From positions 1-64,000 of the forward strand of contig DATNNM010000011.1 of NCBI GenBank assembly GCA_035601835.1: 64,000 bases of DNA. Direction: 5' to 3'. Source of the stretch: Candidatus Tumulicola sp. GTDB taxonomy: Bacteria > Vulcanimicrobiota > Vulcanimicrobiia > Eremiobacterales > Eremiobacteraceae. Under the pieces are notes generated by a model, which did not search any database, was not told the origin of the DNA, and saw only the letters and a list, made by a program, of their open reading frames with translations. Positions 1 to 64,000 of the stretch are shown one piece after another (position 1 is the stretch's first letter; every line of letters begins with the position of its first letter). The position numbers were made by a program, and so were the translations under genes.

Positions 1-1062
1 CAGCGTCATCTGTTGCAAACGGACTCTGCTCGCGCGCACTACGTCGTCTGCAATGCCGACGAATCCGAGCCCGGCACCTTCAAGGACCGCATCCTCATGG
101 AAGGCGATCCCTTCGCTGTTCTTGAAGGCATGACGATTGCCGGCTTCGTGACCGGAGCGCGGCAAGGTTATATCTACCTGCGCGGAGAATACCCGCTGGC
201 GGCCGAGCGGATGCGACTCGCCATCGAGTCGGCCAATGAAAACGGGTTCCTCGGCGACAACATTCTTGGCGGCGGCCTGCAATTCAACATTGAAATTCGC
301 CGGGGCGCCGGAGCGTATATCTGCGGTGAAGAGACCGCATTGTTCAACTCGATTGAGGGCTATCGCGGCGAACCGCGCAACAAGCCGCCTTTCCCGGTGC
401 AGCGCGGCCTTTTCGGCAAGCCGACCATCGTGAACAACGTCGAGACGCTGGTCAACGCGCTCGACATCGTGCTTGAGGGGGCGCAAGCATTCCGCTCGTT
501 CGGCACGCCTGAATCCTCGGGCACGAGATTGTTTTGCGTTTCCGGCGACGTCGCGCGCCCCGGGCTCTATGAAGCGGAATTCGGGATCACGCTGCGGCGC
601 CTCATCGAATCGGCCGGCGGCGTGCGCGGCCGTTCCGTGCAAGCCGTGCTCTTGGGCGGCGCCGCCGGCACGTTCCTGAAGCCCGACGAACTCGACATGT
701 CCTTGAGCTTCGAAGGCGCGCGTGCGGCGCACGCCACGCTCGGTTCGGGCGTCGTCGTCGTTTTCAACGAAAGCGCTGACCTGCGAAAAGCGGTGCTGCG
801 GATCGCCAAGTTCTTCCGCGATGAGTCCTGCGGGCAATGCGTGCCGTGCCGCGTCGGGACCGTGCGGCAAGAAGAGTTGTTGCATCGGCTTGCTGCGGGC
901 GGGACTCCGAGCTCCGCTCGGGACGGCGCATTGGGACTGCTTGGGGAGATCGGGCAAGTCATGCGCGACGCTTCGATCTGCGGTCTGGGCCAGACGGCGT
1001 CGAGCGCTGTCGAGTCGGCGCTCGCGAAGTTCGCGTTGTTCGATGGTACCGCGCGCAGATGA
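1..1062 (+). CDS. NADH-binding diaphorase subunit (NuoF/FdsB/HoxF family), 5' truncated by window edge
   Basis: The reading frame is open from base 1, so the N-terminus lies outside the window. The family's FMN/NADH-binding core is present: VVCNADESEPGTFKDR near the start and GAGAYICGEETAL around 310-350. The C-terminal 4Fe-4S motif CGQCVPCR is at about 829-852, with the fourth cysteine in ICGLG near 976-990. The family passes electrons from an Fe-S chain to FMN and NAD+. The stop overlaps the next gene's ATG (ATGA at 1059-1062), so the two are translationally coupled. The partner resembles the N-terminus of formate dehydrogenase alpha, so I read this as the NAD-reducing subunit of a soluble formate dehydrogenase (FdsB type). 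A NuoF of respiratory complex I or a HoxF of a hydrogenase cannot be excluded without the upstream genes. Confidence 0.88.
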   Translation, partial: QRHLLQTDSARAHYVVCNADESEPGTFKDRILMEGDPFAVLEGMTIAGFVTGARQGYIYLRGEYPLAAERMRLAIESANENGFLGDNILGGGLQFNIEIRRGAGAYICGEETALFNSIEGYRGEPRNKPPFPVQRGLFGKPTIVNNVETLVNALDIVLEGAQAFRSFGTPESSGTRLFCVSGDVARPGLYEAEFGITLRRLIESAGGVRGRSVQAVLLGGAAGTFLKPDELDMSLSFEGARAAHATLGSGVVVVFNESADLRKAVLRIAKFFRDESCGQCVPCRVGTVRQEELLHRLAAGGTPSSARDGALGLLGEIGQVMRDASICGLGQTASSAVESALAKFALFDGTARR

Positions 1063-1937
1063 GCGCCGTCGACGTCACCTTCGAAATCGACGGCGCCCCA
1101 GTCACCGTGCCGCACGGATCGACGATCCTTGAAGCCTGCCGCGCCAGCGGCATCGACACCCCGACGTTGTGCTACCTCGAGAGTCTCACGCCGGTCAACG
1201 CGTGCCGCGTGTGCGTCGTCGAGCTCGAAGGGTCGAGGACGCTCGTCCCGGCGTGCTCGCGCAAGGCCGAGAACGGGATGAAGGTCCGCACCGACAGCGA
1301 GCGCGTGCGCACAAGCCGTAAAATGGTGCTGGAATTCCTGGCTTCGTCGGTCGACGTCTCGCTAGCGGGCGATATGCAGCGATACGTGCGACGCTACGCC
1401 GCAAAACCAGAGCGCTATGGGGAACGGGTGCGCACGACCGCGCAGCCGGTCACCGTGGACAACGAACTCTACGTGCGCGACTACGCCAAGTGCATCTTGT
1501 GCTATAAGTGCGTCGAAGCGTGCGGCACGGACGCGCAAAACACGTTTGCGATCGCGGTCGCAGGGCGCGGCTTCGACGCGCATATCTCGACCGAGTACGC
1601 GCGACCGTTGCCGGACTCCGCGTGCGTGTATTGCGGCAACTGCATCGGTGTCTGCCCGACCGGCGCGTTGATGTTCACGACCGAGCACGAGATGCGAAAG
1701 GCCGGCCAGTGGGATGAAGCGCGCCAGGAGAAAACCGACACGGTCTGCGCTTACTGCGGCGTGGGCTGCGTCCTGACCGTGCACGCGCAAGACGGCGAGA
1801 TCGTCAAAGTGACGTCACCGACCGACAACGACGTGACGAGCGGTCACCTATGCATCAAGGGGCGTTTTGGCTGGCGATTCGTCCAGCCGCGCGGCGATAC
1901 GACTCCAGATCCGCGTCCGAAAAAAGAACGAACGTGA
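1059..1937 (+). CDS. FdhA/NuoG-like iron-sulfur protein lacking the molybdopterin catalytic domain
   Basis: The 292-residue product starts at the ATG overlapping the upstream stop. In order it has a 2Fe-2S ferredoxin domain (cysteines in TLCYL, NACRVC, VPAC), a linker, two 4Fe-4S motifs (CILCYKCVEAC and CVYCGNCIGVCP), and the opening of the molybdopterin oxidoreductase domain (CAYCGVGC, then LCIKGRFGWRFV). FdhA proteins continue for several hundred residues of catalytic domain. Here the protein ends about 19 residues later with an unrelated basic tail. The place where NuoG/FdhA proteins usually carry a His-Cys3 cluster (HPxDCxxC) reads SVDVSLAGD, with no ligands. The 3' end overlaps the convergent macrodomain gene by 83 bp. 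It is either a truncated FdhA or a free-standing electron-transfer subunit. Confidence 0.8.
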   Translation: MSAVDVTFEIDGAPVTVPHGSTILEACRASGIDTPTLCYLESLTPVNACRVCVVELEGSRTLVPACSRKAENGMKVRTDSERVRTSRKMVLEFLASSVDVSLAGDMQRYVRRYAAKPERYGERVRTTAQPVTVDNELYVRDYAKCILCYKCVEACGTDAQNTFAIAVAGRGFDAHISTEYARPLPDSACVYCGNCIGVCPTGALMFTTEHEMRKAGQWDEARQEKTDTVCAYCGVGCVLTVHAQDGEIVKVTSPTDNDVTSGHLCIKGRFGWRFVQPRGDTTPDPRPKKERT

Positions 1938-2391
1938 CACGCTCGATCGAGCTGCCGGAACGCAGGTGATCCGCCACTGTGCGCAGCGCGATCGCGGCCG
2001 CTTCGTCGATCGGATACCGGTACGCGCCTGTTCCCAACGAGGGGAAGGCGATCGACTGCAAGCCTCGTTCCTCGGCGATGCTCAAGGCCATTGCATAGGC
2101 TGAAGCGAGCAGCAGAGCATCTTTGGGAAGCCCCGAGTACACCGGCGCGACGGCGTGGATGACGTAACGGGCCTTCAGGTCTCCAGCGCCGGTCGCGACC
2201 GCGCCGCCGGTTGGGCATCCGCCGATCGCGCTGCATTCTTGCGTGATCGATGGTCCTCCGATGCGATGGATCGCGCCGTCGACACCCCCGCCGCCGGCTA
2301 GCCGCGAATTAGCGGCGTTCACGATGGCATCGGCTGTCACGTCCGTGATGTCGCCTCGCACGAACTCGATGCCGGCATTCCCGATCTTCAT
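1855..2391 (-). CDS. Macrodomain protein (ADP-ribose/O-acetyl-ADP-ribose binding)
   Basis: The 178-residue protein is a single macrodomain. It has the GDIT motif (13-16), the VNAAN ribose-binding motif (24-28), the glycine-rich GGGGVDGAIH loop (33-42) and the LGTGAYRYP phosphate loop. These residues bind ADP-ribose, and many bacterial members hydrolyse O-acetyl-ADP-ribose or remove ADP-ribose from targets. I chose the ATG at 2391 because homology begins there; an in-frame upstream start at 2454 would add 21 unconserved residues. Its last residues lie antisense to the 3' end of the truncated FdhA-like gene. No partner such as a DarT toxin is visible, so a housekeeping role is more likely than an antitoxin role. 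Confidence 0.85.
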   Translation of the reverse strand: MKIGNAGIEFVRGDITDVTADAIVNAANSRLAGGGGVDGAIHRIGGPSITQECSAIGGCPTGGAVATGAGDLKARYVIHAVAPVYSGLPKDALLLASAYAMALSIAEERGLQSIAFPSLGTGAYRYPIDEAAAIALRTVADHLRSGSSIERVTFVLFSDADLESYRRAAGRIASQNAP

Positions 2392-2471
2392 CTCTTGCAC
2401 AGGTGTTCGCTTGAGCCGGCTCAAGCCCCGCGCGGCGGTTGACCAAAGCCGCAACCGGGTATACTACACGC

Positions 2472-2960
2472 ATGAAAAGATTAACATTGCTCTGCGCCGT
2501 TGTCGCCTGCATCGCCACGCAGGGCCTCGGCATGTTGACCGCCCGAGCCGACACGGATCCGCCGAAAAGTTGGCAAGAAGTGCGCGCGCTGATCGCGCGA
2601 TTCGTGGATGCGCAAAACGCACACAATCTCGACGTCACCGGTGCGCTTTTGTGGAACTCGCCCGACTTCCAAATGCAAGTACCGGACGCGCTCATCCGCG
2701 GACACGATGAAGCGGTGACCCGCTTCAATGCTCTGTACCAAGGCATGTGGCGTCTTTCGCCCGACTATTCCGGCCTCGACATCAAGATCATCAGCCCCGG
2801 ACGCGCCCAGTTCACCGTTCCGGTCGAATTCAAGACCGGTGAGGCAAACGGCGATCCGATCACCACACAGTCGATCCTGCAGGCAAGCGCCATACGCACC
2901 GGCGATGGGTGGCGTATCGCGAGCATCATGCCCCAACCGCCTCCTGTAACCACCAGATAG
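2472..2960 (+). CDS. Secreted NTF2-like (SnoaL/DUF4440-type) protein
   Basis: The 162-residue protein starts at ATG 2472 with a signal peptide (MKRLTLL, a hydrophobic stretch, then an Ala-rich cleavage region ending near TARA). The mature part looks like a cystatin-like NTF2 fold: a helix with IARFVDAQNAHNLD, then strands ending in GDGWRIASIMPQPP, as in the SnoaL/DUF4440 families. Such proteins bind small molecules or act as enzymes, but no active site can be named here. It stands alone between the divergently placed macrodomain gene and egtD. The fold is inferred from pattern only. Confidence 0.6.
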   Translation: MKRLTLLCAVVACIATQGLGMLTARADTDPPKSWQEVRALIARFVDAQNAHNLDVTGALLWNSPDFQMQVPDALIRGHDEAVTRFNALYQGMWRLSPDYSGLDIKIISPGRAQFTVPVEFKTGEANGDPITTQSILQASAIRTGDGWRIASIMPQPPPVTTR

Positions 2961-2988
2961 AAACCACGTCCCGGGAGCGGCGGGGTCC

Positions 2989-3948
2989 ATGCAGGGAGGG
3001 CGTAAACCAGCCGCGATGAGCTTTGCGGACGAGGTCAAAGCCGGGCTGACAGCCCGGCCGAAGACCCTTCCGACCAAATACCTGTACGATGACCTCGGCT
3101 CCGCACTGTTCGAGGTTATTTGCCGTTTGCCCGAATATTATCTCACCCGTGCCGAAGCGGCGATTCTGCAAAGCCATGCCCAAGAGATCATCGACGCCGT
3201 CGGAGGCACGATGGAGATCGTCGAGCTCGGCAGCGGCACGGCCGTCAAAACGCGGCTTCTCCTCGACGCAGCGCTGCGCCGCCAACCCACGTTGCGCTAC
3301 CGCCCGATCGACATCTCCGCATCTGCGGTCGAAGAGACCGTGGCCGCGCTCAATCATGAATACCCGAACATCACGGTCGACGCGCTGACGACCGACTACT
3401 TCGACGGGCTCACCAAGCTCTCGCCGAACGGCGTGGCCCGACGGCTCGTGTTGTTCCTCGGCTCCAACATCGGCAACTTCGAGCCGCCCGAAGCGCGCAA
3501 GACGATGCTCGCCGTGCGCCACGCGCTGCGACCAGGTGACACGTTGCTGGTCGGCGTCGACCTGCGCAAGGATCGCGAAATCGTCGAACGCGCTTACAAC
3601 GATACGCTCGGCGTCACCGCAGCGTTCAACAAGAATCTGCTGCTGCGCATCAATCGCGAACTTGGCGGGCATTTCGATCTTGCGGCCTGGTCGCACCGCG
3701 CCTGGTTCAATGACGCCGAAAGCCGCGTCGAGATGCACTTGACGAGCGACCGGAAACAAGAGATCGCGATCGACGCCGTCGGCGAGAGCTTTGCGTTTGA
3801 GAAGGGCGAGACGATCCATACGGAATCATCCTACAAGTATGTGCCGCAGCAGATCGAACGCCTGGCCCGCGACACCGGCTTCGAAGTCAGCCGCTCGTGG
3901 AACGACTCCGCCGACAACTTCAGCAGCAATCTCCTGCGCGCCGTCTAA
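2989..3948 (+). CDS. egtD: L-histidine N-alpha-methyltransferase (EgtD family)
   Basis: The 319-residue length fits the family. EgtD trimethylates histidine to hercynine, the first step of ergothioneine synthesis, using S-adenosylmethionine. The SAM motif ELGSGTAVKT is at about residues 79-88. The family signatures LPTKYLYDDLGSALFE, LPEYYLTRAEAAIL and FLGSNIGNFEP are all present, as is the C-terminal ESSYKY region. The ATG at 2989 has a purine-rich GGGAGCGG upstream; an alternative ATG lies at 3016. No egtB, egtC or egtE is adjacent, so ergothioneine synthesis would need an unlinked EgtB. A paralogue methylating another amino acid is possible but less likely given the strong match. Confidence 0.88.
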   Translation: MQGGRKPAAMSFADEVKAGLTARPKTLPTKYLYDDLGSALFEVICRLPEYYLTRAEAAILQSHAQEIIDAVGGTMEIVELGSGTAVKTRLLLDAALRRQPTLRYRPIDISASAVEETVAALNHEYPNITVDALTTDYFDGLTKLSPNGVARRLVLFLGSNIGNFEPPEARKTMLAVRHALRPGDTLLVGVDLRKDREIVERAYNDTLGVTAAFNKNLLLRINRELGGHFDLAAWSHRAWFNDAESRVEMHLTSDRKQEIAIDAVGESFAFEKGETIHTESSYKYVPQQIERLARDTGFEVSRSWNDSADNFSSNLLRAV

Positions 3949-4380
3949 CTACCCGACGCAACAGGGATCTTCGTCGCCTGCCGAGCAGCACGACGTCGAA
4001 TCGTCGTTCCGTTCTTCCGTGTCGGCGTGGACCGTATAGATCTCCCAGCGCCGGCCTTCCGGGTCTGTCGCCCAAACCTTGGTCTGATTCGCGTAGCAGC
4101 AGGTCTCCTCGCGCTCAACCGACGTCGCGAGGCCCGCGGCTGAGAGACGGTCGAGCGCACGATCGACCTCATCCGTCGACTCGACGAATATCCCGTAGTG
4201 CACGTCATGGCCCGGTGCGACGGTCTTGCTCAGGTCCAGAGCCAACTCGAGTCCAGGGTTCTCGGTCACGAAGAGCGCGTAATCATCCAGAACCTTCGCC
4301 GGCGTCGCATTGAGCAGCGTCGCGTAAAACGCGACGCTCTTGGGGATGTCCTTCGTCGCCAAGTTGAGATGGGTTTTCAT
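3949..4380 (-). CDS. arsI: ArsI/CadI-type VOC metalloenzyme (organoarsenical C-As lyase family)
   Basis: The 143-residue vicinal-oxygen-chelate protein carries the residues expected of ArsI: candidate Fe(II) ligands H4, H61 and E113, and a vicinal cysteine pair C94-C95 that would bind the trivalent organoarsenical. ArsI cleaves the carbon-arsenic bond of compounds such as methylarsenite using oxygen. The tail is cysteine rich (CC at 131-132 and 140-141), a metal-binding ending often seen in this family. Its ATG overlaps the stop of the upstream arsR by four bases (ATGA), so the two form one operon. CadI-like cadmium-induced proteins share the fold; the CC pair favours arsenic. Confidence 0.85.
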   Translation of the reverse strand: MKTHLNLATKDIPKSVAFYATLLNATPAKVLDDYALFVTENPGLELALDLSKTVAPGHDVHYGIFVESTDEVDRALDRLSAAGLATSVEREETCCYANQTKVWATDPEGRRWEIYTVHADTEERNDDSTSCCSAGDEDPCCVG

Positions 4381-4709
4381 GCTGCCACTCCGATCCGAAA
4401 CGCCGATGCCAGCGCATCCTCCAGCCTCTTGCGCGCTCCGCGCGTGAGCCGGTAGTAGACCCAAGTCCCCCGGCGTTCGCAATCCACCAAGCCGGCTTCA
4501 CGCAGCAATCGCAAATGATACGAGACGGTCGGCTGATTCAACGGAAGCGCGTCCGTACAGTCGCAGACACAGACCTCACACTCGGCGCGCGACAACATCG
4601 CCAGTATCTTGAGACGATACGGGTCGGCGACCGCACGCAGCAGGTCCGCCTGCTCTTCAAAGCTCTCGCGCACCTGCGGTGCCCGAGGGCAACTTCGTTG
4701 CATCGACAT
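4377..4709 (-). CDS. arsR: ArsR-family metalloregulatory repressor
   Basis: The 110-residue winged-helix repressor has a cysteine cluster ECEVCVCDC just before the recognition helix (LNQPTVSYHLRLLREAGLV), the usual placement of As(III)/metal ligands in ArsR proteins. It likely represses its own operon and is released by trivalent arsenic or antimony. The start is ATG 4709, with a second ATG two codons later. The upstream region holds a near-consensus promoter and an inverted repeat, annotated separately. It is coupled to arsI by an ATGA overlap. Confidence 0.9.
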   Translation of the reverse strand: MSMQRSCPRAPQVRESFEEQADLLRAVADPYRLKILAMLSRAECEVCVCDCTDALPLNQPTVSYHLRLLREAGLVDCERRGTWVYYRLTRGARKRLEDALASAFRIGVAA

Positions 4710-4715
4710 ATTTCG

Positions 4716-4746
4716 ATATTACCCGTTTTATCGACAGATGTCAATA
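4716..4746 (-). promoter_or_regulatory. arsR-arsI promoter with overlapping ArsR operator
   Basis: On the minus strand TTGACA (4744-4739) and TAATAT (4721-4716) are separated by exactly 17 bp, a near-consensus sigma-70 promoter. An 18-bp inverted repeat TATCGACAGATGTCAATA (4729-4746, plus strand) has 8-bp half-sites matching at 7 of 8 positions. It covers the -35 box and part of the spacer. This is a typical ArsR operator position, blocking RNA polymerase until metal binds the repressor. Confidence 0.8.
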
Positions 4747-4769
4747 TAGTCAGGGAAGGCGATGAAAGG

Positions 4770-5396
4770 TCAGGCGATCGCGAGGTGGCGGCGGTAGCGG
4801 CGCTCCGCGAGGCGCAGCGCGAAATCGGCGGCGAGCGCCAATGCAGCGGACATGAGCGCCCCGGCGACCGCTTTGTCCGGATTGTCGCTTTGGATCCCGC
4901 CGAGCACGAGCGTTCCCAGCCCACCCGCATTGATCCACGCCGCCACATTCGCGATGCCGATGATGGAGATGATCGCCACGCGCACGCCGCCCAGCGCCAC
5001 GGGCATCGCCAGCGGCCGCTCCACGGACCAGAAGACTTGCCACGCGCTCATGCCCATGCCGCGCGCCGCTTCGATGACGGCGCGATCCACGCCGTCGAGG
5101 CCGGTTGCGATGTTGCGGACCAAGATCATTTGCGCGTAGGCGGCCAAGGCGGTCAGCGCGGTCCGAAAACCAAGCCCTTCGAGCGGGATGAGCAGCGCGA
5201 GCAGCGCCAAGCTCGGGATCGTGTAGATGACGCCCAGCACGCCGTACACCGGCAGGCGCAGCCAGCGCCGCCGCGCGACCAAAACGCCGAGCGGGATGGC
5301 GATGATCAAAGCCACCCCGAGCGCCGCGAACGAAAGCACGAGATGCTGTCCGAGCGCGCGCGCCACGACGTCGAAGTGCGAAACGAGATAGTGCAT
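4770..5396 (-). CDS. Osmoprotectant (glycine betaine/choline-type) ABC transporter permease, second copy
   Basis: The 208-residue inner-membrane protein has about five hydrophobic segments and the binding-protein-dependent permease loop AARGMGMSAWQVFWSVERPLAMP (EAA motif), with YTIPSLALLALLIP upstream, as in OpuCB/OpuCD and YehW/YehY. It starts at ATG 5396, one base after the ATPase gene's stop, and is the last gene of the minus-strand run. A heterodimeric permease with the gene at 7284 would complete an OpuC-type importer. The substrate is not readable from sequence. Confidence 0.88.
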   Translation of the reverse strand: MHYLVSHFDVVARALGQHLVLSFAALGVALIIAIPLGVLVARRRWLRLPVYGVLGVIYTIPSLALLALLIPLEGLGFRTALTALAAYAQMILVRNIATGLDGVDRAVIEAARGMGMSAWQVFWSVERPLAMPVALGGVRVAIISIIGIANVAAWINAGGLGTLVLGGIQSDNPDKAVAGALMSAALALAADFALRLAERRYRRHLAIA

Positions 5397-5397
5397 G

Positions 5398-6366
5398 CTA
5401 CTTCGTCGCCGGCCGCGCGGCGCGGCGCAAATCGGCAAGCGTGATGGTGCCCAGCGGCGCACCTGCGGCATCGACCACTTGCAGCGAATCGACGCCGGCG
5501 CTGACCATCGTCGCCAACGCGTCGCGCAGCGTGCGACCGGCGAGGATCTTATAGCCGGAGGAGGCGCCGTCCGAGGCGGCGCCCATCGCGCGCTCCACCG
5601 GCATGAGGCTGAAGCGCCGCAGCACGTCATCGGCGTTGACCAACGCTCCGACGAACACATTGGCCGGTCCAGTCAGAACTTCGAGAGGCGTGCCGGCCTG
5701 TTCGATGCGGCCCGCGCGCATCACGATCAAGAGGTCCGCCAGCTTGAGGGCTTCTTCGACGTCATGCGTCACGAAGAGCACCGTCTTGTGCAAGCGTGCT
5801 TGGAGCGCGCATAGTTCGTCCTGCAAGCGCTCGCGCTCGATCGCGTCGATCGCACCGAACGGCTCGTCCATCAACAGGATGGCTGGGTCCACCGCAAGCG
5901 CGCGCGCCAGACCCACGCGCTGCTGCTGTCCACCTGAGAGCTGCGCCGGATAGCGGGCGCGGTACTGGTTCGGCTCCAAGTGGACGAGCGCCAGCAACTC
6001 GTCGACGCGCTGAGCGGTGCGCAGCGCATCCCATCCGACAAGAGAAGGCACCACGCCGATATTCTCCGCGACCGTCATGTGCGGAAACAGGCCGACCTGT
6101 TGGATCACGTAGCCGATGCCTCGGCGCAGGAGCACGGGATCGACGGCCAGCGCGTCCTGTCCGTCGACCAGCACGCGGCCCGACGTCGGCTCGTACAACC
6201 GGTTCACCGTCTTGAGCAGCGTGGTCTTGCCGCATCCCGAGGGGCCGACGATGACGGCGAAGGCGCCGTGGGGAATCTCGAGCGAGACGTCGTCCACGGC
6301 GCGCGTCCCGTCCTCGTACTCCTTGACGACGTGTTCGAAAACGATCGCCGGCTGGGACTGTGCCAT
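5398..6366 (-). CDS. Osmoprotectant ABC transporter ATP-binding protein with C-terminal CBS motif
   Basis: The 322-residue ATPase has Walker A GPSGCGKTT (41-49), the Q-loop, the signature LSGGQQQR, Walker B LLMDEP and the H-loop THD. A C-terminal CBS motif begins around YKILAGRTLRDAL. ATPases of the OpuA/OpuC/ProV group use CBS modules to sense ionic strength or nucleotides. Only one CBS motif is obvious here, fewer than the usual pair. It lies between the substrate-binding protein gene and the terminal permease gene, so it energises that importer. Confidence 0.9.
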   Translation of the reverse strand: MAQSQPAIVFEHVVKEYEDGTRAVDDVSLEIPHGAFAVIVGPSGCGKTTLLKTVNRLYEPTSGRVLVDGQDALAVDPVLLRRGIGYVIQQVGLFPHMTVAENIGVVPSLVGWDALRTAQRVDELLALVHLEPNQYRARYPAQLSGGQQQRVGLARALAVDPAILLMDEPFGAIDAIERERLQDELCALQARLHKTVLFVTHDVEEALKLADLLIVMRAGRIEQAGTPLEVLTGPANVFVGALVNADDVLRRFSLMPVERAMGAASDGASSGYKILAGRTLRDALATMVSAGVDSLQVVDAAGAPLGTITLADLRRAARPATK

Positions 6367-7287
6367 CTAGGTCGAGACGAGCCGGGCTTTCGATCGGTTC
6401 AGGAAGTCGGCGGCGACGTCGGCCGGCTCTTCCTTGTTGCCGTCCACGCGCCAATTCAAATGGCGCATGACCGAGTCGGTGAGCAGCGGCGCCAGACGGT
6501 TCAGAGTCGGCGCAAGCTTAGGAAACCGCGTCAGTGCGTCTTCACGCACCACCGGCGCCACCGGATACGGCGGGAAGAAGTGTTTGTCATCGTCCAGGAC
6601 GACCAGATGGTCGGCGTCGATCTGCCCGTCGGTGCCGAACGCCAGCACGACGTCGACATCGCCGTTGAGCAGCGCTTTATATTTCAATCCGATGTCCACC
6701 GTCTGCACGCTTTTGAACGCAAAGCCGCCGTACGCGCGCTGCAGGCCCGGCAAACCATCCGGCCGCTCGATGAACTCGTGGACCGCGCCCAAGCGCAGTT
6801 GTGGCGCAAGGCGCGAGCAATCCGTAAGCGTGCGCAGCGCGTACTTCGCGGAGACGGCTTGCGTGGTCGCCAAGGCCTGAGTATCGTTCATCGGCGCCGC
6901 GTCGAGCCACGTGAGTTTGAAGCGGCGTTCGTATTCGCTCTTCACGAGATCGAAGACCGCCTTACGGTCGTGCAACGGCGCGCGCTTCAAAACGACGAGC
7001 AGCGCGGTGCCCGTATACTCGGGATAGAGATCGATCTCGCCGCGCGCCAGTGCGCCCATGGCGATCTGCGTGCTTCCCAAGTTCAACTTGCGCTCGACGG
7101 GCATCCCGCCCGACTCGAGCAGCCTCGCGTACAGCTCGCCCAGGATCAGCTCCTCGGTGAAATTCTTCGATCCGATCTTCACGGCAGGTCCGCCGGTGTT
7201 ACCCGTTCGGCTCGAGCACGCCGGCAGCAGCGCCAAGCCGGCCATCGTCGCGAGCGCCTCGCGGCGTGAGATTTTCGAAAGCGTCAT
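6367..7287 (-). CDS. Osmoprotectant ABC transporter substrate-binding lipoprotein (OpuCC/OsmX family)
   Basis: The 306-residue exported protein has a twin-arginine-like start (SRREAL), a hydrophobic core and a lipobox LPAC, followed by the family's opening VKIGSKNFTEELILGELYA. Other family signatures are LYPEYTGTAL and LVVLDDDKHFFPPYPVAPVVR. Family members bind glycine betaine, choline, carnitine or related compounds in an aromatic cage. It starts at ATG 7287, overlapping the end of the upstream permease gene by four bases, and ends just before the ATPase start. Confidence 0.9.
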   Translation of the reverse strand: MTLSKISRREALATMAGLALLPACSSRTGNTGGPAVKIGSKNFTEELILGELYARLLESGGMPVERKLNLGSTQIAMGALARGEIDLYPEYTGTALLVVLKRAPLHDRKAVFDLVKSEYERRFKLTWLDAAPMNDTQALATTQAVSAKYALRTLTDCSRLAPQLRLGAVHEFIERPDGLPGLQRAYGGFAFKSVQTVDIGLKYKALLNGDVDVVLAFGTDGQIDADHLVVLDDDKHFFPPYPVAPVVREDALTRFPKLAPTLNRLAPLLTDSVMRHLNWRVDGNKEEPADVAADFLNRSKARLVST

Positions 7288-7934
7288 GTTTGTTCTCGCA
7301 GGGATGGCGCAGAAAGCAAACGCCCTAATCCGGAAAAAAGGGCCTCGGCCGCGAGCGCGAGGAGCGCCACGCAGGCTGCGCCTAAGAGAAGTTCACCGCC
7401 GTTATCGTTTTCCAAACCGCCGACGATGAGATCGCCCAGCCCGCCGCCTCCGATGAACGCGGCTAAGGTCGCCGACGCGATGACCTCGACGGCGGCGGTG
7501 CGCAGGCCGGTCACGATCACCGGCGCGGCGAGCGGTGTTTCAACTCGACGCAGCACCTGCGCGGGACGCATGCCCATGCCCACCGCGGCCTCGATCGCGG
7601 CGCGGTCAACGGAACGGTACCCGATGTCGGTGTTGATGAGGATGGGCGGAATCGCAAGGAGCACCAATGCCACGAGCGCCGGCGCAAAACCAAGACCGAG
7701 CAGCGGCAGCATGAGCGCGAGCACGGCCAGACTCGGCACCGAACGCAGCGCCGTCACCACACCGATGATCGTCGCGCCTGCGCGATGTCGCGCGGTCCAT
7801 ACCCCGAGCGGGATGCACAACAGCGCCGCGACTCCGAGTGCCGCCGCGCTCAGTCCGAGATGCCTGCCGGCTCCGGCGGCTAGAGCGTGCTGATTAGCGA
7901 GCGCGTAGGACCAAGCTGCGGCGACCGGATTCAC
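7284..7934 (-). CDS. Osmoprotectant ABC transporter permease, first copy
   Basis: The 216-residue permease has about five membrane segments and the EAA loop AAVGMGMRPAQVLRRVETPLAAP, preceded by ALRSVPSLAVLALMLPLLGLG. It is paralogous to the permease at 4770-5396, which suggests a two-permease OpuCBD-like channel. I place the start at GTG 7934, which overlaps the upstream phosphoribosyltransferase stop (GTGA). The open frame continues to 8159, but the extra N-terminus is Arg/Gly-rich and is an antisense-free shadow of the upstream gene in another frame. Confidence 0.85.
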   Translation of the reverse strand: MNPVAAAWSYALANQHALAAGAGRHLGLSAAALGVAALLCIPLGVWTARHRAGATIIGVVTALRSVPSLAVLALMLPLLGLGFAPALVALVLLAIPPILINTDIGYRSVDRAAIEAAVGMGMRPAQVLRRVETPLAAPVIVTGLRTAAVEVIASATLAAFIGGGGLGDLIVGGLENDNGGELLLGAACVALLALAAEALFSGLGRLLSAPSLREQT

Positions 7935-8557
7935 GCCGCACCACGTTCCCCTTGAAGCAAGGCGCGCACCTCTTCGTCCGTGACTTCGCGAAAGTCCGCG
8001 TAGTGGCGCCCGACGGCGAAATGCCAGTCGCGCGCCGCGATCAACACCACGAACTCGTCGCAGTTCGCCCGGAACTGATCGAGGTAGTCTGCCGGCGCGA
8101 CCGGCACGGCGCACACGACCCGCGCGGCCCCTCGCCGGCGAGCCTCCGCGACCGCGCAAAGCATCGTCGCGCTGGTAGCGATGCCGTCGTCGACGAGGAT
8201 GACATTGCGGGCTTCGATGTCGAGGAGCGGCGCCGTGCCCCGCACGCGAGACTCCAGCTCGCGCGCGCGCTGGACTTGCTCGGCGGCTCGCGCCCGCAGC
8301 TCCTCTTCTCCGAGCTCTCGAGCGTATTCGGTGAACACCACGTCGCCGTGCGAAGAGGCGGCGCCGAGCGCCAACTCGGGCTGGAGCGGATGACCGATCT
8401 TGCGGATGACGATCACGTCCAAGGGCGCCTGCAGGGACGCAGCCACCGGCGCGGCGACCGCGACACCGCCGCGGGCAATGCCAAAAACAACGGGATCCTT
8501 CTCGCCGGTTAGTCTGGTCGCGAGGAGGATCCCGGCCGATCGCCTATCGGGAAACGT
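7931..8557 (-). CDS. Phosphoribosyltransferase-fold protein (COG1926-like) with apparent non-canonical ACG start
   Basis: The protein has the family's conserved N-terminus FPDRRSAG, then VFGIARGGVAVAAPVA, the basic loop IRKIGHPLQPELALGA and the PRPP-binding motif VDDGIATSATM (about 122-128). Those N-terminal motifs lie upstream of the first ordinary start codon, GTG 8446, which would remove 37 conserved residues. The only room for a start is ACG at 8557-8555, directly after the TAG stop of the PilZ gene and in the same frame. The upstream sequence AAAAGAAGCGGG could serve as a ribosome-binding site. Possible readings are an ACG start, an ATG-to-ACG mutation or sequence error, or stop read-through giving a PilZ fusion. 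The substrate is unknown. Confidence 0.7.
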   Translation of the reverse strand, partial: TFPDRRSAGILLATRLTGEKDPVVFGIARGGVAVAAPVAASLQAPLDVIVIRKIGHPLQPELALGAASSHGDVVFTEYARELGEEELRARAAEQVQRARELESRVRGTAPLLDIEARNVILVDDGIATSATMLCAVAEARRRGAARVVCAVPVAPADYLDQFRANCDEFVVLIAARDWHFAVGRHYADFREVTDEEVRALLQGERGAA

Positions 8558-9031
8558 CTATCCCGCTTCTTTTGAGAATGCCGTGACGCCGTATTGGCGG
8601 CCGCGCCGCTGTTCGGAGACATACGTGCCGACGCGGTTACGCTCGGTCTCGCTGATCGAGATGAAGCGCACGCCGTAACGCGCGTGGAAACCGCGCGCGC
8701 CCTGGTGAGCGTAGACGACGCGTCCCAGGAGCTCGAACCTGAGATTGGGCCCAAGGAGCATGGAAACACTCACTTGGTCTGCTAAGCGCAGCTTGGCGTG
8801 AGTGCGGATGCAAGCGCCGCCGGCTGAAAGGTCCTCGAGCACCGCCGGCAACAAGGCCCCGCCGATGAGCCTGAGCTTGATCGGCTCGTCCATCGGCAAG
8901 CGCGGGGCAAGCCTAGGCCTAGCCCTGTCGGCCGAACCGGAAGGACGCTTAAACGCGGACAGCAACGAGCCAAACAGAGACATATATGTGGCACCCCTGC
9001 GGGACGGCGTGACGGCCGTCACTGCTTTCAA
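8558..9031 (-). CDS. PilZ-domain c-di-GMP-binding protein
   Basis: The 157-residue protein has an intact PilZ signature: RLAPR (R40 and R44, RxxxR) and DLSAGG (67-72, DxSxxG), the residues that clamp a c-di-GMP dimer. The rest follows the PilZ barrel (LGRVVYAHQG, YGVRFISISETERNRV). The ATG at 9031 overlaps the upstream EAL gene stop (ATGA). An internal ATG at 8983 has a better ribosome-binding site (AGGGGTG) and would remove 16 residues. Lying between a phosphodiesterase-like protein and a transporter operon, it is a plausible local c-di-GMP effector. Confidence 0.85.
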   Translation of the reverse strand: MKAVTAVTPSRRGATYMSLFGSLLSAFKRPSGSADRARPRLAPRLPMDEPIKLRLIGGALLPAVLEDLSAGGACIRTHAKLRLADQVSVSMLLGPNLRFELLGRVVYAHQGARGFHARYGVRFISISETERNRVGTYVSEQRRGRQYGVTAFSKEAG

Positions 9032-10947
9032 TGATACGGCGCGCTCACCGACGTGTCAAGAAGGCCCGTGACAAGCCTGCCATCGAGCACGAAAGCGCTC
9101 CTGCCGGAGCTGCGGGCCAGCCGCTTGTAGCGGGTCGCCCGGGCGGCCAGGCTTGCGAACGTCGACAGCGGCGGTTGGGTTGCGGTTATCCCCGCGATCG
9201 ATAGGGTCACCTGGGGCGACGACGACCGCGCGTCGCCCAGCGCCGGCGTTTCCCTGGATACGTGGAGCGCCGCCGACCTGCGATCGAACCGTTCCATCGC
9301 AGCTCGGCCGATCACCTCAGCCGAATGCGCGTTGCAGAGCACCAAGAAGTTCACCCCGCCGAGGTGACCCACCATGGCCTGCGGGCCATCCTCGTCGCGG
9401 GCCGTGCTGACCAGCACGTCGGCGAGCAACGCGATGACCTCGTCTCCCCGAGTAAACCCGTGGCGTTCGTTGTACGCTCGAAAATTGTTGAGATCCACGT
9501 GCAGCAGGCCGTACGGGGTGGCGGTCGCGCAGCGTCGGTCCACCTCTTGCTGCAACGGCACACGCCCGGGCAACCCGGTGAGCGGATTGGTGAAACGCTG
9601 CACGGAGGCCTGAAATTCGGTCATGGTGTGCAGCAAATCCCGTACGGAGACGACCCCTGAATACACGCCGTTTTCGAGCACGACGATCTCGTCGTACATC
9701 TCGGTGCGCCGGCGGTGCGTGACTTTGCGAGCGACATCATCGATCGAGTCTTTCGCGTCCACGGACAGGTAGGAGTCGTCCATGACCAAGCGCACCGGGC
9801 GCTTTGCGTAAACCGAATAGCCGAATTGATGCGCCAGACGCTCGTAGAGTTTGGTGCGGCTGACGAGTCCGACCGGCGCGCCGTACTCGGTGAGCACCAC
9901 GCTGTCCAGGTCGTTATTGCGATCGAAGATCTCAAGCACCTCGCTCGTGTAGGCCGTCGCCATGAGCGCGGGCGCACGCCGCGTGATCGTGCTGATCGCC
10001 ATGCGCTTCGGCATGGGCATGGTGCGCGTGGAAGTCGAGCGCTCGCGGATGAACGCCGCGATCTCGGCCTTCGGCTCGGTGAAGCCTCCGGCCGGCCGGC
10101 CGAGCAGAAAGCCCTGGCCGTGATCGACACCGATCTCGATGAGCGTCGCGAGTTCGTCCACCGTCTCGATCCCCTCGGCGAGCACCTTGGCGTCGATGCG
10201 GCGCGCGAAGATGATGATCGCCGAAACGAGTGCGTTCTTGGCCCGGTCACGGTCGATGTCGCGCACGAGCGCGATGTCGAGTTTGATGAAATGCGGCCGC
10301 ACCTCGGTGACGGCGCGCAGGCTCGAGTGCCCGGCGCCCGCGTCGTCGATCGCCACCTTGAAACCCTGGCGGTAAAAATGCAGCAACGTCCGCTTGAGCA
10401 CGTCGAAATCGGCGATCGCCTGCTTCTCCGTGATCTCCAGGACGACGCGCTCCGGCGCAAGCCGGCTGTTCTCTCCGATCTCGCGCGCCAATCCCGGGTC
10501 GTGTTCGTCGAGCACGCGCGGGCTGACGTTCAAGAACAGGTAGCAGCCTGCGGGAAGATTGGCTGTGCCCACGATCGTGTGGTGCCGGCACACCCGCTCC
10601 AGCCGCCTGGTCGCGCCCGTGGCTTGAGCGGCGGAGAACAGGGCCTCGGCGCTTTCCAGCCGGGTACCGATCGGCCCACGCGACAAGGCCTCGTAGCCGA
10701 AAACGCTGCCGTCGGCGAGCGAGACGATGGGCTGGAACAACGTGCGAATGCGCCCTTGGCTAAGGGCCGCTTCGAGTTCGTCATCTCCGACCACCGGCGG
10801 CTCGAGCGCGAGCGCCAAAGAGGCCGTCTCCGGCGCGGGGCCAGGTTGGGCTGCTTGCGGCGCTTCGACCGGCTTGGCGCGGTCGCCGGTCACAAGACTT
10901 AAAAAGCGCGCAAAACGGCCTTTGAGCCGACCCGTTACGTCATCCAA
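9028..10947 (-). CDS. EAL phosphodiesterase - CBS pair - degenerate GGDEF signalling protein
   Basis: The 639-residue cytosolic protein has an EAL domain (about 60-300) with EALSR (86-90), N140 in NVSP, E171/E174, D201-D202, K222 and E259. The catalytic set is complete, so c-di-GMP hydrolysis is likely. A CBS pair follows (about 325-445, ending SGVVSVRDLL), then a GGDEF domain (about 450-639) whose signature is GGVNF (530-534), so cyclase activity is unlikely. The order EAL-CBS-CBS-GGDEF is known in bacteria; the CBS pair may sense adenine nucleotides. It heads a minus-strand run that continues into PilZ, phosphoribosyltransferase and osmoprotectant transporter genes. Confidence 0.9.
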   Translation of the reverse strand: MDDVTGRLKGRFARFLSLVTGDRAKPVEAPQAAQPGPAPETASLALALEPPVVGDDELEAALSQGRIRTLFQPIVSLADGSVFGYEALSRGPIGTRLESAEALFSAAQATGATRRLERVCRHHTIVGTANLPAGCYLFLNVSPRVLDEHDPGLAREIGENSRLAPERVVLEITEKQAIADFDVLKRTLLHFYRQGFKVAIDDAGAGHSSLRAVTEVRPHFIKLDIALVRDIDRDRAKNALVSAIIIFARRIDAKVLAEGIETVDELATLIEIGVDHGQGFLLGRPAGGFTEPKAEIAAFIRERSTSTRTMPMPKRMAISTITRRAPALMATAYTSEVLEIFDRNNDLDSVVLTEYGAPVGLVSRTKLYERLAHQFGYSVYAKRPVRLVMDDSYLSVDAKDSIDDVARKVTHRRRTEMYDEIVVLENGVYSGVVSVRDLLHTMTEFQASVQRFTNPLTGLPGRVPLQQEVDRRCATATPYGLLHVDLNNFRAYNERHGFTRGDEVIALLADVLVSTARDEDGPQAMVGHLGGVNFLVLCNAHSAEVIGRAAMERFDRRSAALHVSRETPALGDARSSSPQVTLSIAGITATQPPLSTFASLAARATRYKRLARSSGRSAFVLDGRLVTGLLDTSVSAPYH

Positions 10948-11157
10948 CTTCAGCTGCTATCCCCGAGGGCGCGCGAGGTCCATCCGGCAAGGGCTTACTC
11001 TGAGGTCATCGGTGCCCCTCAACGGCGACGTTAGCCGTTAGGCGGCCTTCGTCCCGTTCAGGGGAGCGGAGCGCCCGCCGTGCGGAAAAGGGGCGGCCTC
11101 CCGAGCACGGCCCGATGGTCCGTCGCTCGAGGGCATTTGTTGGAGGAGGGCTACCTA
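10948..11157. other. Divergent intergenic region with one small inverted repeat
   Basis: About 210 bp separate the divergent EAL and DUF485 genes. The one clear structure is AACGGC (11021-11026) / GCCGTT (11034-11039), a perfect 6-bp stem around a 7-nt loop, which could be an operator. The rest is GC-rich without a recognisable riboswitch or promoter. I see no gene in it. Confidence 0.4.
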
Positions 11158-11514
11158 GTGGAAGGCACAATCGCACGGCCATCGCCCGGCTCCGCGCATC
11201 AGCTCACGGAGAGCGAATGGCAGAGACTCGAAGGGGATCCTGATTTCCAAGCGCTCTATAAGCAGAAGATGGCGTTCATCATCCCCGCGACGATTTTCTT
11301 CATCGTCTATTACTTCTCGCTGCCCGTCCTCGTCGGCTATTTCCCGACGGCGATGGAGACGAAAGTCATCGGCGACATCAACGTCGCGTATCTGTTCGCG
11401 CTGTCGCAATTCGTCATGACGTGGGTCGTCACCGGGCTTTACGTCGGGCAGGCGAAAAAATGGGATGTGCAGGCTGCGGCGATCATCGCCAAAGTCAAAG
11501 GAGGCCGCGCGTGA
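11158..11514 (+). CDS. DUF485 (YjcH-like) inner-membrane protein
   Basis: The 118-residue protein has two membrane segments (FIIPATIFFIVYYFSLPVLVG and a second at LFALSQFVMTWVVTGLYV) and the family's LxxDPDFQALYKQK opening. I chose GTG 11158 because GGAGGAGGG stands 7 nt upstream. DUF485 genes typically sit directly before acetate symporter genes, as here, where the stop overlaps the actP start (GTGA). It is presumably an accessory subunit of the symporter. Confidence 0.88.
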   Translation: MEGTIARPSPGSAHQLTESEWQRLEGDPDFQALYKQKMAFIIPATIFFIVYYFSLPVLVGYFPTAMETKVIGDINVAYLFALSQFVMTWVVTGLYVGQAKKWDVQAAAIIAKVKGGRA

Positions 11515-13211
11515 GCACCCCACTCATCCTCTTCATCATCTTCATCGCGATCACGCTCGGCATCACCTTTTGGGCTTCGAGCCACAACCGCACGAAGGCG
11601 GAGTTCATGACGGCCGACCGTCAGATCACCGGCTTCCAGAACGGCTGGGCGGTCGCCGGCGACTACATGTCTGCCGCTTCCTTCCTCGGCATCGCGGGTC
11701 TCATCGCGTTCTACGGGTACGACGGTTTCATGTACTCGGTGGGTTGGCTCGTGGCGTACTTGACCGTGCTGCTGTTGGTCGCGGAGCCGCTGCGCAACAC
11801 CGGCAAGTTCACCATGGCGGACGTGCTGGCGTTTCGGCTGCAAGACAATCACATCCGCGCGATCGCGGCGCTCTCGACGCTCGCGGTCAGCATCTTCTAC
11901 ATGATCGCGCAGATGGTCGGTGCAGGCTCGCTGGTGAGTCTGCTCGTACCGCAGATCAGCTTCCAAACCGCCATCGTGGTCGTGGGCGTTTTGATGCTCG
12001 TGTACGTCATCTTCGGCGGCATGCTTGCCACCACATGGGTGCAAATCGTGAAGGCCGTCCTCCTCATGGGCTCGACCATCGTGTTGTCGTTCATGGTGTT
12101 GGCGCACTTCCATTTCTCGATGACCGAGTTCTTCGCGGCCATCGCGAACGTGCACGGCACCGTGAAGGATGCTGCGGGCAACGTCGTCGCCACGAAGGAC
12201 TTCACGCAGCCCGGGCTGCTTTACAATGGCAAGTGGGGTGCGCTTGGTCTCATCTCCCTTGGCATCGCGCTCATCTTCGGCACGGCGGGGCTACCGCATA
12301 TCCTCGTCCGCTTCTACACCGTGCCGAATGCGCAGGCTGCGCGGACGTCGGTGGTGTGGGCGACCGTGCTCATCGGCGCGTTCTACCTCATGACCACGTT
12401 CTTGGGCTTTGGCGCCGCGACGCTCGTCGGCAAAGGCAATATCGGCGTACACGTCACCGGGGCCGCGGCCACGACGTACATCGCCTCACTGCAGCAGGCC
12501 GGCAAAGCGGATGAAGCGACCAAACTGCAAGAACAGCTCACTACCAAAGGCTACATCGTCAAGACACCCAACAACAACCTGGCGGGTCCATTGCTGGCCG
12601 GGCAGCTCGGCGGTGACTTCTTCCTCGCGCTGATCGCGGCGGTGGCATTCGCCACCATTCTCGCAGTCGTAGCGGGGCTGACCATAGCCGCCTCTTCGGC
12701 CTTTGCCCACGACGTTTGGTTCAACGTGGTCAAACACGGCGTGGAGGACGAGAAGGAGCAAGTGTTGGTGGCGCGCATCACCGCTGCGGCGGTGGGTGCG
12801 CTCGCGATCGTGCTTGCACTGGCGTTGAAATCCCTCAACGTCGCGTTTCTCGTCGGGTTGGCGTTCGCCGTCGCCGCGAGCGCGAACGTGCCGTCACTGA
12901 TCCTGACGTTGTTCTGGCGTCATTTCAACAAGGCCGGCATGGTCGCGGGCATGCTCACCGGACTCATCTCATCGCTGGTGCTGATCGTCCTCAGCCCGGC
13001 GGTGATGGGCATCGATCCGGAAGGCGCTACGGTGAAACATATCATCCAGGCCAAGGCGCTCTTCCCGCTCGATAATCCGGCGATCGTGTCGGTGCCGCTC
13101 GGCTTCATCGTCGCCGTTTTGGCGGCGCTGCTGACGCACGACACGGCCGCGGAATCGACCTATCCGGAGCTCAGAGTGCGAGCCAATACGGGCTTGGGCG
13201 CCGAGGTATAA
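11511..13211 (+). CDS. actP: Cation/acetate symporter (sodium:solute symporter family)
   Basis: The 566-residue protein has about 13 hydrophobic segments and the SSS-family core, including FMTADRQITGFQNGWAVAGDYMSAASFLG, GTAGLPHILVRFYTVP and AASSAFAHDVW, all typical of ActP. It imports acetate and other short carboxylates with Na+ or H+. The GTG start overlaps the DUF485 stop and has AAAGGAGG upstream. A periplasmic or cytoplasmic loop of about 60 residues (near 12430-12590) carries a charged insertion found in only some members. Transcription likely ends at the hairpin and T-run at 13248-13276. Confidence 0.92.
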   Translation: MSTPLILFIIFIAITLGITFWASSHNRTKAEFMTADRQITGFQNGWAVAGDYMSAASFLGIAGLIAFYGYDGFMYSVGWLVAYLTVLLLVAEPLRNTGKFTMADVLAFRLQDNHIRAIAALSTLAVSIFYMIAQMVGAGSLVSLLVPQISFQTAIVVVGVLMLVYVIFGGMLATTWVQIVKAVLLMGSTIVLSFMVLAHFHFSMTEFFAAIANVHGTVKDAAGNVVATKDFTQPGLLYNGKWGALGLISLGIALIFGTAGLPHILVRFYTVPNAQAARTSVVWATVLIGAFYLMTTFLGFGAATLVGKGNIGVHVTGAAATTYIASLQQAGKADEATKLQEQLTTKGYIVKTPNNNLAGPLLAGQLGGDFFLALIAAVAFATILAVVAGLTIAASSAFAHDVWFNVVKHGVEDEKEQVLVARITAAAVGALAIVLALALKSLNVAFLVGLAFAVAASANVPSLILTLFWRHFNKAGMVAGMLTGLISSLVLIVLSPAVMGIDPEGATVKHIIQAKALFPLDNPAIVSVPLGFIVAVLAALLTHDTAAESTYPELRVRANTGLGAEV

Positions 13212-13217
13212 AACAAC

Positions 13218-13242
13218 ACGGATCTAGAGATCCGTGGCTACA
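13218..13242 (-). repeat. REP-like hairpin, ACGGATC arms
   Basis: Read on the minus strand this is GTAG + CC + ACGGATC + TCTA + GATCCGT. The arms match perfectly. It lies head to head with the next element. Confidence 0.75.
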
Positions 13243-13243
13243 T

Positions 13244-13267
13244 GAGTGCCGGGGCTTTAGCCCCGGC
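13244..13267 (+). repeat. REP-like hairpin, CCGGGGC arms
   Basis: The stem CCGGGGC-TTTA-GCCCCGG follows a degenerate head (TGAG instead of GTAG) at the same 2-nt distance. It doubles as the stem of the actP terminator. Confidence 0.75.
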
Positions 13268-13276
13268 CTTTTTTTT
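13248..13276 (+). terminator. Rho-independent terminator after actP
   Basis: An 8-bp GC stem (GCCGGGGC / GCCCCGGC) with a TTTA loop is followed by a run of eight T (13269-13276). The stem is a REP-like element, apparently co-opted as a terminator. Confidence 0.85.
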
Positions 13277-13281
13277 GGGAT

Positions 13282-13524
13282 CTACTTGTTGAAATAGTCG
13301 GCGTTGATCTTCGTGTATTCTTTCCACTGCTCCGGCACTTCGGTCTCATTGTAGATGGCGGTCACCGGGCAGGCCGCGACGCACGCGCCGCAGTCGATAC
13401 ACGTGGTGGGATCGATATAGAGCATCGGGTCTTCGTCGGTGCCGTGGATACAGTCGACCGGGCACACGTCGATGCACGACTTGTCCTTCACGCCGATGCA
13501 GGGTTGGGCGATAACGTAGGTCAC
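13282..13524 (-). CDS. 7Fe-type ferredoxin
   Basis: The 80-residue protein has two cluster motifs. The first is CIGVKDKSCIDVCPVDC, the spacing of a 3Fe-4S/4Fe-4S ferredoxin (FdxA type). The second is CIDCGACVAACP. It is a soluble low-potential electron carrier. It stands alone, divergent from the M14-like gene, so its redox partners cannot be named from context. Confidence 0.9.
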   Translation of the reverse strand: MTYVIAQPCIGVKDKSCIDVCPVDCIHGTDEDPMLYIDPTTCIDCGACVAACPVTAIYNETEVPEQWKEYTKINADYFNK

Positions 13525-13581
13525 TTCGCTGCTATTCGGGCACTGCCGGGAGCGAACCTACCCCACGTTGAACCGCGCAGC

Positions 13582-14379
13582 GTGGAATCGGCGCCATCCA
13601 TCGGCCGGTATACGGCTCTCATCAGGCGGCTGGACGCCATTGGAAGACGCGAAGGTTTCACGCTGGAAGTGCTCGACGTGTTGCGGCGCGGCGGCTATGC
13701 GCTCCCGTTCTTCGTCGTGCGCTGCGGACCGGAACGAGCGGTGCAAGTCTGCGTGTCGGCGGGCATCCACGGTGACGAGCCGGCCGGGGTCGAGGCGATC
13801 GTCCGCCATCTCGAGCAAAGCGACGGCAACGATGGCGCAGTCGGACTGACGGTTTTTCCCTGCCTCAACCCGAGCGGCTACATCGCAGGCAGCCGGCGCA
13901 ACGACGTCGGCTTCGATCTCAACCGCACGTTCGGCCAGGAACCGGCGCCGATAGAAACCGAGTTGGTCCGCCAACGCTTGGCCGGGCAGCGTTTCGCGTT
14001 GGCTCTCGACCTGCACGAAGACAGCGATGCGCGCGGCTTCTATTTATACGAGCACGTGCGCGCAGAGCGCGCGCGCCTCGGGCCGCGGATCGTCTCACGC
14101 ATCGCCGCCCTCGGGATGCCGATCCAAGATTCCGATTCGATCGAGGGTCGCAGGCTTATCGGCGGCTGCGTCGAGCCGGCCGAGGAACAAGTATCGGAAA
14201 CGGTCGGGTTTTTGTCGATCTATCTCTTCGATCGCCATTGCGACCACACGCTCAATCCCGAGACACCGGCGGCCATGCCGATGCCCTCGCGCGTCGCCAT
14301 GCACCTCATGACGCTGGCGACGGCGGTGACGGCGCTGGCTCGGGCGGGAGCCGGCGACCGAGCAGATACGCGCCGATGA
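13582..14379 (+). CDS. M14-family (succinylglutamate desuccinylase/aspartoacylase-like) zinc hydrolase
   Basis: The frame encodes an M14-like fold: AGIHGDEPAG supplies the HxxE zinc ligands, SGYIAGSRRNDVGFDLNRTF the substrate-binding Arg/Asn region, and LDLHED the third zinc-ligand His. ETVGF probably carries the catalytic Glu. Such enzymes cleave amides with a free carboxylate; the substrate is unknown. I place the start at GTG 13582; the frame is open upstream into the divergent ferredoxin gene, and no convincing ribosome-binding site decides. The 3' end overlaps the convergent CPBP gene by 74 bp, both tails being low in conservation. Confidence 0.75.
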   Translation: MESAPSIGRYTALIRRLDAIGRREGFTLEVLDVLRRGGYALPFFVVRCGPERAVQVCVSAGIHGDEPAGVEAIVRHLEQSDGNDGAVGLTVFPCLNPSGYIAGSRRNDVGFDLNRTFGQEPAPIETELVRQRLAGQRFALALDLHEDSDARGFYLYEHVRAERARLGPRIVSRIAALGMPIQDSDSIEGRRLIGGCVEPAEEQVSETVGFLSIYLFDRHCDHTLNPETPAAMPMPSRVAMHLMTLATAVTALARAGAGDRADTRR

Positions 14380-15046
14380 TGTCTTGCGCGAAGTGGCCGA
14401 TGATGCTCGGCCACAGCGATCCGGTAAGAAGGTAGATGGCTGCGAACAGCGCTCCGATGATCGCCGTGCCGACGATGCCTCGAATGCCCTGATACGCATG
14501 CGCCAAACCGAATGCGATGGTCGAGAGCACGAAGCCGTAGAAGACTTGGCCGGTCAGCTGCGCGACGACGTTCAGCGCGTACCCTCGGTACAAAAATTCT
14601 TCGCAGAGCCCGGCCGTCGCTGCGACGGGGACAAACCAGATCCAGTCTGCGGTCGTGAGCGGAATCACGCGCCGCATGGCTTGAGCGTATGCCGCATCGA
14701 CGGTTTCGCGGCGCATCGAACTCAACGCCAGTCCAGCGACCACCACGAGTCCGGCGAGCCACTCGAGCGGGAAGCGCGGAGGCACGAGCCCGACGTCGGC
14801 CGGCGTTTGTCCGTGAAGCTTCAACGCGTAGACCGCCGTGAGCGCGATAAGCCACACGGTCAACATCGAACGCGCGTAGCGGATGTGTTTGGCGCGCGGC
14901 GTTGCCGCGAGCGAGTGGATACGCCTCCCGAGCAGCGCACTGCTGATGGGGAGCGCGATCAAGAGCAAAGCAAGCGCGCCGAGCAGGAGCAGCGCCGGGC
15001 GGGAAAGGTGCGACAAATCCGTCAATGACAATGGCACGGCGCACAT
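14306..15046 (-). CDS. CPBP (Rce1-like) intramembrane metalloprotease
   Basis: The 246-residue protein has about seven membrane segments and the CPBP signatures: EEFLYR (149-154), a conserved His in FGLAHA (H183) and HFAQD near the end. The family includes CAAX prenyl proteases and bacteriocin-immunity-type proteins; the glutamates and histidines form the active site. The proline-rich tail (PPEPAPSPPSPAS) overlaps the M14 gene. The ATG lies back to back with the MFS gene, leaving almost no space for two promoters, so one of the two starts may be internal. Confidence 0.88.
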   Translation of the reverse strand: MCAVPLSLTDLSHLSRPALLLLGALALLLIALPISSALLGRRIHSLAATPRAKHIRYARSMLTVWLIALTAVYALKLHGQTPADVGLVPPRFPLEWLAGLVVVAGLALSSMRRETVDAAYAQAMRRVIPLTTADWIWFVPVAATAGLCEEFLYRGYALNVVAQLTGQVFYGFVLSTIAFGLAHAYQGIRGIVGTAIIGALFAAIYLLTGSLWPSIIGHFAQDIIGAYLLGRRLPPEPAPSPPSPAS

Positions 15047-16271
15047 GCGTCCCAGCCGTCGTGGAGAAAGTCCTCTCTACAACTCAGTGAAGCGTATACC
15101 GCTCGTCATATTAAGCATCGGGCACCTCGCCGTCGACGTCACGGGAGGGGCCATCCCCGCCATCTTGCCCCTGCTGCAAGCCGAATTTCATCTCTCGTAT
15201 TTGCTGGTGGCGGCGATCATCGCCACTTCGAACATCACGTCATCGATCGTTCAGCCCGTGTTCGGTCTGGCTTCGGACAAGGCGGCCGCCCGTTATCTGC
15301 TGCCGCTGGGCGTGCTGCTCGCCGTAGCGGGATTCGCGTTCGTCGGCCTCGCGCCGACGTACGGAGCGCTCCTTGTCGCGGTCGCGGTTTCCGGCATCGG
15401 TTCGGCGATCTACCATCCTGAAGCGTCCAAGTCGGCGTCCTACGTCGTGGGGCAGCGCCGCGCGACCGGCATGGCGCTTTTTTCGGTCGGCGGCAACATA
15501 GGCTTCGCGCTTGGGCCGATCACCATCATCGCAATCGTCGCCGCCCTGGGCATCCGCGGCACGTGGATCATGGTCATCCCTGGAATCGTGGCGGCGGCCG
15601 CCGTCGCGGCGGTGATGCCGGCCATCGCGCGCGCGAACGCTGCGCACGACCAGCGTCGGGCCCAAGAACCTGGGCGGTCGCGCCCAGGCGCGATGACGTT
15701 GCTCGTCTCGATCGTCGCCGCCCGCTCGGTCGTCTACGGCGGGCTCTTGACATTCGTGCCGCTCTACGCGGTGAACGTGCTGCATCGCGCCCCCGGGGAA
15801 AACGGCTTGCTCTTGTCCCTGTTGCTCGGCTCGGGCGCAGCAGGCACGCTTGTCGCCGCACCGATCGCCGATCGCTTTGGAAAACGCGTCACGATGCTGG
15901 TGAGTTTGGCGCTCGTCGCGCCCCTGTTGGCCGTCTACATCCTGATGCCCGGACCGATCGGCATCGCCGCGCTCGCGCTTTCGGGAGCGTGCCTCATCGG
16001 TACGTTCACGATCACGTTACTGCTCGGACAAGACTTCATGCCCAATCGGCTGGCGCTCGCCTCCGCGCTCATGATCGGCTTCACCACAGGCCTCGGCGGG
16101 CTCGGCGTGGCGCTCCTTGGCCGGGTTGCGGACCTGTTCGGGCTTGCCACCGTATTGTGGTCGCTCGTGGGAATAGCCGGCGCGGGATTCGTGTTAACGC
16201 TGCCGCTGCGCGTCACCGAGCCGCGCGGACGAGAAAGCGCCATCCCAGGGCATGTAGCGCCTGGGCTTTAG
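15045..16271 (+). CDS. MFS transporter, fosmidomycin-resistance (Fsr)-like
   Basis: The 408-residue major-facilitator protein has about 12 membrane segments. Fsr-like signatures include LSIGHLAVDVTGGAIPAILPLL, GSAIYHPEASKSASYVVGQRRATGMALFSVGGNIGFALGP and a second-half ADRFGKR loop. Homologues export fosmidomycin or other small acidic drugs and metabolites. ATG 15045 is used here; GTG 15087 is an alternative. The last codons (GHVAPGL and the stop) are encoded by a REP-like hairpin at 16253-16277, so the natural C-terminus may have been altered by that insertion. Confidence 0.85.
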   Translation: MRPSRRGESPLYNSVKRIPLVILSIGHLAVDVTGGAIPAILPLLQAEFHLSYLLVAAIIATSNITSSIVQPVFGLASDKAAARYLLPLGVLLAVAGFAFVGLAPTYGALLVAVAVSGIGSAIYHPEASKSASYVVGQRRATGMALFSVGGNIGFALGPITIIAIVAALGIRGTWIMVIPGIVAAAAVAAVMPAIARANAAHDQRRAQEPGRSRPGAMTLLVSIVAARSVVYGGLLTFVPLYAVNVLHRAPGENGLLLSLLLGSGAAGTLVAAPIADRFGKRVTMLVSLALVAPLLAVYILMPGPIGIAALALSGACLIGTFTITLLLGQDFMPNRLALASALMIGFTTGLGGLGVALLGRVADLFGLATVLWSLVGIAGAGFVLTLPLRVTEPRGRESAIPGHVAPGL

Positions 16272-16277
16272 CCTAGC
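16253..16277 (+). repeat. REP-like hairpin spanning both stop codons of convergent genes
   Basis: The element reads GTAG + CGC + CTGGGC-TTTA-GCCTAG, with one mismatch in the stem. Its TTTAG gives the MFS stop (16269-16271) and its GCCTAG gives, in antisense, the stop of the gene at 16273. Confidence 0.7.
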
Positions 16278-16659
16278 GCAGTACGATGTGATATTTGACG
16301 CTCATGCCGCGGCCGCCGGCGAACGCGCCCCACAGGTTCGCGTCGAGGTTGCCGTCCGCGCTTCTCAAGTGCATGAACCGGTCCACTTGATTGAAGCGAT
16401 CGACAAGGCCGGGAAACGGCTTGAACGGTTTACCGGGTTTTTGAGCGGTGGGCGGGGTGCGCGGCGCCGCAGCGGGTGAAATCGGCTGCGCTCGGTTGCT
16501 CGGGTTGTTCGTGGCCGCTATGTCCACGAGGCGCTGATTGAGCGTCGTCAGCGCTTGAGCATCATCGGCGGCGGCAGCAAGCGGCGTGGCTGCCGCACAA
16601 CACCAAGCGGCGAGTCCGCCAATCGCGAAACTCAGACGAACGGCATTGCTGCGCGCCAT
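16273..16659 (-). CDS. Small exported protein of unknown function
   Basis: The 128-residue protein has a clear signal peptide (MARSNAVRLSFAIGGLAAW..., cleavage near PLAAAADD) and a low-complexity Pro/Ala/Lys middle (QPISPAAAPRTPPTAQKPGKPFKPFPG). A more ordered tail contains the sequence FMHLRSADGNLDANLWG. I do not recognise a family. The short N-terminal helix followed by a Pro-rich linker suggests a periplasmic or surface-tethered factor. Its stop lies inside a REP-like hairpin. Confidence 0.6.
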   Translation of the reverse strand: MARSNAVRLSFAIGGLAAWCCAAATPLAAAADDAQALTTLNQRLVDIAATNNPSNRAQPISPAAAPRTPPTAQKPGKPFKPFPGLVDRFNQVDRFMHLRSADGNLDANLWGAFAGGRGMSVKYHIVLR

Positions 16660-16682
16660 CGGTGCCTCCCACCTCTGGAGAT

Positions 16683-16707
16683 ATTATACCCGTCTGAGCG
16701 GCGCTCA
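16683..16707 (-). promoter_or_regulatory. Probable promoter and palindromic operator of the exported-protein gene
   Basis: On the minus strand a perfect TATAAT (16688-16683) stands 23 bp upstream of the ATG at 16659. A perfect palindrome TGAGCGGCGCTCA (16695-16707) covers the spacer just upstream of it, a natural repressor position. No good -35 box is seen. Confidence 0.5.
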
Positions 16708-16759
16708 CACGAGTGGTCCTGGACACGAACACCCGAAAAGCGGCGGCGCCTCACAAGGT

Positions 16760-16807
16760 ACTTTGCAGGGCAAAGTTAAACGAAGCCATGACTTTGCGCG
16801 GCAAAGT
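16760..16807. promoter_or_regulatory. Two tandem ACTTTGC-N3-GCAAAGT palindromes
   Basis: Perfect 17-bp palindromes occur at 16760-16776 (central AGG) and 16791-16807 (central GCG). Their centres are 31 bp apart, about three DNA turns, so two dimers would sit on one face. They lie 33 bp upstream of the FAD reductase ATG. They look like operators of a dimeric repressor, which is not in the window. Confidence 0.75.
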
Positions 16808-16840
16808 ATAGGGTGAGAGGCCTTGATCTAGGGAGCGCTG

Positions 16841-18025
16841 ATGGAGAGCTATGATGTGGCCGTCATCGGAGCCGGACTCGCCGGCTTGCAGTGCGCGAGG
16901 ACACTCGCGCGCCGTGGGCTGCGCGTGGCGCTTGCCGACAAGAAGCAGACGCCATGGTCCACGGTGCACACGACCGGCATCTTCGTCCGCCGCACGCTTG
17001 AAGACTTCGCACTGCCGCTGGTCTGCCTCGGCCCACCGATCCGAGACGTCATCGTGTACTCGCCCTCGCGCAAGCCGTTAGCGCTGCGCAGCCGGTACGA
17101 TGAGTTTCGCGTCGGCGACATGCGCGGATTGTACGAACGCATGCTCGACGAATGTCTGCGCTTGGGCGTCACATGGATGCCGCGCATGCGCTATTGCGGC
17201 ATCGACGCGGAAGGTGCGCGGAGTTCGGTGCGCCTGCAGAAATTCCGAGCTGACGCTCGGAACGCTACATTTATATTGAAGGCGCGCTACGTGGTCGGCG
17301 CGGATGGCGCGATGTCCGCCGTGGCGCGCGACCTCGGGTTGGACTCGAACCGCGAGTGGATCGTGGGTTTGGAGGAGGTCTTCGACGGCGTGCCGGTCGC
17401 GGTGCCGCCGACGCTGCACTGTTTCCTCGATCCTGTGCTTGCGCCGGGCTATTTGGCCTGGGTAGTTCACGATGGCGTGCAGGCGCACATCGGGGTCGGC
17501 GGCGACGCGCGGCGCTTCGATCCGCAAGCGGCGCTCGCCGCGTTTCATCGGACGATCACGGGTCTCGTCGACCTTGCGCATGCCCGCCTTGTGGAGAGGC
17601 GTGGGGGCCGTATTCCGGTTGGCGGCGTGCTGGCTCGCATCGCGAATCGACGAGGCTTGCTCGTGGGCGACGCCGCCGGCGCGCCGTCGCCGTTGACGGC
17701 GGGCGGCCTCGACGCGTGTTTGCGCCTCTCGGAGCACGCGGCGAACGCGATCGCGTTTCGCATGCAAGCGGATGATGACCAGCCCCTGCAAGATTATGAT
17801 GGGGCGCGCTTTCGCGCGCGCTTCTTCGCGCGGCGCTGGATGCGCAAGGCGCTGAGCGCGCTACGCGATCCCCTCGCGCTCGACATCGCTTGCGCGGCGC
17901 TGCGCGCATGGCCGTTGCGCCCTCTTGCCGAGCATATTTTCTTCGGCCGCGGTTCCTTTCCCGAAATCACAGGACGCCGCGCCCGCGGGCCGGAAGCATA
18001 TGGTTTGAGCTCCCGGGGGTATTAG
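16841..18025 (+). CDS. FAD-dependent oxidoreductase, geranylgeranyl-reductase/FixC-like
   Basis: The 394-residue flavoprotein has an N-terminal Rossmann motif VIGAGLAGLQCARTLARRG, the central VVGADGAMSAVARDLG and the FAD-closing LLVGDAAGAPSPLTAGGLDACLRLSEHAANAI. It belongs to the group that includes geranylgeranyl reductases and halogenase-like monooxygenases. Those reduce isoprenoid chains or oxidise aromatic substrates. Residues 135-143 (FRADARNAT) are encoded by a REP-like hairpin read in frame, and the stop falls in a second degenerate hairpin. GGGAGCG 4 nt before the ATG supports the start. Tandem palindromic operators stand upstream. The exact substrate is unknown. Confidence 0.8.
   Translation: MESYDVAVIGAGLAGLQCARTLARRGLRVALADKKQTPWSTVHTTGIFVRRTLEDFALPLVCLGPPIRDVIVYSPSRKPLALRSRYDEFRVGDMRGLYERMLDECLRLGVTWMPRMRYCGIDAEGARSSVRLQKFRADARNATFILKARYVVGADGAMSAVARDLGLDSNREWIVGLEEVFDGVPVAVPPTLHCFLDPVLAPGYLAWVVHDGVQAHIGVGGDARRFDPQAALAAFHRTITGLVDLAHARLVERRGGRIPVGGVLARIANRRGLLVGDAAGAPSPLTAGGLDACLRLSEHAANAIAFRMQADDDQPLQDYDGARFRARFFARRWMRKALSALRDPLALDIACAALRAWPLRPLAEHIFFGRGSFPEITGRRARGPEAYGLSSRGY
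17243..17269 (-). repeat. REP-like hairpin inside the FAD reductase gene
   Basis: On the minus strand it reads GTAG + CG + TTCCGAGC + GTCA + GCTCGGAA, the same arms as the elements at 35513 and 56294. It is translated in frame as FRADARNAT on the plus strand. Confidence 0.8.
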
Positions 18026-18033
18026 TCCCGGCA
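18006..18033 (+). repeat. Degenerate REP-like hairpin at the reductase stop codon
   Basis: CCGGG and CCCGG arms around GGTATTAGT resemble the CCGGGGC-TTTA-GCCCCGG type with several changes. The reductase TAG (18023-18025) lies in the loop. Confidence 0.4.
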
Positions 18034-18055
18034 CTTCAGTTGGAGACGTTCTTTC

Positions 18056-18484
18056 ATGCCTACGAACCCCGCCCGCGGCGCCGCGGCGTTTGTCTGCGTC
18101 GCCCTCGCCGCCGTCGGCATAGCCGGATGCCCGGTGACGTCCGATTCGAACAACAACAACTTCATCACGGCGGAACCCAAAGCGTTTTCCATCCATACGA
18201 TCGACCATTTCGCCAGCCAGGCCGGGAGCGGGATCGACAGTCAGATCATCGTCGTGCACGCGACCTATACCAACAACGACGTCAACGAGCAAGTCATCCA
18301 GACGAGCAAGTTCGCGCTCATCGACCAAAGCACACAAGCGACGTACTATGCGTTGTCCGGGGGCGACATCAACGTCCCGGCGATGCCCAATACGAGCCTC
18401 GAGTCCGGGAAAAGCATCGACGTCGCGATCGGCTTCCGCGTTCCCGTCGTCATGACGTCGGCGCGCCTCGTCTACCGCCTATAA
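18056..18484 (+). CDS. Lipoprotein with DUF4352-like domain
   Basis: The 142-residue protein has a lipobox (VGIAGC) after a hydrophobic stretch, so it is probably membrane-anchored. The mature part has the beta-sandwich pattern of DUF4352 proteins: IIVVHATYTNNDVNEQVIQTSKFALID in the middle and LESGKSIDVAIGFRVP near the end. Its role is unknown. It lies between the FAD reductase and polA, with 22 bp to the polA ATG, and may share a transcript with polA. Confidence 0.65.
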   Translation: MPTNPARGAAAFVCVALAAVGIAGCPVTSDSNNNNFITAEPKAFSIHTIDHFASQAGSGIDSQIIVVHATYTNNDVNEQVIQTSKFALIDQSTQATYYALSGGDINVPAMPNTSLESGKSIDVAIGFRVPVVMTSARLVYRL

Positions 18485-18506
18485 CGCGGACGCGCCGTCT
18501 CCAGTC

Positions 18507-21236
18507 ATGAACGAAGGCGGCCGCACCCTGCTGCTCCTCGACGTCTACGCGCTGGTCTATCGCGCGTTCTTCGCGTTGCCGCCGTTGACGTCACCAGCGG
18601 GCTCGGCCGTCAACGCCGCCTACGGCTTCGAGCGCATGCTCGCGCGCATCATCATGCAGGAACGCCCGACGCACGCCGCGGCCTGCTTCGACGCGGGGAT
18701 CCCCGCTGAACGCCTTTCCATCGCCCCCGAATACAAGGCGCATCGTCCGGAAATGCCGGACGATCTGTCCTCGCAGTTCCCGCTGGTGAGGCGCCTGCTC
18801 GAAGCCTATCGCATTCCGATCGTCGAGATCCCGGGCGAAGAGGCCGACGACTGCATCGCAACGCTTGCGACGCGCGCGTCGGCCGACCGGCTGCGCTCGG
18901 TCATCGTGTCCGGCGACCTCGACTTGCTGCAGCTGGTCGACGAACATTGCACGGTGGTGATGCCCCGGCGCGGCATCAGCGACATGCTGCGTTACGACAT
19001 CGCCGCGGTCAAGGAACGCTTCGGGCTCGAGCCGGCGCAGCTACCCGACTATCGCGGTCTCAAGGGCGATCCATCGGACAATCTGCCCGGGGTGCCGGGT
19101 ATAGGGGAAAAAACGGCCGCCAAGCTCCTCGCGCAGTTCGGCTCGCTCGACGCGCTGCTCGCGAACACCGAGGCGGTCACGCCGAAGCGGGTTGCAGATC
19201 TGCTGGTGCGCTATGCCGATCAGGCGCGCCGCTGCCGCGACGTCTCGATCGCAAAACGCGACCTACCGATCGCCCTGACATGGCCCGATGCCGAATTCCG
19301 CGGCCCCGACGCCGACAAGCTCAACGCGCTCTTCCGCGAGCTTGGCTTCCGTTCGCTGATGTCGCAGTACGACGAGCGGTCCGAGAAGAGCGAGAACAAC
19401 GGACCTAAAGGTCCGTCGCCACAAGGTCCGTTGCTACAAAATACGGCGACGGTCGCCACCGACTACCGCTTCCTTCAAGCTCCGCAGGACGTGATCGACG
19501 CGATCGGGCGTGCGCGCAACGCGGGCACGGTGGCGTTGACGAGCCTGCCCGAACTGGTTTCGTGGCGCGATCCTTCGCCGATCGCCTTTGCGCTGGCGTG
19601 GGAACCAGGTGTCGCGGTCGCGTTTCCCGCGAGCAGCGCGCTCGACGAACCTGCGGTGCGCGAAGCATTCGCGGCGCTGTTGAGCGACCCGCGCGTCGGA
19701 AAGGTCGCTCATGCCGGCAAGCCGCTGACCGGCTGGCTCGGCTCCCACGGCTTGCGCCTCAACAACCTGATCTTCGACGCCGGACTCGCAGCCGGGTTGT
19801 TGGATTTCACGCGCAGCGAGCCGGCGATCGCCGAAACCATCGCGGCGCTCGACGGCGCCATCGTCCACGCGCCTTTCGAACGGCCCACGCAAAGTCTAGG
19901 ACTGTTCGACGCCGGCCCACAGGTCACAGGCGCGCAAGCATCCGCCGCCGATGCGATCCTGCGCCTTTATCCGGCCCTCGAACAGCGCCTGCGAGACGCG
20001 GGCATGGATGGGCTCATGCGCGACGTCGAAATGCCGCTCGTCGAGGTGCTCGCCGAAATCGAGCAAGTCGGATTCAGGCTCGACCTGGCCGAGCTATCGC
20101 GCATCCGCGCAAATCTGGACCGCATCATCGCCGAAACGAGCGCCGCCGTCTACCGGCTCGCGGGCGCTGAGTTCAACATCAACTCGCCCAAGGCGCTGGG
20201 CGAGGTGCTCTTCGAGAAGCTCGGGCTGCCGAGCGGCTACAAGACGAAGACCGGTTACGCGACGGGCATCGAAGTGCTGGCTCCGTTGGCGCTCGAGCAC
20301 GAAATCGCGGCGCGAGTACTGGAGTACCGTGAGGTCGCAAAACTCAAATCGACGTACGTGGACGCCCTGCCCGCGCTCTTGGACCCCGCGACGGGCCGGC
20401 TGCACACGACGCTGCATCAACTGGGGGCAGCCACCGGCCGTCTCTCGAGTTCGGATCCAAATCTGCAGAACATCCCGATCCGCAGCGCGGCCGGCCGCGA
20501 AGTGCGGCGCGCATTTCTAGCGCCGACGCCCGGCAACGTGCTGCTCGCCGCAGACTACTCGCAGATCGAGCTGCGCTTATTCGCTCATCTCTCGGGCGAC
20601 CCGAATCTGATCGCCGCGTTCGCCGCGGGCGAGGACATCCACGAGTTCGCGGCGCGCGCGGTCTTCAACGTGCCGGCGGAGGCCGGCGTCGACGCGGAGA
20701 TGCGCCGCCGCGCCAAAGCCGTGAACTTCGGCATTCTCTACGGTCAGGGTCCGACCGGGCTCGCGCAAAGCGTCGGCTTTTCGCGCGCCGAAGCCAAGGA
20801 TTTCATCAGCGCGTACTTCGCGCGCTTTCCGCGGGTCAAGACGTACATCGACGAATCGCTCGAGCGCGCGCGCGAGCAGGGTTACGTGACGACGCTGCTG
20901 GGGCGGCGCCGGCTGCTTCCCGATCTGCACTCGAGCAACCACGGCTTGCGCGCCGCGGCGGAGCGCATGGCGATCAACGCGCCGCTGCAAGGCAGCGCGG
21001 CGGACCTCATCAAACTCGCCATGGTGCGGATCGCGCGCCGCTTCGACGAGTGCAAGACGCCGGCGCGCATGGTGCTGCAGGTGCATGACGAGCTGATCTT
21101 CGACGTCGCCCCCGCGAGCGTGCCGGAAGTGCGCGATATCGTCCGATCGATCATGGCGGATGCGATCCAGGTGAGCGTTCCGTTGGTGGTCGACTGCAAA
21201 GTCGGCGCCAATTGGGGCGAAGTCGAGCCGGCCTGA
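18507..21236 (+). CDS. polA: DNA polymerase I with degenerate proofreading domain
   Basis: The 909-residue enzyme has an N-terminal 5'-nuclease (1 to about 290, with GEEADDCIATLA and DYRGLKGDPSDNLPGVPGIGEKTAAKLL), a 3'-5' exonuclease-like region (about 315-490) and a family A polymerase. The polymerase carries motif A DYSQIELRLFAHLSGD, motif B RRRAKAVNFGILYG and motif C QVHDELIFDV. The exonuclease region lacks the DxE motif of proofreading enzymes (VALTSLP in its place), so it is probably inactive, as in several bacterial homologues. Residues 298-311 are encoded by a REP-like element, exactly in the linker between nuclease and Klenow-like parts. mutM follows 10 bp downstream. Confidence 0.97.
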   Translation: MNEGGRTLLLLDVYALVYRAFFALPPLTSPAGSAVNAAYGFERMLARIIMQERPTHAAACFDAGIPAERLSIAPEYKAHRPEMPDDLSSQFPLVRRLLEAYRIPIVEIPGEEADDCIATLATRASADRLRSVIVSGDLDLLQLVDEHCTVVMPRRGISDMLRYDIAAVKERFGLEPAQLPDYRGLKGDPSDNLPGVPGIGEKTAAKLLAQFGSLDALLANTEAVTPKRVADLLVRYADQARRCRDVSIAKRDLPIALTWPDAEFRGPDADKLNALFRELGFRSLMSQYDERSEKSENNGPKGPSPQGPLLQNTATVATDYRFLQAPQDVIDAIGRARNAGTVALTSLPELVSWRDPSPIAFALAWEPGVAVAFPASSALDEPAVREAFAALLSDPRVGKVAHAGKPLTGWLGSHGLRLNNLIFDAGLAAGLLDFTRSEPAIAETIAALDGAIVHAPFERPTQSLGLFDAGPQVTGAQASAADAILRLYPALEQRLRDAGMDGLMRDVEMPLVEVLAEIEQVGFRLDLAELSRIRANLDRIIAETSAAVYRLAGAEFNINSPKALGEVLFEKLGLPSGYKTKTGYATGIEVLAPLALEHEIAARVLEYREVAKLKSTYVDALPALLDPATGRLHTTLHQLGAATGRLSSSDPNLQNIPIRSAAGREVRRAFLAPTPGNVLLAADYSQIELRLFAHLSGDPNLIAAFAAGEDIHEFAARAVFNVPAEAGVDAEMRRRAKAVNFGILYGQGPTGLAQSVGFSRAEAKDFISAYFARFPRVKTYIDESLERAREQGYVTTLLGRRRLLPDLHSSNHGLRAAAERMAINAPLQGSAADLIKLAMVRIARRFDECKTPARMVLQVHDELIFDVAPASVPEVRDIVRSIMADAIQVSVPLVVDCKVGANWGEVEPA
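19398..19438 (-). repeat. REP-like element inserted in frame in polA
   Basis: On the minus strand it reads GTAG + CA + ACGGACC, a spacer, then ACGGACC-TTTA-GGTCCGT. The hairpin is perfect (7-bp arms). It is composite, with an extra half arm next to the GTAG head. It is translated without a frameshift as NGPKGPSPQGPLLQ. Confidence 0.8.
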
Positions 21237-21246
21237 CCTCTTTTCG

Positions 21247-22047
21247 ATGCCCGAACTTCCCGAAGTCGAAACCATCGCCCGTGGGCTGCGCCACAAAGTG
21301 TTGCGGCGCCGCATCGCCGCGATCGAGGTCGCGTGGCAGCGCAGCATCGACCAACGCGGCGTTTCCGAACAGCTGCTCGTCGGCGACACCATCAGCGACG
21401 TCCGGCGGCTTGGAAAGTTCGTCATCCTCAGCCTGGGAAGCGGCCGCAGCGTCGCCATCCACCTGCGCATGACGGGCAGGTTGATCGTGGATCCGCCGGC
21501 CGCAGATCCGCACACGCGCCTCACCCTCCGGTTCGAGGACGGTGGGGTGCTGGTTTTCTCGGACGCGCGCAAGTTCGGGAGATGGCGCGTCATCGAAGGC
21601 GACCCGAGCCGCGCGTTGGGCATCGGCATCGACCCGTTTGACCCGGCTTTGAGCGCGAGCGTGTTCGCCGGGCTGGTCCGCAAGCGCGCCACCCCGATCA
21701 AGACGTGGCTGCTGGACCAGCGTTTTCTCTCCGGCATCGGCAACATCTACGCCTGCGAGGCGCTGTTCGCCGCCCGCATTCGGCCGCGCCGCCGAGCTCG
21801 GAGTTTGAGCGTATCGGAGCGCGCGCAACTCCTTGCAAGCTTGCGCAAAGTCATGCGCAAAGCCATACAGCATCGGGGTTCCAGCGTGGACGACTACCTC
21901 GATGCGGAAGGAATGCCGGGCGGCTTTCAGAAGCAATTGGCAGTCTACGGGCGTGGTGGTCTGCCGTGCCGGCGCTGTCGAACGCCGATACGGCGAGTTG
22001 TTCTCGCGCAACGGGGCACGTTCTACTGCCCTACCTGCCAGCAATAA
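21247..22047 (+). CDS. mutM: Formamidopyrimidine-DNA glycosylase
   Basis: The 266-residue enzyme has the N-terminal catalytic PELPEVE (P1 and E2 after Met removal), the catalytic lysine in RRLGKF, the HLRMTG loop, the helix-two-turn-helix DQRFLSGIGNIYACEALF and a C-terminal zinc finger (CRRC ... CPTC). It excises 8-oxoguanine and ring-opened purines from DNA. It lies directly behind polA, so the two repair genes are likely cotranscribed. Confidence 0.97.
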   Translation: MPELPEVETIARGLRHKVLRRRIAAIEVAWQRSIDQRGVSEQLLVGDTISDVRRLGKFVILSLGSGRSVAIHLRMTGRLIVDPPAADPHTRLTLRFEDGGVLVFSDARKFGRWRVIEGDPSRALGIGIDPFDPALSASVFAGLVRKRATPIKTWLLDQRFLSGIGNIYACEALFAARIRPRRRARSLSVSERAQLLASLRKVMRKAIQHRGSSVDDYLDAEGMPGGFQKQLAVYGRGGLPCRRCRTPIRRVVLAQRGTFYCPTCQQ

Positions 22048-22099
22048 TCCATTCTTCTAGACAAATACATGGGGAGAACCCTGAGGTTATCGTTTGTTA

Positions 22100-23272
22100 A
22101 TGACTGACACACCTGCGATCGCGCCCACCAAGGAAGCGGAGGACGAATTCGCGCTCGAGCAGCGGCTCTATGAAGAGAGCCTGCGGACGCTCGATGAAGG
22201 CCAAGTGCTCACCGGCGTCATCGTCGCCAAGACCCACGACGAGCTGCTCGTGGACATCGGCGGCAAGTCCGAGGGCATCGTGAGCCAGCGCGAACTGTCG
22301 CCCGGCATGCGCATCGCGGATCTTCCGGTCGGAGGCACGCTCGAAGTGCTCGTCCACCGGATCGACGGCGACGGCGACGGCGCGATGTATCTTTCCGAGC
22401 GCCGCGCGCGCGCGTTGAAGACCTGGGAAAAAGTTCTGGAAGCGCACGAGCGTAACGACGCCATCACCGCCACCGTGACGCAGGTCGTCAAGGGCGGCGT
22501 GCTGGTCGATCTGGGCATGCGCGGCTTCGTGCCCGCGTCGCAGATCCGGCGCCATCCCGTCGGCAACCTCGAAGAGCTGGTCGGCAAGACGCTGCGCTTG
22601 AAAGTGATCGATCTCGATCACAAGCGCCGGCGCGTCGTGCTGTCGCAGCGCGTCGTGCTCGAGGAAGAGCTCAATCAGAAGAAGCAAGAGCTGCTCTCGA
22701 CGCTGCAGCCCGGTCAGATCCGCGAGGGCACGGTGGTGCGTCTCGCCGATTTCGGTGCGTTCGTCGATCTCGGCGGCGTAGATGGTCTGATCCACAACAG
22801 CGAGCTGTCGTGGGCGCGCATCAAGCATCCGAGCGAAGTCGTGCAGATCGGCGACAAGGTGCAAGTCGAGATCATGAAGTTCGACTCGGAAGCGCGCAAG
22901 GTCAGCCTCTCGCTCAAGCACTCGCTTGAGGATCCATGGAAGAACGTGCCGGATTCGCTCCAGGACGGCGTCATCGTCCCCGCCACGCTCATCAAGTCGA
23001 CCGCGAACTATCTCCTGGTGGAGATCCTTCCCGGCGTGACCGGCATGGTGCCGAAGTCGGAATTCGATCCGGCGAAAGTGCCCGCCATCGGCGAAACGCT
23101 CAACGTGAAGGTGCTGTCCATCAACGCAGCCTCGCGCCGCATCAATGCGAGCGTGAACAAGGCAGCGCCGCAGGACGAACAGACGCCGGAAGCCGCCACC
23201 GTGACGGCGCAGATCGAAGCCCCCGCAGAGGAAGCGCCCGCCGACGAAGCCCCCGCCGCCGAGCCCGCATAA
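22100..23272 (+). CDS. rpsA: S1-domain RNA-binding protein, ribosomal protein S1-like
   Basis: The 390-residue protein has four S1 repeats beginning near [63 protein letters not shown] and [20 protein letters not shown]. Four repeats resemble the shorter S1 forms of Gram-positive and other lineages rather than the six of proteobacterial S1. The third repeat is closest to consensus ([21 protein letters not shown]). The tail is rich in Ala, Pro and Glu. It helps the 30S subunit bind mRNA. The start is ATG 22100; a TTG two codons earlier is also possible. Confidence 0.88.
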
Positions 23273-23285
23273 TACACGCGCCAGT

Positions 23286-23309
23286 GTAGTGCCGGGGCTT
23301 TAGCCCCGG
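23286..23309 (+). repeat. REP-like hairpin between rpsA and coaE
   Basis: The element is GTAG + TG + CCGGGGC-TTTA-GCCCCGG, with perfect arms. It ends 7 bp before the coaE ATG, so it is in the 5' leader of coaE. Confidence 0.85.
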
Positions 23310-23316
23310 AAATGAC

Positions 23317-23913
23317 ATGATCATCGGTCTCACTGGCGGCATCGGCGCGGGGAAATCAACCGTCGCGGCGATGTTCGCCGCTCTCGGCGCCGCCGTCATC
23401 GATACGGATGCGATCGCGCGCGAAGTCGTCGAGCCCCCGAGCCCGGTGCTGGACGCGATCAAGGCGGAGTTCGGTCCCGGTGTGATCGGTCCGGATGAGC
23501 GCCTGCTCCGCGACGCTCTGGGCCGCATCGTTTTTGCCGACCAAGCCAAACGCGCGCGCCTCAACCAACTCATGCATCCGGCCATCCTCAAGCGCACGCT
23601 CAAGAAGATCGCGAGCTACCCTCCGTCCGCCAAGGTCGTGGTCGTCGTGCCGTTGCTCTTCGAATCCGGATTCGAGCGCAATTGCGATGCGGTCGTCGCC
23701 GTGGTGGCCGACGCAGCGGTCCGCCGGGCGCGCGTCGCCGAGCGCGACGGGCTCACGCCCGAAGACGTCGATGCGCGGATGTCGGCCCAGTTGCCTGACG
23801 CGGAATACGAACGCCGCGCCACGCTCGTGGTGCGCAACAACGGCGACGTCAAAGCGCTCAACCGCGAAGTCGCCGCCGCATGGCAACGCTTGCTTGTAGT
23901 GCCGGGGCTTTAG
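23317..23913 (+). CDS. coaE: Dephospho-CoA kinase
   Basis: The 198-residue kinase has P-loop LTGGIGAGKSTV (about 5-16), DTDAIAREVV, HPAILKR and the LLFESGFE lid region. It performs the last step of coenzyme A synthesis, phosphorylating dephospho-CoA. The final residues (VVPGL) and the TAG stop are encoded by a REP-like hairpin (23896-23919), so a native C-terminus of slightly different length was probably replaced. Another hairpin lies in its leader. Confidence 0.95.
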   Translation: MIIGLTGGIGAGKSTVAAMFAALGAAVIDTDAIAREVVEPPSPVLDAIKAEFGPGVIGPDERLLRDALGRIVFADQAKRARLNQLMHPAILKRTLKKIASYPPSAKVVVVVPLLFESGFERNCDAVVAVVADAAVRRARVAERDGLTPEDVDARMSAQLPDAEYERRATLVVRNNGDVKALNREVAAAWQRLLVVPGL

Positions 23914-23919
23914 CCCCGG
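23896..23919 (+). repeat. REP-like hairpin at the coaE stop codon
   Basis: The element is GTAG + TG + CCGGGGC-TTTA-GCCCCGG. The coaE TAG (23911-23913) lies in it. Confidence 0.85.
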
Positions 23920-23946
23920 AAAACTCACAAGCGGCAAGGGAAGGCC

Positions 23947-23973
23947 GAGCGGACCTAAAGGTCCGCTCTAGTA
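23947..23973 (-). repeat. REP-like hairpin, GGACC arms
   Basis: The stem GAGCGGACC-TAAA-GGTCCGCTC has perfect 9-bp arms. The head on the minus strand is GTAC, a one-base change from GTAG. Confidence 0.7.
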
Positions 23974-23981
23974 CAAAGACG

Positions 23982-24005
23982 CCGGGGCTAAAGCCCCGGC
24001 ACTAC
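23982..24005 (-). repeat. REP-like hairpin, CCGGGGC arms
   Basis: On the minus strand it reads GTAG + TG + CCGGGGC-TTTA-GCCCCGG. With the copy at 23896 it forms an inverted pair flanking the GGACC-type hairpin. Confidence 0.85.
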
Positions 24006-24027
24006 ATTAGATGAAAACCGAAAACGG

Positions 24028-24867
24028 TTAGGCGGGGCCTTTGCCGCGCGTGAATGCCTCGACGATTCTGATCGGAATGGCGCCGCCCGGCAGCACCAAG
24101 TTCATCGTCTCAGCGCCGATATCGAACAGCGTATCCTTATTGAGCAGCTTCATGAGCGCTGCCTGCGCGGCGCTCTTGGTCGCAGAGATCTCGCCGGAGA
24201 TGCCGTCGAGAGATATCTCTGCGGTTTTCTTCTTCGCCGCCCAGTTGTAGCGATACGCGTAGACCGGCCGCAGGTAGAGATCGATGTTCTTAACCTCCAC
24301 GGTTTCTTCTTGGACCGAATCCGCCTCAACCGGCTTGATGTCGTCGCCGAGCAGATCACGGATCACCGCTGATGCGCGCACGGTCGGCGCGACCACCTGG
24401 GCGTTCTCGGGTGCGAAGTCGCCCGTGATCGCCGACTTGGTGGCCTTGACATACACCGCGAAATTCTTGACCGCTTCGTTGGTGACCGCGTCGATCCAAA
24501 TCTCTTTGCTCGACTCGCGCATGCAATGCGCGATCGCCGGCAACGTGATGGCTTGCTCCTTGACGTCGATCTGATACTGCTGATCGTGGATGGTGACCGA
24601 CTGGACGTGCGGCGGCGACTTGACCGGCAATTTGTACGACTCTTTGCGCTGAAAGGCGACCTTGACGTGGCACGACGCGTTCCACATCGGCTCATAGCGC
24701 AGGCCAAGCTCCTCGAGTTCGATCTCTTCAGGTTTGGGCCGCGAAAACACCTGAGCGATCGTTCCGAAGGCGCTCCCTTTGTGCCCGGCTGCGCGGCCGC
24801 GTGCCTCTTCGGGCGAAACGACCGGCGTAAGACAAAACGCGCCCTGTTCTGCTACCGACAGGTCCAT
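24028..24867 (-). CDS. Conserved-looking protein of unknown function
   Basis: The 279-residue protein (ATG 24867) has no signal peptide or membrane segment. It has a long beta-rich middle (ESYKLPVKSPPHVQSVTIHDQQYQI), a charged segment (PVEADSVQEETVEVKNIDLYLRPVYAYRYNW) and a C-terminal helix pair rich in Ala and Lys ending LPGGAIPIRIVEAFTRGKG. The frame is open to 24969, overlapping the deacetylase gene, so the start is uncertain. I do not recognise the family. Three REP-like hairpins separate it from coaE. Confidence 0.55.
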   Translation of the reverse strand: MDLSVAEQGAFCLTPVVSPEEARGRAAGHKGSAFGTIAQVFSRPKPEEIELEELGLRYEPMWNASCHVKVAFQRKESYKLPVKSPPHVQSVTIHDQQYQIDVKEQAITLPAIAHCMRESSKEIWIDAVTNEAVKNFAVYVKATKSAITGDFAPENAQVVAPTVRASAVIRDLLGDDIKPVEADSVQEETVEVKNIDLYLRPVYAYRYNWAAKKKTAEISLDGISGEISATKSAAQAALMKLLNKDTLFDIGAETMNLVLPGGAIPIRIVEAFTRGKGPA

Positions 24868-24877
24868 GGGAATAAAG

Positions 24878-25663
24878 TTAGCGGGTCGCCGGAGCGGCAC
24901 CTCCGGCTGCATCGTCGCCGTCGGCCCGCAAGAGCTCTGAAACCGTGACGAAGCGATAGCCCTTGGCACGGAGCGAGTCCACTATTTCCGGTATCGCCAA
25001 AACCGTATTGAGTTGGCCGCTATGCATCAAGACGATGCCTCCCGGCTGCGCCCTCGTCAGCACGCGGCGGGCGATCTCCGCGGGCGGCAGCGGCGATTTG
25101 CCGAGGATTTCGGGTGCGTCGTCAGGCGCGTCGCTCCACAATATCGTGCGGTAACCGAGCCGCTGCGCGATGTTGAGCACGCGCGCGTTGTAGCGGCCGT
25201 GCGGCGGCCGGAAAAGCGTGATCGGCTTATTGGCATAACTTTCGAGCAGCGAACCGCAGTCCGCGATCTGCGAGGCGATTTGCATGTCGTTCAAACCGGT
25301 GAGCTTGTAATGGTTGAGCGTGTGATTCCCGATCTCGTCGCCGGAGGCGAGGATGCGCAGCGCGAGTTCCGGATATGCCTGGACGGATCGGCCGACGAGA
25401 AAGAACGTCGCCGGGACGTGCTCCGAATCGAGCGCGTGCAGGAGCAGCGGCGTATAGAAAGGATAGGGACCGTCGTCAAAGGTGAGCGCGATCTCGCGTC
25501 GCGGCGTCGGAACCCACCACACGCGACCATCGGCCGTCTCCGCCCGCAACTCCATGCGCTCTTGCACGAACGGCTCAGCCGTTCGTGCCGCCGCATGCCG
25601 CACCAACGCTGATGGGAACGCGCTCAAGACGATGACAGCGTAAAGCGCAGCGATGCGGATCAT
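24878..25663 (-). CDS. Exported polysaccharide deacetylase (NodB/carbohydrate esterase 4 family)
   Basis: The 261-residue protein has a signal peptide (MIRIAALYAVIVLSAFPSAL) and the NodB domain: TFDDGPYP (motif 1, catalytic Asp and metal Asp), EIGNHTLNHYKLT (motif 2, HxxxH-like metal site), RPPHGRYN (motif 3) and LMHS (motif 5). It probably removes acetyl groups from peptidoglycan or an exopolysaccharide outside the cytoplasmic membrane. The ATG overlaps the stop of the upstream gene (ATGA at 25663-25660), so the two are coupled. Confidence 0.9.
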   Translation of the reverse strand: MIRIAALYAVIVLSAFPSALVRHAAARTAEPFVQERMELRAETADGRVWWVPTPRREIALTFDDGPYPFYTPLLLHALDSEHVPATFFLVGRSVQAYPELALRILASGDEIGNHTLNHYKLTGLNDMQIASQIADCGSLLESYANKPITLFRPPHGRYNARVLNIAQRLGYRTILWSDAPDDAPEILGKSPLPPAEIARRVLTRAQPGGIVLMHSGQLNTVLAIPEIVDSLRAKGYRFVTVSELLRADGDDAAGGAAPATR

Positions 25664-26232
25664 TCGCGCGCCACTTCCGGTGAGATCCATATGCGGCCAA
25701 ACGCCGCGAGGAAGGCCGCATCGGAAAACCCGCTCCGATCCCGAATGGCTTCGTAGGTCGCGCGGTCCGCCGATACCGAGAACATCGTGTTCTGCACGCT
25801 CGTGAGTTTCGCCGTCGGCACGGGAACGGTGGCCCAAACATCGAGCTGCTGGATATCGGGGAAAGTGTCGAACGTCGTCCTGATGAGATTGACCGCCTCT
25901 TGCTCGATCTTCGAAGGACTCAAGTCGTCCGCCGAATGCGGCACTCGAGCGGAAAAACGGATGCCGGCCGAGGTGAAGCCCTCGCTCGAGTAGGCATATA
26001 CCTTGAGGATATTGTGCGTCGGCAGCAGCGGATACGTCGCTTGGAAGAGAAGATTTTCGAGCTGCGGGGAATCGCCCTCGACCCACGGATGCGTCGTCTC
26101 GAACAAGGCCGGCTGCGCAACCGTCGCTTTGCGCGGAAGCGCGCGTCCGTGCACGGCAAACCCCGCCAAAGCGGGGCTGCCGGTCGCGCTCCAGATGGCG
26201 CACGCCGCCAGCGCCGCCAATCCGATCCTCAT
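25660..26232 (-). CDS. Exported protein of unknown function coupled to the deacetylase
   Basis: The 190-residue protein begins with a signal peptide (MRIGLAALAACAIWSATG, cleavage near ALAG). The mature part is a single domain with strands such as NILKVYAYSSEGFTSAGIRFSA and IQQLDVWATVPVP. It has no motif I can name. Overlap of its stop with the deacetylase ATG suggests a joint role at the envelope, for example in carbohydrate binding or control of the enzyme. An upstream ATG at 26268 would add 12 residues; the inner start gives the better signal peptide. Confidence 0.6.
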   Translation of the reverse strand: MRIGLAALAACAIWSATGSPALAGFAVHGRALPRKATVAQPALFETTHPWVEGDSPQLENLLFQATYPLLPTHNILKVYAYSSEGFTSAGIRFSARVPHSADDLSPSKIEQEAVNLIRTTFDTFPDIQQLDVWATVPVPTAKLTSVQNTMFSVSADRATYEAIRDRSGFSDAAFLAAFGRIWISPEVARE

Positions 26233-26299
26233 ATATGTAAAACGTCGTAACGTTTCTAAGCGTTGCATACGGTCCTACATCACGCGGGCGCTTCGCCCG

Positions 26300-27880
26300 T
26301 CAAGTCCTGCGAAGAACTCGGCCCGCCAAAGCACCGGTGACGGCGCCGCGGCTGACCACAGCCTCCCCGTTCACGAAAACATGCTCGATGCCTTCGGAGA
26401 AGCTCTGCGGTTCAAGGTAGGTCGCAGTGTCGGCTATGCGCTCGGAATCGAAGACGACCACGTCGGCGAACCAACCTTCGCGCAGTTCGCCTCGCTGCTT
26501 AAGAGCGAAACGCGTTGCGGGCAGCGACGTCGCGCGGCGCACGGCCTCGGTCAATTCGAGCAGCGACGTGTCTCGCACATAGCGCTTGAACACGCGCGGG
26601 TACGTTCCGAACGCGCGAGGATGCGGGCGGCCCAGAGCGAGCGGCCCGGTCGCGGGCCGGGCCGCGGCGTCGGTGCCGATGCAGGTGTGGCGATACGAAA
26701 GGACCGTCCGGACGTCGTCCTCGCACATGCTGAAGAAGATAGCAGAAACTTCGAGTCCCTCTTCCGCCAGCAGCGCAACGGCGGCGGCAGCCGCGGAGCG
26801 GCCGGTCCGGCGCCCGACGTCATCAAGCGACATCCCCTCCAGAGAGCGATTCTTCTCGCTTGCCGCCTCCGACACGTAGATGTCGCTCCAGCGTCCTGCG
26901 TACTCCAGTTCCAAACGCGCGACGACTAGCGCGGCATAAGGCGGATCGAGCAAGCGCGCCGCCACAGCAGCCGGACCGCCCACGTTGACGTCGGCCGGAA
27001 GGACGGCGGCAAGCGTGGTGCTCGAAGCTTTGTACGGATACTGGTCAAGCGCGACGTCCACGCCGCTGCCGCGAGCGCGCTCGATCCGCGCGAGCGAATC
27101 GTGGACCTTGCCCCAGTTCCGCTTGCCCGCCGCCTTGTGGTGCGATATCTGCACCGCGACTTCGGCGCGGCGTCCGACCTCGAGCGCCTCGTCGACCGCT
27201 TCGAGCATTTCGTCACCTTCGCTGCGCAGGTGCGTCGCGTACAGCGGCGCGTTGGATTGCACCGCCGCGCCTGCCAGCGCGATGAGTTCGGCCGTGTCCG
27301 CAAAGCTGCCCGGAGGATAGATGAGGCCGGATGAGACGCCGGCGGCTCCCTCGTCGCAGGCGGCGCGAACCAGTCGTGTCGCAGCCTCGAGTTGTTCTGG
27401 CGTGAGCGGCGCCGGAGCATCCGCTCCGATCGCCTCGCGCACGACGCCAAGCCCCACCAAGCACGCGAAGTTGAGGGCCGACCCGCTGCGTTCGAGCGCC
27501 GAGAAAAAGCCTGCGAAGTCGCTCCACGCGACCTCGATGCCGTAGCGCCGTCCGAAGCGCTCGCGGCGCGCGTCGTGCATCGGCGCCGAAAGAGGCGCCG
27601 GCGATGAGCCGCAATTACCGCCGATCTCCGTCGTAATGCCTTGGCGTATCTTGCTCTCGGCCAACGGAACGGCGAGCAGCCGCTCGTCCGAGTGCCCGTG
27701 AGCATCGATGAAACCCGGCGCGACGACAAGCCCGGCGCACGCGACCCGCAGCGCGCTGTCGAGGCCGCGACACGAGCCGATGCACGCGATGCGATCGCCC
27801 GCGATCGCGACGTCGGCGACGAACCCCGGCTTTCCGGTGCCGTCCACGATCGTGCCGCCTTCGAGGACCACGTCCAGCAT
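26300..27880 (-). CDS. N-acyl-D-amino-acid deacylase (D-aminoacylase, amidohydrolase family)
   Basis: The 526-residue metal-dependent amidohydrolase has the signature VAPGFIDAHGHSDERL (HxH metal site), GITTEIGGNCGSSPAP (the cysteine ligand region typical of D-aminoacylases), YATHLRSEGDEM, ISHHKAAG and GTDAAARP (catalytic Asp). It hydrolyses N-acyl-D-amino acids, useful in recycling D-amino acids from peptidoglycan or foreign peptides. It has no signal peptide and stands alone, divergent from the KGG protein gene. Confidence 0.9.
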   Translation of the reverse strand: MLDVVLEGGTIVDGTGKPGFVADVAIAGDRIACIGSCRGLDSALRVACAGLVVAPGFIDAHGHSDERLLAVPLAESKIRQGITTEIGGNCGSSPAPLSAPMHDARRERFGRRYGIEVAWSDFAGFFSALERSGSALNFACLVGLGVVREAIGADAPAPLTPEQLEAATRLVRAACDEGAAGVSSGLIYPPGSFADTAELIALAGAAVQSNAPLYATHLRSEGDEMLEAVDEALEVGRRAEVAVQISHHKAAGKRNWGKVHDSLARIERARGSGVDVALDQYPYKASSTTLAAVLPADVNVGGPAAVAARLLDPPYAALVVARLELEYAGRWSDIYVSEAASEKNRSLEGMSLDDVGRRTGRSAAAAAVALLAEEGLEVSAIFFSMCEDDVRTVLSYRHTCIGTDAAARPATGPLALGRPHPRAFGTYPRVFKRYVRDTSLLELTEAVRRATSLPATRFALKQRGELREGWFADVVVFDSERIADTATYLEPQSFSEGIEHVFVNGEAVVSRGAVTGALAGRVLRRT

Positions 27881-27972
27881 TTCCGGACCCTATTCGTCCG
27901 AACGCAGGAGCCCCGCCTGTTGGGACAAGCTCAGCAAGCGGATGATTTTTAGGACCGCCCGGTTCGGGAATA

Positions 27973-27984
27973 CATCTATAGATG
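27973..27984. promoter_or_regulatory. 12-bp perfect palindrome upstream of the KGG gene
   Basis: CATCTATAGATG is perfectly self-complementary. It lies 76 bp before the KGG ATG in the divergent spacer, where a regulator could act on either gene. No sigma factor signature is convincing. Confidence 0.35.
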
Positions 27985-28059
27985 GGACGGGCCAGCGAGA
28001 GGGCGGCTAGCTTGGGGCCGCGCCTAACACACAGATAGCTCGAGGATTGTGATCATCAT

Positions 28060-28362
28060 ATGCCCATTGAGAAACGTCCGCGGCCGAGCCGGGGCGGTGA
28101 AATGACCGTCCGCGAAGCCGGGAAAAAAGGCGGCGACGCCGTTCGCAAAAAATACGGGCCGACGTTTTACGAGGAGATCGGCCGTAAGGGCGGCGAGGCC
28201 ACCAAGGAGCGGCACGGCGCCGGCTTCTATGGCAATATTGGTCAAAAAGGCGGCAATGCCGTCAAGGATAAGTATGGCACCGGCTTTTACGAACAGATCG
28301 GGCACAAGGGCGGGCAAAAAGTCAAACGCCTGATCGAAGAAGCGCGCAAGAAAGCGGTCTGA
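28060..28362 (+). CDS. KGG-repeat stress protein (GsiB-like)
   Basis: The 100-residue, very hydrophilic protein has four repeats of the KGG type (AGKKGGDAVRKKYG, GRKGGEATKERHG, GQKGGNAVKDKYG, GHKGGQKVKR), each followed by FYEEIG-like spacers. GsiB and related proteins behave like LEA/hydrophilins and protect against desiccation or starvation; their genes are usually under general stress control. The repeats are about 22 residues and near-identical, suggesting internal duplication. No ribosome-binding site of note; the start is supported by the repeat register. Confidence 0.85.
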   Translation: MPIEKRPRPSRGGEMTVREAGKKGGDAVRKKYGPTFYEEIGRKGGEATKERHGAGFYGNIGQKGGNAVKDKYGTGFYEQIGHKGGQKVKRLIEEARKKAV

Positions 28363-28367
28363 AGAGA

Positions 28368-28958
28368 CTACTTCATGTCGGGCGGGCGTGCATTCGGTCC
28401 GATATCGGCCGACGACGTCCCGAGCGTGAGCGCCCCAGTCGAAAGATTGATGTTCAAGCGCTTGGTCACGAGCGCAACCCCATGATACTCAAGCTTGACG
28501 GTCGAGGGGCAGATGAGCGTCTGCGTCGAGTTGTTCCACACCAGCTGCTGGGTGCGAAACGTCTGCGTCTCCCCACCACCGACCGACCACACATGCACGC
28601 CGTGTGTCGCCGTGTAGTTCTGCGTCCGCGAATCCAGGATCACTTCTGCCGCGACAAGTTTGTACGCCGGCTTGTTGCGCAAGAGGTACGTCGCGCGCGC
28701 GTCGTGATACCTGATGATCGCGCCGTCAATGCTGGCCTCTGACGTCACTGCCGCGAATCGCCAGGAAGAATGGCCGCCGCCGACCGCCTGGCCTTTCACA
28801 TCGTGCACCACGATGGTCGTGTCCTGTTGCTGGTGCGCCGTGACGTCCGGCATGAACAGTCCGCTGATGAGATAGTAGCCGATGGCGGCGAAGAACGCGA
28901 CAGCGGCGACGATCGCCAAAGTCTTCCAGCGGAACAGCGCGCGAACGGTCAGCTCCAT
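28368..28958 (-). CDS. LptC-like lipopolysaccharide transport/assembly protein
   Basis: The 196-residue protein has one N-terminal membrane anchor (TLAIVAAVAFFAAIGYYLISG) and a periplasmic beta-jellyroll pattern of the LptA/LptC type, visible in ARATYLLRNKPAYKLVAAEVILDS, TQQLVWNNSTQTLICPS and LNINLSTG. In lipopolysaccharide export LptC receives the lipid from the LptBFG extractor and passes it to LptA. It ends the minus-strand pair with lnt (6 bp spacing) and stands near lptD and an lptF/G gene, which supports the role. No lptA or lptB is in the window. Confidence 0.75.
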   Translation of the reverse strand: MELTVRALFRWKTLAIVAAVAFFAAIGYYLISGLFMPDVTAHQQQDTTIVVHDVKGQAVGGGHSSWRFAAVTSEASIDGAIIRYHDARATYLLRNKPAYKLVAAEVILDSRTQNYTATHGVHVWSVGGGETQTFRTQQLVWNNSTQTLICPSTVKLEYHGVALVTKRLNINLSTGALTLGTSSADIGPNARPPDMK

Positions 28959-28964
28959 GCTCGG

Positions 28965-30497
28965 CTATTTCGACGGCGCGCGCGCCGCGTCTGCCTTCGG
29001 TCCGATGAATCCGCACACGATAGCGACGAGCGCCAGCCCCAGCAGCCAACCGGCGCCGAATCGGAGATACGGCGTGTCGACGGGCTCCCCGACGGATCCG
29101 ACGAGCACGCCCACCGTATCGAGCGGGATCTCGCCCTTGATCCGGCCTGAAGGATCGATGATCTGCGAAATGCCGGTGTCGGCTCCGCGTATGACCCAAC
29201 GGCCGGTCTGCACCGCATCGATGACGGCCATGTCCGCATGCATGTACGGACCGGCGGAGGTTCCAAACCACGCGTCGTCGGTGACGATGAGCAGCGTGGT
29301 CGCGCCGGCCAGCGCGGTGGCGCGAGCGTACGACGAATAGGCGGACTCGAAGCAGATCAGCAGCCCAAGCTTCAGATCGCCGGCCTGCAGCACGCCCGGT
29401 CCCGGGCCGTGCGAGAAGGTCGAGGCGCGCTCGAAGCAATTCACGTCCCCGCAGCGCAGCGGAATTTTGCGGAACAGCCAATCGAGCGGCAAGAACTCCG
29501 CGAACGGCACGAGGATGTGCTTTTGATAGATGCCGCCGAGGCCGCCGAACGGCGTGAGATCGATCACGACGTTGTACATCGCGCCCGGGGCCGGCGAGTC
29601 GAGCGTGCCGGCCAGGATCCAGGTGCGCGTCTCGCGCGCCAGCCGTTCGAGGCCGGCAAGCAGCTCGGGTTTCTCCACCGGGAACTCGGTGATCGCCGTC
29701 TCCGGCCATATCACGACGCGCGCTCCGCTGCGAGCGGCGGCACGCGTGAGCTGCGAGTACACCTCGATCGTTTGCGAGAAGATCGCCGGCGACCACTTGA
29801 CGCGCTGCGAAATATTGCCTTGGACGATCGCCACCTTGGTCGTGGCCGCGGGCAAGACGACGCGCGAGCGCGCAACGTCTCCCGCGACGATCGACACGGC
29901 GAGCACGGCGAGGACGACGCCGCCGGCCAAGCGCGCCCGGCCATCGCCGAAAACGATCCCCGCAAGCGCCCCGTTCGCCAATACGATGATCGCGGTCAAT
30001 CCGTAGACGCCTGCATACGCAGCCATCGGCAGCAGCCAGGCGAGGTGCGGCGCGATCGCGCCCAGCTGCCCGAACGGCATGCTCACCGAGCCGATGGTCC
30101 GCAGCGCTTCCCAGATCAGCCACGCCGCGGGCGCTGCGAACACCATCGCCGCGCCGAAGCGACCGCGCGCCATGACGGCGACGAGAGCGGCGACGATCGC
30201 GACCGAAAAACCCTCAATGCCCGCGAACAACACGAGCGTCAGGTACTTGAAATTGCCGATCTCGTCGCCGAGGGAATTCGTCGTCCACGAGAAGAGCAGC
30301 CCGCACATGATGAAACCGGACAACCAACCCCACCACAGAGCCGACTTCCAGGACGACCTCGACCACAGCCAGAACAACGGGACCAAAGCCGCAAACGCGA
30401 GCAGCGTAAGATTCGCTTTAGGAAAGGCCAGCACGATCGCTAGCGGGCACGCGATCGCCAAGGCCGCTTTTGTGTAGAATGAAATCTTTTGCGTCAC
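28965..30497 (-). CDS. lnt: Apolipoprotein N-acyltransferase
   Basis: The 510-residue protein has six or more membrane segments and a periplasmic nitrilase-like domain with the catalytic triad: Glu in WPETAITEFP, Lys in YQKHILVPFAEFLP and Cys in LLICFESAYSSYA. It adds the third acyl chain to lipoproteins, a step typical of diderms. GTG 30497 is the likely start; the frame is open to 30563, but that stretch is Arg-rich and antisense to the lipoprotein gene. The 5' end overlaps the divergent lipoprotein start by about 19 bp, an odd arrangement that could mean one start is further inside. Confidence 0.93.
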   Translation of the reverse strand: MTQKISFYTKAALAIACPLAIVLAFPKANLTLLAFAALVPLFWLWSRSSWKSALWWGWLSGFIMCGLLFSWTTNSLGDEIGNFKYLTLVLFAGIEGFSVAIVAALVAVMARGRFGAAMVFAAPAAWLIWEALRTIGSVSMPFGQLGAIAPHLAWLLPMAAYAGVYGLTAIIVLANGALAGIVFGDGRARLAGGVVLAVLAVSIVAGDVARSRVVLPAATTKVAIVQGNISQRVKWSPAIFSQTIEVYSQLTRAAARSGARVVIWPETAITEFPVEKPELLAGLERLARETRTWILAGTLDSPAPGAMYNVVIDLTPFGGLGGIYQKHILVPFAEFLPLDWLFRKIPLRCGDVNCFERASTFSHGPGPGVLQAGDLKLGLLICFESAYSSYARATALAGATTLLIVTDDAWFGTSAGPYMHADMAVIDAVQTGRWVIRGADTGISQIIDPSGRIKGEIPLDTVGVLVGSVGEPVDTPYLRFGAGWLLGLALVAIVCGFIGPKADAARAPSK

Positions 30498-31252
30498 AAA
30501 ACTTCGGCTTCGCGCTCCTGCGCGGAGCGTCCGCCTTGGCCGCCCTCGCCGTTTTGGCGACATCGTGCGGTCGTGGTCCCGTCACACCGAGCACGGGAGC
30601 GGTGACCGCCGGGACGATCACGTTCCAGTTCACCGTATCGGGTACCATCGTGCCGAGCCAGGGCGACTACATCATCGCCGTGAACTCGAACACCGACCCC
30701 AACACCGACGTCAATTCTAACGAAACCCCGGGCGAGCCGACCGTGGCCGAGGCACAGGCGGGCACCTTCACCCACTGGGATCAAGAGTTCGTCTACGGCT
30801 TCGATACGTCGACGTCGCCGAACGGCTTCGCGCTCTCGTACAAGGCGGTCACCGCCGGCGGCGGCATCACGTTCGTGCCGATCATCTTGACGACCAACCA
30901 GTTCATCTTCAATCCGACGCAAAGCGTCGGCGGCACGAACAACACGTTCTCGATCACCCTGCCGATCGCTATCTTCTCGATCCGCGCCAACACCCAGTCG
31001 ACCAGCCCGCCTACGGTCACGACGCCGCCCGCGGTCCGGCTGCACGTCAACTACATCACCACCGATACGGGGCGCACGCCGCAGGATCAGCTGGGCTGTT
31101 GCGGAGTCAGCACGACCGGCTTCGACTTGGTCGTCTTGCTCAACGCGGGCATGCAGATCTATCAGAACCAGTTGACGACGCCGCCCGGCAAGCCCGGTCC
31201 GTCAAACCCGAATCTGTTCATAACCGGCGGCATGATCACGGTCAATCCGTAG
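30479..31252 (+). CDS. Exported protein, probable lipoprotein, of unknown function
   Basis: The 257-residue protein has a signal sequence ending in a lipobox-like LATSC, then a Thr/Asn/Val-rich body with beta-sandwich character (GTITFQFTVSGTIV, NTFSITLPIAIFSIRAN). A Cys pair GCCGVS lies late in the chain. No domain is recognised. It is an island on the plus strand inside the minus-strand envelope cluster (lnt, lptD). It shares no clear partner. Confidence 0.65.
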   Translation: MKSFASQNFGFALLRGASALAALAVLATSCGRGPVTPSTGAVTAGTITFQFTVSGTIVPSQGDYIIAVNSNTDPNTDVNSNETPGEPTVAEAQAGTFTHWDQEFVYGFDTSTSPNGFALSYKAVTAGGGITFVPIILTTNQFIFNPTQSVGGTNNTFSITLPIAIFSIRANTQSTSPPTVTTPPAVRLHVNYITTDTGRTPQDQLGCCGVSTTGFDLVVLLNAGMQIYQNQLTTPPGKPGPSNPNLFITGGMITVNP

Positions 31253-31263
31253 ATCCCCGATCG

Positions 31264-33684
31264 CTATTGGCCGAAGTTCTGCGGCAGGATCGAGCTGCGG
31301 CCGTTCAGGCCGAAATTGACGCCCTGACTGGGGAACGCGAGCAGGTTGATCGACACATCCACTTCGTGCAGCGGCTGACGGTAGGCGATCCGGATCTGAT
31401 AGCAATCGTTGACCGTGTGGGTCAGGAAGTAGTTCTGGCCCTGCAATCCGTGCAGCCTGAAATCGTAGTTGCCGAGGAATTGCAGGTAGTCGTTGCGGCC
31501 AAGCGGCGTGGAAAGCGTTATGTTCAAAGGGCCGTAGCCGGAGCCGTGCGGGTCGTACGAATCGCCTAGGATCAGGCTGGCGAGCGGGCTGGGCGTCACG
31601 TTGAGCTGATAGTTGATCGATCCCAAGAACTTGTTGCGGAAATCGTAATTGGTCGAGGCCGTGAAACGATAGTAGCTGCCGTTGTAGACGTTGAGCACGT
31701 CGTTGAACTGGTCGAAGCCGGTGAGCAAGTCGAAGGACTGCAAGGGCGTGAAGCCGCGCACGCTCTGGGATGAATAGCTCAGCGTGTCGTCCGCGTGCTG
31801 GCCGAAGAACTTCTGCAGCGAATATTGCTCGCCGATCGCCCCGCGCAAGTCTCCGGTTCCGTACGAGTCCTGCCGCAGGTTGGCCGTCGCCGTCACGGTC
31901 GCGCTGTTGCCGATGCGATACACCGCGCTGCCGAGCTGCGCGCTGAGCTCTTGGCGCGACGTCACGAAGTTGTCGAACGCGTCGTTGTAGACGCCGTCGA
32001 TCAGCGTGACGCTGACCGGCAGCCGCAAGCTCGGGATCGTGAACGGCCTTCCGCGCACGGTCAGCTCAGGCACTTTCTGGAACCCGAGCACGGGCGTCGT
32101 GGTGATCGCGCCCGCGTTGTTGATGCTCGTATCTCCGTGCAGCGTCTGGGTCACGAGATCCGCGTCGAAGGCGCGCGCCGTGTAATGCGCATCCGATAGG
32201 AAAGAATACGAGCGCGAGAAGGTCGGCGGGGCCACGCTATCCTGGAAGTTGAACGAGACGTTCTCCGAGAACACCGGCGAGAACGCGATCGTGTGGCTGA
32301 ACAGACCGCCGGTCGCATGGTTCACGCCCGTGCTCGTCAGCGTCAAGCCGTAGCTGGTCGTGCTGCGCGCGCCGTTGTGCACGAGGTTGATGTTCGCGGA
32401 CGTCGTGGAGGGGATCGACGAAAGCGCGGTCTGGCTCTGATACGCGGCGTTGATCGAGGCCGTGACGTGCCTGCCCAGCGCCTGCTGCAGATTCAGGTTG
32501 GCTTGGAACGAGTTCTTCACGCCGGTGGTGGCGACCTGATTGCCCGTGCTATGGATGTTGTAGAACGTGAACGTGCCGCTGCCGCGCCCGTCGCGCCGCG
32601 CGAAGTAAAGGTCGGCGCCGAGACCGAGCCCCGCTTTTTGGTAAAGATCCACGTGATACGTTCCGTACCAATACGGGCTGCGGTAATAGTTGATGTAATT
32701 CTTCAGGAAGAATCCATAGATGCTGTTGTAGCCGATGCGCGGAGCGATGAGGCTCGGGCGCCGTTCTCCTTGCGGCGCGATCGGCACGACAAGGTAGCCG
32801 AGCGCCGCGACGAGCAGCTTGCCGAGGTAGAGATGCGAGCTATGCGCGATGATGCGATCGTTCGGCCGTATCTCGATCTCTTTGCCGGTGATGTGGTAGG
32901 CGACGTGGTGAAGGTCGCACGTCGTGATCCAGCCGTCTTGCAGAACCGAACGGCCGTCCTGGTCGATCGTGACGCGCCTGCCTTTGTAGTACGCATAACC
33001 GCGGATCTGCTCGCCTTGATAGCTCACCGATGAGGTCTGGCCCTGGACCTGGTCCATCGTCACGCGATCGTGGGCGGTATCGTATTCAAGCGAGTCGGCA
33101 GTCGCGGTGTCGCCGCTCGCCGAGACATAGCGCACGTTGCCGACGGCGCGGATGATCTTGGTCTGCGCGTCATAGTGCGCTCGATCCGCGAGAATGTCGG
33201 CGTCGCCGTAGCGCACGTCGACGTGGCCCTCCGCGTCGATGTCGCCGTTGGTCTGTCCGAACAGCTGATCGGCGGTGACGCGGGCCGATCCCACGGGCGG
33301 CGGCGCGAGCGTGGGCGTGCCGACCGGCGCAGGCGGATAGGGCGACTCGGTTGGGGTGGCTGAGGTGAGCGGAGTCGGCCCGACCGTGATCGTGGTCTGC
33401 ATTTGTTGGTTGGACCGCAGATTGAACGGGTAAAGCTCGGGTTCCGGCGTGGGCGTGAGGTTCGCCGATGGGGTTTGGCGCACGGGCATGAGCGTCGCCG
33501 TTGGCATCAACGTTGCGCCGGCGGTGGGCGTCGCGGACGCTGCCGGCGTGGCGCTAACGGTCGGAAGCGGCGAGGCTTCTTGCGCCGTCGCGGCGTGAGG
33601 CCGAGCAAACGCGCCGCAAACAAGCGCCGCCGCGCAGCAGAGCGCGGCGGTGAGCCTCAAGCGGCGTGCCCACGACAATGACAA
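31264..33684 (-). CDS. lptD: LPS-assembly outer-membrane protein LptD (OstA)
   Basis: The roughly 806-residue protein has a signal peptide, a long Pro/Thr/Ser/Ala linker (SPLPTVSATPAASATPTAG...), an OstA/LptA-type domain with DIDAEGHVDVRYGDADILADRAHYD, and a C-terminal barrel of alternating strands. The barrel includes the LptD motif region GERRPSLIAPRIGYNS. In diderms LptD inserts lipopolysaccharide into the outer leaflet. I place the start at TTG 33684, with GAAGG 7 nt upstream; the frame is open to 33795 but would overlap the permease gene heavily. The linker length is unusual for LptD. Confidence 0.88.
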   Translation of the reverse strand: MSLSWARRLRLTAALCCAAALVCGAFARPHAATAQEASPLPTVSATPAASATPTAGATLMPTATLMPVRQTPSANLTPTPEPELYPFNLRSNQQMQTTITVGPTPLTSATPTESPYPPAPVGTPTLAPPPVGSARVTADQLFGQTNGDIDAEGHVDVRYGDADILADRAHYDAQTKIIRAVGNVRYVSASGDTATADSLEYDTAHDRVTMDQVQGQTSSVSYQGEQIRGYAYYKGRRVTIDQDGRSVLQDGWITTCDLHHVAYHITGKEIEIRPNDRIIAHSSHLYLGKLLVAALGYLVVPIAPQGERRPSLIAPRIGYNSIYGFFLKNYINYYRSPYWYGTYHVDLYQKAGLGLGADLYFARRDGRGSGTFTFYNIHSTGNQVATTGVKNSFQANLNLQQALGRHVTASINAAYQSQTALSSIPSTTSANINLVHNGARSTTSYGLTLTSTGVNHATGGLFSHTIAFSPVFSENVSFNFQDSVAPPTFSRSYSFLSDAHYTARAFDADLVTQTLHGDTSINNAGAITTTPVLGFQKVPELTVRGRPFTIPSLRLPVSVTLIDGVYNDAFDNFVTSRQELSAQLGSAVYRIGNSATVTATANLRQDSYGTGDLRGAIGEQYSLQKFFGQHADDTLSYSSQSVRGFTPLQSFDLLTGFDQFNDVLNVYNGSYYRFTASTNYDFRNKFLGSINYQLNVTPSPLASLILGDSYDPHGSGYGPLNITLSTPLGRNDYLQFLGNYDFRLHGLQGQNYFLTHTVNDCYQIRIAYRQPLHEVDVSINLLAFPSQGVNFGLNGRSSILPQNFGQ

Positions 33685-33694
33685 TCGAAGACCT

Positions 33695-34900
33695 TCAGCG
33701 TTCCTCGAAGAGCAGCATGAACAGACCCGTGCCGCCGATGGCGATGTTCGGCAGCCAGGCCGCGAGCGGCGGCCAGATGGCGCCGTTCTTGCCAAGCGCG
33801 TTGGTGGCGACCATGATCAGGTAGTACGCGAAGAGCACCAGGACGGCCAGCATCGCGGCCACGCCGCGCCCGCGTCTGCCGAACCGGATCGCCAACGGCA
33901 GCGCGATGAGCAGACTCACCATGCAGGCCACGGGCATCGCATATTTCTGCTGCAGCTGCATCTCCAACTGGCTGACGTCTTGGCCTGAGTTCTTGAGCAG
34001 CTTGATCTCGGTCCGCAATTCTTTCGAGTTGGTCTCGAAAGCGCTTTGCGGCGCGAAGAGCTGACTCAGGTCGGTGCCGAGCGGGAATTCCAGACTGCCG
34101 AAATGCTTGGTCTGCTGCAGGGAGCCGTCGGGCTTGAACGTCGTGTCAAAGCCGTCCACCATGATGATCTGGCCGTGCGACTGGCGCGCTAGCCGCGCGG
34201 TGATCGTCTCGGGCCAATAGCCGTTGCCGATGGTCCAGATCTGGACGTTGTGCATGTCGCCGGTGCCCGACTCCACGGACATCACGTAGATCACATGGGT
34301 GCCGTCCTGCGTGCGGTAATACTGATACGGTTGGATGACCGCTTGCGTGGAGTGATACACGATCTCGCGGAACAGCATCGCTGCCTTGTGCTGCGAGCGC
34401 GGCGCGATGTCTTCGTTGATGGCGAAGGCCACCATCGTCATGAGGATGCCGAACACGTAGCAGGGCAGCGCGAGGCGCTGCAGGCTGACGCCGCTCGTGC
34501 GCAGCGCGGTGATCTCATTGTCGCCGGCCAGCCGGCCGATGCCGAGGAGCACGGCGAACAAAACGCCGAACGGCAGGATCAGATAGAAGACCGTCGGCAG
34601 CTGGAGCACCAGATAGCGCATGATCATGCCGAACGGGATGCCCTTGTTTATGACGTAGTCCGCCGCCAAAAAAAGCGTGTTGATCAGCATGAACAGGGTG
34701 AACGCCGCGATGGCGAACGCGAATGGCCCGGCCAATTCGCCGAGCACGTAGCGATCCAGGATCTGGACTCCGAAACGGGCCTTCGCCGGCGAGTGGCCGC
34801 TGCGTTTGCGATGTCCGGCTGTCAGCCAGTCGAGCCCGGCTTTTGTTCGTCTCACGCTCGTCGTCTGTTCGAGAGCCGTCGACCGGGCGAGGGGTTGCAC
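33695..34900 (-). CDS. LptF/LptG-family permease of the LPS export ABC transporter
   Basis: The 401-residue protein has the family layout: transmembrane helices at about 55-75, 100-120 and 145-160, a periplasmic jellyroll domain (about 170-290), and three C-terminal helices (CMVSLLIALPLAI, GVAAMLAVLVLFAYYLIM, WLPNIAIGGTGLFML). Signature elements are LDRYVLGELAGPF near the N-terminus and GDNEITALRTSGVS, the coupling helix contacting LptB. One gene is seen here; LptB and a second permease must be elsewhere, or it works as a homodimer. Its stop lies 11 bp before the lptD start. Confidence 0.9.
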   Translation of the reverse strand: MQPLARSTALEQTTSVRRTKAGLDWLTAGHRKRSGHSPAKARFGVQILDRYVLGELAGPFAFAIAAFTLFMLINTLFLAADYVINKGIPFGMIMRYLVLQLPTVFYLILPFGVLFAVLLGIGRLAGDNEITALRTSGVSLQRLALPCYVFGILMTMVAFAINEDIAPRSQHKAAMLFREIVYHSTQAVIQPYQYYRTQDGTHVIYVMSVESGTGDMHNVQIWTIGNGYWPETITARLARQSHGQIIMVDGFDTTFKPDGSLQQTKHFGSLEFPLGTDLSQLFAPQSAFETNSKELRTEIKLLKNSGQDVSQLEMQLQQKYAMPVACMVSLLIALPLAIRFGRRGRGVAAMLAVLVLFAYYLIMVATNALGKNGAIWPPLAAWLPNIAIGGTGLFMLLFEER

Positions 34901-34908
34901 TTTCGTGC

Positions 34909-35436
34909 CTACTTGCGACTGCCTGAGTTGCGGAATATCGACAGCACGTTGCTCACGTACGAACTCGTCTCCGCATACGGCGGGATGCCCTTGTATTGCG
35001 CGACGGCGCCGGAACCGGCGTTGTACGCCGCCAACGCGAGCGCGACATTGCCGTGGTATTCTTTGAGAAGAGCGCTCAGATGCGAAGCACCGCCGGCGAC
35101 GTTCTGCGCGGGATCAAAAGGATTGAGGACGCCGTACGCGCGCGCGGTCCCCGGCATCAATTGCATGAGCCCCATGGCGCCGGCCGTGGAGATCGCCGAG
35201 GGATCCTCGCCGGACTCGACATGGATGACGGCGCGCAGCAGGGGCGCCGGCACGTGGTGTGCCATCGATTGCTGCGCCACGATGCGGTTGAGCCGCGCCG
35301 CGGAGATCTCGTGTGGGCCTTGTCCGAACGGGAGGAAGCCGCCGCCGCTGCAGCCGGCCAGCACCGAAGCAGCGATGATGAGGACGGCGCGGGCGCTGCG
35401 CCAGAGCGTCGGGGCGGCCTTCACAGAAACTTGCAT
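34909..35436 (-). CDS. Lytic transglycosylase (SLT domain) lipoprotein
   Basis: The 175-residue protein has a signal peptide and lipobox VLAGC, then an SLT goose-type lysozyme domain: catalytic Glu in RAVIHVESGEDPSAIS, GAMGLMQLMPGTARAYGV, and AYNAGSGAV near the end. It cleaves peptidoglycan glycan strands to 1,6-anhydro products in the periplasm. It lies 8 bp downstream of the LptF/G-like start, so they are back to back. The ATG at 35436 follows GGGAG directly, so spacing is odd and an earlier start is possible. Confidence 0.88.
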   Translation of the reverse strand: MQVSVKAAPTLWRSARAVLIIAASVLAGCSGGGFLPFGQGPHEISAARLNRIVAQQSMAHHVPAPLLRAVIHVESGEDPSAISTAGAMGLMQLMPGTARAYGVLNPFDPAQNVAGGASHLSALLKEYHGNVALALAAYNAGSGAVAQYKGIPPYAETSSYVSNVLSIFRNSGSRK

Positions 35437-35512
35437 CTCCCAAATGTATACGTTGAAGCGGTCCCGGATGGCTTGTTCTTCGTCCCGCACTCCACTCCAT
35501 TTTGCCCATGCT

Positions 35513-35537
35513 GCAGCGTTCCGAGCGAAGCTTGGAA
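35513..35537 (+). repeat. REP-like hairpin, TTCCGAGC arms
   Basis: The element is GCAG + CG + TTCCGAGC-GAA-GCTTGGAA, with one G-T type mismatch in the stem and a one-base change in the GTAG head. It is in the spacer between the zinc-ribbon and transglycosylase genes. Confidence 0.7.
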
Positions 35538-35563
35538 ACCCCAGTGAGCGTTGCGCGAAGTTG

Positions 35564-35860
35564 TTACGTTCGGACGCGCCGGCCGACGACCGTCTTGTAG
35601 CAGTCCGGACAGTACACCGGTTTGTCGGGGCGAGGTGAGAACGGCACTTGAGTGGCGGCGCCGCACTGCGAGCAGACCGCGTCGAACATGACGCGTTCAG
35701 CGCCGCTTGAGCGATCGCGCTTGCGCGCTTGGCGGCAAGCGGGGCAACGCGCCGGCTCGTGCTCGAAGCCCTTTTGCGCGTAGAATTCCTGTTCGCCGAC
35801 GGTGAAGATGAATTCAGCGCCGCAATCGCGGCAGGCCAAGGTTCGATCTTGCAAGGCCAC
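35564..35860 (-). CDS. Small zinc-ribbon (CxxC) protein
   Basis: The 98-residue protein has three metal-binding pairs: CRDCGAEFIF, CPACR and CSQCG with CPDC near the end. The opening LQDRTLACRDCGAEFIFTVGEQEFYAQKGF is that of the widespread CxxC zinc-ribbon family, whose members start with this segment. I therefore chose GTG 35860, which has GAGG 6 nt upstream. The open frame extends to 35950 with an unlike N-terminus. The function is unknown; nucleic acid or protein binding is likely. Confidence 0.8.
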   Translation of the reverse strand: MALQDRTLACRDCGAEFIFTVGEQEFYAQKGFEHEPARCPACRQARKRDRSSGAERVMFDAVCSQCGAATQVPFSPRPDKPVYCPDCYKTVVGRRVRT

Positions 35861-36006
35861 GATATACCTCGAGGTTCCACCATCCGGAACGACAAAACGC
35901 GGCGACCATGGTGGTGGACGCTTACGTGCCAAGACTCTAGCATAGTTCATATGAGAAAAGCAACCAGGCAGGCCACGCCGCGGGCCCGCGCGGAAAACAA
36001 CGAACC

Positions 36007-37650
36007 ATGCGCATTGCGACCTCTCTTCTCACCCTCATGCTGGCCGCCGGCTGCCTCGCCTTCGGGCAGGCCGCTCGGGCCGCGAGCGCGCCGTCCGTCG
36101 GAACAAAAGCGCCCGACTTCTCTTTGCCTACTACGGGCCAAAACACCATGGCGTTATCGTCGCTTCGCGGCAATGTCGTCGTGGTCAACTTCTTCGCCAC
36201 GTGGTGCCCGCCGTGCCGAGCCGAAACGCCGGATCTGATCAACGTGCAAAAGCGCTTTGCGTCGCGCGGCGTGACCTTCGTCGGCGTCGACGATCGCGAA
36301 CCCAGTGCTCTCGTCTCGACGTGGGCGGCCGCGAACCGCGTCACGTTCCCGCTCGTCCTCGATGCGGACGGCGGCGTTGAAAAGACGTACGACGTCAACG
36401 GCATTCCGACGACCTACGTGCTCGACAAGGATGGGCGCATCGTTTTCAGCCAAGTCAACCAACTTTCGGGTTCGCTGCTCGCAAGCGCGCTCAACGACGT
36501 GCTCGCCGGCCGTCTGCCGCGCGAGTCGAAAGCCGCAAAGCGGTTCGAAGACATTGTGGCGAGCTCGACGGCCGATGTCTCTGCGTCGCTTGCGCGCGGC
36601 CAAACGGCGCAAGCCATCGCTGCGGGCACGGCGGCGTCCAAGAAGCTCGATGATATCCTCAACGACGTCATGGCGACGGACATCGACTATGCGTGGGCAT
36701 CGCACGTGCGCGATCGCCTGGGGCTCGCCCTCGCCAAGGCGTACGAGACGCGCGCCGCTGCACAACCAAAGGCGAAGACGACGGCCCACGATTTGGAGCA
36801 GGCAGCGCTGCTGCGCGGGCAGTCCGCCCTTGACGACGAGCGCTTCGACAGCGCGCTCAAGTACTATCGGGCTGCGGTTCGACTTGCGCCCAAAGACACC
36901 GATGCGTATGACGGCGTCGCGTCGGTCGCTGGCCGAACGGGCGATCACGCCACGGTCTTGTCCATCGACGTGACCGAGGCCGGCTTCGATCCGAAGAATC
37001 CGGAGAGCTGGCTCGGCGTCGCCAACGGCTATCTCGGATTGAAGCGCTACGAAGAGGCTTTGCGCGCATCGCATACCGGTCTGGCGCTCGCCGCGGTGGA
37101 CTACGCGCTGCACCCCGACAAGAAGCATAACGCATACGAACTAGGGCGCATGTGGCTGAAGCTGGCGCGGCTCTCGATCGCCGCCGGCGATTCGAGCGGC
37201 GCGACATGGATGCTGGCCGACTCAGCCGCTTGCGCGCCGGCGACCATCGTCGCGCAGCAGGCGGACGAGCAATTCGCCGCGCTCTCACCGTCGCCGATCT
37301 ATGTGGCGGTCTCAGGCGCTGCGCAAGTGGTGGGCAAGTCGTCGAAGCCGGCCCTGCTGTGGGTGAACGTGCGCAATGCCGCGCAAAGCGAACGCACGGT
37401 GCATCTGAGCGCGCTCGGCGTGCCGAAGCGTTGGGTGCTCTCGTTCTGCTACGAGAAAGTGTGCGATCCGTACAAGAGCACCATCACGCTGGGTCCCGGC
37501 GCGAATCAACGCGTGGAACTTCAGGTAGTGCCGCTGAGCTCGACCAAAGGCGAATGGGATATGCGCTTGACGCCTACCGGCGATGACACGATGCAGCTCT
37601 TGGTCGACGCGAAGACGGCGAAGGCGCAGGTGACCGTCTCCGCCACCTAA
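36007..37650 (+). CDS. Exported thioredoxin-like (TlpA/ResA) protein with TPR-like region
   Basis: The 547-residue protein has a signal peptide (MRIATSLLTLMLAAGCLAFG), a TlpA-type thioredoxin domain (about 30-170) with the active site WCPPC and the cis-Pro GIPTTYVLD, and a C-terminal region. That region has tetratricopeptide character (SALDDERFDSALKYYRAAVRLAPKD, GYLGLKRYEEALRASHTGLALA), then a beta-rich ending with Cys pair FCYEKVC. It probably reduces disulfides in the periplasm, perhaps for cytochrome maturation, with the repeats holding partners. The fusion of TlpA with TPR and a beta domain is uncommon. Confidence 0.85.
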   Translation: MRIATSLLTLMLAAGCLAFGQAARAASAPSVGTKAPDFSLPTTGQNTMALSSLRGNVVVVNFFATWCPPCRAETPDLINVQKRFASRGVTFVGVDDREPSALVSTWAAANRVTFPLVLDADGGVEKTYDVNGIPTTYVLDKDGRIVFSQVNQLSGSLLASALNDVLAGRLPRESKAAKRFEDIVASSTADVSASLARGQTAQAIAAGTAASKKLDDILNDVMATDIDYAWASHVRDRLGLALAKAYETRAAAQPKAKTTAHDLEQAALLRGQSALDDERFDSALKYYRAAVRLAPKDTDAYDGVASVAGRTGDHATVLSIDVTEAGFDPKNPESWLGVANGYLGLKRYEEALRASHTGLALAAVDYALHPDKKHNAYELGRMWLKLARLSIAAGDSSGATWMLADSAACAPATIVAQQADEQFAALSPSPIYVAVSGAAQVVGKSSKPALLWVNVRNAAQSERTVHLSALGVPKRWVLSFCYEKVCDPYKSTITLGPGANQRVELQVVPLSSTKGEWDMRLTPTGDDTMQLLVDAKTAKAQVTVSAT

Positions 37651-37660
37651 CTCTCGAAAT

Positions 37661-37685
37661 GTAGCGACCCGAGCGAAGCTCGGGT
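37661..37685 (+). repeat. REP-like hairpin, ACCCGAGC arms
   Basis: GTAG + CG + ACCCGAGC-GAA-GCTCGGGT, perfect 8-bp arms. Compared with the TTCCGAGC type, both arms changed together and pairing is kept. Confidence 0.85.
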
Positions 37686-37709
37686 GTAGTGCCGGGGCTT
37701 TAGCCCCGG
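37686..37709 (+). repeat. REP-like hairpin, CCGGGGC arms (tandem with previous)
   Basis: GTAG + TG + CCGGGGC-TTTA-GCCCCGG directly adjoins the previous hairpin in the same orientation. Together they lie between the convergent TlpA-TPR and propeller genes. Confidence 0.85.
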
Positions 37710-37720
37710 CTTCCGTTTTC

Positions 37721-38764
37721 CTACGGCACGAAGTTCGCGATTTTTCCGACTCCGTTTTCGACGAACCAGATCTTGCCATCAGGCCCGGTGGATGCGCCGA
37801 ACGGAAGAGCGGCGGCCGTCGGCAGGGCGAACTCGGTGATTTCGGGCGCGACGGGCAGCCCAGTCGTCGGTGTTGCGTTGAGCGGCATGCGCGCGATCTT
37901 GTTCCCGAGATTCTCGACGAACCACATGTTCGCATCGATGCCTACGACGATCCCATCCGGCTGGCTTGCAGCCGTGGGGACTCCGTACTCGGTGAACCCC
38001 GGGGCTACGGCGGTTGCGGACGTTGGGATCCGTCCGACCTTGTTGCCGCTTTGCTCCGTGAACCATAGGGCCCCGTCAGCGCCCGCCGTTATGAATCCGG
38101 GATGACTAGCCGGAGTCAAGCCGACGCTGAATTCCGTTATGGTGCCGCCGGTCGTGATCTTCGCGATCTTGGCGGCAGCGAACTCCGTGAACCAAAGGTT
38201 CCCGTCAGGGCCTGACACGATGACGGCGGCGCCGTTTGCCGCAGTCGCGGGGACGTACTCGTTGGTGATCACACCCGCTGTGGTGATCTTGCCGATCTTG
38301 CCAGGGAACTGCTCGGTGAACCACAGATTGCCGTCGGGTCCAGACGTGATCGCGGTAGGACCCGAATTCGCAGTCGGCACCACGGTTTCGCTGAAGGTGC
38401 CGTTCAGGGTCACGCGGCCGATCTTGTTCGTGTTGAATTCGCAAAACCAAACAGCGCCGTCAGCGCCCGCGGCCAGGCCCGCAGGAGCGCTGTTCGCGGT
38501 CGGCACGCTGAACTCCACGATTGCGCCGCTCAAGGTGATCTTGGCGATGGCGTTAGCGCCTCGCTCACTGAACCACAGATTGCCGTCAGGTCCCGCGATG
38601 ATGAATTGCGGCCCGCCCGCCGGATTCGTCAGCGCGTATTCGGCGCCGAAGTGTGCCGGCGGGATCGGCTGCGGCGGAACGCCACCAGTCGACGAGTTGT
38701 GACAGGCGCTAAGCGTAATGGCGGCGGCGGCCGCGATTCCAAGCACGATCGTAAAACGGCGCAA
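37721..38764 (-). CDS. Lipoprotein beta-propeller (virginiamycin B lyase-like repeats)
   Basis: The 347-residue protein has a lipobox (ITLSAC) and seven or so repeats of about 45 residues, each with the form GPDGNLWFTE...GKIGKIT..G.ITEF. These match the Vgb/NHL-like propeller. Virginiamycin B lyase opens the streptogramin ring, but these repeats are found widely in surface proteins with no lyase role. It is anchored outside the cytoplasmic membrane. The near-identical repeats suggest recent internal duplication. Confidence 0.85.
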   Translation of the reverse strand: MRRFTIVLGIAAAAAITLSACHNSSTGGVPPQPIPPAHFGAEYALTNPAGGPQFIIAGPDGNLWFSERGANAIAKITLSGAIVEFSVPTANSAPAGLAAGADGAVWFCEFNTNKIGRVTLNGTFSETVVPTANSGPTAITSGPDGNLWFTEQFPGKIGKITTAGVITNEYVPATAANGAAVIVSGPDGNLWFTEFAAAKIAKITTGGTITEFSVGLTPASHPGFITAGADGALWFTEQSGNKVGRIPTSATAVAPGFTEYGVPTAASQPDGIVVGIDANMWFVENLGNKIARMPLNATPTTGLPVAPEITEFALPTAAALPFGASTGPDGKIWFVENGVGKIANFVP

Positions 38765-38853
38765 GGCAAAACTCCTTAAGAGAAGCGCTTTGAGTGCGCG
38801 CAGTGCTTCTGCGGCGCGGGCGACCTACCCTGATTAACCCCCCTTAAAAGAAA

Positions 38854-38877
38854 CCGGGGCTGAAGCCCCGGCACTAC
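38854..38877 (-). repeat. REP-like hairpin upstream of the dcw promoter
   Basis: On the minus strand it is GTAG + TG + CCGGGGC-TTCA-GCCCCGG, perfect arms. It lies in the spacer between the divergent propeller gene and mraZ. Confidence 0.85.
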
Positions 38878-38912
38878 AAACCGGGCTAACCCCTGCCTGT
38901 CCCTCATTTCGC

Positions 38913-38942
38913 TTTACAAAGTGCCGATAAGTGGGTTATAGT
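38913..38942 (+). promoter_or_regulatory. Probable mraZ (dcw) promoter
   Basis: TTTACA (38913-38918) and TTATAG (38936-38941) are 17 bp apart. The first MraZ box overlaps the -10 region. Transcription would begin within the box array, about 35 bp before the mraZ ATG. Confidence 0.6.
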
Positions 38943-38965
38943 GGGGCAAAGTGGCTCCATGTGGG
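38931..38965 (+). promoter_or_regulatory. MraZ-binding boxes: four GTGG(G/C) repeats at exact 10-bp spacing
   Basis: GTGGG at 38931, GTGGG at 38941, GTGGC at 38951 and GTGGG at 38961 repeat with a 10-bp period, the known pattern of MraZ operators (TGGGN with 5-nt spacers). They end 16 bp before the mraZ ATG. The third box differs at one base. Confidence 0.85.
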
Positions 38966-38981
38966 GTTAGAGGCCTTTGTC

Positions 38982-39422
38982 ATGAGCGCGCTCCCGAAAT
39001 TCACGGGACAATTCGAACATTCCCTGGACGAGAAAGGACGGCTAACCATTCCCGCCCGTTTCCGCGCGCGCCTGGGGGACCACTTCGTTCTGACGATCGC
39101 ACCGCCGGAGCCGTGTCTTGCGATGTACCCCGAGGCGACCTGGCAAGAGTTCTGCGCCAAGCTCGAGGCCGCGCCGCGAAAGGACGCGCAATATCGCACC
39201 TTTGTCCGCCATCTGTTCGCGAACACCGAAGAAGTGTCGCTCGATTCTCAGGGCCGAGTGCTCGTTCCGCAAGCGCTCCGGGATCTCGCGCGCTTGGAGC
39301 GAGACGCAGTGCTGGTGGGCGCATTGACGAGGGTCGAGGTCTGGCCGGCCGGCGGTTGGCGCAAAGCGAGCGCCGCTCCCGACGGCATGTCCGACCTCAT
39401 GACCGAGCTTGGACTCTACTAG
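38982..39422 (+). CDS. mraZ: Transcriptional regulator MraZ
   Basis: The 146-residue protein has two AbrB-like SpoVT repeats, with the signature DEKGRLTIPARFR in the first and DSQGRVLVPQALRDLARL in the second. MraZ binds its own promoter as a ring and controls the dcw cluster. The start is ATG 38982, just behind the GTGGG boxes. It is followed by rsmH with a short overlap. The sequence has the usual length. Confidence 0.95.
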   Translation: MSALPKFTGQFEHSLDEKGRLTIPARFRARLGDHFVLTIAPPEPCLAMYPEATWQEFCAKLEAAPRKDAQYRTFVRHLFANTEEVSLDSQGRVLVPQALRDLARLERDAVLVGALTRVEVWPAGGWRKASAAPDGMSDLMTELGLY

Positions 39423-40317
39423 CCATGTGCCCGCACTGCTGGAGGAGAGCATGTCCCTGCTGCTGCCGGCGGCGCGCGGGCGCGGCTCGCCGATTTTCGT
39501 CGACGCGACGTTCGGCGCAGGCGGGCATACGGCGGCCATCCTGGCACGCTGCCCAACCGCTCGCGTTATCGCTCTCGACGCCGACCCGGCCGCTGCGGCG
39601 CGTGCGCGGGAACTCGAATCAAGCACCGCCGGCCGCGTTACACCGGTTCACGCAAACTTCGCGCAGCTTGGGGATGCGCTTGACGCCCTGGACTGCAGCG
39701 AGGTAGACGGCATCATGTACGACCTCGGGCTCTCATCCCTCCAACTGAGCGACCTCGAGCGCGGATTCGCATTCTCCGGGACCGGCGCGCTTGACATGCG
39801 CCTCGACCCCTCATCCGAGGCGCCGACCGCCGCGACGCTGCTCGCTACTCTAAAGGAAGGCGAAATCGCGGACATCATCTTCGAGTACGGAGACGAACGC
39901 AACGCGCGGCGCATCGCGCACCAGATCGTGCGCCGTCGCGAACGTTCGCCGCTTCGCTCTACCTCGGATCTCGTCGCGGCAGTCCTCAGCGCCCAGCCCA
40001 GGAGCAAGCGACGCACGGCGATCCATCCCGCCACGCGCACGTTCCTGGCGCTGCGCATGGCGGTCAATCGCGAACTCGAATCCCTCGAGCAGACGCTGAG
40101 CACGGCGATCCGCTATGTCCGCCCAGGCGGACGCATCGCGGTCATCAGTTTCCACTCCGGCGAGGACCGTGTGGTCAAGCGTCAGTTCGCAGCATGGCGC
40201 GTGGCCGGCTTGGTCGAGGTGCTGACGCGCAAGCCGCTGACGCCGAGTGCGCTCGAGATCGCCGCCAATCCGCGCAGCCGCAGCGCGAAGCTGCGCGCCG
40301 CTCAGAGGAGCGCATAA
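39409..40317 (+). CDS. rsmH: 16S rRNA (cytosine-1402-N4) methyltransferase
   Basis: The 302-residue enzyme has HVPALLEESM at the N-terminus, SAM motif DATFGAGGHT and the family blocks DGIMYDLGLSSLQL, RGFAFSGTGALDMRLD, IHPATRTFLALRMAVNREL and GGRIAVISFHSGEDRVVK. It methylates C1402 of 16S rRNA near the P site. TTG 39409 is chosen because the conserved His lies before the next start, GTG 39427; the gene overlaps mraZ by 14 bp. It is the second gene of the dcw cluster. Confidence 0.95.
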   Translation: MDSTSHVPALLEESMSLLLPAARGRGSPIFVDATFGAGGHTAAILARCPTARVIALDADPAAAARARELESSTAGRVTPVHANFAQLGDALDALDCSEVDGIMYDLGLSSLQLSDLERGFAFSGTGALDMRLDPSSEAPTAATLLATLKEGEIADIIFEYGDERNARRIAHQIVRRRERSPLRSTSDLVAAVLSAQPRSKRRTAIHPATRTFLALRMAVNRELESLEQTLSTAIRYVRPGGRIAVISFHSGEDRVVKRQFAAWRVAGLVEVLTRKPLTPSALEIAANPRSRSAKLRAAQRSA

Positions 40318-40320
40318 GCC

Positions 40321-40755
40321 ATGGCGGCGGTTGCATTTAAATATGACGCGGGACCGGGGCTAAAGCCTCAGGCCTACAGAGCTCATGCCCAAGGATCGGG
40401 CAAGCGCCGTGCCCGGCTGCAGCGCTGGTCGAGCGCGCGCCTCGCGCTGCTCATCGTGCTGCCTCTCTTCGCGATTCTGTCCTACGTCGGTCTCACCGCC
40501 GAACTCACCGCACAAACCTATCGTCTTGCCGCGGACCAATCAACGCAAGCGCAGCTGTTGCAGAGCGACGACGAACTTCGCCAGCGACTCGCCCAGCTTC
40601 AATCGGTCGCGCAACTCGAATCCGCCGCGGCGCGACTAGGCATGAAGGAGCCGGCGCGCATCTCGGTGATCACGCTGCCCGCGCCGCCGCACAAGGCGCC
40701 GCCCACGCTCGCCTCGCGGCTGGCGGACCTCAAGCACTTGCTCTTCGTTCCCTAG
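40321..40755 (+). CDS. ftsL: FtsL-like cell division protein
   Basis: The 144-residue bitopic protein has a short cytoplasmic N-terminus, one membrane helix (ALLIVLPLFAILSYVGLTAEL) and a coiled-coil tail (DDELRQRLAQLQSVAQLESAAARLGM), as in FtsL, which joins FtsB and FtsQ at the septum. Position between rsmH and ftsI is diagnostic. Residues 12-19 (PGLKPQAY) are encoded by a REP-like hairpin, so the element lies in frame in the cytoplasmic tail. Confidence 0.8.
   Translation: MAAVAFKYDAGPGLKPQAYRAHAQGSGKRRARLQRWSSARLALLIVLPLFAILSYVGLTAELTAQTYRLAADQSTQAQLLQSDDELRQRLAQLQSVAQLESAAARLGMKEPARISVITLPAPPHKAPPTLASRLADLKHLLFVP
40354..40377 (-). repeat. REP-like hairpin inside ftsL
   Basis: On the minus strand it reads GTAG + GC + CTGAGGC-TTTA-GCCCCGG, with some mismatches in the stem. 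The GTAG head and spacing are intact. It is read in frame. Confidence 0.7.
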
Positions 40756-40786
40756 CCGCCGTGCAGCGGCGGATAGGGGGCGCATC

Positions 40787-42586
40787 GTGAAACAGAAGGA
40801 GCGGACCCGCCTGCGGGCCCGCGCGGTCGCTCTGTTCGCTTGTTTCATCCTCGTCACGTTGGGTCTGGGCAGCAGGCTGTGGTTCGTCCAGATCCGCGGC
40901 GGGCAAGCATGGACCGCCTACGCGGGAACCCAACAGCGCGGGAAATTCGACGTCAGCGGCAGGCGCGGCAGCATCGTCGACCGCTTCGGCATCGTGTTCG
41001 CCGCCACCGTGCCCGCCGTGCAGATCTTCGCGCAGCCGCCGGACGTCAAAGATGCCAGAAACGAAGCGGCCGTGCTCGCGCCGCTTCTGAAACGGCCGGA
41101 GAAGTCGGTGCTCGCCGATCTCACCTCGCCGGAGCCGTTCGTGTATCTCGCGCGTAACGCCCCAAAAGCCGTCGGGCAGACGATCAGCAAGCTGGACCTG
41201 CCGGGCGTCGGCGTGAAAGATGAAGCGACCGGCGCGCATGTCGATCCGCAGGGGCATATCGGTTCGACGGTCATCGGTTTTACCGGCGACGACAATCAAG
41301 GTCTCGCCGGGATCGAGCACACGTTCAATGACGTGCTCGCCGGCAAAGCCGGCCGCATCGTCGCCGACACCGACAGTCAGGATCGCATCATCCCCTTCGG
41401 TCAGCACATGGTGGACGAGCCGGTCGTCGGCGATACGGTCGTGCTCACGATCGATCGCGCATTACAGCTCGCGGCTGAAGACGTGCTCAGCAAGACCGCG
41501 ACCAAGTATAACGCCGCAAGCGCCGTCGCCATCGTCATGCGCGTATCCACCGGCGAGATTCTCGCGCTGGCGAACTGGCCGGATTACGACCCGAACCATT
41601 GGAAGAGCTTCGGGCAAGACGCATACCGCAATCGCGCGATCGCGGATCCGTACGAGCCCGGCTCGACCTTCAAGATCGTCACCGCGACGGCCGCGCTGGA
41701 TTCGGCGAAGGTGTCGCTCGATGACACGTTTCCGGCGGTGGATCGCCTCGACATCGGCGGTTACGTCATCCACAACGCAGATGACGGATTGGTGTCGTCC
41801 GGCAGATCGCGCGAGCCGCTCGCGGACATCATCGCATTCTCTCATAACGTCGGCGCTGCAGAGGTGGCGCTGCACATCGGCAAGACGACCATGGGCGACT
41901 ACATCAAGCGTTTCGGTTTCGACGACGTCACCGGCATCGATCTCTCCGGCGAAAGCGCCGGCATCGGCGTCTCGTCCGACGAATGGTTCGGCTCGCGTCG
42001 CGCCACGGTCGCCTTCGGTCAGGGCGTGTCGGTGACGGCCATAGCGATCGCGCGCGCCTACGCGGCCGTCGCGAACGGCGGCCTGCTGATGCGGCCGCTC
42101 ATCGTGCGACAGATTCTCTCGCCCAGCGGCCGTGTGATCAAGCAATACACGCCGGATCCGGTGCGCCGCGTCATGCGCCCGCAAACCGCCGCCAAACTGC
42201 TCGCCATGCTGCGCGACGTGGTGAAACGTGGCACGGGGAGCAACGCGCAGATCGCCGGCTACGCTGTCGCGGGCAAGACCGGAACCGCGCAAATCGTCGA
42301 AGCCGGCGGATACATGCCCGGGGAATACGTGGCCAGCTTCGTCGGCATCGTGCCTGCGGACAAGCCGCAGTACGTCGTGCTGGTCAACGTCGAGCGGCCG
42401 CGCGGAGCGTATTATGGCGGCGTCGTCGCCGCTCCAGCGTTCCGCGAACTCGCGCGCCGCGTGCTATGGCGCGAGGGCGTGCTTCCCAAACGGGCCGACG
42501 GCGCCGACGACGCGCTGAGCCCCGCTAACGACGCAAAGCGGACCAAGAGGGACAAAGCGCAGGGGAACCAAGGCGGCCGACGGTAA
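40787..42586 (+). CDS. ftsI: Peptidoglycan D,D-transpeptidase FtsI (PBP3-like)
   Basis: The 599-residue class B penicillin-binding protein has one N-terminal membrane anchor (VALFACFILVTLGLGSRLWF), a dimerisation domain with GRRGSIVDRFG, and the transpeptidase motifs S293-TFK, S352-HN and K497-TGTA. It cross-links septal peptidoglycan. GTG 40787 follows GGGGG at a good distance. The C-terminal Lys/Arg-rich tail (KRTKRDKAQGNQGGRR) is long for the family. The stop overlaps the murE ATG (TAATG). Confidence 0.95.
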   Translation: MKQKERTRLRARAVALFACFILVTLGLGSRLWFVQIRGGQAWTAYAGTQQRGKFDVSGRRGSIVDRFGIVFAATVPAVQIFAQPPDVKDARNEAAVLAPLLKRPEKSVLADLTSPEPFVYLARNAPKAVGQTISKLDLPGVGVKDEATGAHVDPQGHIGSTVIGFTGDDNQGLAGIEHTFNDVLAGKAGRIVADTDSQDRIIPFGQHMVDEPVVGDTVVLTIDRALQLAAEDVLSKTATKYNAASAVAIVMRVSTGEILALANWPDYDPNHWKSFGQDAYRNRAIADPYEPGSTFKIVTATAALDSAKVSLDDTFPAVDRLDIGGYVIHNADDGLVSSGRSREPLADIIAFSHNVGAAEVALHIGKTTMGDYIKRFGFDDVTGIDLSGESAGIGVSSDEWFGSRRATVAFGQGVSVTAIAIARAYAAVANGGLLMRPLIVRQILSPSGRVIKQYTPDPVRRVMRPQTAAKLLAMLRDVVKRGTGSNAQIAGYAVAGKTGTAQIVEAGGYMPGEYVASFVGIVPADKPQYVVLVNVERPRGAYYGGVVAAPAFRELARRVLWREGVLPKRADGADDALSPANDAKRTKRDKAQGNQGGRR

Positions 42587-44076
42587 TGACAAGCATGCCG
42601 ACACTGCTTCGGCGGCTGCTCGCCGACGTCGGCGATGCGCGGGTGAGCGGCGATCCCGACGTCTTGATCTCTTCTATCACGGTCGACTCGCGCCGGGTCG
42701 AGCGCGGCGCCCTTTTCGCGTGCGTTCGCGGCGAGCGCGATGACGGCCACTCGCATGCGCGCGCCGCGGTGCTCGCCGGCGCGGCCGCCGTACTAGCGGA
42801 ACGCGAAATCGAGTTGCCCGGCCGCACGCCGATCGCACTCGTCCCGGATGTTCTCGCAGCGCTTTCTCCGATGGCAGCGGAGCTTCAGCGCCGCCCCAGC
42901 GCGACGTTGACGTGCGTCGGCGTCACCGGCACCAACGGCAAGACGACCACGACGCACTTCATCGAGGCGATCGCGCTTGCCGCGCAGCGTCCGTTCGGTC
43001 TGATCGGCACGCTCGGAGCTCGTCTCGCTGGCGCATTCAGCCTCCCGCTCGAACACACGACTCCCTATGCGCACGAACTGCAAGCGCTGCTCGCGCGCTT
43101 TCGCGACACAGGCGCGGCCGGCGCGGTGCTCGAGGTGTCGAGCCATGCGCTCTCGCTGCATCGCGTTGATGATGTCGCATTCGACGTCGCCGCTTTGACC
43201 AACGTCACGCACGATCATCTCGATTTCCATGGCAGCTTCGAGCAATACGTGCGCACGAAGAAGCGCCTTTTTGAGATGACCGGACGCAGCGGCATCAAGC
43301 CCGGCGGCACCAGCGTGCTCAATCTCGATGATGCGGTCGGCAGATCCCTCGCGCCGGATGCGAAACGAAGGATGACATACTCGCTCGAGAACAACGAGGC
43401 GATGCTGCGCGCGAGCGACGTCGCGCTGACGGCGACCGGCTCGACCTTCTGGGTACGCAGCCTTCGGCCGGCGCCGTTTTCGATCCATCTGCCGGGCCCG
43501 TTCAACGTCGCCAACGCGATGGCCGCGATCGCGGTCGGGTGCGCTCTCGATTTCGACGTCGAAGCGATCGCCGAGGGGTTGGAAGCCGTGCGCGAAGTTC
43601 CGGGGCGCATGACGAGCGTCGCAGCGCCCGGTTTCGGCGTCTACGTGGACTACGCGCACACTCCCGACGGACTTCGCAACGTCCTGCAAGCGGCGCGCGC
43701 GGTGGCGACTCGCCGCGTTCTCTGCGTGTTCGGTTGCGGCGGCGACCGCGATCCGCTCAAACGCCCCGTGATGGGGCGCATCGCGCGCGAATTGGCCGAT
43801 CACGTGGTGGTGACGAGCGACAATCCGCGCTTCGAAGATCCGATGCGCATCATCAATGACGTGCTCGCCGGCATGCAGGGCACGGCGGGCGTCGACTTCG
43901 AGGTCGTTCCCGATCGCGCCCAGGCGATCGAGCGCGCCGTGGCGCTGGCCAAGCCGGGTGACGTCGTCGTCATCGCCGGCAAAGGACACGAGGCCTATCA
44001 ACTCGTCAACGGGGAACGCCTCCCGTTCTCGGACGTGGCGGCGGCCGAGAGCGCCATCCGCAAAGTGCGCGTATGA
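42586..44076 (+). CDS. murE: UDP-MurNAc-tripeptide synthetase MurE (meso-DAP type)
   Basis: The 496-residue ligase has the ATP motif GVTGTNGKTTTTHF (about 112-125), the HDHLDFHGS segment and DNPRFEDP (about 411-418). The DNPR motif recognises meso-diaminopimelate, whereas lysine-adding enzymes differ there. It adds the third amino acid to UDP-MurNAc-L-Ala-D-Glu. It overlaps ftsI by one base and murF by four (ATGA). Confidence 0.95.
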   Translation: MTSMPTLLRRLLADVGDARVSGDPDVLISSITVDSRRVERGALFACVRGERDDGHSHARAAVLAGAAAVLAEREIELPGRTPIALVPDVLAALSPMAAELQRRPSATLTCVGVTGTNGKTTTTHFIEAIALAAQRPFGLIGTLGARLAGAFSLPLEHTTPYAHELQALLARFRDTGAAGAVLEVSSHALSLHRVDDVAFDVAALTNVTHDHLDFHGSFEQYVRTKKRLFEMTGRSGIKPGGTSVLNLDDAVGRSLAPDAKRRMTYSLENNEAMLRASDVALTATGSTFWVRSLRPAPFSIHLPGPFNVANAMAAIAVGCALDFDVEAIAEGLEAVREVPGRMTSVAAPGFGVYVDYAHTPDGLRNVLQAARAVATRRVLCVFGCGGDRDPLKRPVMGRIARELADHVVVTSDNPRFEDPMRIINDVLAGMQGTAGVDFEVVPDRAQAIERAVALAKPGDVVVIAGKGHEAYQLVNGERLPFSDVAAAESAIRKVRV

Positions 44077-45461
44077 GCCGCCTGACGATCGCCGACTTCA
44101 TAAAGGCCGCATCCGGTCATCTCATCGGTGCCAGCGTGCCGAACACGCCCTTCATCCCCAGCACGGATTCCCGCACGTTGAGCCCGGGCGAGACGTTCGT
44201 TTGTCTGCGCGGTCCAAATTTCGATGGTCACGACTTCATAACCGATGCCGTAGCGCGCGGCGCGATCGCCGTGGTGGTCGATCGGCCGGCGGCTGCCGAG
44301 AGCGCCACCGTGCCGGCGATCGTGGTCGACGACACCAAGCGCGCATATCTCGCGGGCGCTGCGCGAGCGCGCAAACTCGCCGCCGGCGTCCAGCTCGTGG
44401 GCATCACCGGCAGCAACGGCAAGACGACGACCAAAGAGATGGCGGCGCAATTGATCGGACAGCACCGGCGCGTGAGCGCCACGCCGATGAACGAGAACAA
44501 CGAGCTAGGGCTGGCCAGATTGTGCTATGCGCTCGACGGCGTTGATGTGGCGGTGGCGGAGATGGGCGCGCGCCATCCCGGCGAGATCGAAGAACTTGCC
44601 GGCATCGCAGCGCCGGACGTCGGCGTGTTGACCAACGTGGGCGAGGCGCACCTCGAATTCTTCGAGGATCGCGAACAGCTGGCGCGTACGAAATTCGCGC
44701 TGCTCGAACGCAGCGCTCGCGCGGTGTGCAACGCCGCCGACGCGTGGACGCGGCGGTTGGCCGTTGAAAAAGGTATCGCGAGCTCCGCATTGTGGGTGCG
44801 GTTGTGCGGCGACGAGAACGCCGCCGGCCTGACGCTTGAGGCAGGTTCGCCTCACGACGGCCGCGTTGCGGTGTCGCTGGGCGCCTCTCACGCCTTCGCC
44901 GAGTGGCGCCTCGTCGGCGAGCAGCACCTCCGTGACGCGCTGCTCGCAGCCGCCGCGGCGATCCATTGCGGCCTGACTTTCGAACAGATCATCGCCGGTT
45001 TTGGGTCGCTGCGGCTGCCCGCTGGGCGCTTCGAAACCCACGCGCTGCCATCGGGCGCGTTCGTCGTCTATGATGCCTACAACGCAAGTCCGACTTCGGT
45101 GGCGCATGCGTTGCGCGCTTTTGCGGTGCTGCCCGCGCTCCGGCGCATCGTCGTGCTCGGCAGCATGGCGGAACTCGGCGACGACGCCGCAGCCCAGCAC
45201 GAGGAGACCGGCGCGGCAGCCGCACGCTGCCTGCTCGATGCGCTCTATTGCGGAGGCGAATTCGCGGAAGCGCTTGCGAGCGGCGCGCGGCGCGCAGGCA
45301 TGCCGCCTTCAGCGGTCGCGACGTATTCAAGCAATGCGGAGATCGCCGGCATCCTGCGGCGTTCGCTGCAATCCGGCGACGGCGTGCTGCTCAAAGGCTC
45401 GCGGGTGCAGCGCATGGAGGAGATACTCGAAGCGCTCGCGGCTGAGAAGGCGCCGACATGA
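44073..45461 (+). CDS. murF: UDP-MurNAc-pentapeptide synthetase MurF
   Basis: The 462-residue Mur ligase has VGITGSNGKTTTKEM (ATP binding), NENNELGLARL, MGARHPGEIEELAGIAAPDVGVLTNVGEAHLE and YDAYNASPTS. It adds D-Ala-D-Ala to the tripeptide precursor. It overlaps murE at the start and the CofE-like gene at the end (both ATGA), so translation of the three is coupled. Confidence 0.95.
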   Translation: MSRLTIADFIKAASGHLIGASVPNTPFIPSTDSRTLSPGETFVCLRGPNFDGHDFITDAVARGAIAVVVDRPAAAESATVPAIVVDDTKRAYLAGAARARKLAAGVQLVGITGSNGKTTTKEMAAQLIGQHRRVSATPMNENNELGLARLCYALDGVDVAVAEMGARHPGEIEELAGIAAPDVGVLTNVGEAHLEFFEDREQLARTKFALLERSARAVCNAADAWTRRLAVEKGIASSALWVRLCGDENAAGLTLEAGSPHDGRVAVSLGASHAFAEWRLVGEQHLRDALLAAAAAIHCGLTFEQIIAGFGSLRLPAGRFETHALPSGAFVVYDAYNASPTSVAHALRAFAVLPALRRIVVLGSMAELGDDAAAQHEETGAAAARCLLDALYCGGEFAEALASGARRAGMPPSAVATYSSNAEIAGILRRSLQSGDGVLLKGSRVQRMEEILEALAAEKAPT

Positions 45462-46186
45462 CGCTTCGCTCGTTCATCGTCGACGCTCCCGGTCTGTCGC
45501 CGCACATCGTGGCGCTGCCGGTACGTACGCCGCTGGTGAAGGCGGGCGACGACCTGCCGGCCGTGGTGGCGACGGCGGTACGCGGCATCGCAGCGCCAGA
45601 CGACGTCGTTTGCGTTTCGGAAACGGCAGTGGCCATCGCGCAAGGACGTTCCATACCGGCGGAGGCGATCAGGCCGGGCAGACTTGCGCGCATGCTCGCG
45701 CAACGCTCCGGTTCGTACGCGACGGTCAACCAGCCCGAATCGATGCAGCTCGTCATCGAGAGCGCCGGAGCATTGCGCGTGCTCGCCGCAGCCGCGGCCT
45801 CTGCCGCAGGCCGGCTCATCGGCCGGCAGGGTGACTTCTACCGCATTCTCGGACCCGCAGTGGCCGAGATCGACGGCTACACGGGCACCATGCCGCCGTA
45901 CGAACGCCACATCGTCTTGGGGCCGGATAGACCCGAGGAAGTCGCCGGCGAAATCGCGGCTGCGTGCGGCACGCACGCGGCGATCGTCGACGCCAACGAT
46001 CTCGGCAAAGTCGAAGTTCTCGGAGCGAGCACGGGTCTCGATCGCGAGGCGGTGCGCGAGTGCTTGCGCTCCAATCCGCACGGCAACGGCGATCAGCAGA
46101 CGCCGATCGTCGTGCTCAAGTATCGCCCGAGCATCGGCTCGCACGTTGCGAGCCCGTTGCTCTTCGCCCAGGCGGCTCAGTGCTGA
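45458..46186 (+). CDS. CofE-like (F420-0:gamma-glutamyl ligase family) protein inside the dcw cluster
   Basis: The 242-residue protein follows the F420-0:L-glutamate ligase fold: [12 protein letters not shown], then [14 protein letters not shown], the Asn-Gln block [37 protein letters not shown], and [18 protein letters not shown] near the end. CofE adds gamma-linked glutamates to F420-0 using GTP, and relatives act in other gamma-glutamylation reactions. It overlaps murF (ATGA) and mraY (GTG 46180 lies before its TGA), so it is fully embedded in the peptidoglycan operon. No other F420 gene is near. A role in modifying a murein precursor is a hypothesis. Confidence 0.8.
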
Positions 46187-47154
46187 GCCCCGCGGCGTTC
46201 CTCTGGCTTGCCGCGCACGTCGCGGTGGGCGGCGTCCTCGCGGCAATCGTCGTGCCTGGCGTGATAGCGTGGCAACGCCAACGCGGCTTGAGCCAGCAGA
46301 TCTATGAGGACGCGCCGTCGTCCCATGCCGTCAAGGCGGGCACACCCACCATGGGCGGCATCGCATTTGCGATCGCGGCGCTGGCCGGTGCGCTCTTCCC
46401 GATTGAAAACGCAGTCGAAGCGCTGCCGCTTCTGTGCTTGGTCCTGGCTGCGGCCTGCATCGGCTTCGCCGACGATTACCTGATCCTGTCCAAGCACCGC
46501 GCGCTCGGTCTGCGCGCGCGCGCCAAGTTCTCGCTGCTCGCGGTGGCGGCGCTCGGCTTCGTCATCTGGGAGGCGACGCGCATGCCGCTGCACGGCGCGC
46601 AGATGTGGTTCGGCGGGCCGGTCCTGCTGCCGACATGGGTGTGGGCGATCCTGGCCGTGCTCGCCATCGTCGGCGCTGCCAATGCGGTCAATCTCACCGA
46701 TGGGCTCGACGGACTCGCTGCAGGCTCGGCGATCCCGCCCCTGCTCCTCATGACCTACGTGTCCGGCAATGGGCTCGCCGCCTCTGTGCTCGGCGCGTGC
46801 GGCGGCTTCCTTTACTATAACCGCCACCCCGCTCGCATTTTCATGGGCGATACGGGCTCGCTGGCTCTGGGCGCGCTGCTCGGCGGGCTGGCCATCGACA
46901 GCGGCCTGCTCCTCCTGCTCCCGCTGATCGGCGTTGTCTTCGTCGTGGAAACGCTCTCGGTCATGGCGCAAGTCGCGAGCTTCAAGATGACGGGCAAGCG
47001 CATACTCAAGATGAGCCCGTTGCATCACCACTTCGAACTCTCGGGCTGGTCCGAATCGCGCGTGACGTTGACGTTCGTCGCCGCATCGCTCGTCGCCGTG
47101 TGCGCGATCTGGTTCGCACTCGTCGCCAGTTGGCCGCGAGGCGCTGCGCATTAG
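46180..47154 (+). CDS. mraY: Phospho-MurNAc-pentapeptide translocase MraY
   Basis: The 324-residue protein has about ten membrane helices and family signatures: [20 protein letters not shown] (Asp pair), [15 protein letters not shown] and [15 protein letters not shown], plus the MraY loop [11 protein letters not shown]. It moves phospho-MurNAc-pentapeptide onto undecaprenyl phosphate, giving lipid I. GTG 46180 overlaps the CofE-like stop; CTG 46183 is an alternative. MurD begins directly after the stop. Confidence 0.95.
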
Positions 47155-48573
47155 ATGCAGAAAGACATCGCAGTGAAGTTCGGACGAGGCGACCGCGCGC
47201 TGGTGATCGGCGTTGGCCGCAGTGGGCTTGCCACAGCCGCCGTGCTGCGCAAGCGCGGCGTCCGCGTCGTCGCTTTCGACGACAAACGCTTCGAAGCGGG
47301 TTCGCCCGAGCGCGCGGCGCTCGACAAACTCGAGGTGCCGTTGCTCAGCGATCGCAGCGCCCTCACCACCGCAGCCGGCGACGCGCAGATCGCCATCCTT
47401 TCTCCCGGCATCCCGCAGAACAATCCGGCCGTGCTCGACGTGCAGCGAGCCGGCACGACCGTCATCTCTGAGATCGAAGCCGCATACCGGATCGCGAAGG
47501 CGCCGATCATCGCCGTCACCGGCACGAAGGGCAAGTCCACGACCGCTGCGCTCATCGGACATCTGCTGCGCGCGGCCGGCGCGAAAGTGCGCGTCGGCGG
47601 CAACATCGGCAACCCGCTCATCGGCGAGACCGCCAAAGCGAAAGCGGACGAGTGGGTCGTGGCGGAGGTGTCGAGCTTCCAGCTCGAGGGCATCACGACA
47701 TTTCGGCCGCGCATCAGCGTGCTGCTCAACATCACCCCGGACCATCTCGATCGCTATCCGTCCATGGAGGAATACGCCGAAGCCAAGTTCAGGATCTTCG
47801 CCAACCAGCGGGCCTACGACGCGCAGCGAGGTTCAGAACAAGACTTCTTCATCGCCAACGCCGACGACCCGCTGGTCGCGTCGGCCTGGGATCGCGTTCC
47901 GTGCCTCAAAGCCTGCTATTCGTTCGGCAGCAATCCGGCTTGCAACCTGACGTTGGTGGGCGACATGATCGTCGAGCGAAGCGACGAGCTCCGACCGGTC
48001 GTAGCCGTTTCGCAACTGTTGATCCGCGGGCGCCACAACGCCGGCAACGCGATGGCGGCATATCTCGCAGCAAGTCTGGCCAATGCAGCCGTGGATGCCG
48101 TCGAGGCGGAGGCGGCGCTGCGAACCTTTGAGCCGATGGAGCATCGTCTGCAGACGATCTCCACCGCGGGCGGCGTCACCTGGGTGGACGATAGCAAAGC
48201 CACCAACCCGGCCGCCGTCATGAAGGCGCTGGAAACGTTTGACACGCCGATCATCCTGATCGCCGGCGGACGCAGCAAGAACACGGATTTCAGTGAGATG
48301 GGTTCGGCGATCGGCAAACGCGCCAAGCGCTGCATCCTCATCGGCGAAAGCGCGCGCGAGATCGGCCGGCAGATCGAGGGTCCGGTCGAGTACGTCGCTT
48401 CCATGCAGGCAGCGGTGCATGCCGCAGCGGCTGCCGCCGGCCCGGGCGATGTGGTTCTGCTTTCACCGGGCTGCGCTTCATTCGACATGTTCCAAAGCGC
48501 CGAGCAGCGCGGGACGAGCTTCGCCGCCGCCGTGCGCGAGTTCGCCGGCGGCCGCAAGGTCGGCGCGTCGTGA
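47155..48573 (+). CDS. murD: UDP-MurNAc-L-alanine:D-glutamate ligase MurD
   Basis: The 472-residue enzyme has an N-terminal Rossmann domain (LVIGVGRSGLATAAVLRKRG), the ATP motif VTGTKGKSTTAAL, NITPDHLDRYPSM, and WVDDSKATNPAA in the C-terminal domain. It adds D-glutamate to UDP-MurNAc-L-Ala. It begins one base after mraY ends and overlaps ftsW by four bases (GTGA). Confidence 0.95.
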   Translation: MQKDIAVKFGRGDRALVIGVGRSGLATAAVLRKRGVRVVAFDDKRFEAGSPERAALDKLEVPLLSDRSALTTAAGDAQIAILSPGIPQNNPAVLDVQRAGTTVISEIEAAYRIAKAPIIAVTGTKGKSTTAALIGHLLRAAGAKVRVGGNIGNPLIGETAKAKADEWVVAEVSSFQLEGITTFRPRISVLLNITPDHLDRYPSMEEYAEAKFRIFANQRAYDAQRGSEQDFFIANADDPLVASAWDRVPCLKACYSFGSNPACNLTLVGDMIVERSDELRPVVAVSQLLIRGRHNAGNAMAAYLAASLANAAVDAVEAEAALRTFEPMEHRLQTISTAGGVTWVDDSKATNPAAVMKALETFDTPIILIAGGRSKNTDFSEMGSAIGKRAKRCILIGESAREIGRQIEGPVEYVASMQAAVHAAAAAAGPGDVVLLSPGCASFDMFQSAEQRGTSFAAAVREFAGGRKVGAS

Positions 48574-49790
48574 TCGGACGGCGTGCGCCGGACACGTTCC
48601 TCTTGATCGTGACGGTCTTGTTGGTCGCGGTCGGCGCAGTCATGGTGTTCTCGGCGTCTTCGGTCGTCGGGATCAACAAGTACCACGATGCCACGCACTA
48701 CCTCAAGCGAGAGCTCGTATGGATCGCGCTCGGCATCGCGGCGGCATGGTTTGGCGCGAAACTCGACTACGGCGCGTTGCGCAAGATGGCGCCGTATCTG
48801 CTCGGCTTGGCCGTCTTGATGCTGGTCGCCGTGCTGTTGCCGCACGTCGGCGCAGTAGCCGGCGGCGCTCGCCGCTGGTTCGAGTTCGGTCCCATATCGT
48901 TCGAGCCGTCCGAATTCGCGAAACTCGCGTTGGTCATCTTTCTCGCCAAAGTGTTCTCGGAACGCGAAGACGGCGCTCGCTCGCTGTCCAAGGCCGGCTT
49001 CCCCGCCATGCTTTGGGTGGGAGTGTGTTTCGCGCTCGTCGTCATCGAGCCCGACCTCGGCACGGCGAGTCTATTCGTCATGACCGCCTTCGTGATGCTC
49101 TTCGTGGGCGGCGCGCGCTGGTGGCATCTCGGCTTGGAGGTCGCAGTCGCGGTGCCGGCGCTGCTGGCTTTCATCTACTCCACGCCGTACCGCCGCGATC
49201 GTTTCACCGCATTTTGGAATCCGTGGCACGACCCGCGCGGCGCCGGCTATCACATCCTGCAATCGCTCTCCGGATTGGGTTCCGGTGGTCTTTTCGGCGT
49301 CGGCCTCGGCCAAAGCCGCCAGAAGTTCGGCTATCTGCCGGAGCAATACACGGATTTCATCTACTCGATCATCGGCGAGGAACTCGGCTTCATGGGCGCG
49401 GCTGCCGTGCTGCTGTTGTTCCTCTTCCTGGCGTATCGCGGCATCAGCATCGCCATGAAGGCGGAAGACCGGTTCGGATTCTATCTCGCGATCGGCATCA
49501 CGAGCATCATCACGCTCCAAGCGCTCGTGAATATCGGCGTGGTGACGGCGTCGTGGCCGGTCACCGGCGTGCCGCTGCCGTTCATCAGTTACGGCGGCAC
49601 CTCGATGGTGTTCAGCCTTTTCGGGATCGGGCTACTGGCCAGCATCTCGCGCGGTCGAACGAAAGCTGCGTTGGCCGAGGAGGAACGAAGGGAAGGACGC
49701 GGTGCGAATTCTTCTCACCGGCGGCGGCACGGGCGGTCATCTATACCCCGCGCTGTCACTAGCGCAAGCGCTCTCCGCCGCGCCCGCTGA
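48570..49790 (+). CDS. ftsW: Peptidoglycan glycosyltransferase FtsW
   Basis: The 406-residue SEDS protein has about ten membrane helices, with FSASSV in the first, GGARRWFEFGPISFEPSEFAKLALVIFLA, the catalytic-type IEPDLGTAS, GLGQSRQKFGYLPEQYTDFIYSIIGEELG and PFISYGGTSM. It polymerises septal glycan with FtsI. GTG 48570 overlaps murD. The last 30 or so residues are charged and overlap murG in another frame (49702-49790), a common arrangement. Confidence 0.95.
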   Translation: MIGRRAPDTFLLIVTVLLVAVGAVMVFSASSVVGINKYHDATHYLKRELVWIALGIAAAWFGAKLDYGALRKMAPYLLGLAVLMLVAVLLPHVGAVAGGARRWFEFGPISFEPSEFAKLALVIFLAKVFSEREDGARSLSKAGFPAMLWVGVCFALVVIEPDLGTASLFVMTAFVMLFVGGARWWHLGLEVAVAVPALLAFIYSTPYRRDRFTAFWNPWHDPRGAGYHILQSLSGLGSGGLFGVGLGQSRQKFGYLPEQYTDFIYSIIGEELGFMGAAAVLLLFLFLAYRGISIAMKAEDRFGFYLAIGITSIITLQALVNIGVVTASWPVTGVPLPFISYGGTSMVFSLFGIGLLASISRGRTKAALAEEERREGRGANSSHRRRHGRSSIPRAVTSASALRRAR

Positions 49791-50880
49791 CCCCGGCGTG
49801 TGCAGCCCCGACGATCCGTCGGTCGCGTTGCCATTGCTCGACGGCGGCCACGAGCTGCTGTTCATCGGCACGCGCGGCGGCATGGAAGCCGAGGTCATCG
49901 CGCGCACGCACATCCCGCTCGCAATCGTCAGCAGCGGGCCGATGTCGCGCACGTCGCTGACCCGCGCTGTCGGCGGCTTGGCGGCGAGCGCGGTTGGCAC
50001 CGCCCAGGCCTTGCCGATCGTGAAGCGCTTCAAGCCCGACGTCGTGATCGCCACCGGAGGCTACACGAGCGTTCCCGCGGTGATGGCGGCCGCGACATTA
50101 CGCACGGCGCGCGTGCTGCGCGGCACGAAGATCGCTTTGATCGAGCCGAACGTCGAGCCCGGCCGCGCGAACCGGCTGATGGCCAACGTCGCGGACGAGG
50201 TGTGGGGCGCATACGCGGAGACGGGCAAGTTCTTTCCAAAGAAGTTCGTGCTGACCGGCATCCCAGTGCGCGCGGAGATCGCGGCTCGACCGACGCAAGT
50301 TGAAGCGCGCCGCAGCCTCGGACTCGACCCCAAGCTGACCACGGTTTTGATCTTCGGCGGCAGCCAGGGTTCGCGCACGATCAACGTGGCGACCAGCGCC
50401 ATGATCGCGCGCCGGCGGCTGCCCCGGACGTGGCAAGTCCTGCACGCCAGCGGCGAGCGCGATCACGAATGGATGAAGGCCGAACGAAAGGTCGAGACGA
50501 GCGGCAACCGTTACCACCTCGTCAAGTATCTCGACGACATGGCGCTCGCGTACGCAGCCGCCGACGTCGCGGTGTGCCGCGCCGGCGCTTCGACGCTCGC
50601 CGAACTAGCCGCCGTCGGCCTTCCGTCGATCCTCATCCCCTACCCACACGCGGCGGACGACCACCAGCGCAAGAATGCGCGCCTGTTCGCCGGCCATAAC
50701 GCGGCGGTGGTGATCGAGGACACAGGGCTAGACCCCGATTCGCTCTACTGGGCGCTCGTGAATGCGCTCGATCCCGACAAGAACGTGGTCATGCGTTTAG
50801 GCGCCGCACAACTCGCGCATCCGCGCGCACTCGATATCATGATCGAGCGCATCATCAAGGGCAAGATCGGCACGAGGTAG
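49702..50880 (+). CDS. murG: UDP-GlcNAc:lipid I GlcNAc transferase MurG
   Basis: The 392-residue GT28 enzyme has the N-terminal GGGTGGHLYPALSLAQAL, the donor-binding block VCRAGASTLAELAAVGLPSILIPYPHAADDHQRKNA, and GGSQGSRTIN. It makes lipid II at the cytoplasmic face. GTG 49702 has AGGAACGAAGGGAAGGA upstream. An insertion near 49780-49840 (APADPGVCSPDDPSVALP) between the first strand and helix is unusual. MurC starts 54 bp downstream. Confidence 0.94.
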   Translation: MRILLTGGGTGGHLYPALSLAQALSAAPADPGVCSPDDPSVALPLLDGGHELLFIGTRGGMEAEVIARTHIPLAIVSSGPMSRTSLTRAVGGLAASAVGTAQALPIVKRFKPDVVIATGGYTSVPAVMAAATLRTARVLRGTKIALIEPNVEPGRANRLMANVADEVWGAYAETGKFFPKKFVLTGIPVRAEIAARPTQVEARRSLGLDPKLTTVLIFGGSQGSRTINVATSAMIARRRLPRTWQVLHASGERDHEWMKAERKVETSGNRYHLVKYLDDMALAYAAADVAVCRAGASTLAELAAVGLPSILIPYPHAADDHQRKNARLFAGHNAAVVIEDTGLDPDSLYWALVNALDPDKNVVMRLGAAQLAHPRALDIMIERIIKGKIGTR

Positions 50881-50934
50881 CGCCGCCGGAGAGGGACGCA
50901 AACCAGGCCCAACTAACAGAACGTTCTGAGATAG

Positions 50935-52353
50935 ATGATAGGCTACAGGCACGTCCATTTTGTGGGGATCGGCGGCATCGGCATGAGCGCGATCGCGCGC
51001 GTGCTGATCGCGATGGGCGTGAGCGTTTCCGGCTCCGATCTCAAGACGAATGGCACGCTCGAGAAGTTGCGTCTGCTCGGAGCGCGCGTGCACCTGGGCC
51101 ACGGTTCGGACAACATCGAGGGCGCCGATTGCGTCGTCATCTCCTCCGCGATCCCGCAAGACAATCCGGAAGTGATCGCCGCTCAGCGCGCGCGCGTCCC
51201 CGTGCTGCAGCGCGCCGAAATGCTGGCTGAGATCATGGCGGACAAGCGCGGCATCGCCGTGTCGGGCACGCACGGCAAGACCACCACGACTTCGATGATC
51301 GCGCTTGTGCTCGACGCCGGCGGCTTCGAGTCGACCGTGCTCATCGGCGGCGAGGTCAACGATCTCGGCGCGAACGCGCGTCTCGGTGCCGGCGACGTCG
51401 TGGTGGCCGAAGCCGACGAAAGCGACGCGTCGTTCTTGCGCCTCACGCCGGCGTGCGCGGTCGTCACGAATATCGAAAACGACCATCTCGGCTACTACCG
51501 CGATCTCGAGCACCTCATCGAAACCTTCTCGCTGTTCATCGGGCGCGTGCCGGCTAGCGGCTGCGTCATCGCATCTGCCGACTGCAACGCCGTGCGCGAA
51601 CTCATCCGCCGCTTCTACGAGCAGCCGAAACTGCTGGGCGATCCGCGCGTGATCACGGCGGGCTTCGATCCGGCGGCGGGCGTTCGAGCTGAGAACGTCC
51701 GGCTGGCAGATTTCGGCTCCACATTCAGCGTCCGTCGCAACGGCGCGCCGCTCGGAGAGATCAGCCTGCGCGTGCCGGGCCGCATCAACGTGCTCAACGC
51801 TTTGTGCGCGCTCGCGGTGGGTCTCGAGTTCGGCGTGCCCTTCGAGGTCATCGCGCGCGCTCTGGCGCGCTTCCGCGGCGTCGCGCGCCGCTTCCAGATC
51901 CTCTACGACAGCGACGCGCTCAAGATCGTCGACGACTACGCGCACCATCCGACCGCGGTGCAGGAGACGATCGCGGCGGCACGCGCGTATTGGCCCGGGC
52001 GGATCGTCGTGGCGTTTCAACCGCATCGCTATAGCCGCACGGCATATCTCTTCCGCGACTTCGCGCACGCGCTGCTCGGGGCCGACGAAGTCGTCATCAC
52101 CGATATCTACGCGGCCGGCGAGATCGCGCTGCCCGGCGTGCGCGCAGAGTCGATCCTCGAATGTCTGCGCGAGTTCGATCATCAAAAGTCCGTGACGTAC
52201 CTGCCCAAACCCGCGGACGTCCTGGCGTATCTGCAGCATACGCTCGGTCCCGGCGATCTTGCGCTTACGCTCGGCGCCGGAGACATCGGCGGCGTGGCGC
52301 ACGAACTCGCCGCAGGCCTCTCTGCCGCCGACGCGGGCGTCGGCTCGGTCTGA
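50935..52353 (+). CDS. murC: UDP-N-acetylmuramate:L-alanine ligase MurC
   Basis: The 472-residue ligase has HFVGIGGIGMSAIARVL (UDP binding), GTHGKTTTTSMIALVLD, EADESDASFLRL, NIENDHLGYY and DDYAHHPTAVQ. It adds L-alanine to UDP-MurNAc, the first step of the peptide stem. The downstream murB follows within 14 bp, as in many dcw clusters. Confidence 0.95.
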   Translation: MIGYRHVHFVGIGGIGMSAIARVLIAMGVSVSGSDLKTNGTLEKLRLLGARVHLGHGSDNIEGADCVVISSAIPQDNPEVIAAQRARVPVLQRAEMLAEIMADKRGIAVSGTHGKTTTTSMIALVLDAGGFESTVLIGGEVNDLGANARLGAGDVVVAEADESDASFLRLTPACAVVTNIENDHLGYYRDLEHLIETFSLFIGRVPASGCVIASADCNAVRELIRRFYEQPKLLGDPRVITAGFDPAAGVRAENVRLADFGSTFSVRRNGAPLGEISLRVPGRINVLNALCALAVGLEFGVPFEVIARALARFRGVARRFQILYDSDALKIVDDYAHHPTAVQETIAAARAYWPGRIVVAFQPHRYSRTAYLFRDFAHALLGADEVVITDIYAAGEIALPGVRAESILECLREFDHQKSVTYLPKPADVLAYLQHTLGPGDLALTLGAGDIGGVAHELAAGLSAADAGVGSV

Positions 52354-52366
52354 CGTCAGCCTGCCG

Positions 52367-53287
52367 GTGATCGCTGGAGCGTCAGTCCCCGGCAACGCGC
52401 TCTCGAAGGATCAGCGAGCCGCATTGACGCGCATGCTCGGGAGCGCCGCATCCTTCGATGCGCCGTTGGCGCCGAAGACCTCGATGCGCATCGGCGGACC
52501 CGCTGCATGTTTCGCCGAGATCAAGCGGATCGACGACCTTGTCGCGCTCTTGGCTCTTTGCGAGCGCGATCGCATCGCGTGGTCGATGCTCGGGTTCGGC
52601 AGCAACCTGTTGATCCGCGACGAGGGCTTCCCGGGCGTGGTCGTGCGGCTCGCGGGCGACTTCACGAAAGTGACCATCGACAAGACCCGGGTGCGCGCGG
52701 GCGGAGCGACGCCGATCGTCGCGCTATGCCGCGACGCAGCGAAAGCCGGCCTTGCGGGCGCAGAAGCGCTCGTCGGCATCCCCGGCACGGTGGGCGGCGC
52801 GGTGCGCATGAACGCGGGCACCGACGTCGAGATCGGCGACGTCATCGACCGCGTCGAGGTGTTGGTCGCGGGCGACACGTTGCAGACTTTCACCAAACCG
52901 GAGTTCACCTATCGGCGCTCGACGCTCGACCGCCGTGCGGTCGTCTGCGCCGCCGAACTGGTGCTGCAGCACGCCGATCCGTCCGAGGTTCGCGCCGAAC
53001 TGAACCGGCGCATCGCGCGCCGCAACGCCACCCAACCGCTCGAGCTGCCGAACTTCGGCAGCGTGTTCAAGAACCCGCCGGGAGATCACGCGGCGCGGCT
53101 CATCGAGACCGCAGGCTGCAAGGGCTGGCGGACCGGCGGCGCGCAGGTGTCCGAGAAACACGCAAATTTCATCGTCAACCGCGGCGGCGCGACCTGCAAG
53201 GATGTGCTCGCGCTGATCGATCGGGTGCGCGCCGCGGTGACGGCGCAACACGGCGTGGATCTGGAACTGGAAGTCCACATACTTTGA
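52367..53287 (+). CDS. murB: UDP-N-acetylenolpyruvoylglucosamine reductase MurB
   Basis: The 306-residue flavoenzyme has the FAD-binding blocks APKTSMRIGGPAACF, LGFGSNLLIRDEGFPGVVVRL and GIPGTVGGAVRMNAG, the catalytic Ser region (FGSVFKNPPGD) and GGAQVSEKHANFIVNRGGAT. It makes UDP-MurNAc by reducing the enolpyruvyl ether. GTG 52367 is chosen by position after murC; the next ATG (52433) would clip little conserved sequence. The stop overlaps ddl (TTGA). Confidence 0.94.
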   Translation: MIAGASVPGNALSKDQRAALTRMLGSAASFDAPLAPKTSMRIGGPAACFAEIKRIDDLVALLALCERDRIAWSMLGFGSNLLIRDEGFPGVVVRLAGDFTKVTIDKTRVRAGGATPIVALCRDAAKAGLAGAEALVGIPGTVGGAVRMNAGTDVEIGDVIDRVEVLVAGDTLQTFTKPEFTYRRSTLDRRAVVCAAELVLQHADPSEVRAELNRRIARRNATQPLELPNFGSVFKNPPGDHAARLIETAGCKGWRTGGAQVSEKHANFIVNRGGATCKDVLALIDRVRAAVTAQHGVDLELEVHIL

Positions 53288-54228
53288 CCGCCACGAGCGC
53301 GGGCAAACCGAAGGTCGCCGTCATCGCGGGCGGCGATTCCGCTGAACGAGAGATCAGTCTGCAAACCGGAGCGGGCGTCGTCAACGCGCTCGAGTCTTTA
53401 GGCTACCCGCACGTGACGCTCGACTTCGATGCTTCGTTCGTGGATCGGCTGCGCGCCGAACGCCCGGACGTCGTTTTCAACGCGCTGCATGGCGGCGCGG
53501 GCGAAGACGGCACCGTCCAGGCGATCCTCGATTGGCTGAAAGTGCCGTACCAGGGCTCAGGCCTTCGCGCATGCGCAGCCGCGATGGACAAGTGGACGTC
53601 GAAGGCGCTGCTGCGCATGCACGACCTGCCGACGCCGCGAGGCGTGCGCCTCGACGTCGATGCGGGCGAAGCCAAAGAACCACCGGAGCCGCCTGGATTG
53701 CCGTGCGTCGTGAAACCGCTCGCGCAGGGGTCGGCGGTCGGCGTCAGCGTCGTGCACTTCGCTGAATCGTGGGAAGACGCGGTGCGCGGCGCGAGCAGCT
53801 TCGGGGCCCCGATCCTCGTGGAGGAGTACGTCGAAGGCCGCGAGTTCACCGTCGCGATCCTCGAGCGACGCGCGTTGCCGGTGGTCGAGATCACGCCGCA
53901 CGACGATTTCTACACCTACCATGCGAAGTACACGCCGGGCGCGAGCACGCACACCGTGCCAGCGATGCTTCCGACAGCGTTGGCGCAGCGCATGCAGGAC
54001 TACGCGCTGCGTTTCCATCACATTCTTGGCTGCCGTGATTATTCTCGCGTTGATATCGTGATGTCCGTGACCAATTCGCTATATGTGTTGGAATGCAACA
54101 CGTTGCCGGGGCTCACCCCGCTGAGCCTCTTCCCGGAGGCGGCGGCTGCCGCAGGCATTTCATACGAGGAGCTTGTCGATTCGCTGGTGCGCGCCGCTTG
54201 CGCCCGAGCCGGGGTGCACGCAGCGTGA
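53284..54228 (+). CDS. ddl: D-alanine-D-alanine ligase
   Basis: The 314-residue ATP-grasp enzyme has GGDSAEREISLQTG, NALHGGAGEDGTVQAILDWLKVPYQGSG, the ATP-grasp block CVVKPLAQGSAVGVSVV, and LECNTLPGLTPLSLFPEAAAAAG. It makes the D-Ala-D-Ala used by MurF. TTG 53284 overlaps the murB stop; no ATG lies before conserved sequence. The HAD gene follows with a GTGA overlap. Confidence 0.94.
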   Translation: MTATSAGKPKVAVIAGGDSAEREISLQTGAGVVNALESLGYPHVTLDFDASFVDRLRAERPDVVFNALHGGAGEDGTVQAILDWLKVPYQGSGLRACAAAMDKWTSKALLRMHDLPTPRGVRLDVDAGEAKEPPEPPGLPCVVKPLAQGSAVGVSVVHFAESWEDAVRGASSFGAPILVEEYVEGREFTVAILERRALPVVEITPHDDFYTYHAKYTPGASTHTVPAMLPTALAQRMQDYALRFHHILGCRDYSRVDIVMSVTNSLYVLECNTLPGLTPLSLFPEAAAAAGISYEELVDSLVRAACARAGVHAA

Positions 54229-54935
54229 CGGAGGAGCGTGCCGCCCGGCCGCTGCGCGTCGTGCTCTTCGACCTCGACGGCACGCTCATCGATTCGACCG
54301 ACCTCATCCTCAACTCATACGAGCACACGTATCGGACGCTCGGACGCATCATGGGTCGCGAACAGATCCAGGCCGACTTCGGGCTGCCGCTGCGCGACAC
54401 GCTCGAGCGCTACTTCCACGGCGACGAACTCCGGCGCGCGCTCGAGATCTACATCGACTACAATCTCCGCCTGCACGACGACGGCGTTCGCCAAATACAG
54501 GGCGTCGCCGAACTCGTGCGCCGCTTGCGCGAGATGGATCTGCGATTGGGAGTCGTGACCTCAAAAGCGCGCGAGACGGCGCTGCGCGGCCTCATGCTGT
54601 GCCGCCTGGATCGATTCTTCGAGGTCGTCGTTGCGCGCGAGGACACGCGGCGGCACAAGCCTGAAGCCGAACCTATCATCTACGCGCTCGCCTCGTTCGA
54701 GGCGGATGCGGCCGAGTGCGCCTACGTGGGAGACACGCCCTTGGACATCGAGGCGGCGCGAGCGGCGGGGGTACGACCCATCGCCGCGCTGTGGCGTCCC
54801 GTTGCCAGAAAGGCGTTCGACGACTGGCGTCCCGACGCGTTTGCTGCGACGCCGCAGGAGGCTGCCGATATATTAGAGAGCTGGCGCGCCGCACGGGAAC
54901 ACGCCGAAGATGGGGAAGCGGCACAAGGCGCCTGA
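54225..54935 (+). CDS. HAD-family phosphatase (Gph/PpaX-like)
   Basis: The 236-residue hydrolase has the nucleophile motif VVLFDLDGTLIDST (D16 and D18), a helical cap (LILNSYEHTYRTLGR...), the Thr/Ser of LGVVTSKARE, the Lys of DTRRHKPEAEPI and the acidic AYVGDTPLDIEAA. Homologues hydrolyse phosphoglycolate or pyrophosphate. Overlap with ddl ties it to the dcw run, but its substrate there is unknown. In many genomes ftsQ, ftsA and ftsZ would follow ddl; they do not here. Confidence 0.88.
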   Translation: MTEERAARPLRVVLFDLDGTLIDSTDLILNSYEHTYRTLGRIMGREQIQADFGLPLRDTLERYFHGDELRRALEIYIDYNLRLHDDGVRQIQGVAELVRRLREMDLRLGVVTSKARETALRGLMLCRLDRFFEVVVAREDTRRHKPEAEPIIYALASFEADAAECAYVGDTPLDIEAARAAGVRPIAALWRPVARKAFDDWRPDAFAATPQEAADILESWRAAREHAEDGEAAQGA

Positions 54936-54947
54936 CTAGGACTAGAG

Positions 54948-55691
54948 ATGGGATTCATCGGCTTTCTTTCTTGGCTCCTGAGCTCTAACGTCAATGCGGA
55001 CACGCGCCGCATTCTCGGCGTGTCCATGCCCGGCGACCTGACGCTGGAGGCGTCGATGGGCGTGGACGTCTCCCTGCCGCCGGACGCGACCATGTCCGAG
55101 TTGCCCAAGCCGATGGCGGAAAAAGCGCGCGATCAGATCGCCGCGCTCCAGAAGATCGATCCCGATTTCAACGAGGTTTCTTTCCTCAATCAAGCCACGG
55201 CCGCGTTTCAGGCAGCCATGCAGGCCGAGGGCGCGATGAAGCCCGATGCTGCGGCCTCGATCGGCACACCGGCCTTCGTCGATTGCCTGAAGCAAAAGGT
55301 GGATGACTGGCGCTCCGGCGCGCTCGCGCGCAGCATCAGCGGCGTGAAGCTGGATTCTCCGACGATCATGAAGATCTCCGTCGACGGTATGCGGCAACAG
55401 TTGACCGTGCGCTTCACCGGCACCGCGGTCCGCAACACGACCGACACGATCAGCAACACGCTGAGCGACGGAAGCGCCCAGCCGCAGTGGTTCACCGAGT
55501 TCGCGACCTTCGTGCGTCCGGCCGGTTCGACCACGCCCAAAACTGCGGCCGCGGGCGCACCGGTGAGCTGCCCTCGCTGCGGCGCTCCAGCGCCGCCCGG
55601 CGCGATCACGTGCCCGTTCTGCAGTTCGCCGCTCACCGGCACGGGCGGCATCTGGCTGCTCGACCACACAAGCGCTTCCGCATACACGTAA
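54948..55691 (+). CDS. Tim44-like domain protein with zinc ribbon
   Basis: The 247-residue protein has a Tim44/MRPL45-like core (DPDFNEVSFLNQATAAFQAAMQAEGAMKPDAAASIG and the following beta strands) and a C-terminal zinc ribbon (CPRCGAPAPPGAITCPFCSS). Tim44-like domains bind membranes or proteins. No signal peptide is clear, although the N-terminus is hydrophobic (GFIGFLSWLLSS). It lies 12 bp after the HAD gene and may be the last gene of that run. Its function is not known. Confidence 0.75.
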   Translation: MGFIGFLSWLLSSNVNADTRRILGVSMPGDLTLEASMGVDVSLPPDATMSELPKPMAEKARDQIAALQKIDPDFNEVSFLNQATAAFQAAMQAEGAMKPDAAASIGTPAFVDCLKQKVDDWRSGALARSISGVKLDSPTIMKISVDGMRQQLTVRFTGTAVRNTTDTISNTLSDGSAQPQWFTEFATFVRPAGSTTPKTAAAGAPVSCPRCGAPAPPGAITCPFCSSPLTGTGGIWLLDHTSASAYT

Positions 55692-55693
55692 CC

Positions 55694-55723
55694 AAGGTTC
55701 TTACCGCATCTTTTGAGAACCTT
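55694..55723. promoter_or_regulatory. Inverted repeat AAGGTTCT / AGAACCTT upstream of an exported-protein gene
   Basis: Perfect 8-bp arms (55694-55701 and 55716-55723) are separated by 14 bp, 47 bp before the ATG at 55771. It could be an operator with 22-bp centre spacing, or an RNA hairpin. No T-run follows. Confidence 0.5.
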
Positions 55724-55770
55724 ACGTCACGCCTCACAGGGCGACGTTTGTTTCTTAGGAGGTTTTCTTG

Positions 55771-56277
55771 ATGAACCGTCTCTTGGTGATTGTCGCCGCG
55801 CTGGTCGCGCTTTCGTTCGCGAGCGCTGCCGTCTCGAATGCAGCTGCGCCACCGCAGAAACTGCCGCCGGGCATGACGCCGGCGATGTTCAAACAGATCA
55901 TGGCGCCGGGTCCATCCCATCCGACCGGCATCCCAGCCGGCGCGGTGCCGTACCTCGGGTGCATTCCGACGATGGGCTTCCACTACGCCAACGCGAAGGA
56001 TTGGCCGTTCGGACCGATCTACGGCTGGTACAAGGGCAAGGTGACCTTCACCGAGATCATGGTCGCCAAGGCGGCTTTCGAAAACGGCACGAGCTGGTCC
56101 AACGTGCTGAAGCCGCTACCCGGGCACCAAGTCGATCACGTCGACATCTGGTACGAGGCGCACGGCCATCCAGGGTACGCAGCGCCGCATTACGACATCC
56201 ACGCCTGGTACGTGCCGAGTTCCGAGTACATGTACTACTGCAACAACCCGTCCGGCAAAAAACCCGCCTGGCTGTGA
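55771..56277 (+). CDS. Exported His/Tyr-rich protein (possible DUF5602/TTHB210-like)
   Basis: The 168-residue protein has a signal peptide (MNRLLVIVAALVALSFASAAV, cleavage near NAAA) and a strong ribosome-binding site (GGAGG, 8 nt before ATG). The mature part has many His, Tyr and Trp residues: YLGCIPTMGFHYAN, DHVDIWYEAHGHPG, HYDIHAWYVP and a second Cys late. The two cysteines may form a disulfide and the histidines suggest metal binding. It resembles the TTHB210-like family by eye, with low confidence. It stands alone. Confidence 0.65.
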   Translation: MNRLLVIVAALVALSFASAAVSNAAAPPQKLPPGMTPAMFKQIMAPGPSHPTGIPAGAVPYLGCIPTMGFHYANAKDWPFGPIYGWYKGKVTFTEIMVAKAAFENGTSWSNVLKPLPGHQVDHVDIWYEAHGHPGYAAPHYDIHAWYVPSSEYMYYCNNPSGKKPAWL

Positions 56278-56293
56278 TCTAAACGGACATAAT

Positions 56294-56317
56294 GTAGCGT
56301 TCCGAGCGAAGCTCGGA
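56294..56317 (+). repeat. REP-like hairpin, TTCCGAGC arms
   Basis: GTAG + CG + TTCCGAGC-GAA-GCTCGGA lies between convergent genes. The downstream TAA of the minus-strand gene (56321) begins 3 bp after its end. Confidence 0.85.
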
Positions 56318-56320
56318 GGT

Positions 56321-57883
56321 TTAGTGCGGCACAGCCGTCGGGTTTGGGAGCGGGTGCGCGCTTACAGGCTGTGGCGCGCGCTCGACCGGCTTGGGGGGCG
56401 CGGGCGGCGGCGGCGGCTGAACCGTCACGGGCACCGGATTGCCGTTGACGCCCCCCGAGACGGGCACGATCACAGTGCCTTTGTTTGGATCGACCGTGAC
56501 GGGATGAACCGGATCGATGGTCACCGGCGCGCGCACGGGTTGGATCGAGCGGACGTATTGCGCTCCGCCGACCGGCAGCACGACGCGCCGCGGCTGCACG
56601 GCCAGTCGATCGAAGACGACCAGCTTGCTCGGCGACAGCGGCCGGTTGATGAGCGACGGCATCACCGCGTAGCGGACGTTATCCGGCAACGTGCGGCGCA
56701 TGCCGTCGATCCGCAGCGGCGCCGTCGAATGCACCACGACGGTCTTCCCGTTCGACGCCATGAAATGCGCAGAAACCACCGCGCGTTGTGACAACACGCC
56801 ATACGGCACGACAGCCGTCGTCCAGAAGTAGCCCGGATAGCCCGGCCACGGCGTCAGGTAGAACTGGCCCGGCAGGCCGACGATAGTCACAAAGCCCGAC
56901 CCATACGGATAGAAGCGGCTGAAGAAAATGATCTCGACCACGTTGCCGGCCACGAGGAACAGCGGTCCGGGCGTGTAGAGCGAGAAGCCGGGCGGGCAGA
57001 AACCGTAGCGCCGGTAGCCGTAGGAATAGTTGGGCGCGTAGTCGAGCATGGACGACACATAGGAGAGGCTCCCCGCGTCCACGCGGAAGGTCCACTGATC
57101 CGAAAACGGCGTTCCGTCATCGCTTTGCCCGCTCACGGCGACGCTATGCCGGCCCGAGTCCAGCGCGTAGCGCGGGGTGTACGCGAAATAGGCGGAAGAA
57201 ACCGTTGATTCAGCCGTGACGTCGGCGCCGTCGAACGTCACCGTCACGGTTGACGGATTGACCGCCGCTGAGCCGCCCTGAAAACGTCCGTAGATCTGCG
57301 GGTACTGCGTGCCGACCAGCGTCTCAGGAGCGGGCCGCTGATCGATCACCGAGCTGGCCAAGGCCGGAGCGCTCGTCACGTTCGTCGCGTAGCCGCTCGG
57401 GAGGCGCGGCGGGCCGCCGACCGCCGCGACAAAACTGCCCGGCCTGACCCCGGTGACGATCGCCACCACGCTGGTCTCCGGATTGTAGTCGGCCGTTGCG
57501 CCCAGCGCGTCCGTCAAAACTCGCAGCGGCACCATGACGCGCCCGGCGAACTCGCGCGGCGAGGCGTCGAGCGCCACGCGCCGGCCATTGACGTAGGCCA
57601 CTGCGCTGCCGAGCGCGAGTTGGATGATGCGCCCGCCTTGGCGTACGGCGATGGAGCCGGACGCAGCGTCATAGGAGACCGCACCGCCGAGCCGGTCGAC
57701 GATGTCGCGCAACGGAACGAGAACGTGGCTTCCGATCACGATCGGCGGAACATCGGTCTGCAGCGCCTGACCATTCAGCACGATGCTTGGCGATGCGGCA
57801 CGAGCCGGTCCGCACAGACTCAGGGCGGCCACAAGCGAGAGCGTGAGGGCGAGCGGGGCGGCGTTGTTGCGCATGGCGCGCAT
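56321..57883 (-). CDS. Exported protein with copper amine oxidase N-terminal-like domain
   Basis: The 520-residue protein has a signal peptide (AAPLALTLSLVAALSLCGPARA) and then the stalk domain common in exported proteins: VLNGQALQTDVPPIVIGSHVLVPLRDIVDRLGG and, in a second half, VMVPLRVLTDALGATADYNP. A Tyr/Gly-rich middle follows (YSYGYRRYGFCPPGFSLYTPGPLFLV), then beta-rich segments and a Pro-rich tail (VQPPPPPAPPKP). The tail suggests passage through or contact with the wall. No enzyme motif is seen. The ATG at 57883 gives the signal peptide; the frame is open upstream to 58015. Confidence 0.8.
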   Translation of the reverse strand: MRAMRNNAAPLALTLSLVAALSLCGPARAASPSIVLNGQALQTDVPPIVIGSHVLVPLRDIVDRLGGAVSYDAASGSIAVRQGGRIIQLALGSAVAYVNGRRVALDASPREFAGRVMVPLRVLTDALGATADYNPETSVVAIVTGVRPGSFVAAVGGPPRLPSGYATNVTSAPALASSVIDQRPAPETLVGTQYPQIYGRFQGGSAAVNPSTVTVTFDGADVTAESTVSSAYFAYTPRYALDSGRHSVAVSGQSDDGTPFSDQWTFRVDAGSLSYVSSMLDYAPNYSYGYRRYGFCPPGFSLYTPGPLFLVAGNVVEIIFFSRFYPYGSGFVTIVGLPGQFYLTPWPGYPGYFWTTAVVPYGVLSQRAVVSAHFMASNGKTVVVHSTAPLRIDGMRRTLPDNVRYAVMPSLINRPLSPSKLVVFDRLAVQPRRVVLPVGGAQYVRSIQPVRAPVTIDPVHPVTVDPNKGTVIVPVSGGVNGNPVPVTVQPPPPPAPPKPVERAPQPVSAHPLPNPTAVPH

Positions 57884-57942
57884 ATTCGACGAGCCGGGGG
57901 CGTTGTGCTCCCGGCTCGCTTGCCTGTTCTTCCTGGGAGCGC

Positions 57943-58377
57943 CTACTCCATGACGTCCGGACCCGGATCGCCGCCCTCGGCCGCGACTTTGAGCCGATCG
58001 TTGTAGTACGCCCATCCTTCGCCGTGCATCTTCGCACGCTCGGCGTCGATGAACCCGGTGTGCGTGAGCCGCACTACCGTAGCCTTGCCGTCGGCTTCCA
58101 GCTCATACCGCACGACCGTGCGCGAGCCGAGCGGGCTGTTCTTCCAGTCCCAGGTGTACGCGATTGCGCGCGGCGGATCGTATTCGATGATCTCGCCGAC
58201 CGCGATCCACTCGCCCTTTTCGAATTGATAGCGGCCGCCGACCCGCGCTTCGAACGAGGTGATGGGTTCCCAGCGCTTCATCTCCTTGGGATCGGACAGC
58301 AATTTGAACACGTGCTCGCGCGGCGCGTTGATGCGGACGGTCTTGTCGACCACGAGCTCGGGGGCGTCCTTGATCAT
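57943..58377 (-). CDS. SRPBCC (AHSA1-like) ligand-binding protein
   Basis: The 144-residue protein has the START-like fold used by AHSA1/CalC proteins: VDKTVRINAPREHVFKLLSDPKEMKRWEP, GGRYQFEKGEWIAVGEIIEYDPPRAIAYTWDW and VVRLTHTGF. It overlaps the upstream ArsR-type gene by four bases (ATGA). ArsR-SRPBCC pairs are common, with the SRPBCC protein possibly sensing or sequestering a hydrophobic ligand. Its ligand is unknown. Confidence 0.88.
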   Translation of the reverse strand: MIKDAPELVVDKTVRINAPREHVFKLLSDPKEMKRWEPITSFEARVGGRYQFEKGEWIAVGEIIEYDPPRAIAYTWDWKNSPLGSRTVVRYELEADGKATVVRLTHTGFIDAERAKMHGEGWAYYNDRLKVAAEGGDPGPDVME

Positions 58378-58694
58378 TGACTTCTCCTTCTTTGATCGCT
58401 CTCGGCGATGGCCTTGAGGTTGGCCAGCGCCGTGGTCCAGAAGGCATCCAGATATGCGCGCACGCCCGCCAGCCGCTCGGTGTTCACCCGATACAGTCTG
58501 CGCGTGCCGTTCTGCCTCTCAGTCACGAGTCCGGCCTCTTTGAGGATCTTCAAGTGTTGGGACACCGCCGGGCGGCTCACCGGCAAACGGTCGGCCAACT
58601 CGCCCACCGCGCGCGGTCCGCGTTTCAAGCGTTCGAGAATGGCGCGGCGAGTCGGGTCGCCCAGCGCGTCGAAGATCTGTCCGTAAGTATCCAC
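58374..58694 (-). CDS. ArsR-family transcriptional regulator (SRPBCC-linked)
   Basis: The 106-residue winged-helix protein has IFDALGDPTRRAILERLKRG, the recognition helix SRPAVSQHLKILKEAGLV and a wing RQNGTRRLYRVN. It lacks the cysteines of metal sensors, so it belongs to the non-metal ArsR group paired with SRPBCC genes. The GTG start overlaps a CTTAC-C-GTAAG palindrome (58694-58704). Confidence 0.9.
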   Translation of the reverse strand: MDTYGQIFDALGDPTRRAILERLKRGPRAVGELADRLPVSRPAVSQHLKILKEAGLVTERQNGTRRLYRVNTERLAGVRAYLDAFWTTALANLKAIAESDQRRRSQ

Positions 58695-58704
58695 TTACCG
58701 TAAG
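58684..58704. promoter_or_regulatory. Palindromic operator region at the ArsR start
   Basis: A perfect 11-bp palindrome CTTACCGTAAG (58694-58704) and an overlapping TAAGT-ATCC-ACTTA (58684-58697) lie at the GTG start of the regulator. CCGTAAG also recurs at 58681. They are good candidates for autoregulation. Confidence 0.55.
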
Positions 58705-58726
58705 ATACCACTAACGGATGTGCCTG

Positions 58727-59887
58727 TCAAGGCCGCCCCTCAAGTCCGGCGGCCTGCGCGGGTCGCTCGCCGATCAGGCCCATGCCGCGCAGCAGCGGCT
58801 CGAGCAACGCGCCTTGCACGACGATCGTGAAGAGCACGACCGCGAAGACCATGGAGACGAGCAGCGCGCGGTCCGGGAATCCGACCGGCAGACTCAACGC
58901 GAGCGCCATCGACAAAGCGCCGCGCATGCCGGCCAGCGCGATCGCGTTTTTCCATGACGGCTTAAGCGGTCGGCCGAGCAGCGCCGAGACCGGCGCGAAC
59001 AGATGCACGATAAGGGGGCGGCCCAGCATGACGGCCGCGATTCCCAGTAGTGCTGCGGGCCAGATTGCCGCGATGTCGGCCATGTGGATGGACACGCCGA
59101 TCAACACGAACACTCCGGTGTTCGCGACGAACGCGACCACCGCCCAGAAGCTACCGACCCACGCGCGATCCTGGTCGGACAATCTGCTGAGGCTGCGCGA
59201 GCCGGCCGCCACGATCGCGGCGAAAACGACCGCCATGATGCCTGAAACGCCCAAATAGTCCGCGATGAAATATGCGCCGTACGCCGCGATCGCGGTCAAT
59301 ATCGCGACGAGCGGCAGTCGCCTTGCGACAACTCTGAAGAGCAGCCGCACGGCGTAGCCGACGACGACTCCGACGGCGACGCCGCCCGCGGTGAGCAGCG
59401 CGAAATACCAGAGCGCTGCGGGCACGTCGAGACTCGCGCGCGACTGCGCGAGCGTCGCGAGCAGCACCGTGAAGGTGACAGCCGCCGTGCCGTCGTTGAA
59501 CAGGCTCTCCCCTTCGACGACCGTCTGCACGGTAGCATTGATGCGCATCGCGCGGAACAGCGCTAAGACGGCGACAGGGTCGGTGGCCGCAACGACGGCA
59601 CCGAAGATGAGCGCGGTTTCGCTCCCCATGTGCGCCCCGAACACAAGAAGCACATAAGAGATCGCGATGCCGAGCACGACGCCCAGCGTCGCGAGCAACG
59701 TCACCAGCGCCCAGTTCTTCGCGAGTTCATCCGTGTCAATGCTCCAGCCGCCGGCGAACAGCAGCGGCGGCAGAAAGACGAAGAGCACCAACCGCGGCGT
59801 CAACTCGATGGCTTGAGGATGCGGCAAGAGGCCGATGATCAAACCCACGACGACGAGCCAGACCGTGTACGGAATGCGCAGCGGCAT
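58727..59887 (-). CDS. Na+/H+ antiporter (CPA1 family)
   Basis: The 386-residue protein has about 11 membrane helices and the CPA1 core: FVFLPPLLFAGGW, GAVVAATDPVAVLALF (the ND/DP ion site), EGESLFNDGTAAVTF and GMRGALSMALALSLP. It lacks the long cytoplasmic tail of larger members. It exchanges Na+ or K+ for H+. It lies 5 bp after alr on the same strand, likely cotranscribed. Confidence 0.92.
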   Translation of the reverse strand: MPLRIPYTVWLVVVGLIIGLLPHPQAIELTPRLVLFVFLPPLLFAGGWSIDTDELAKNWALVTLLATLGVVLGIAISYVLLVFGAHMGSETALIFGAVVAATDPVAVLALFRAMRINATVQTVVEGESLFNDGTAAVTFTVLLATLAQSRASLDVPAALWYFALLTAGGVAVGVVVGYAVRLLFRVVARRLPLVAILTAIAAYGAYFIADYLGVSGIMAVVFAAIVAAGSRSLSRLSDQDRAWVGSFWAVVAFVANTGVFVLIGVSIHMADIAAIWPAALLGIAAVMLGRPLIVHLFAPVSALLGRPLKPSWKNAIALAGMRGALSMALALSLPVGFPDRALLVSMVFAVVLFTIVVQGALLEPLLRGMGLIGERPAQAAGLEGRP

Positions 59888-59892
59888 ACGCG

Positions 59893-60999
59893 TCAGGTAG
59901 CGATTCGCCCTTGATAGCGGCGTTCGAGATGCCCCGGTAGGCGCGCGAGGATCTCATAGTTGATCGTGCCGGCAGCGCGCGCGAGATCCTCGATATCGAG
60001 TTCGGCGACAGTTTGGCGCGCCGGACTTGAGCGGACGTCGCTGACGTCCAGCATGCAGGCATTCATACAGACGCGGCCGACGATCGGCGCTCGTGCCTCG
60101 CCGATGCGCACGCGCATGCGCCCGTTACCCGCTGCGCGCGGCAGACCATCGGCATAACCAAGCGGCAGGACGGCGATGCGGCTGTCGCGCTCGGGGACAA
60201 AGGCGCATCCATATCCGACGCTGTCGCCCTTGCCGACGTCGCGGATCTGCGCGATCGGTGCGAACCAGCGCAGCGCTGGGCGCAGCGCGAAGGCAGGCGC
60301 ATCGCCGGCCATGGCGGCGCGGACTTCTGGCGACGGCCACTCGCCGTAGAGCGCGATGCCGCAGCGCACCATGTCGAGCCGTGTCTCAGGCCACATCATC
60401 GCCGCCGCCGACGCCGCGATATGCAATGCCGGTGCTTTCGTCCCGGGGTATTCTGCCGCAACTTTCTTCAACGCCGCCAGCTGCGCGAGCGTGAATTCTT
60501 TGTCCAAATCTTCGGCGTTCGCGAGGTGCGAGTAGAGACCGACCACGCCGACACCCAGCTCTGCGCAGCGCCGCAACGTGCCCGCGGCCTGCGCGCGCGC
60601 CACGCCGAACCGGTTCGTGCCGGTATCGATCTTGACGTGCGCGCCGATACGCCGGGCAGCGACGCGGTCGACGTCGCCCTCGTCGAGGATCGCCAACTCG
60701 AGGCGGGCTTGCGCGGCCGCGGCCAAATCGTCATCAGCAACCGGTCCGACGACGAAGATGGGATGCTCGATCCCGGCTTCGCGCAACGCGAACGCCTCGC
60801 CGGCGGCGAAGACACCGAACCGAAGTCCGTCCAAATCCGAGCCGGCCAAGGCCCGGGCCACGTGCACCAGGCCGTGGCCGTAGGCGTTGGATTTGACCAC
60901 CGCGCAAAGGCGCGCAGGCGCCGCCCGCCTCGCCAACGCCTGGGCGTTGGCGACCACCGCGCCGAGGTCGATTTCCAGCCAGGAGCGGGCTTCAGCCAC
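59893..60999 (-). CDS. alr: Alanine racemase
   Basis: The 368-residue PLP enzyme has the lysine motif VVKSNAYGHG near the N-terminus, HVKIDTGTNRFG, the catalytic-Tyr region DSVGYGCAF and a C-terminal MNACMLDVSDV. It makes D-alanine for Ddl and peptidoglycan. GTG 60999 is the start. It is not in the dcw cluster but feeds it. A groESL promoter faces away from it. Confidence 0.94.
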   Translation of the reverse strand: MAEARSWLEIDLGAVVANAQALARRAAPARLCAVVKSNAYGHGLVHVARALAGSDLDGLRFGVFAAGEAFALREAGIEHPIFVVGPVADDDLAAAAQARLELAILDEGDVDRVAARRIGAHVKIDTGTNRFGVARAQAAGTLRRCAELGVGVVGLYSHLANAEDLDKEFTLAQLAALKKVAAEYPGTKAPALHIAASAAAMMWPETRLDMVRCGIALYGEWPSPEVRAAMAGDAPAFALRPALRWFAPIAQIRDVGKGDSVGYGCAFVPERDSRIAVLPLGYADGLPRAAGNGRMRVRIGEARAPIVGRVCMNACMLDVSDVRSSPARQTVAELDIEDLARAAGTINYEILARLPGHLERRYQGRIAT

Positions 61000-61026
61000 C
61001 GCTGCGACCCGGGCGGCAGGAACATC

Positions 61027-61055
61027 TTGTCAAGCTCGGAATCTCCCGGTATAAT
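61027..61055 (+). promoter_or_regulatory. groESL promoter
   Basis: TTGTCA (61027-61032) and TATAAT (61050-61055) are 17 bp apart, a near-consensus sigma-70 promoter. CIRCE begins 5 bp downstream, so HrcA would block initiation. Confidence 0.9.
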
Positions 61056-61059
61056 CAAA

Positions 61060-61086
61060 TTGGCACTCAAGTGCCAAGACTGCTAA
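61060..61086 (+). promoter_or_regulatory. CIRCE element (HrcA operator)
   Basis: TTGGCACTC-N9-GACTGCTAA matches the CIRCE consensus TTAGCACTC-N9-GAGTGCTAA at 16 of 18 positions with the exact 9-bp spacer. HrcA binds it to repress groESL. No hrcA gene is in the window. Confidence 0.88.
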
Positions 61087-61097
61087 TTTAGCCGATA

Positions 61098-61138
61098 AGC
61101 CCCGTGGAGCAAGACCTTCAGGGTCGCGCGCAGGGGCT
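61098..61138 (+). repeat. Composite hairpin with GGAG head in the groES leader
   Basis: AGCCCC (61098-61103) pairs with GGGGCT (61133-61138), enclosing a GGAG head (61106-61109) and a GACC-TTCAG-GGTC hairpin. It lies in the transcribed leader. Confidence 0.6.
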
Positions 61139-61166
61139 AAAGCCACCATTCTCGTCCTCGCATCGT

Positions 61167-61207
61167 CGCCCCGCTTCGGGGCGTGGAGCGCGACCTTCAG
61201 GTCGCGC
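61167..61207 (+). repeat. Two hairpins in the groES leader, second with GGAG head
   Basis: GCCCCG-CTT-CGGGGC (61167-61181) is followed by GGAG (61185-61188) and GCGCGACC-TTCA-GGTCGCGC (61188-61207). They separate the promoter from groES and would fold in the RNA. Confidence 0.75.
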
Positions 61208-61252
61208 GTGAGGCGCGAATATCGCACAACGTCATAAGGAGGGTGTGTTCCC

Positions 61253-61564
61253 GTGCCCGCAACCGCGTCCAAAACCGAACTCAAGCCGCTTGGCGACCGC
61301 GTGGTCGTCGAATCCATCGAGCAGGCGTCGACCAGCACCGGCGGCGTCATCCTGCCGGACACCGCCAAAGAAAAACCGCAAGAGGGCGTGATCATCGCCG
61401 TGGGTCCCGGCCGCAGAACCGACAAGGGAGACGTGATCCCGATGGAGCTCAAGGTCGGCGACAAAGTCATCTATTCGAAGTACTCGGGGTCCGAGATCAA
61501 GATCGACGGTAACGAGTACCTGATCGTCAGCGAGAAAGACGTTCTCGCAATCGTGAAACGTTAA
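61253..61564 (+). CDS. groES: Co-chaperonin GroES
   Basis: The 103-residue protein has the GroES core [14 protein letters not shown], the mobile loop around [20 protein letters not shown], and [26 protein letters not shown]. It caps the GroEL ring. GTG 61253 has GGAGG about 9 nt upstream. A promoter, CIRCE and about 160 bp of hairpin leader precede it. Confidence 0.97.
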
Positions 61565-63232
<1,668 letters not shown>

Positions 63233-63254
63233 GCTTTGCCTACAAATAAACTAT

Positions 63255-63287
63255 CGCCCCGGCCGCACGGTCGGGGCGTTTTTTTTT
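63255..63287 (+). terminator. Rho-independent terminator after groEL
   Basis: The stem CGCCCCG / CGGGGCG around GCCGCACGGT is followed by nine T (63279-63287). Confidence 0.92.
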
Positions 63288-63346
63288 GGCATTATGTTGA
63301 GAGTTTCTGGGCTGATCAAGCGCGCTTGGGGGTTATCTCGCCCCAT

Positions 63347-64000
63347 TTATCGCCTTTCCAAACGGCAGCACTTTAGGAAGTAGCCGTGTTCGGTGATGTT
63401 CTCTATTCTTCCGACGGCTTTGATCTCGTCGCCTATTGTTTTCGAGAATAAAGCATCGTACTCCGTATCATCAAATATCAGGGTGTAATGGTAACGCTTG
63501 CCTGGAATGTTTTGAAGCGTGATCCATACCTTACGATCCACGTACGGCTCTATTTCGCGCACCATACCTGTCACGCGCATCCAGTTACCGACGTATTTGG
63601 CTATCATGGCTCTGCCTTGAAGGGTAGTAAGACCAGAGCAGAGCCTGACAGGTTCATCAGGATCGACTGGCAACCACGCGCCCTCTTCAGGAGCGAGCGT
63701 CGGTTTTGGGTTGGTTGGTTGCGTGTCGTCTATTTGTTCACCGTCCCTTAACTCAGGTTGTTGACCCATAGACGCAGACGGAAGCGTCTGAGAGGCCGGT
63801 GATGGATGCGGCGAGGCAATAGGGCCGCGAGGGCTGGTCAGGTGTTCCAGCTCACACTGCCTTAGCACAATCAGCGTGGTCGCCACAGAGTCTATTTTGC
63901 CGCACACGTGGATCAGGTCGCCGGGATGCTTAGTATCAAGACCATCCGCCCACTTCTCGTCGAAATACATGAGGTAGGCGACAGGGTTAGTGTCTGTCCA
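63347..64000 (-). CDS. OB-fold (tRNA_anti-like) repeat protein, N-terminus beyond window edge
   Basis: The frame is open to the right edge, so the start is outside. Two OB-fold-like units are seen: one with NPVAYLMYFDEKWADG and DLIHVCGKIDSV, the other with GRAMIAKYVGNWMRVTGMVREIEPY and IGDEIKAVGRIENITEHGYF. A Pro/Ser-rich linker lies between. This resembles the tRNA_anti-like/YdeI family, whose members bind unknown ligands and are often in mobile contexts. Its base composition and codon use are visibly less GC-rich than the rest of the window, suggesting recent acquisition. Confidence 0.6.
   Translation of the reverse strand, partial: WTDTNPVAYLMYFDEKWADGLDTKHPGDLIHVCGKIDSVATTLIVLRQCELEHLTSPRGPIASPHPSPASQTLPSASMGQQPELRDGEQIDDTQPTNPKPTLAPEEGAWLPVDPDEPVRLCSGLTTLQGRAMIAKYVGNWMRVTGMVREIEPYVDRKVWITLQNIPGKRYHYTLIFDDTEYDALFSKTIGDEIKAVGRIENITEHGYFLKCCRLERR

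Follow-up and report, generated by a model that had tools for sequence, protein, structure and literature searches.

The question raised by this locus is how a short palindrome came to be read in frame by polA, the gene for DNA polymerase I, and why it has been kept there. The window, the whole 64,000-nucleotide stretch of DNA that was analysed, had been described earlier from its letters alone. This sequence-only reading reported a GTAG head and an ACGGACC-TTTA-GGTCCGT hairpin in polA. Both are present, and the coordinates given then were right within one or two bases. The features of the locus are as follows.

18507-21236, plus strand: polA, DNA polymerase I, 909 aa (NF004397, TIGR00593 and Pfam domains above cut-off)
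19374-19451, plus strand: codons 290-315, the linker, for which the AlphaFold2 model has no secondary structure and a pLDDT <50
19399-19437, minus strand: compound GTAG-REP of family A, GTAGCAACGGACCTT + GTGGCGACGGACCTTTAGGTCCGT, recognised from the sequence, a 15-nt direct repeat with inverted repeats, and genome copies
19434-19437, minus strand: outer GTAG head (CTAC on the plus strand), from sequence and copy comparison
19419-19422, minus strand: GTGG head of the inner unit, from sequence and copy comparison
19399-19416, minus strand: core hairpin ACGGACC-TTTA-GGTCCGT, its stem covarying across copies

The polA copy was found to be compound and not simple, with the 15-nt head and 5' arm present twice and GTGG as the inner head. 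Its 39 nt equal 13 codons. Over 19399-19437 the minus-strand sequence is GTAGCAACGGACCTT-GTGGCG-ACGGACC-TTTA-GGTCCGT, and the plus strand of 19397-19440 reads CAACGGACCTAAAGGTCCGTCGCCACAAGGTCCGTTGCTACAAA. The stem can be counted as 9 bp around a 2-nt loop or as 7 bp around TTTA. When the DNA is single-stranded, the outer arms pair as well, into an 11-bp stem that follows GTAG directly. The GTAG REP superfamily is characterised by an unpaired GTAG directly before a palindrome, a stem of 5-13 bp, a loop of 2-20 nt, dispersed and mostly intergenic copies, and a REP-associated tyrosine transposase (RAYT) flanked by REPs; the stem and loop in polA lie within these limits. Compound copies were counted by a scan of the DNA stretches that were read, which yielded three, the design of the polA copy being found also at two other loci (L309/L103 and L107).

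The description of the element as a mobile, REP-type palindrome was borne out by its dispersal. The family A core has 48 exact copies in the 2.57-Mb genome as compared to none for the reversed control pattern, and the copy in polA is therefore far beyond chance. Within 3 mismatches the 24-nt unit has 83 genome copies, the sister family B (GTAGTGCCGGGGCTTTAGCCCCGG) has 234, and a third REP family, C (GTAGCGTTCCGAGCGAAGCTCGGA), is also present. An unpaired GTAG stands at a fixed place in 37 of the 48 exact-core copies; in polA it is on the outer unit. At the pair outside ACGGACC/GGTCCGT (the 9th pair), 30 of these 48 copies have C-G and 16 have A-T, and many family A copies carry the compensated double change ACGGAGC/GCTCCGT. 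Counted on distinct sequences, Watson-Crick pairing held in 277 of 296 stem cells, and none of 2000 shuffles exceeded 273. Exact family A cores numbered 43 in G006, a genome of another genus in the same taxonomic family, and 0-2 in the other 39 genomes of relatives. In G006 only one weak in-gene case was seen among 32 copies read, despite the 43 exact cores, and the RAYT match of that genome contains one stop codon.

One RAYT was found in the genome under study (G000:C16:73676-74128, equal to L131 5677-6129, minus strand), with a score of 109.7 bits against an NCBIfam cut-off of 80. It is directly flanked up- and downstream by family B (GTAGTGCCGGGGCTTTAGCCCCGG) copies only, and a second RAYT, for family A, was not found in the genome. 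We infer that the RAYT at C16:73676-74128 may act on family A as well.

In polA the ORF is uninterrupted through the REP, so that the palindrome is read in frame at codons 298-311, as had been proposed. Residues 298-311 are NGPKGPSPQGPLLQ, part of which is coded by the REP, and the predicted peptides spanning the REP-encoded residues are SENNGPK and GPSPQGPLLQNTATVATDYR. According to Pfam the 5'-nuclease domain (5_3_exonuc) ends at residue 269 and the polymerase part starts at 529. In an AlphaFold2 model built from the PolA of the window and 16 homologues, residues 290-315 follow the final helix of the nuclease (282-285) and precede a strand at 319-322, with a short turn just ahead of that strand. 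The REP-encoded residues fall wholly within this stretch, which is modelled as disordered. The Pfam boundaries and the model thus agree with the earlier placement of the site between the nuclease and polymerase parts.

Neither the REP residues nor the hairpin were present in any of the 29 PolA homologues that were read across the linker (10 from the same family and 19 from the class). The same linker residues without the hairpin, which the sequence-only reading had named as evidence against its claim, were sought in these 29 homologues and not found. The polA copy is a lineage-specific REP copy, and to this extent the lineage-specific gain that had been proposed stood; a net addition of about 14 residues between matching flanks was not shown. 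The net gain is unsupported because linker length drifts in the family and there is no same-genus genome for comparison. Between fixed alignment anchors the linker has 40 aa here; REP-free relatives of the same family have 31-45 aa, and the remaining members of the class 27-30 aa. Without the 13 codons our linker would have 27 aa, which is the class value, and the closest homologue (66% identity) has a linker of 44 aa without a REP. A scan of genome contigs for PolA gave matches from distant phyla only; an empty site in a near relative was not among them. For lack of a same-genus genome with the site empty, the insertion event itself was not seen.

In all, 229 REP copies belonging to the three families were examined in stretches of 2.4-3 kb, with gene calls from a codon model for which the window had served as the training set. 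Most of the copies were intergenic (182), with 30 at a gene edge and 17 inside ORFs. Two family-C copies at L116 and one copy at L295, upstream of cytidylate kinase, were dropped as in-gene copies, being doubtful and probably inside false N-terminal extensions. This left 14 copies in frame in 12 genes, namely PolA and the following.

L003: DUF748 protein, two copies
L005: ObgE
L008: RpsC, in the tail
L234: MiaA
L266: GT4 glycosyltransferase
L279: Y-family DNA polymerase
L281, 1201-1317: E2 acyltransferase, two identical family B copies in the linker that joins the lipoyl and E3-binding domains
L292: CysRS
L305: PheT
L126 and L252: two proteins without a Pfam match

The peptides NGPKGP, [RC]SAGALAP and SGAKAPAL recur among the translated copies. 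Of the in-frame copies, ten could be scored, and eight of these were located outside Pfam domains where 3.2 would be expected (Poisson-binomial P 0.0013); the test thus comprises ten copies only and takes Pfam coverage as the null. In alignments of ObgE, RpsC and CysRS the REP residues were found in variable regions and were absent from relatives, with no clear net change in length. For PolA, ObgE and CysRS the linker with the REP shows no clear excess in length over the REP-free linkers of relatives, so that insertion may have been followed by compensating loss, or the REP may have replaced earlier linker sequence. The polA case had been singled out as notable; at least 11 other genes of this genome, several of them normally essential, carry in-frame copies, and polA is not special among them. 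In 24 further copies at gene edges the stop codon of the gene lies inside the REP, with VVPGL, VATDL and RT among the recurrent protein ends before the stop.

Some further palindromes were observed. At 17243-17268 (minus strand) of the window a family-C-like GTAG hairpin, GTAGCGTTCCGAGCGTCAGCTCGGAA, is in frame in a FAD gene of geranylgeranyl-reductase-like type (16841-18025) that lies shortly before polA; it codes there for the residues KFRADARNATF. A gene that starts with MIIGLTGGIGAGKS and by eye resembles dephospho-CoA kinase takes its stop codon from a family B REP at 23896-23919 (plus strand), and its C-terminus is LLVVPGL. In the rpsC tail (L008, about 1450-1475) a second palindrome, AGCAGGAGCTGAAGCTCCTGCT, is found upstream of the REP and is perhaps a fourth repeat family; a sequence resembling it lies beside the REP in L015.

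Taken together, we consider the palindrome a near-neutral, tolerated GTAG-REP insertion in the polA linker of this lineage, with a probability of roughly 0.87. A small non-autonomous GTAG-type REP would have landed in the linker antisense to the gene. Three of the six reading frames of the REP are without a stop, and it would have landed in one of these three open frames. The Gly/Pro-rich peptide NGPKGPSPQGPLL is likely to have done little harm because the inter-domain linker is unstructured, and the copy would thus have been kept, with a near-neutral effect on PolA. REPs are presumably spread by the RAYT as single-stranded hairpins, the sole RAYT found being flanked by the sister family B. 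Purifying selection would have removed copies inside folded domains or in closed frames, and the linker and tail copies would be those that survive.

A native linker that is palindromic by accident might be suspected, as linkers in this family are variable and rich in Gly, Pro and Ala. However, the exact 18-nt core is common to dozens of loci and the 39-nt compound design to two others, which cannot be convergence; because of the REP copy number this explanation is refuted and keeps practically no probability. A function of the hairpin in the polA mRNA, whereby a translational pause, a processing site or a terminator would set the nuclease apart from the polymerase part, is also very improbable. 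The RNA of 19380-19460 does fold better than shuffles (z -2.75), but an RNA stem is expected of any REP copy in such orientation. The coding strand of this region has no terminator-like site, the hairpin is absent in relatives, and most REP copies in the genome are intergenic. Beyond the stem itself a role in the mRNA is not supported.

Hardly more probable is selection for the insert, in which linkers made from REPs would alter the activity of enzymes of replication, repair and translation, for example with the mutator effect speculated on in PMC3733652. The copies are found in linkers and tails, where proteins tolerate anything; they occur in either orientation and code for unrelated peptides, and the genes for the glycosyltransferase, the E2 acyltransferase and the DUF748 protein carry them too. 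Such selection would nevertheless fit the presence of PolA, the Y-family polymerase, CysRS, PheT, MiaA, ObgE and RpsC among the genes with in-gene copies, and the over-representation of repair genes stated by the authors of the 2013 study (PMC3733652). Near-neutral tolerance in the linker is the reading that we prefer. A wider proposal, which we regard as unlikely, is that spreading REPs continually furnish the proteins of this lineage with new linkers: open frames would give small flexible Gly/Pro/Ala peptides (NGPKGP, SAGALAP, GAKAPAL), copies would gather between the domains of core information-processing proteins, and a need for harmless translated frames would partly shape the evolution of REP sequence.

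The polA finding alone shows no new mechanism. Its meaning is that tiny REPs can become part of core proteins (PolA, ObgE, CysRS, PheT, RpsC), where the survivors tend to be between domains or in tails. The suggestion made in 2013 that REPs survive in flexible linkers thereby becomes a test that can be counted.

Among known systems, the Rickettsia palindromic elements (RPE) are likewise mobile palindromes that are tolerated in frame inside conserved genes, and an RPE-carrying guanylate kinase was reported to remain active (PMC2229807). They are, however, Rickettsia-specific and have about 105-146 bp with a longer peptide (PMC2229807), whereas the REP here has 24-39 nt, below the RPE size, is GTAG-tagged and is mostly intergenic. 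The REPtron of Marinomonas sp. MWYL1 (PMC8266576) has the same GTAG head and TTTA loop, but differs in host and stem, and the RAYT here adjoins family B and not A. RAYT-type enzymes cut single-stranded GTAG hairpins, one of them with a TTTA loop, and GTGG heads are still cleaved in vitro (PMC8266576). The closest system is that of the GTAG REPs published in 2013, with in-frame copies in DNA polymerase I, UvrABCD, RecBCD and other genes (PMC3733652), where it was also suggested that linkers tolerate intragenic REPs. The novelty that the sequence-only reading saw in a REP within an essential-type gene had therefore been anticipated. Shared with these REPs are the GTAG head, the short perfect stem, the 2-4 nt loop, the dispersed copies, in-frame copies in replication, repair and tRNA genes, stop-supplying REPs and a RAYT in the genome. 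The stem sequence and apparently the lineage are different, and the polA copy here is compound with a duplicated head. An in-frame GTAG REP in DNA polymerase I is thus already known; beyond that study, the domain position, an AlphaFold model and the linkers of relatives were checked here, and these document the position of the REP in PolA.
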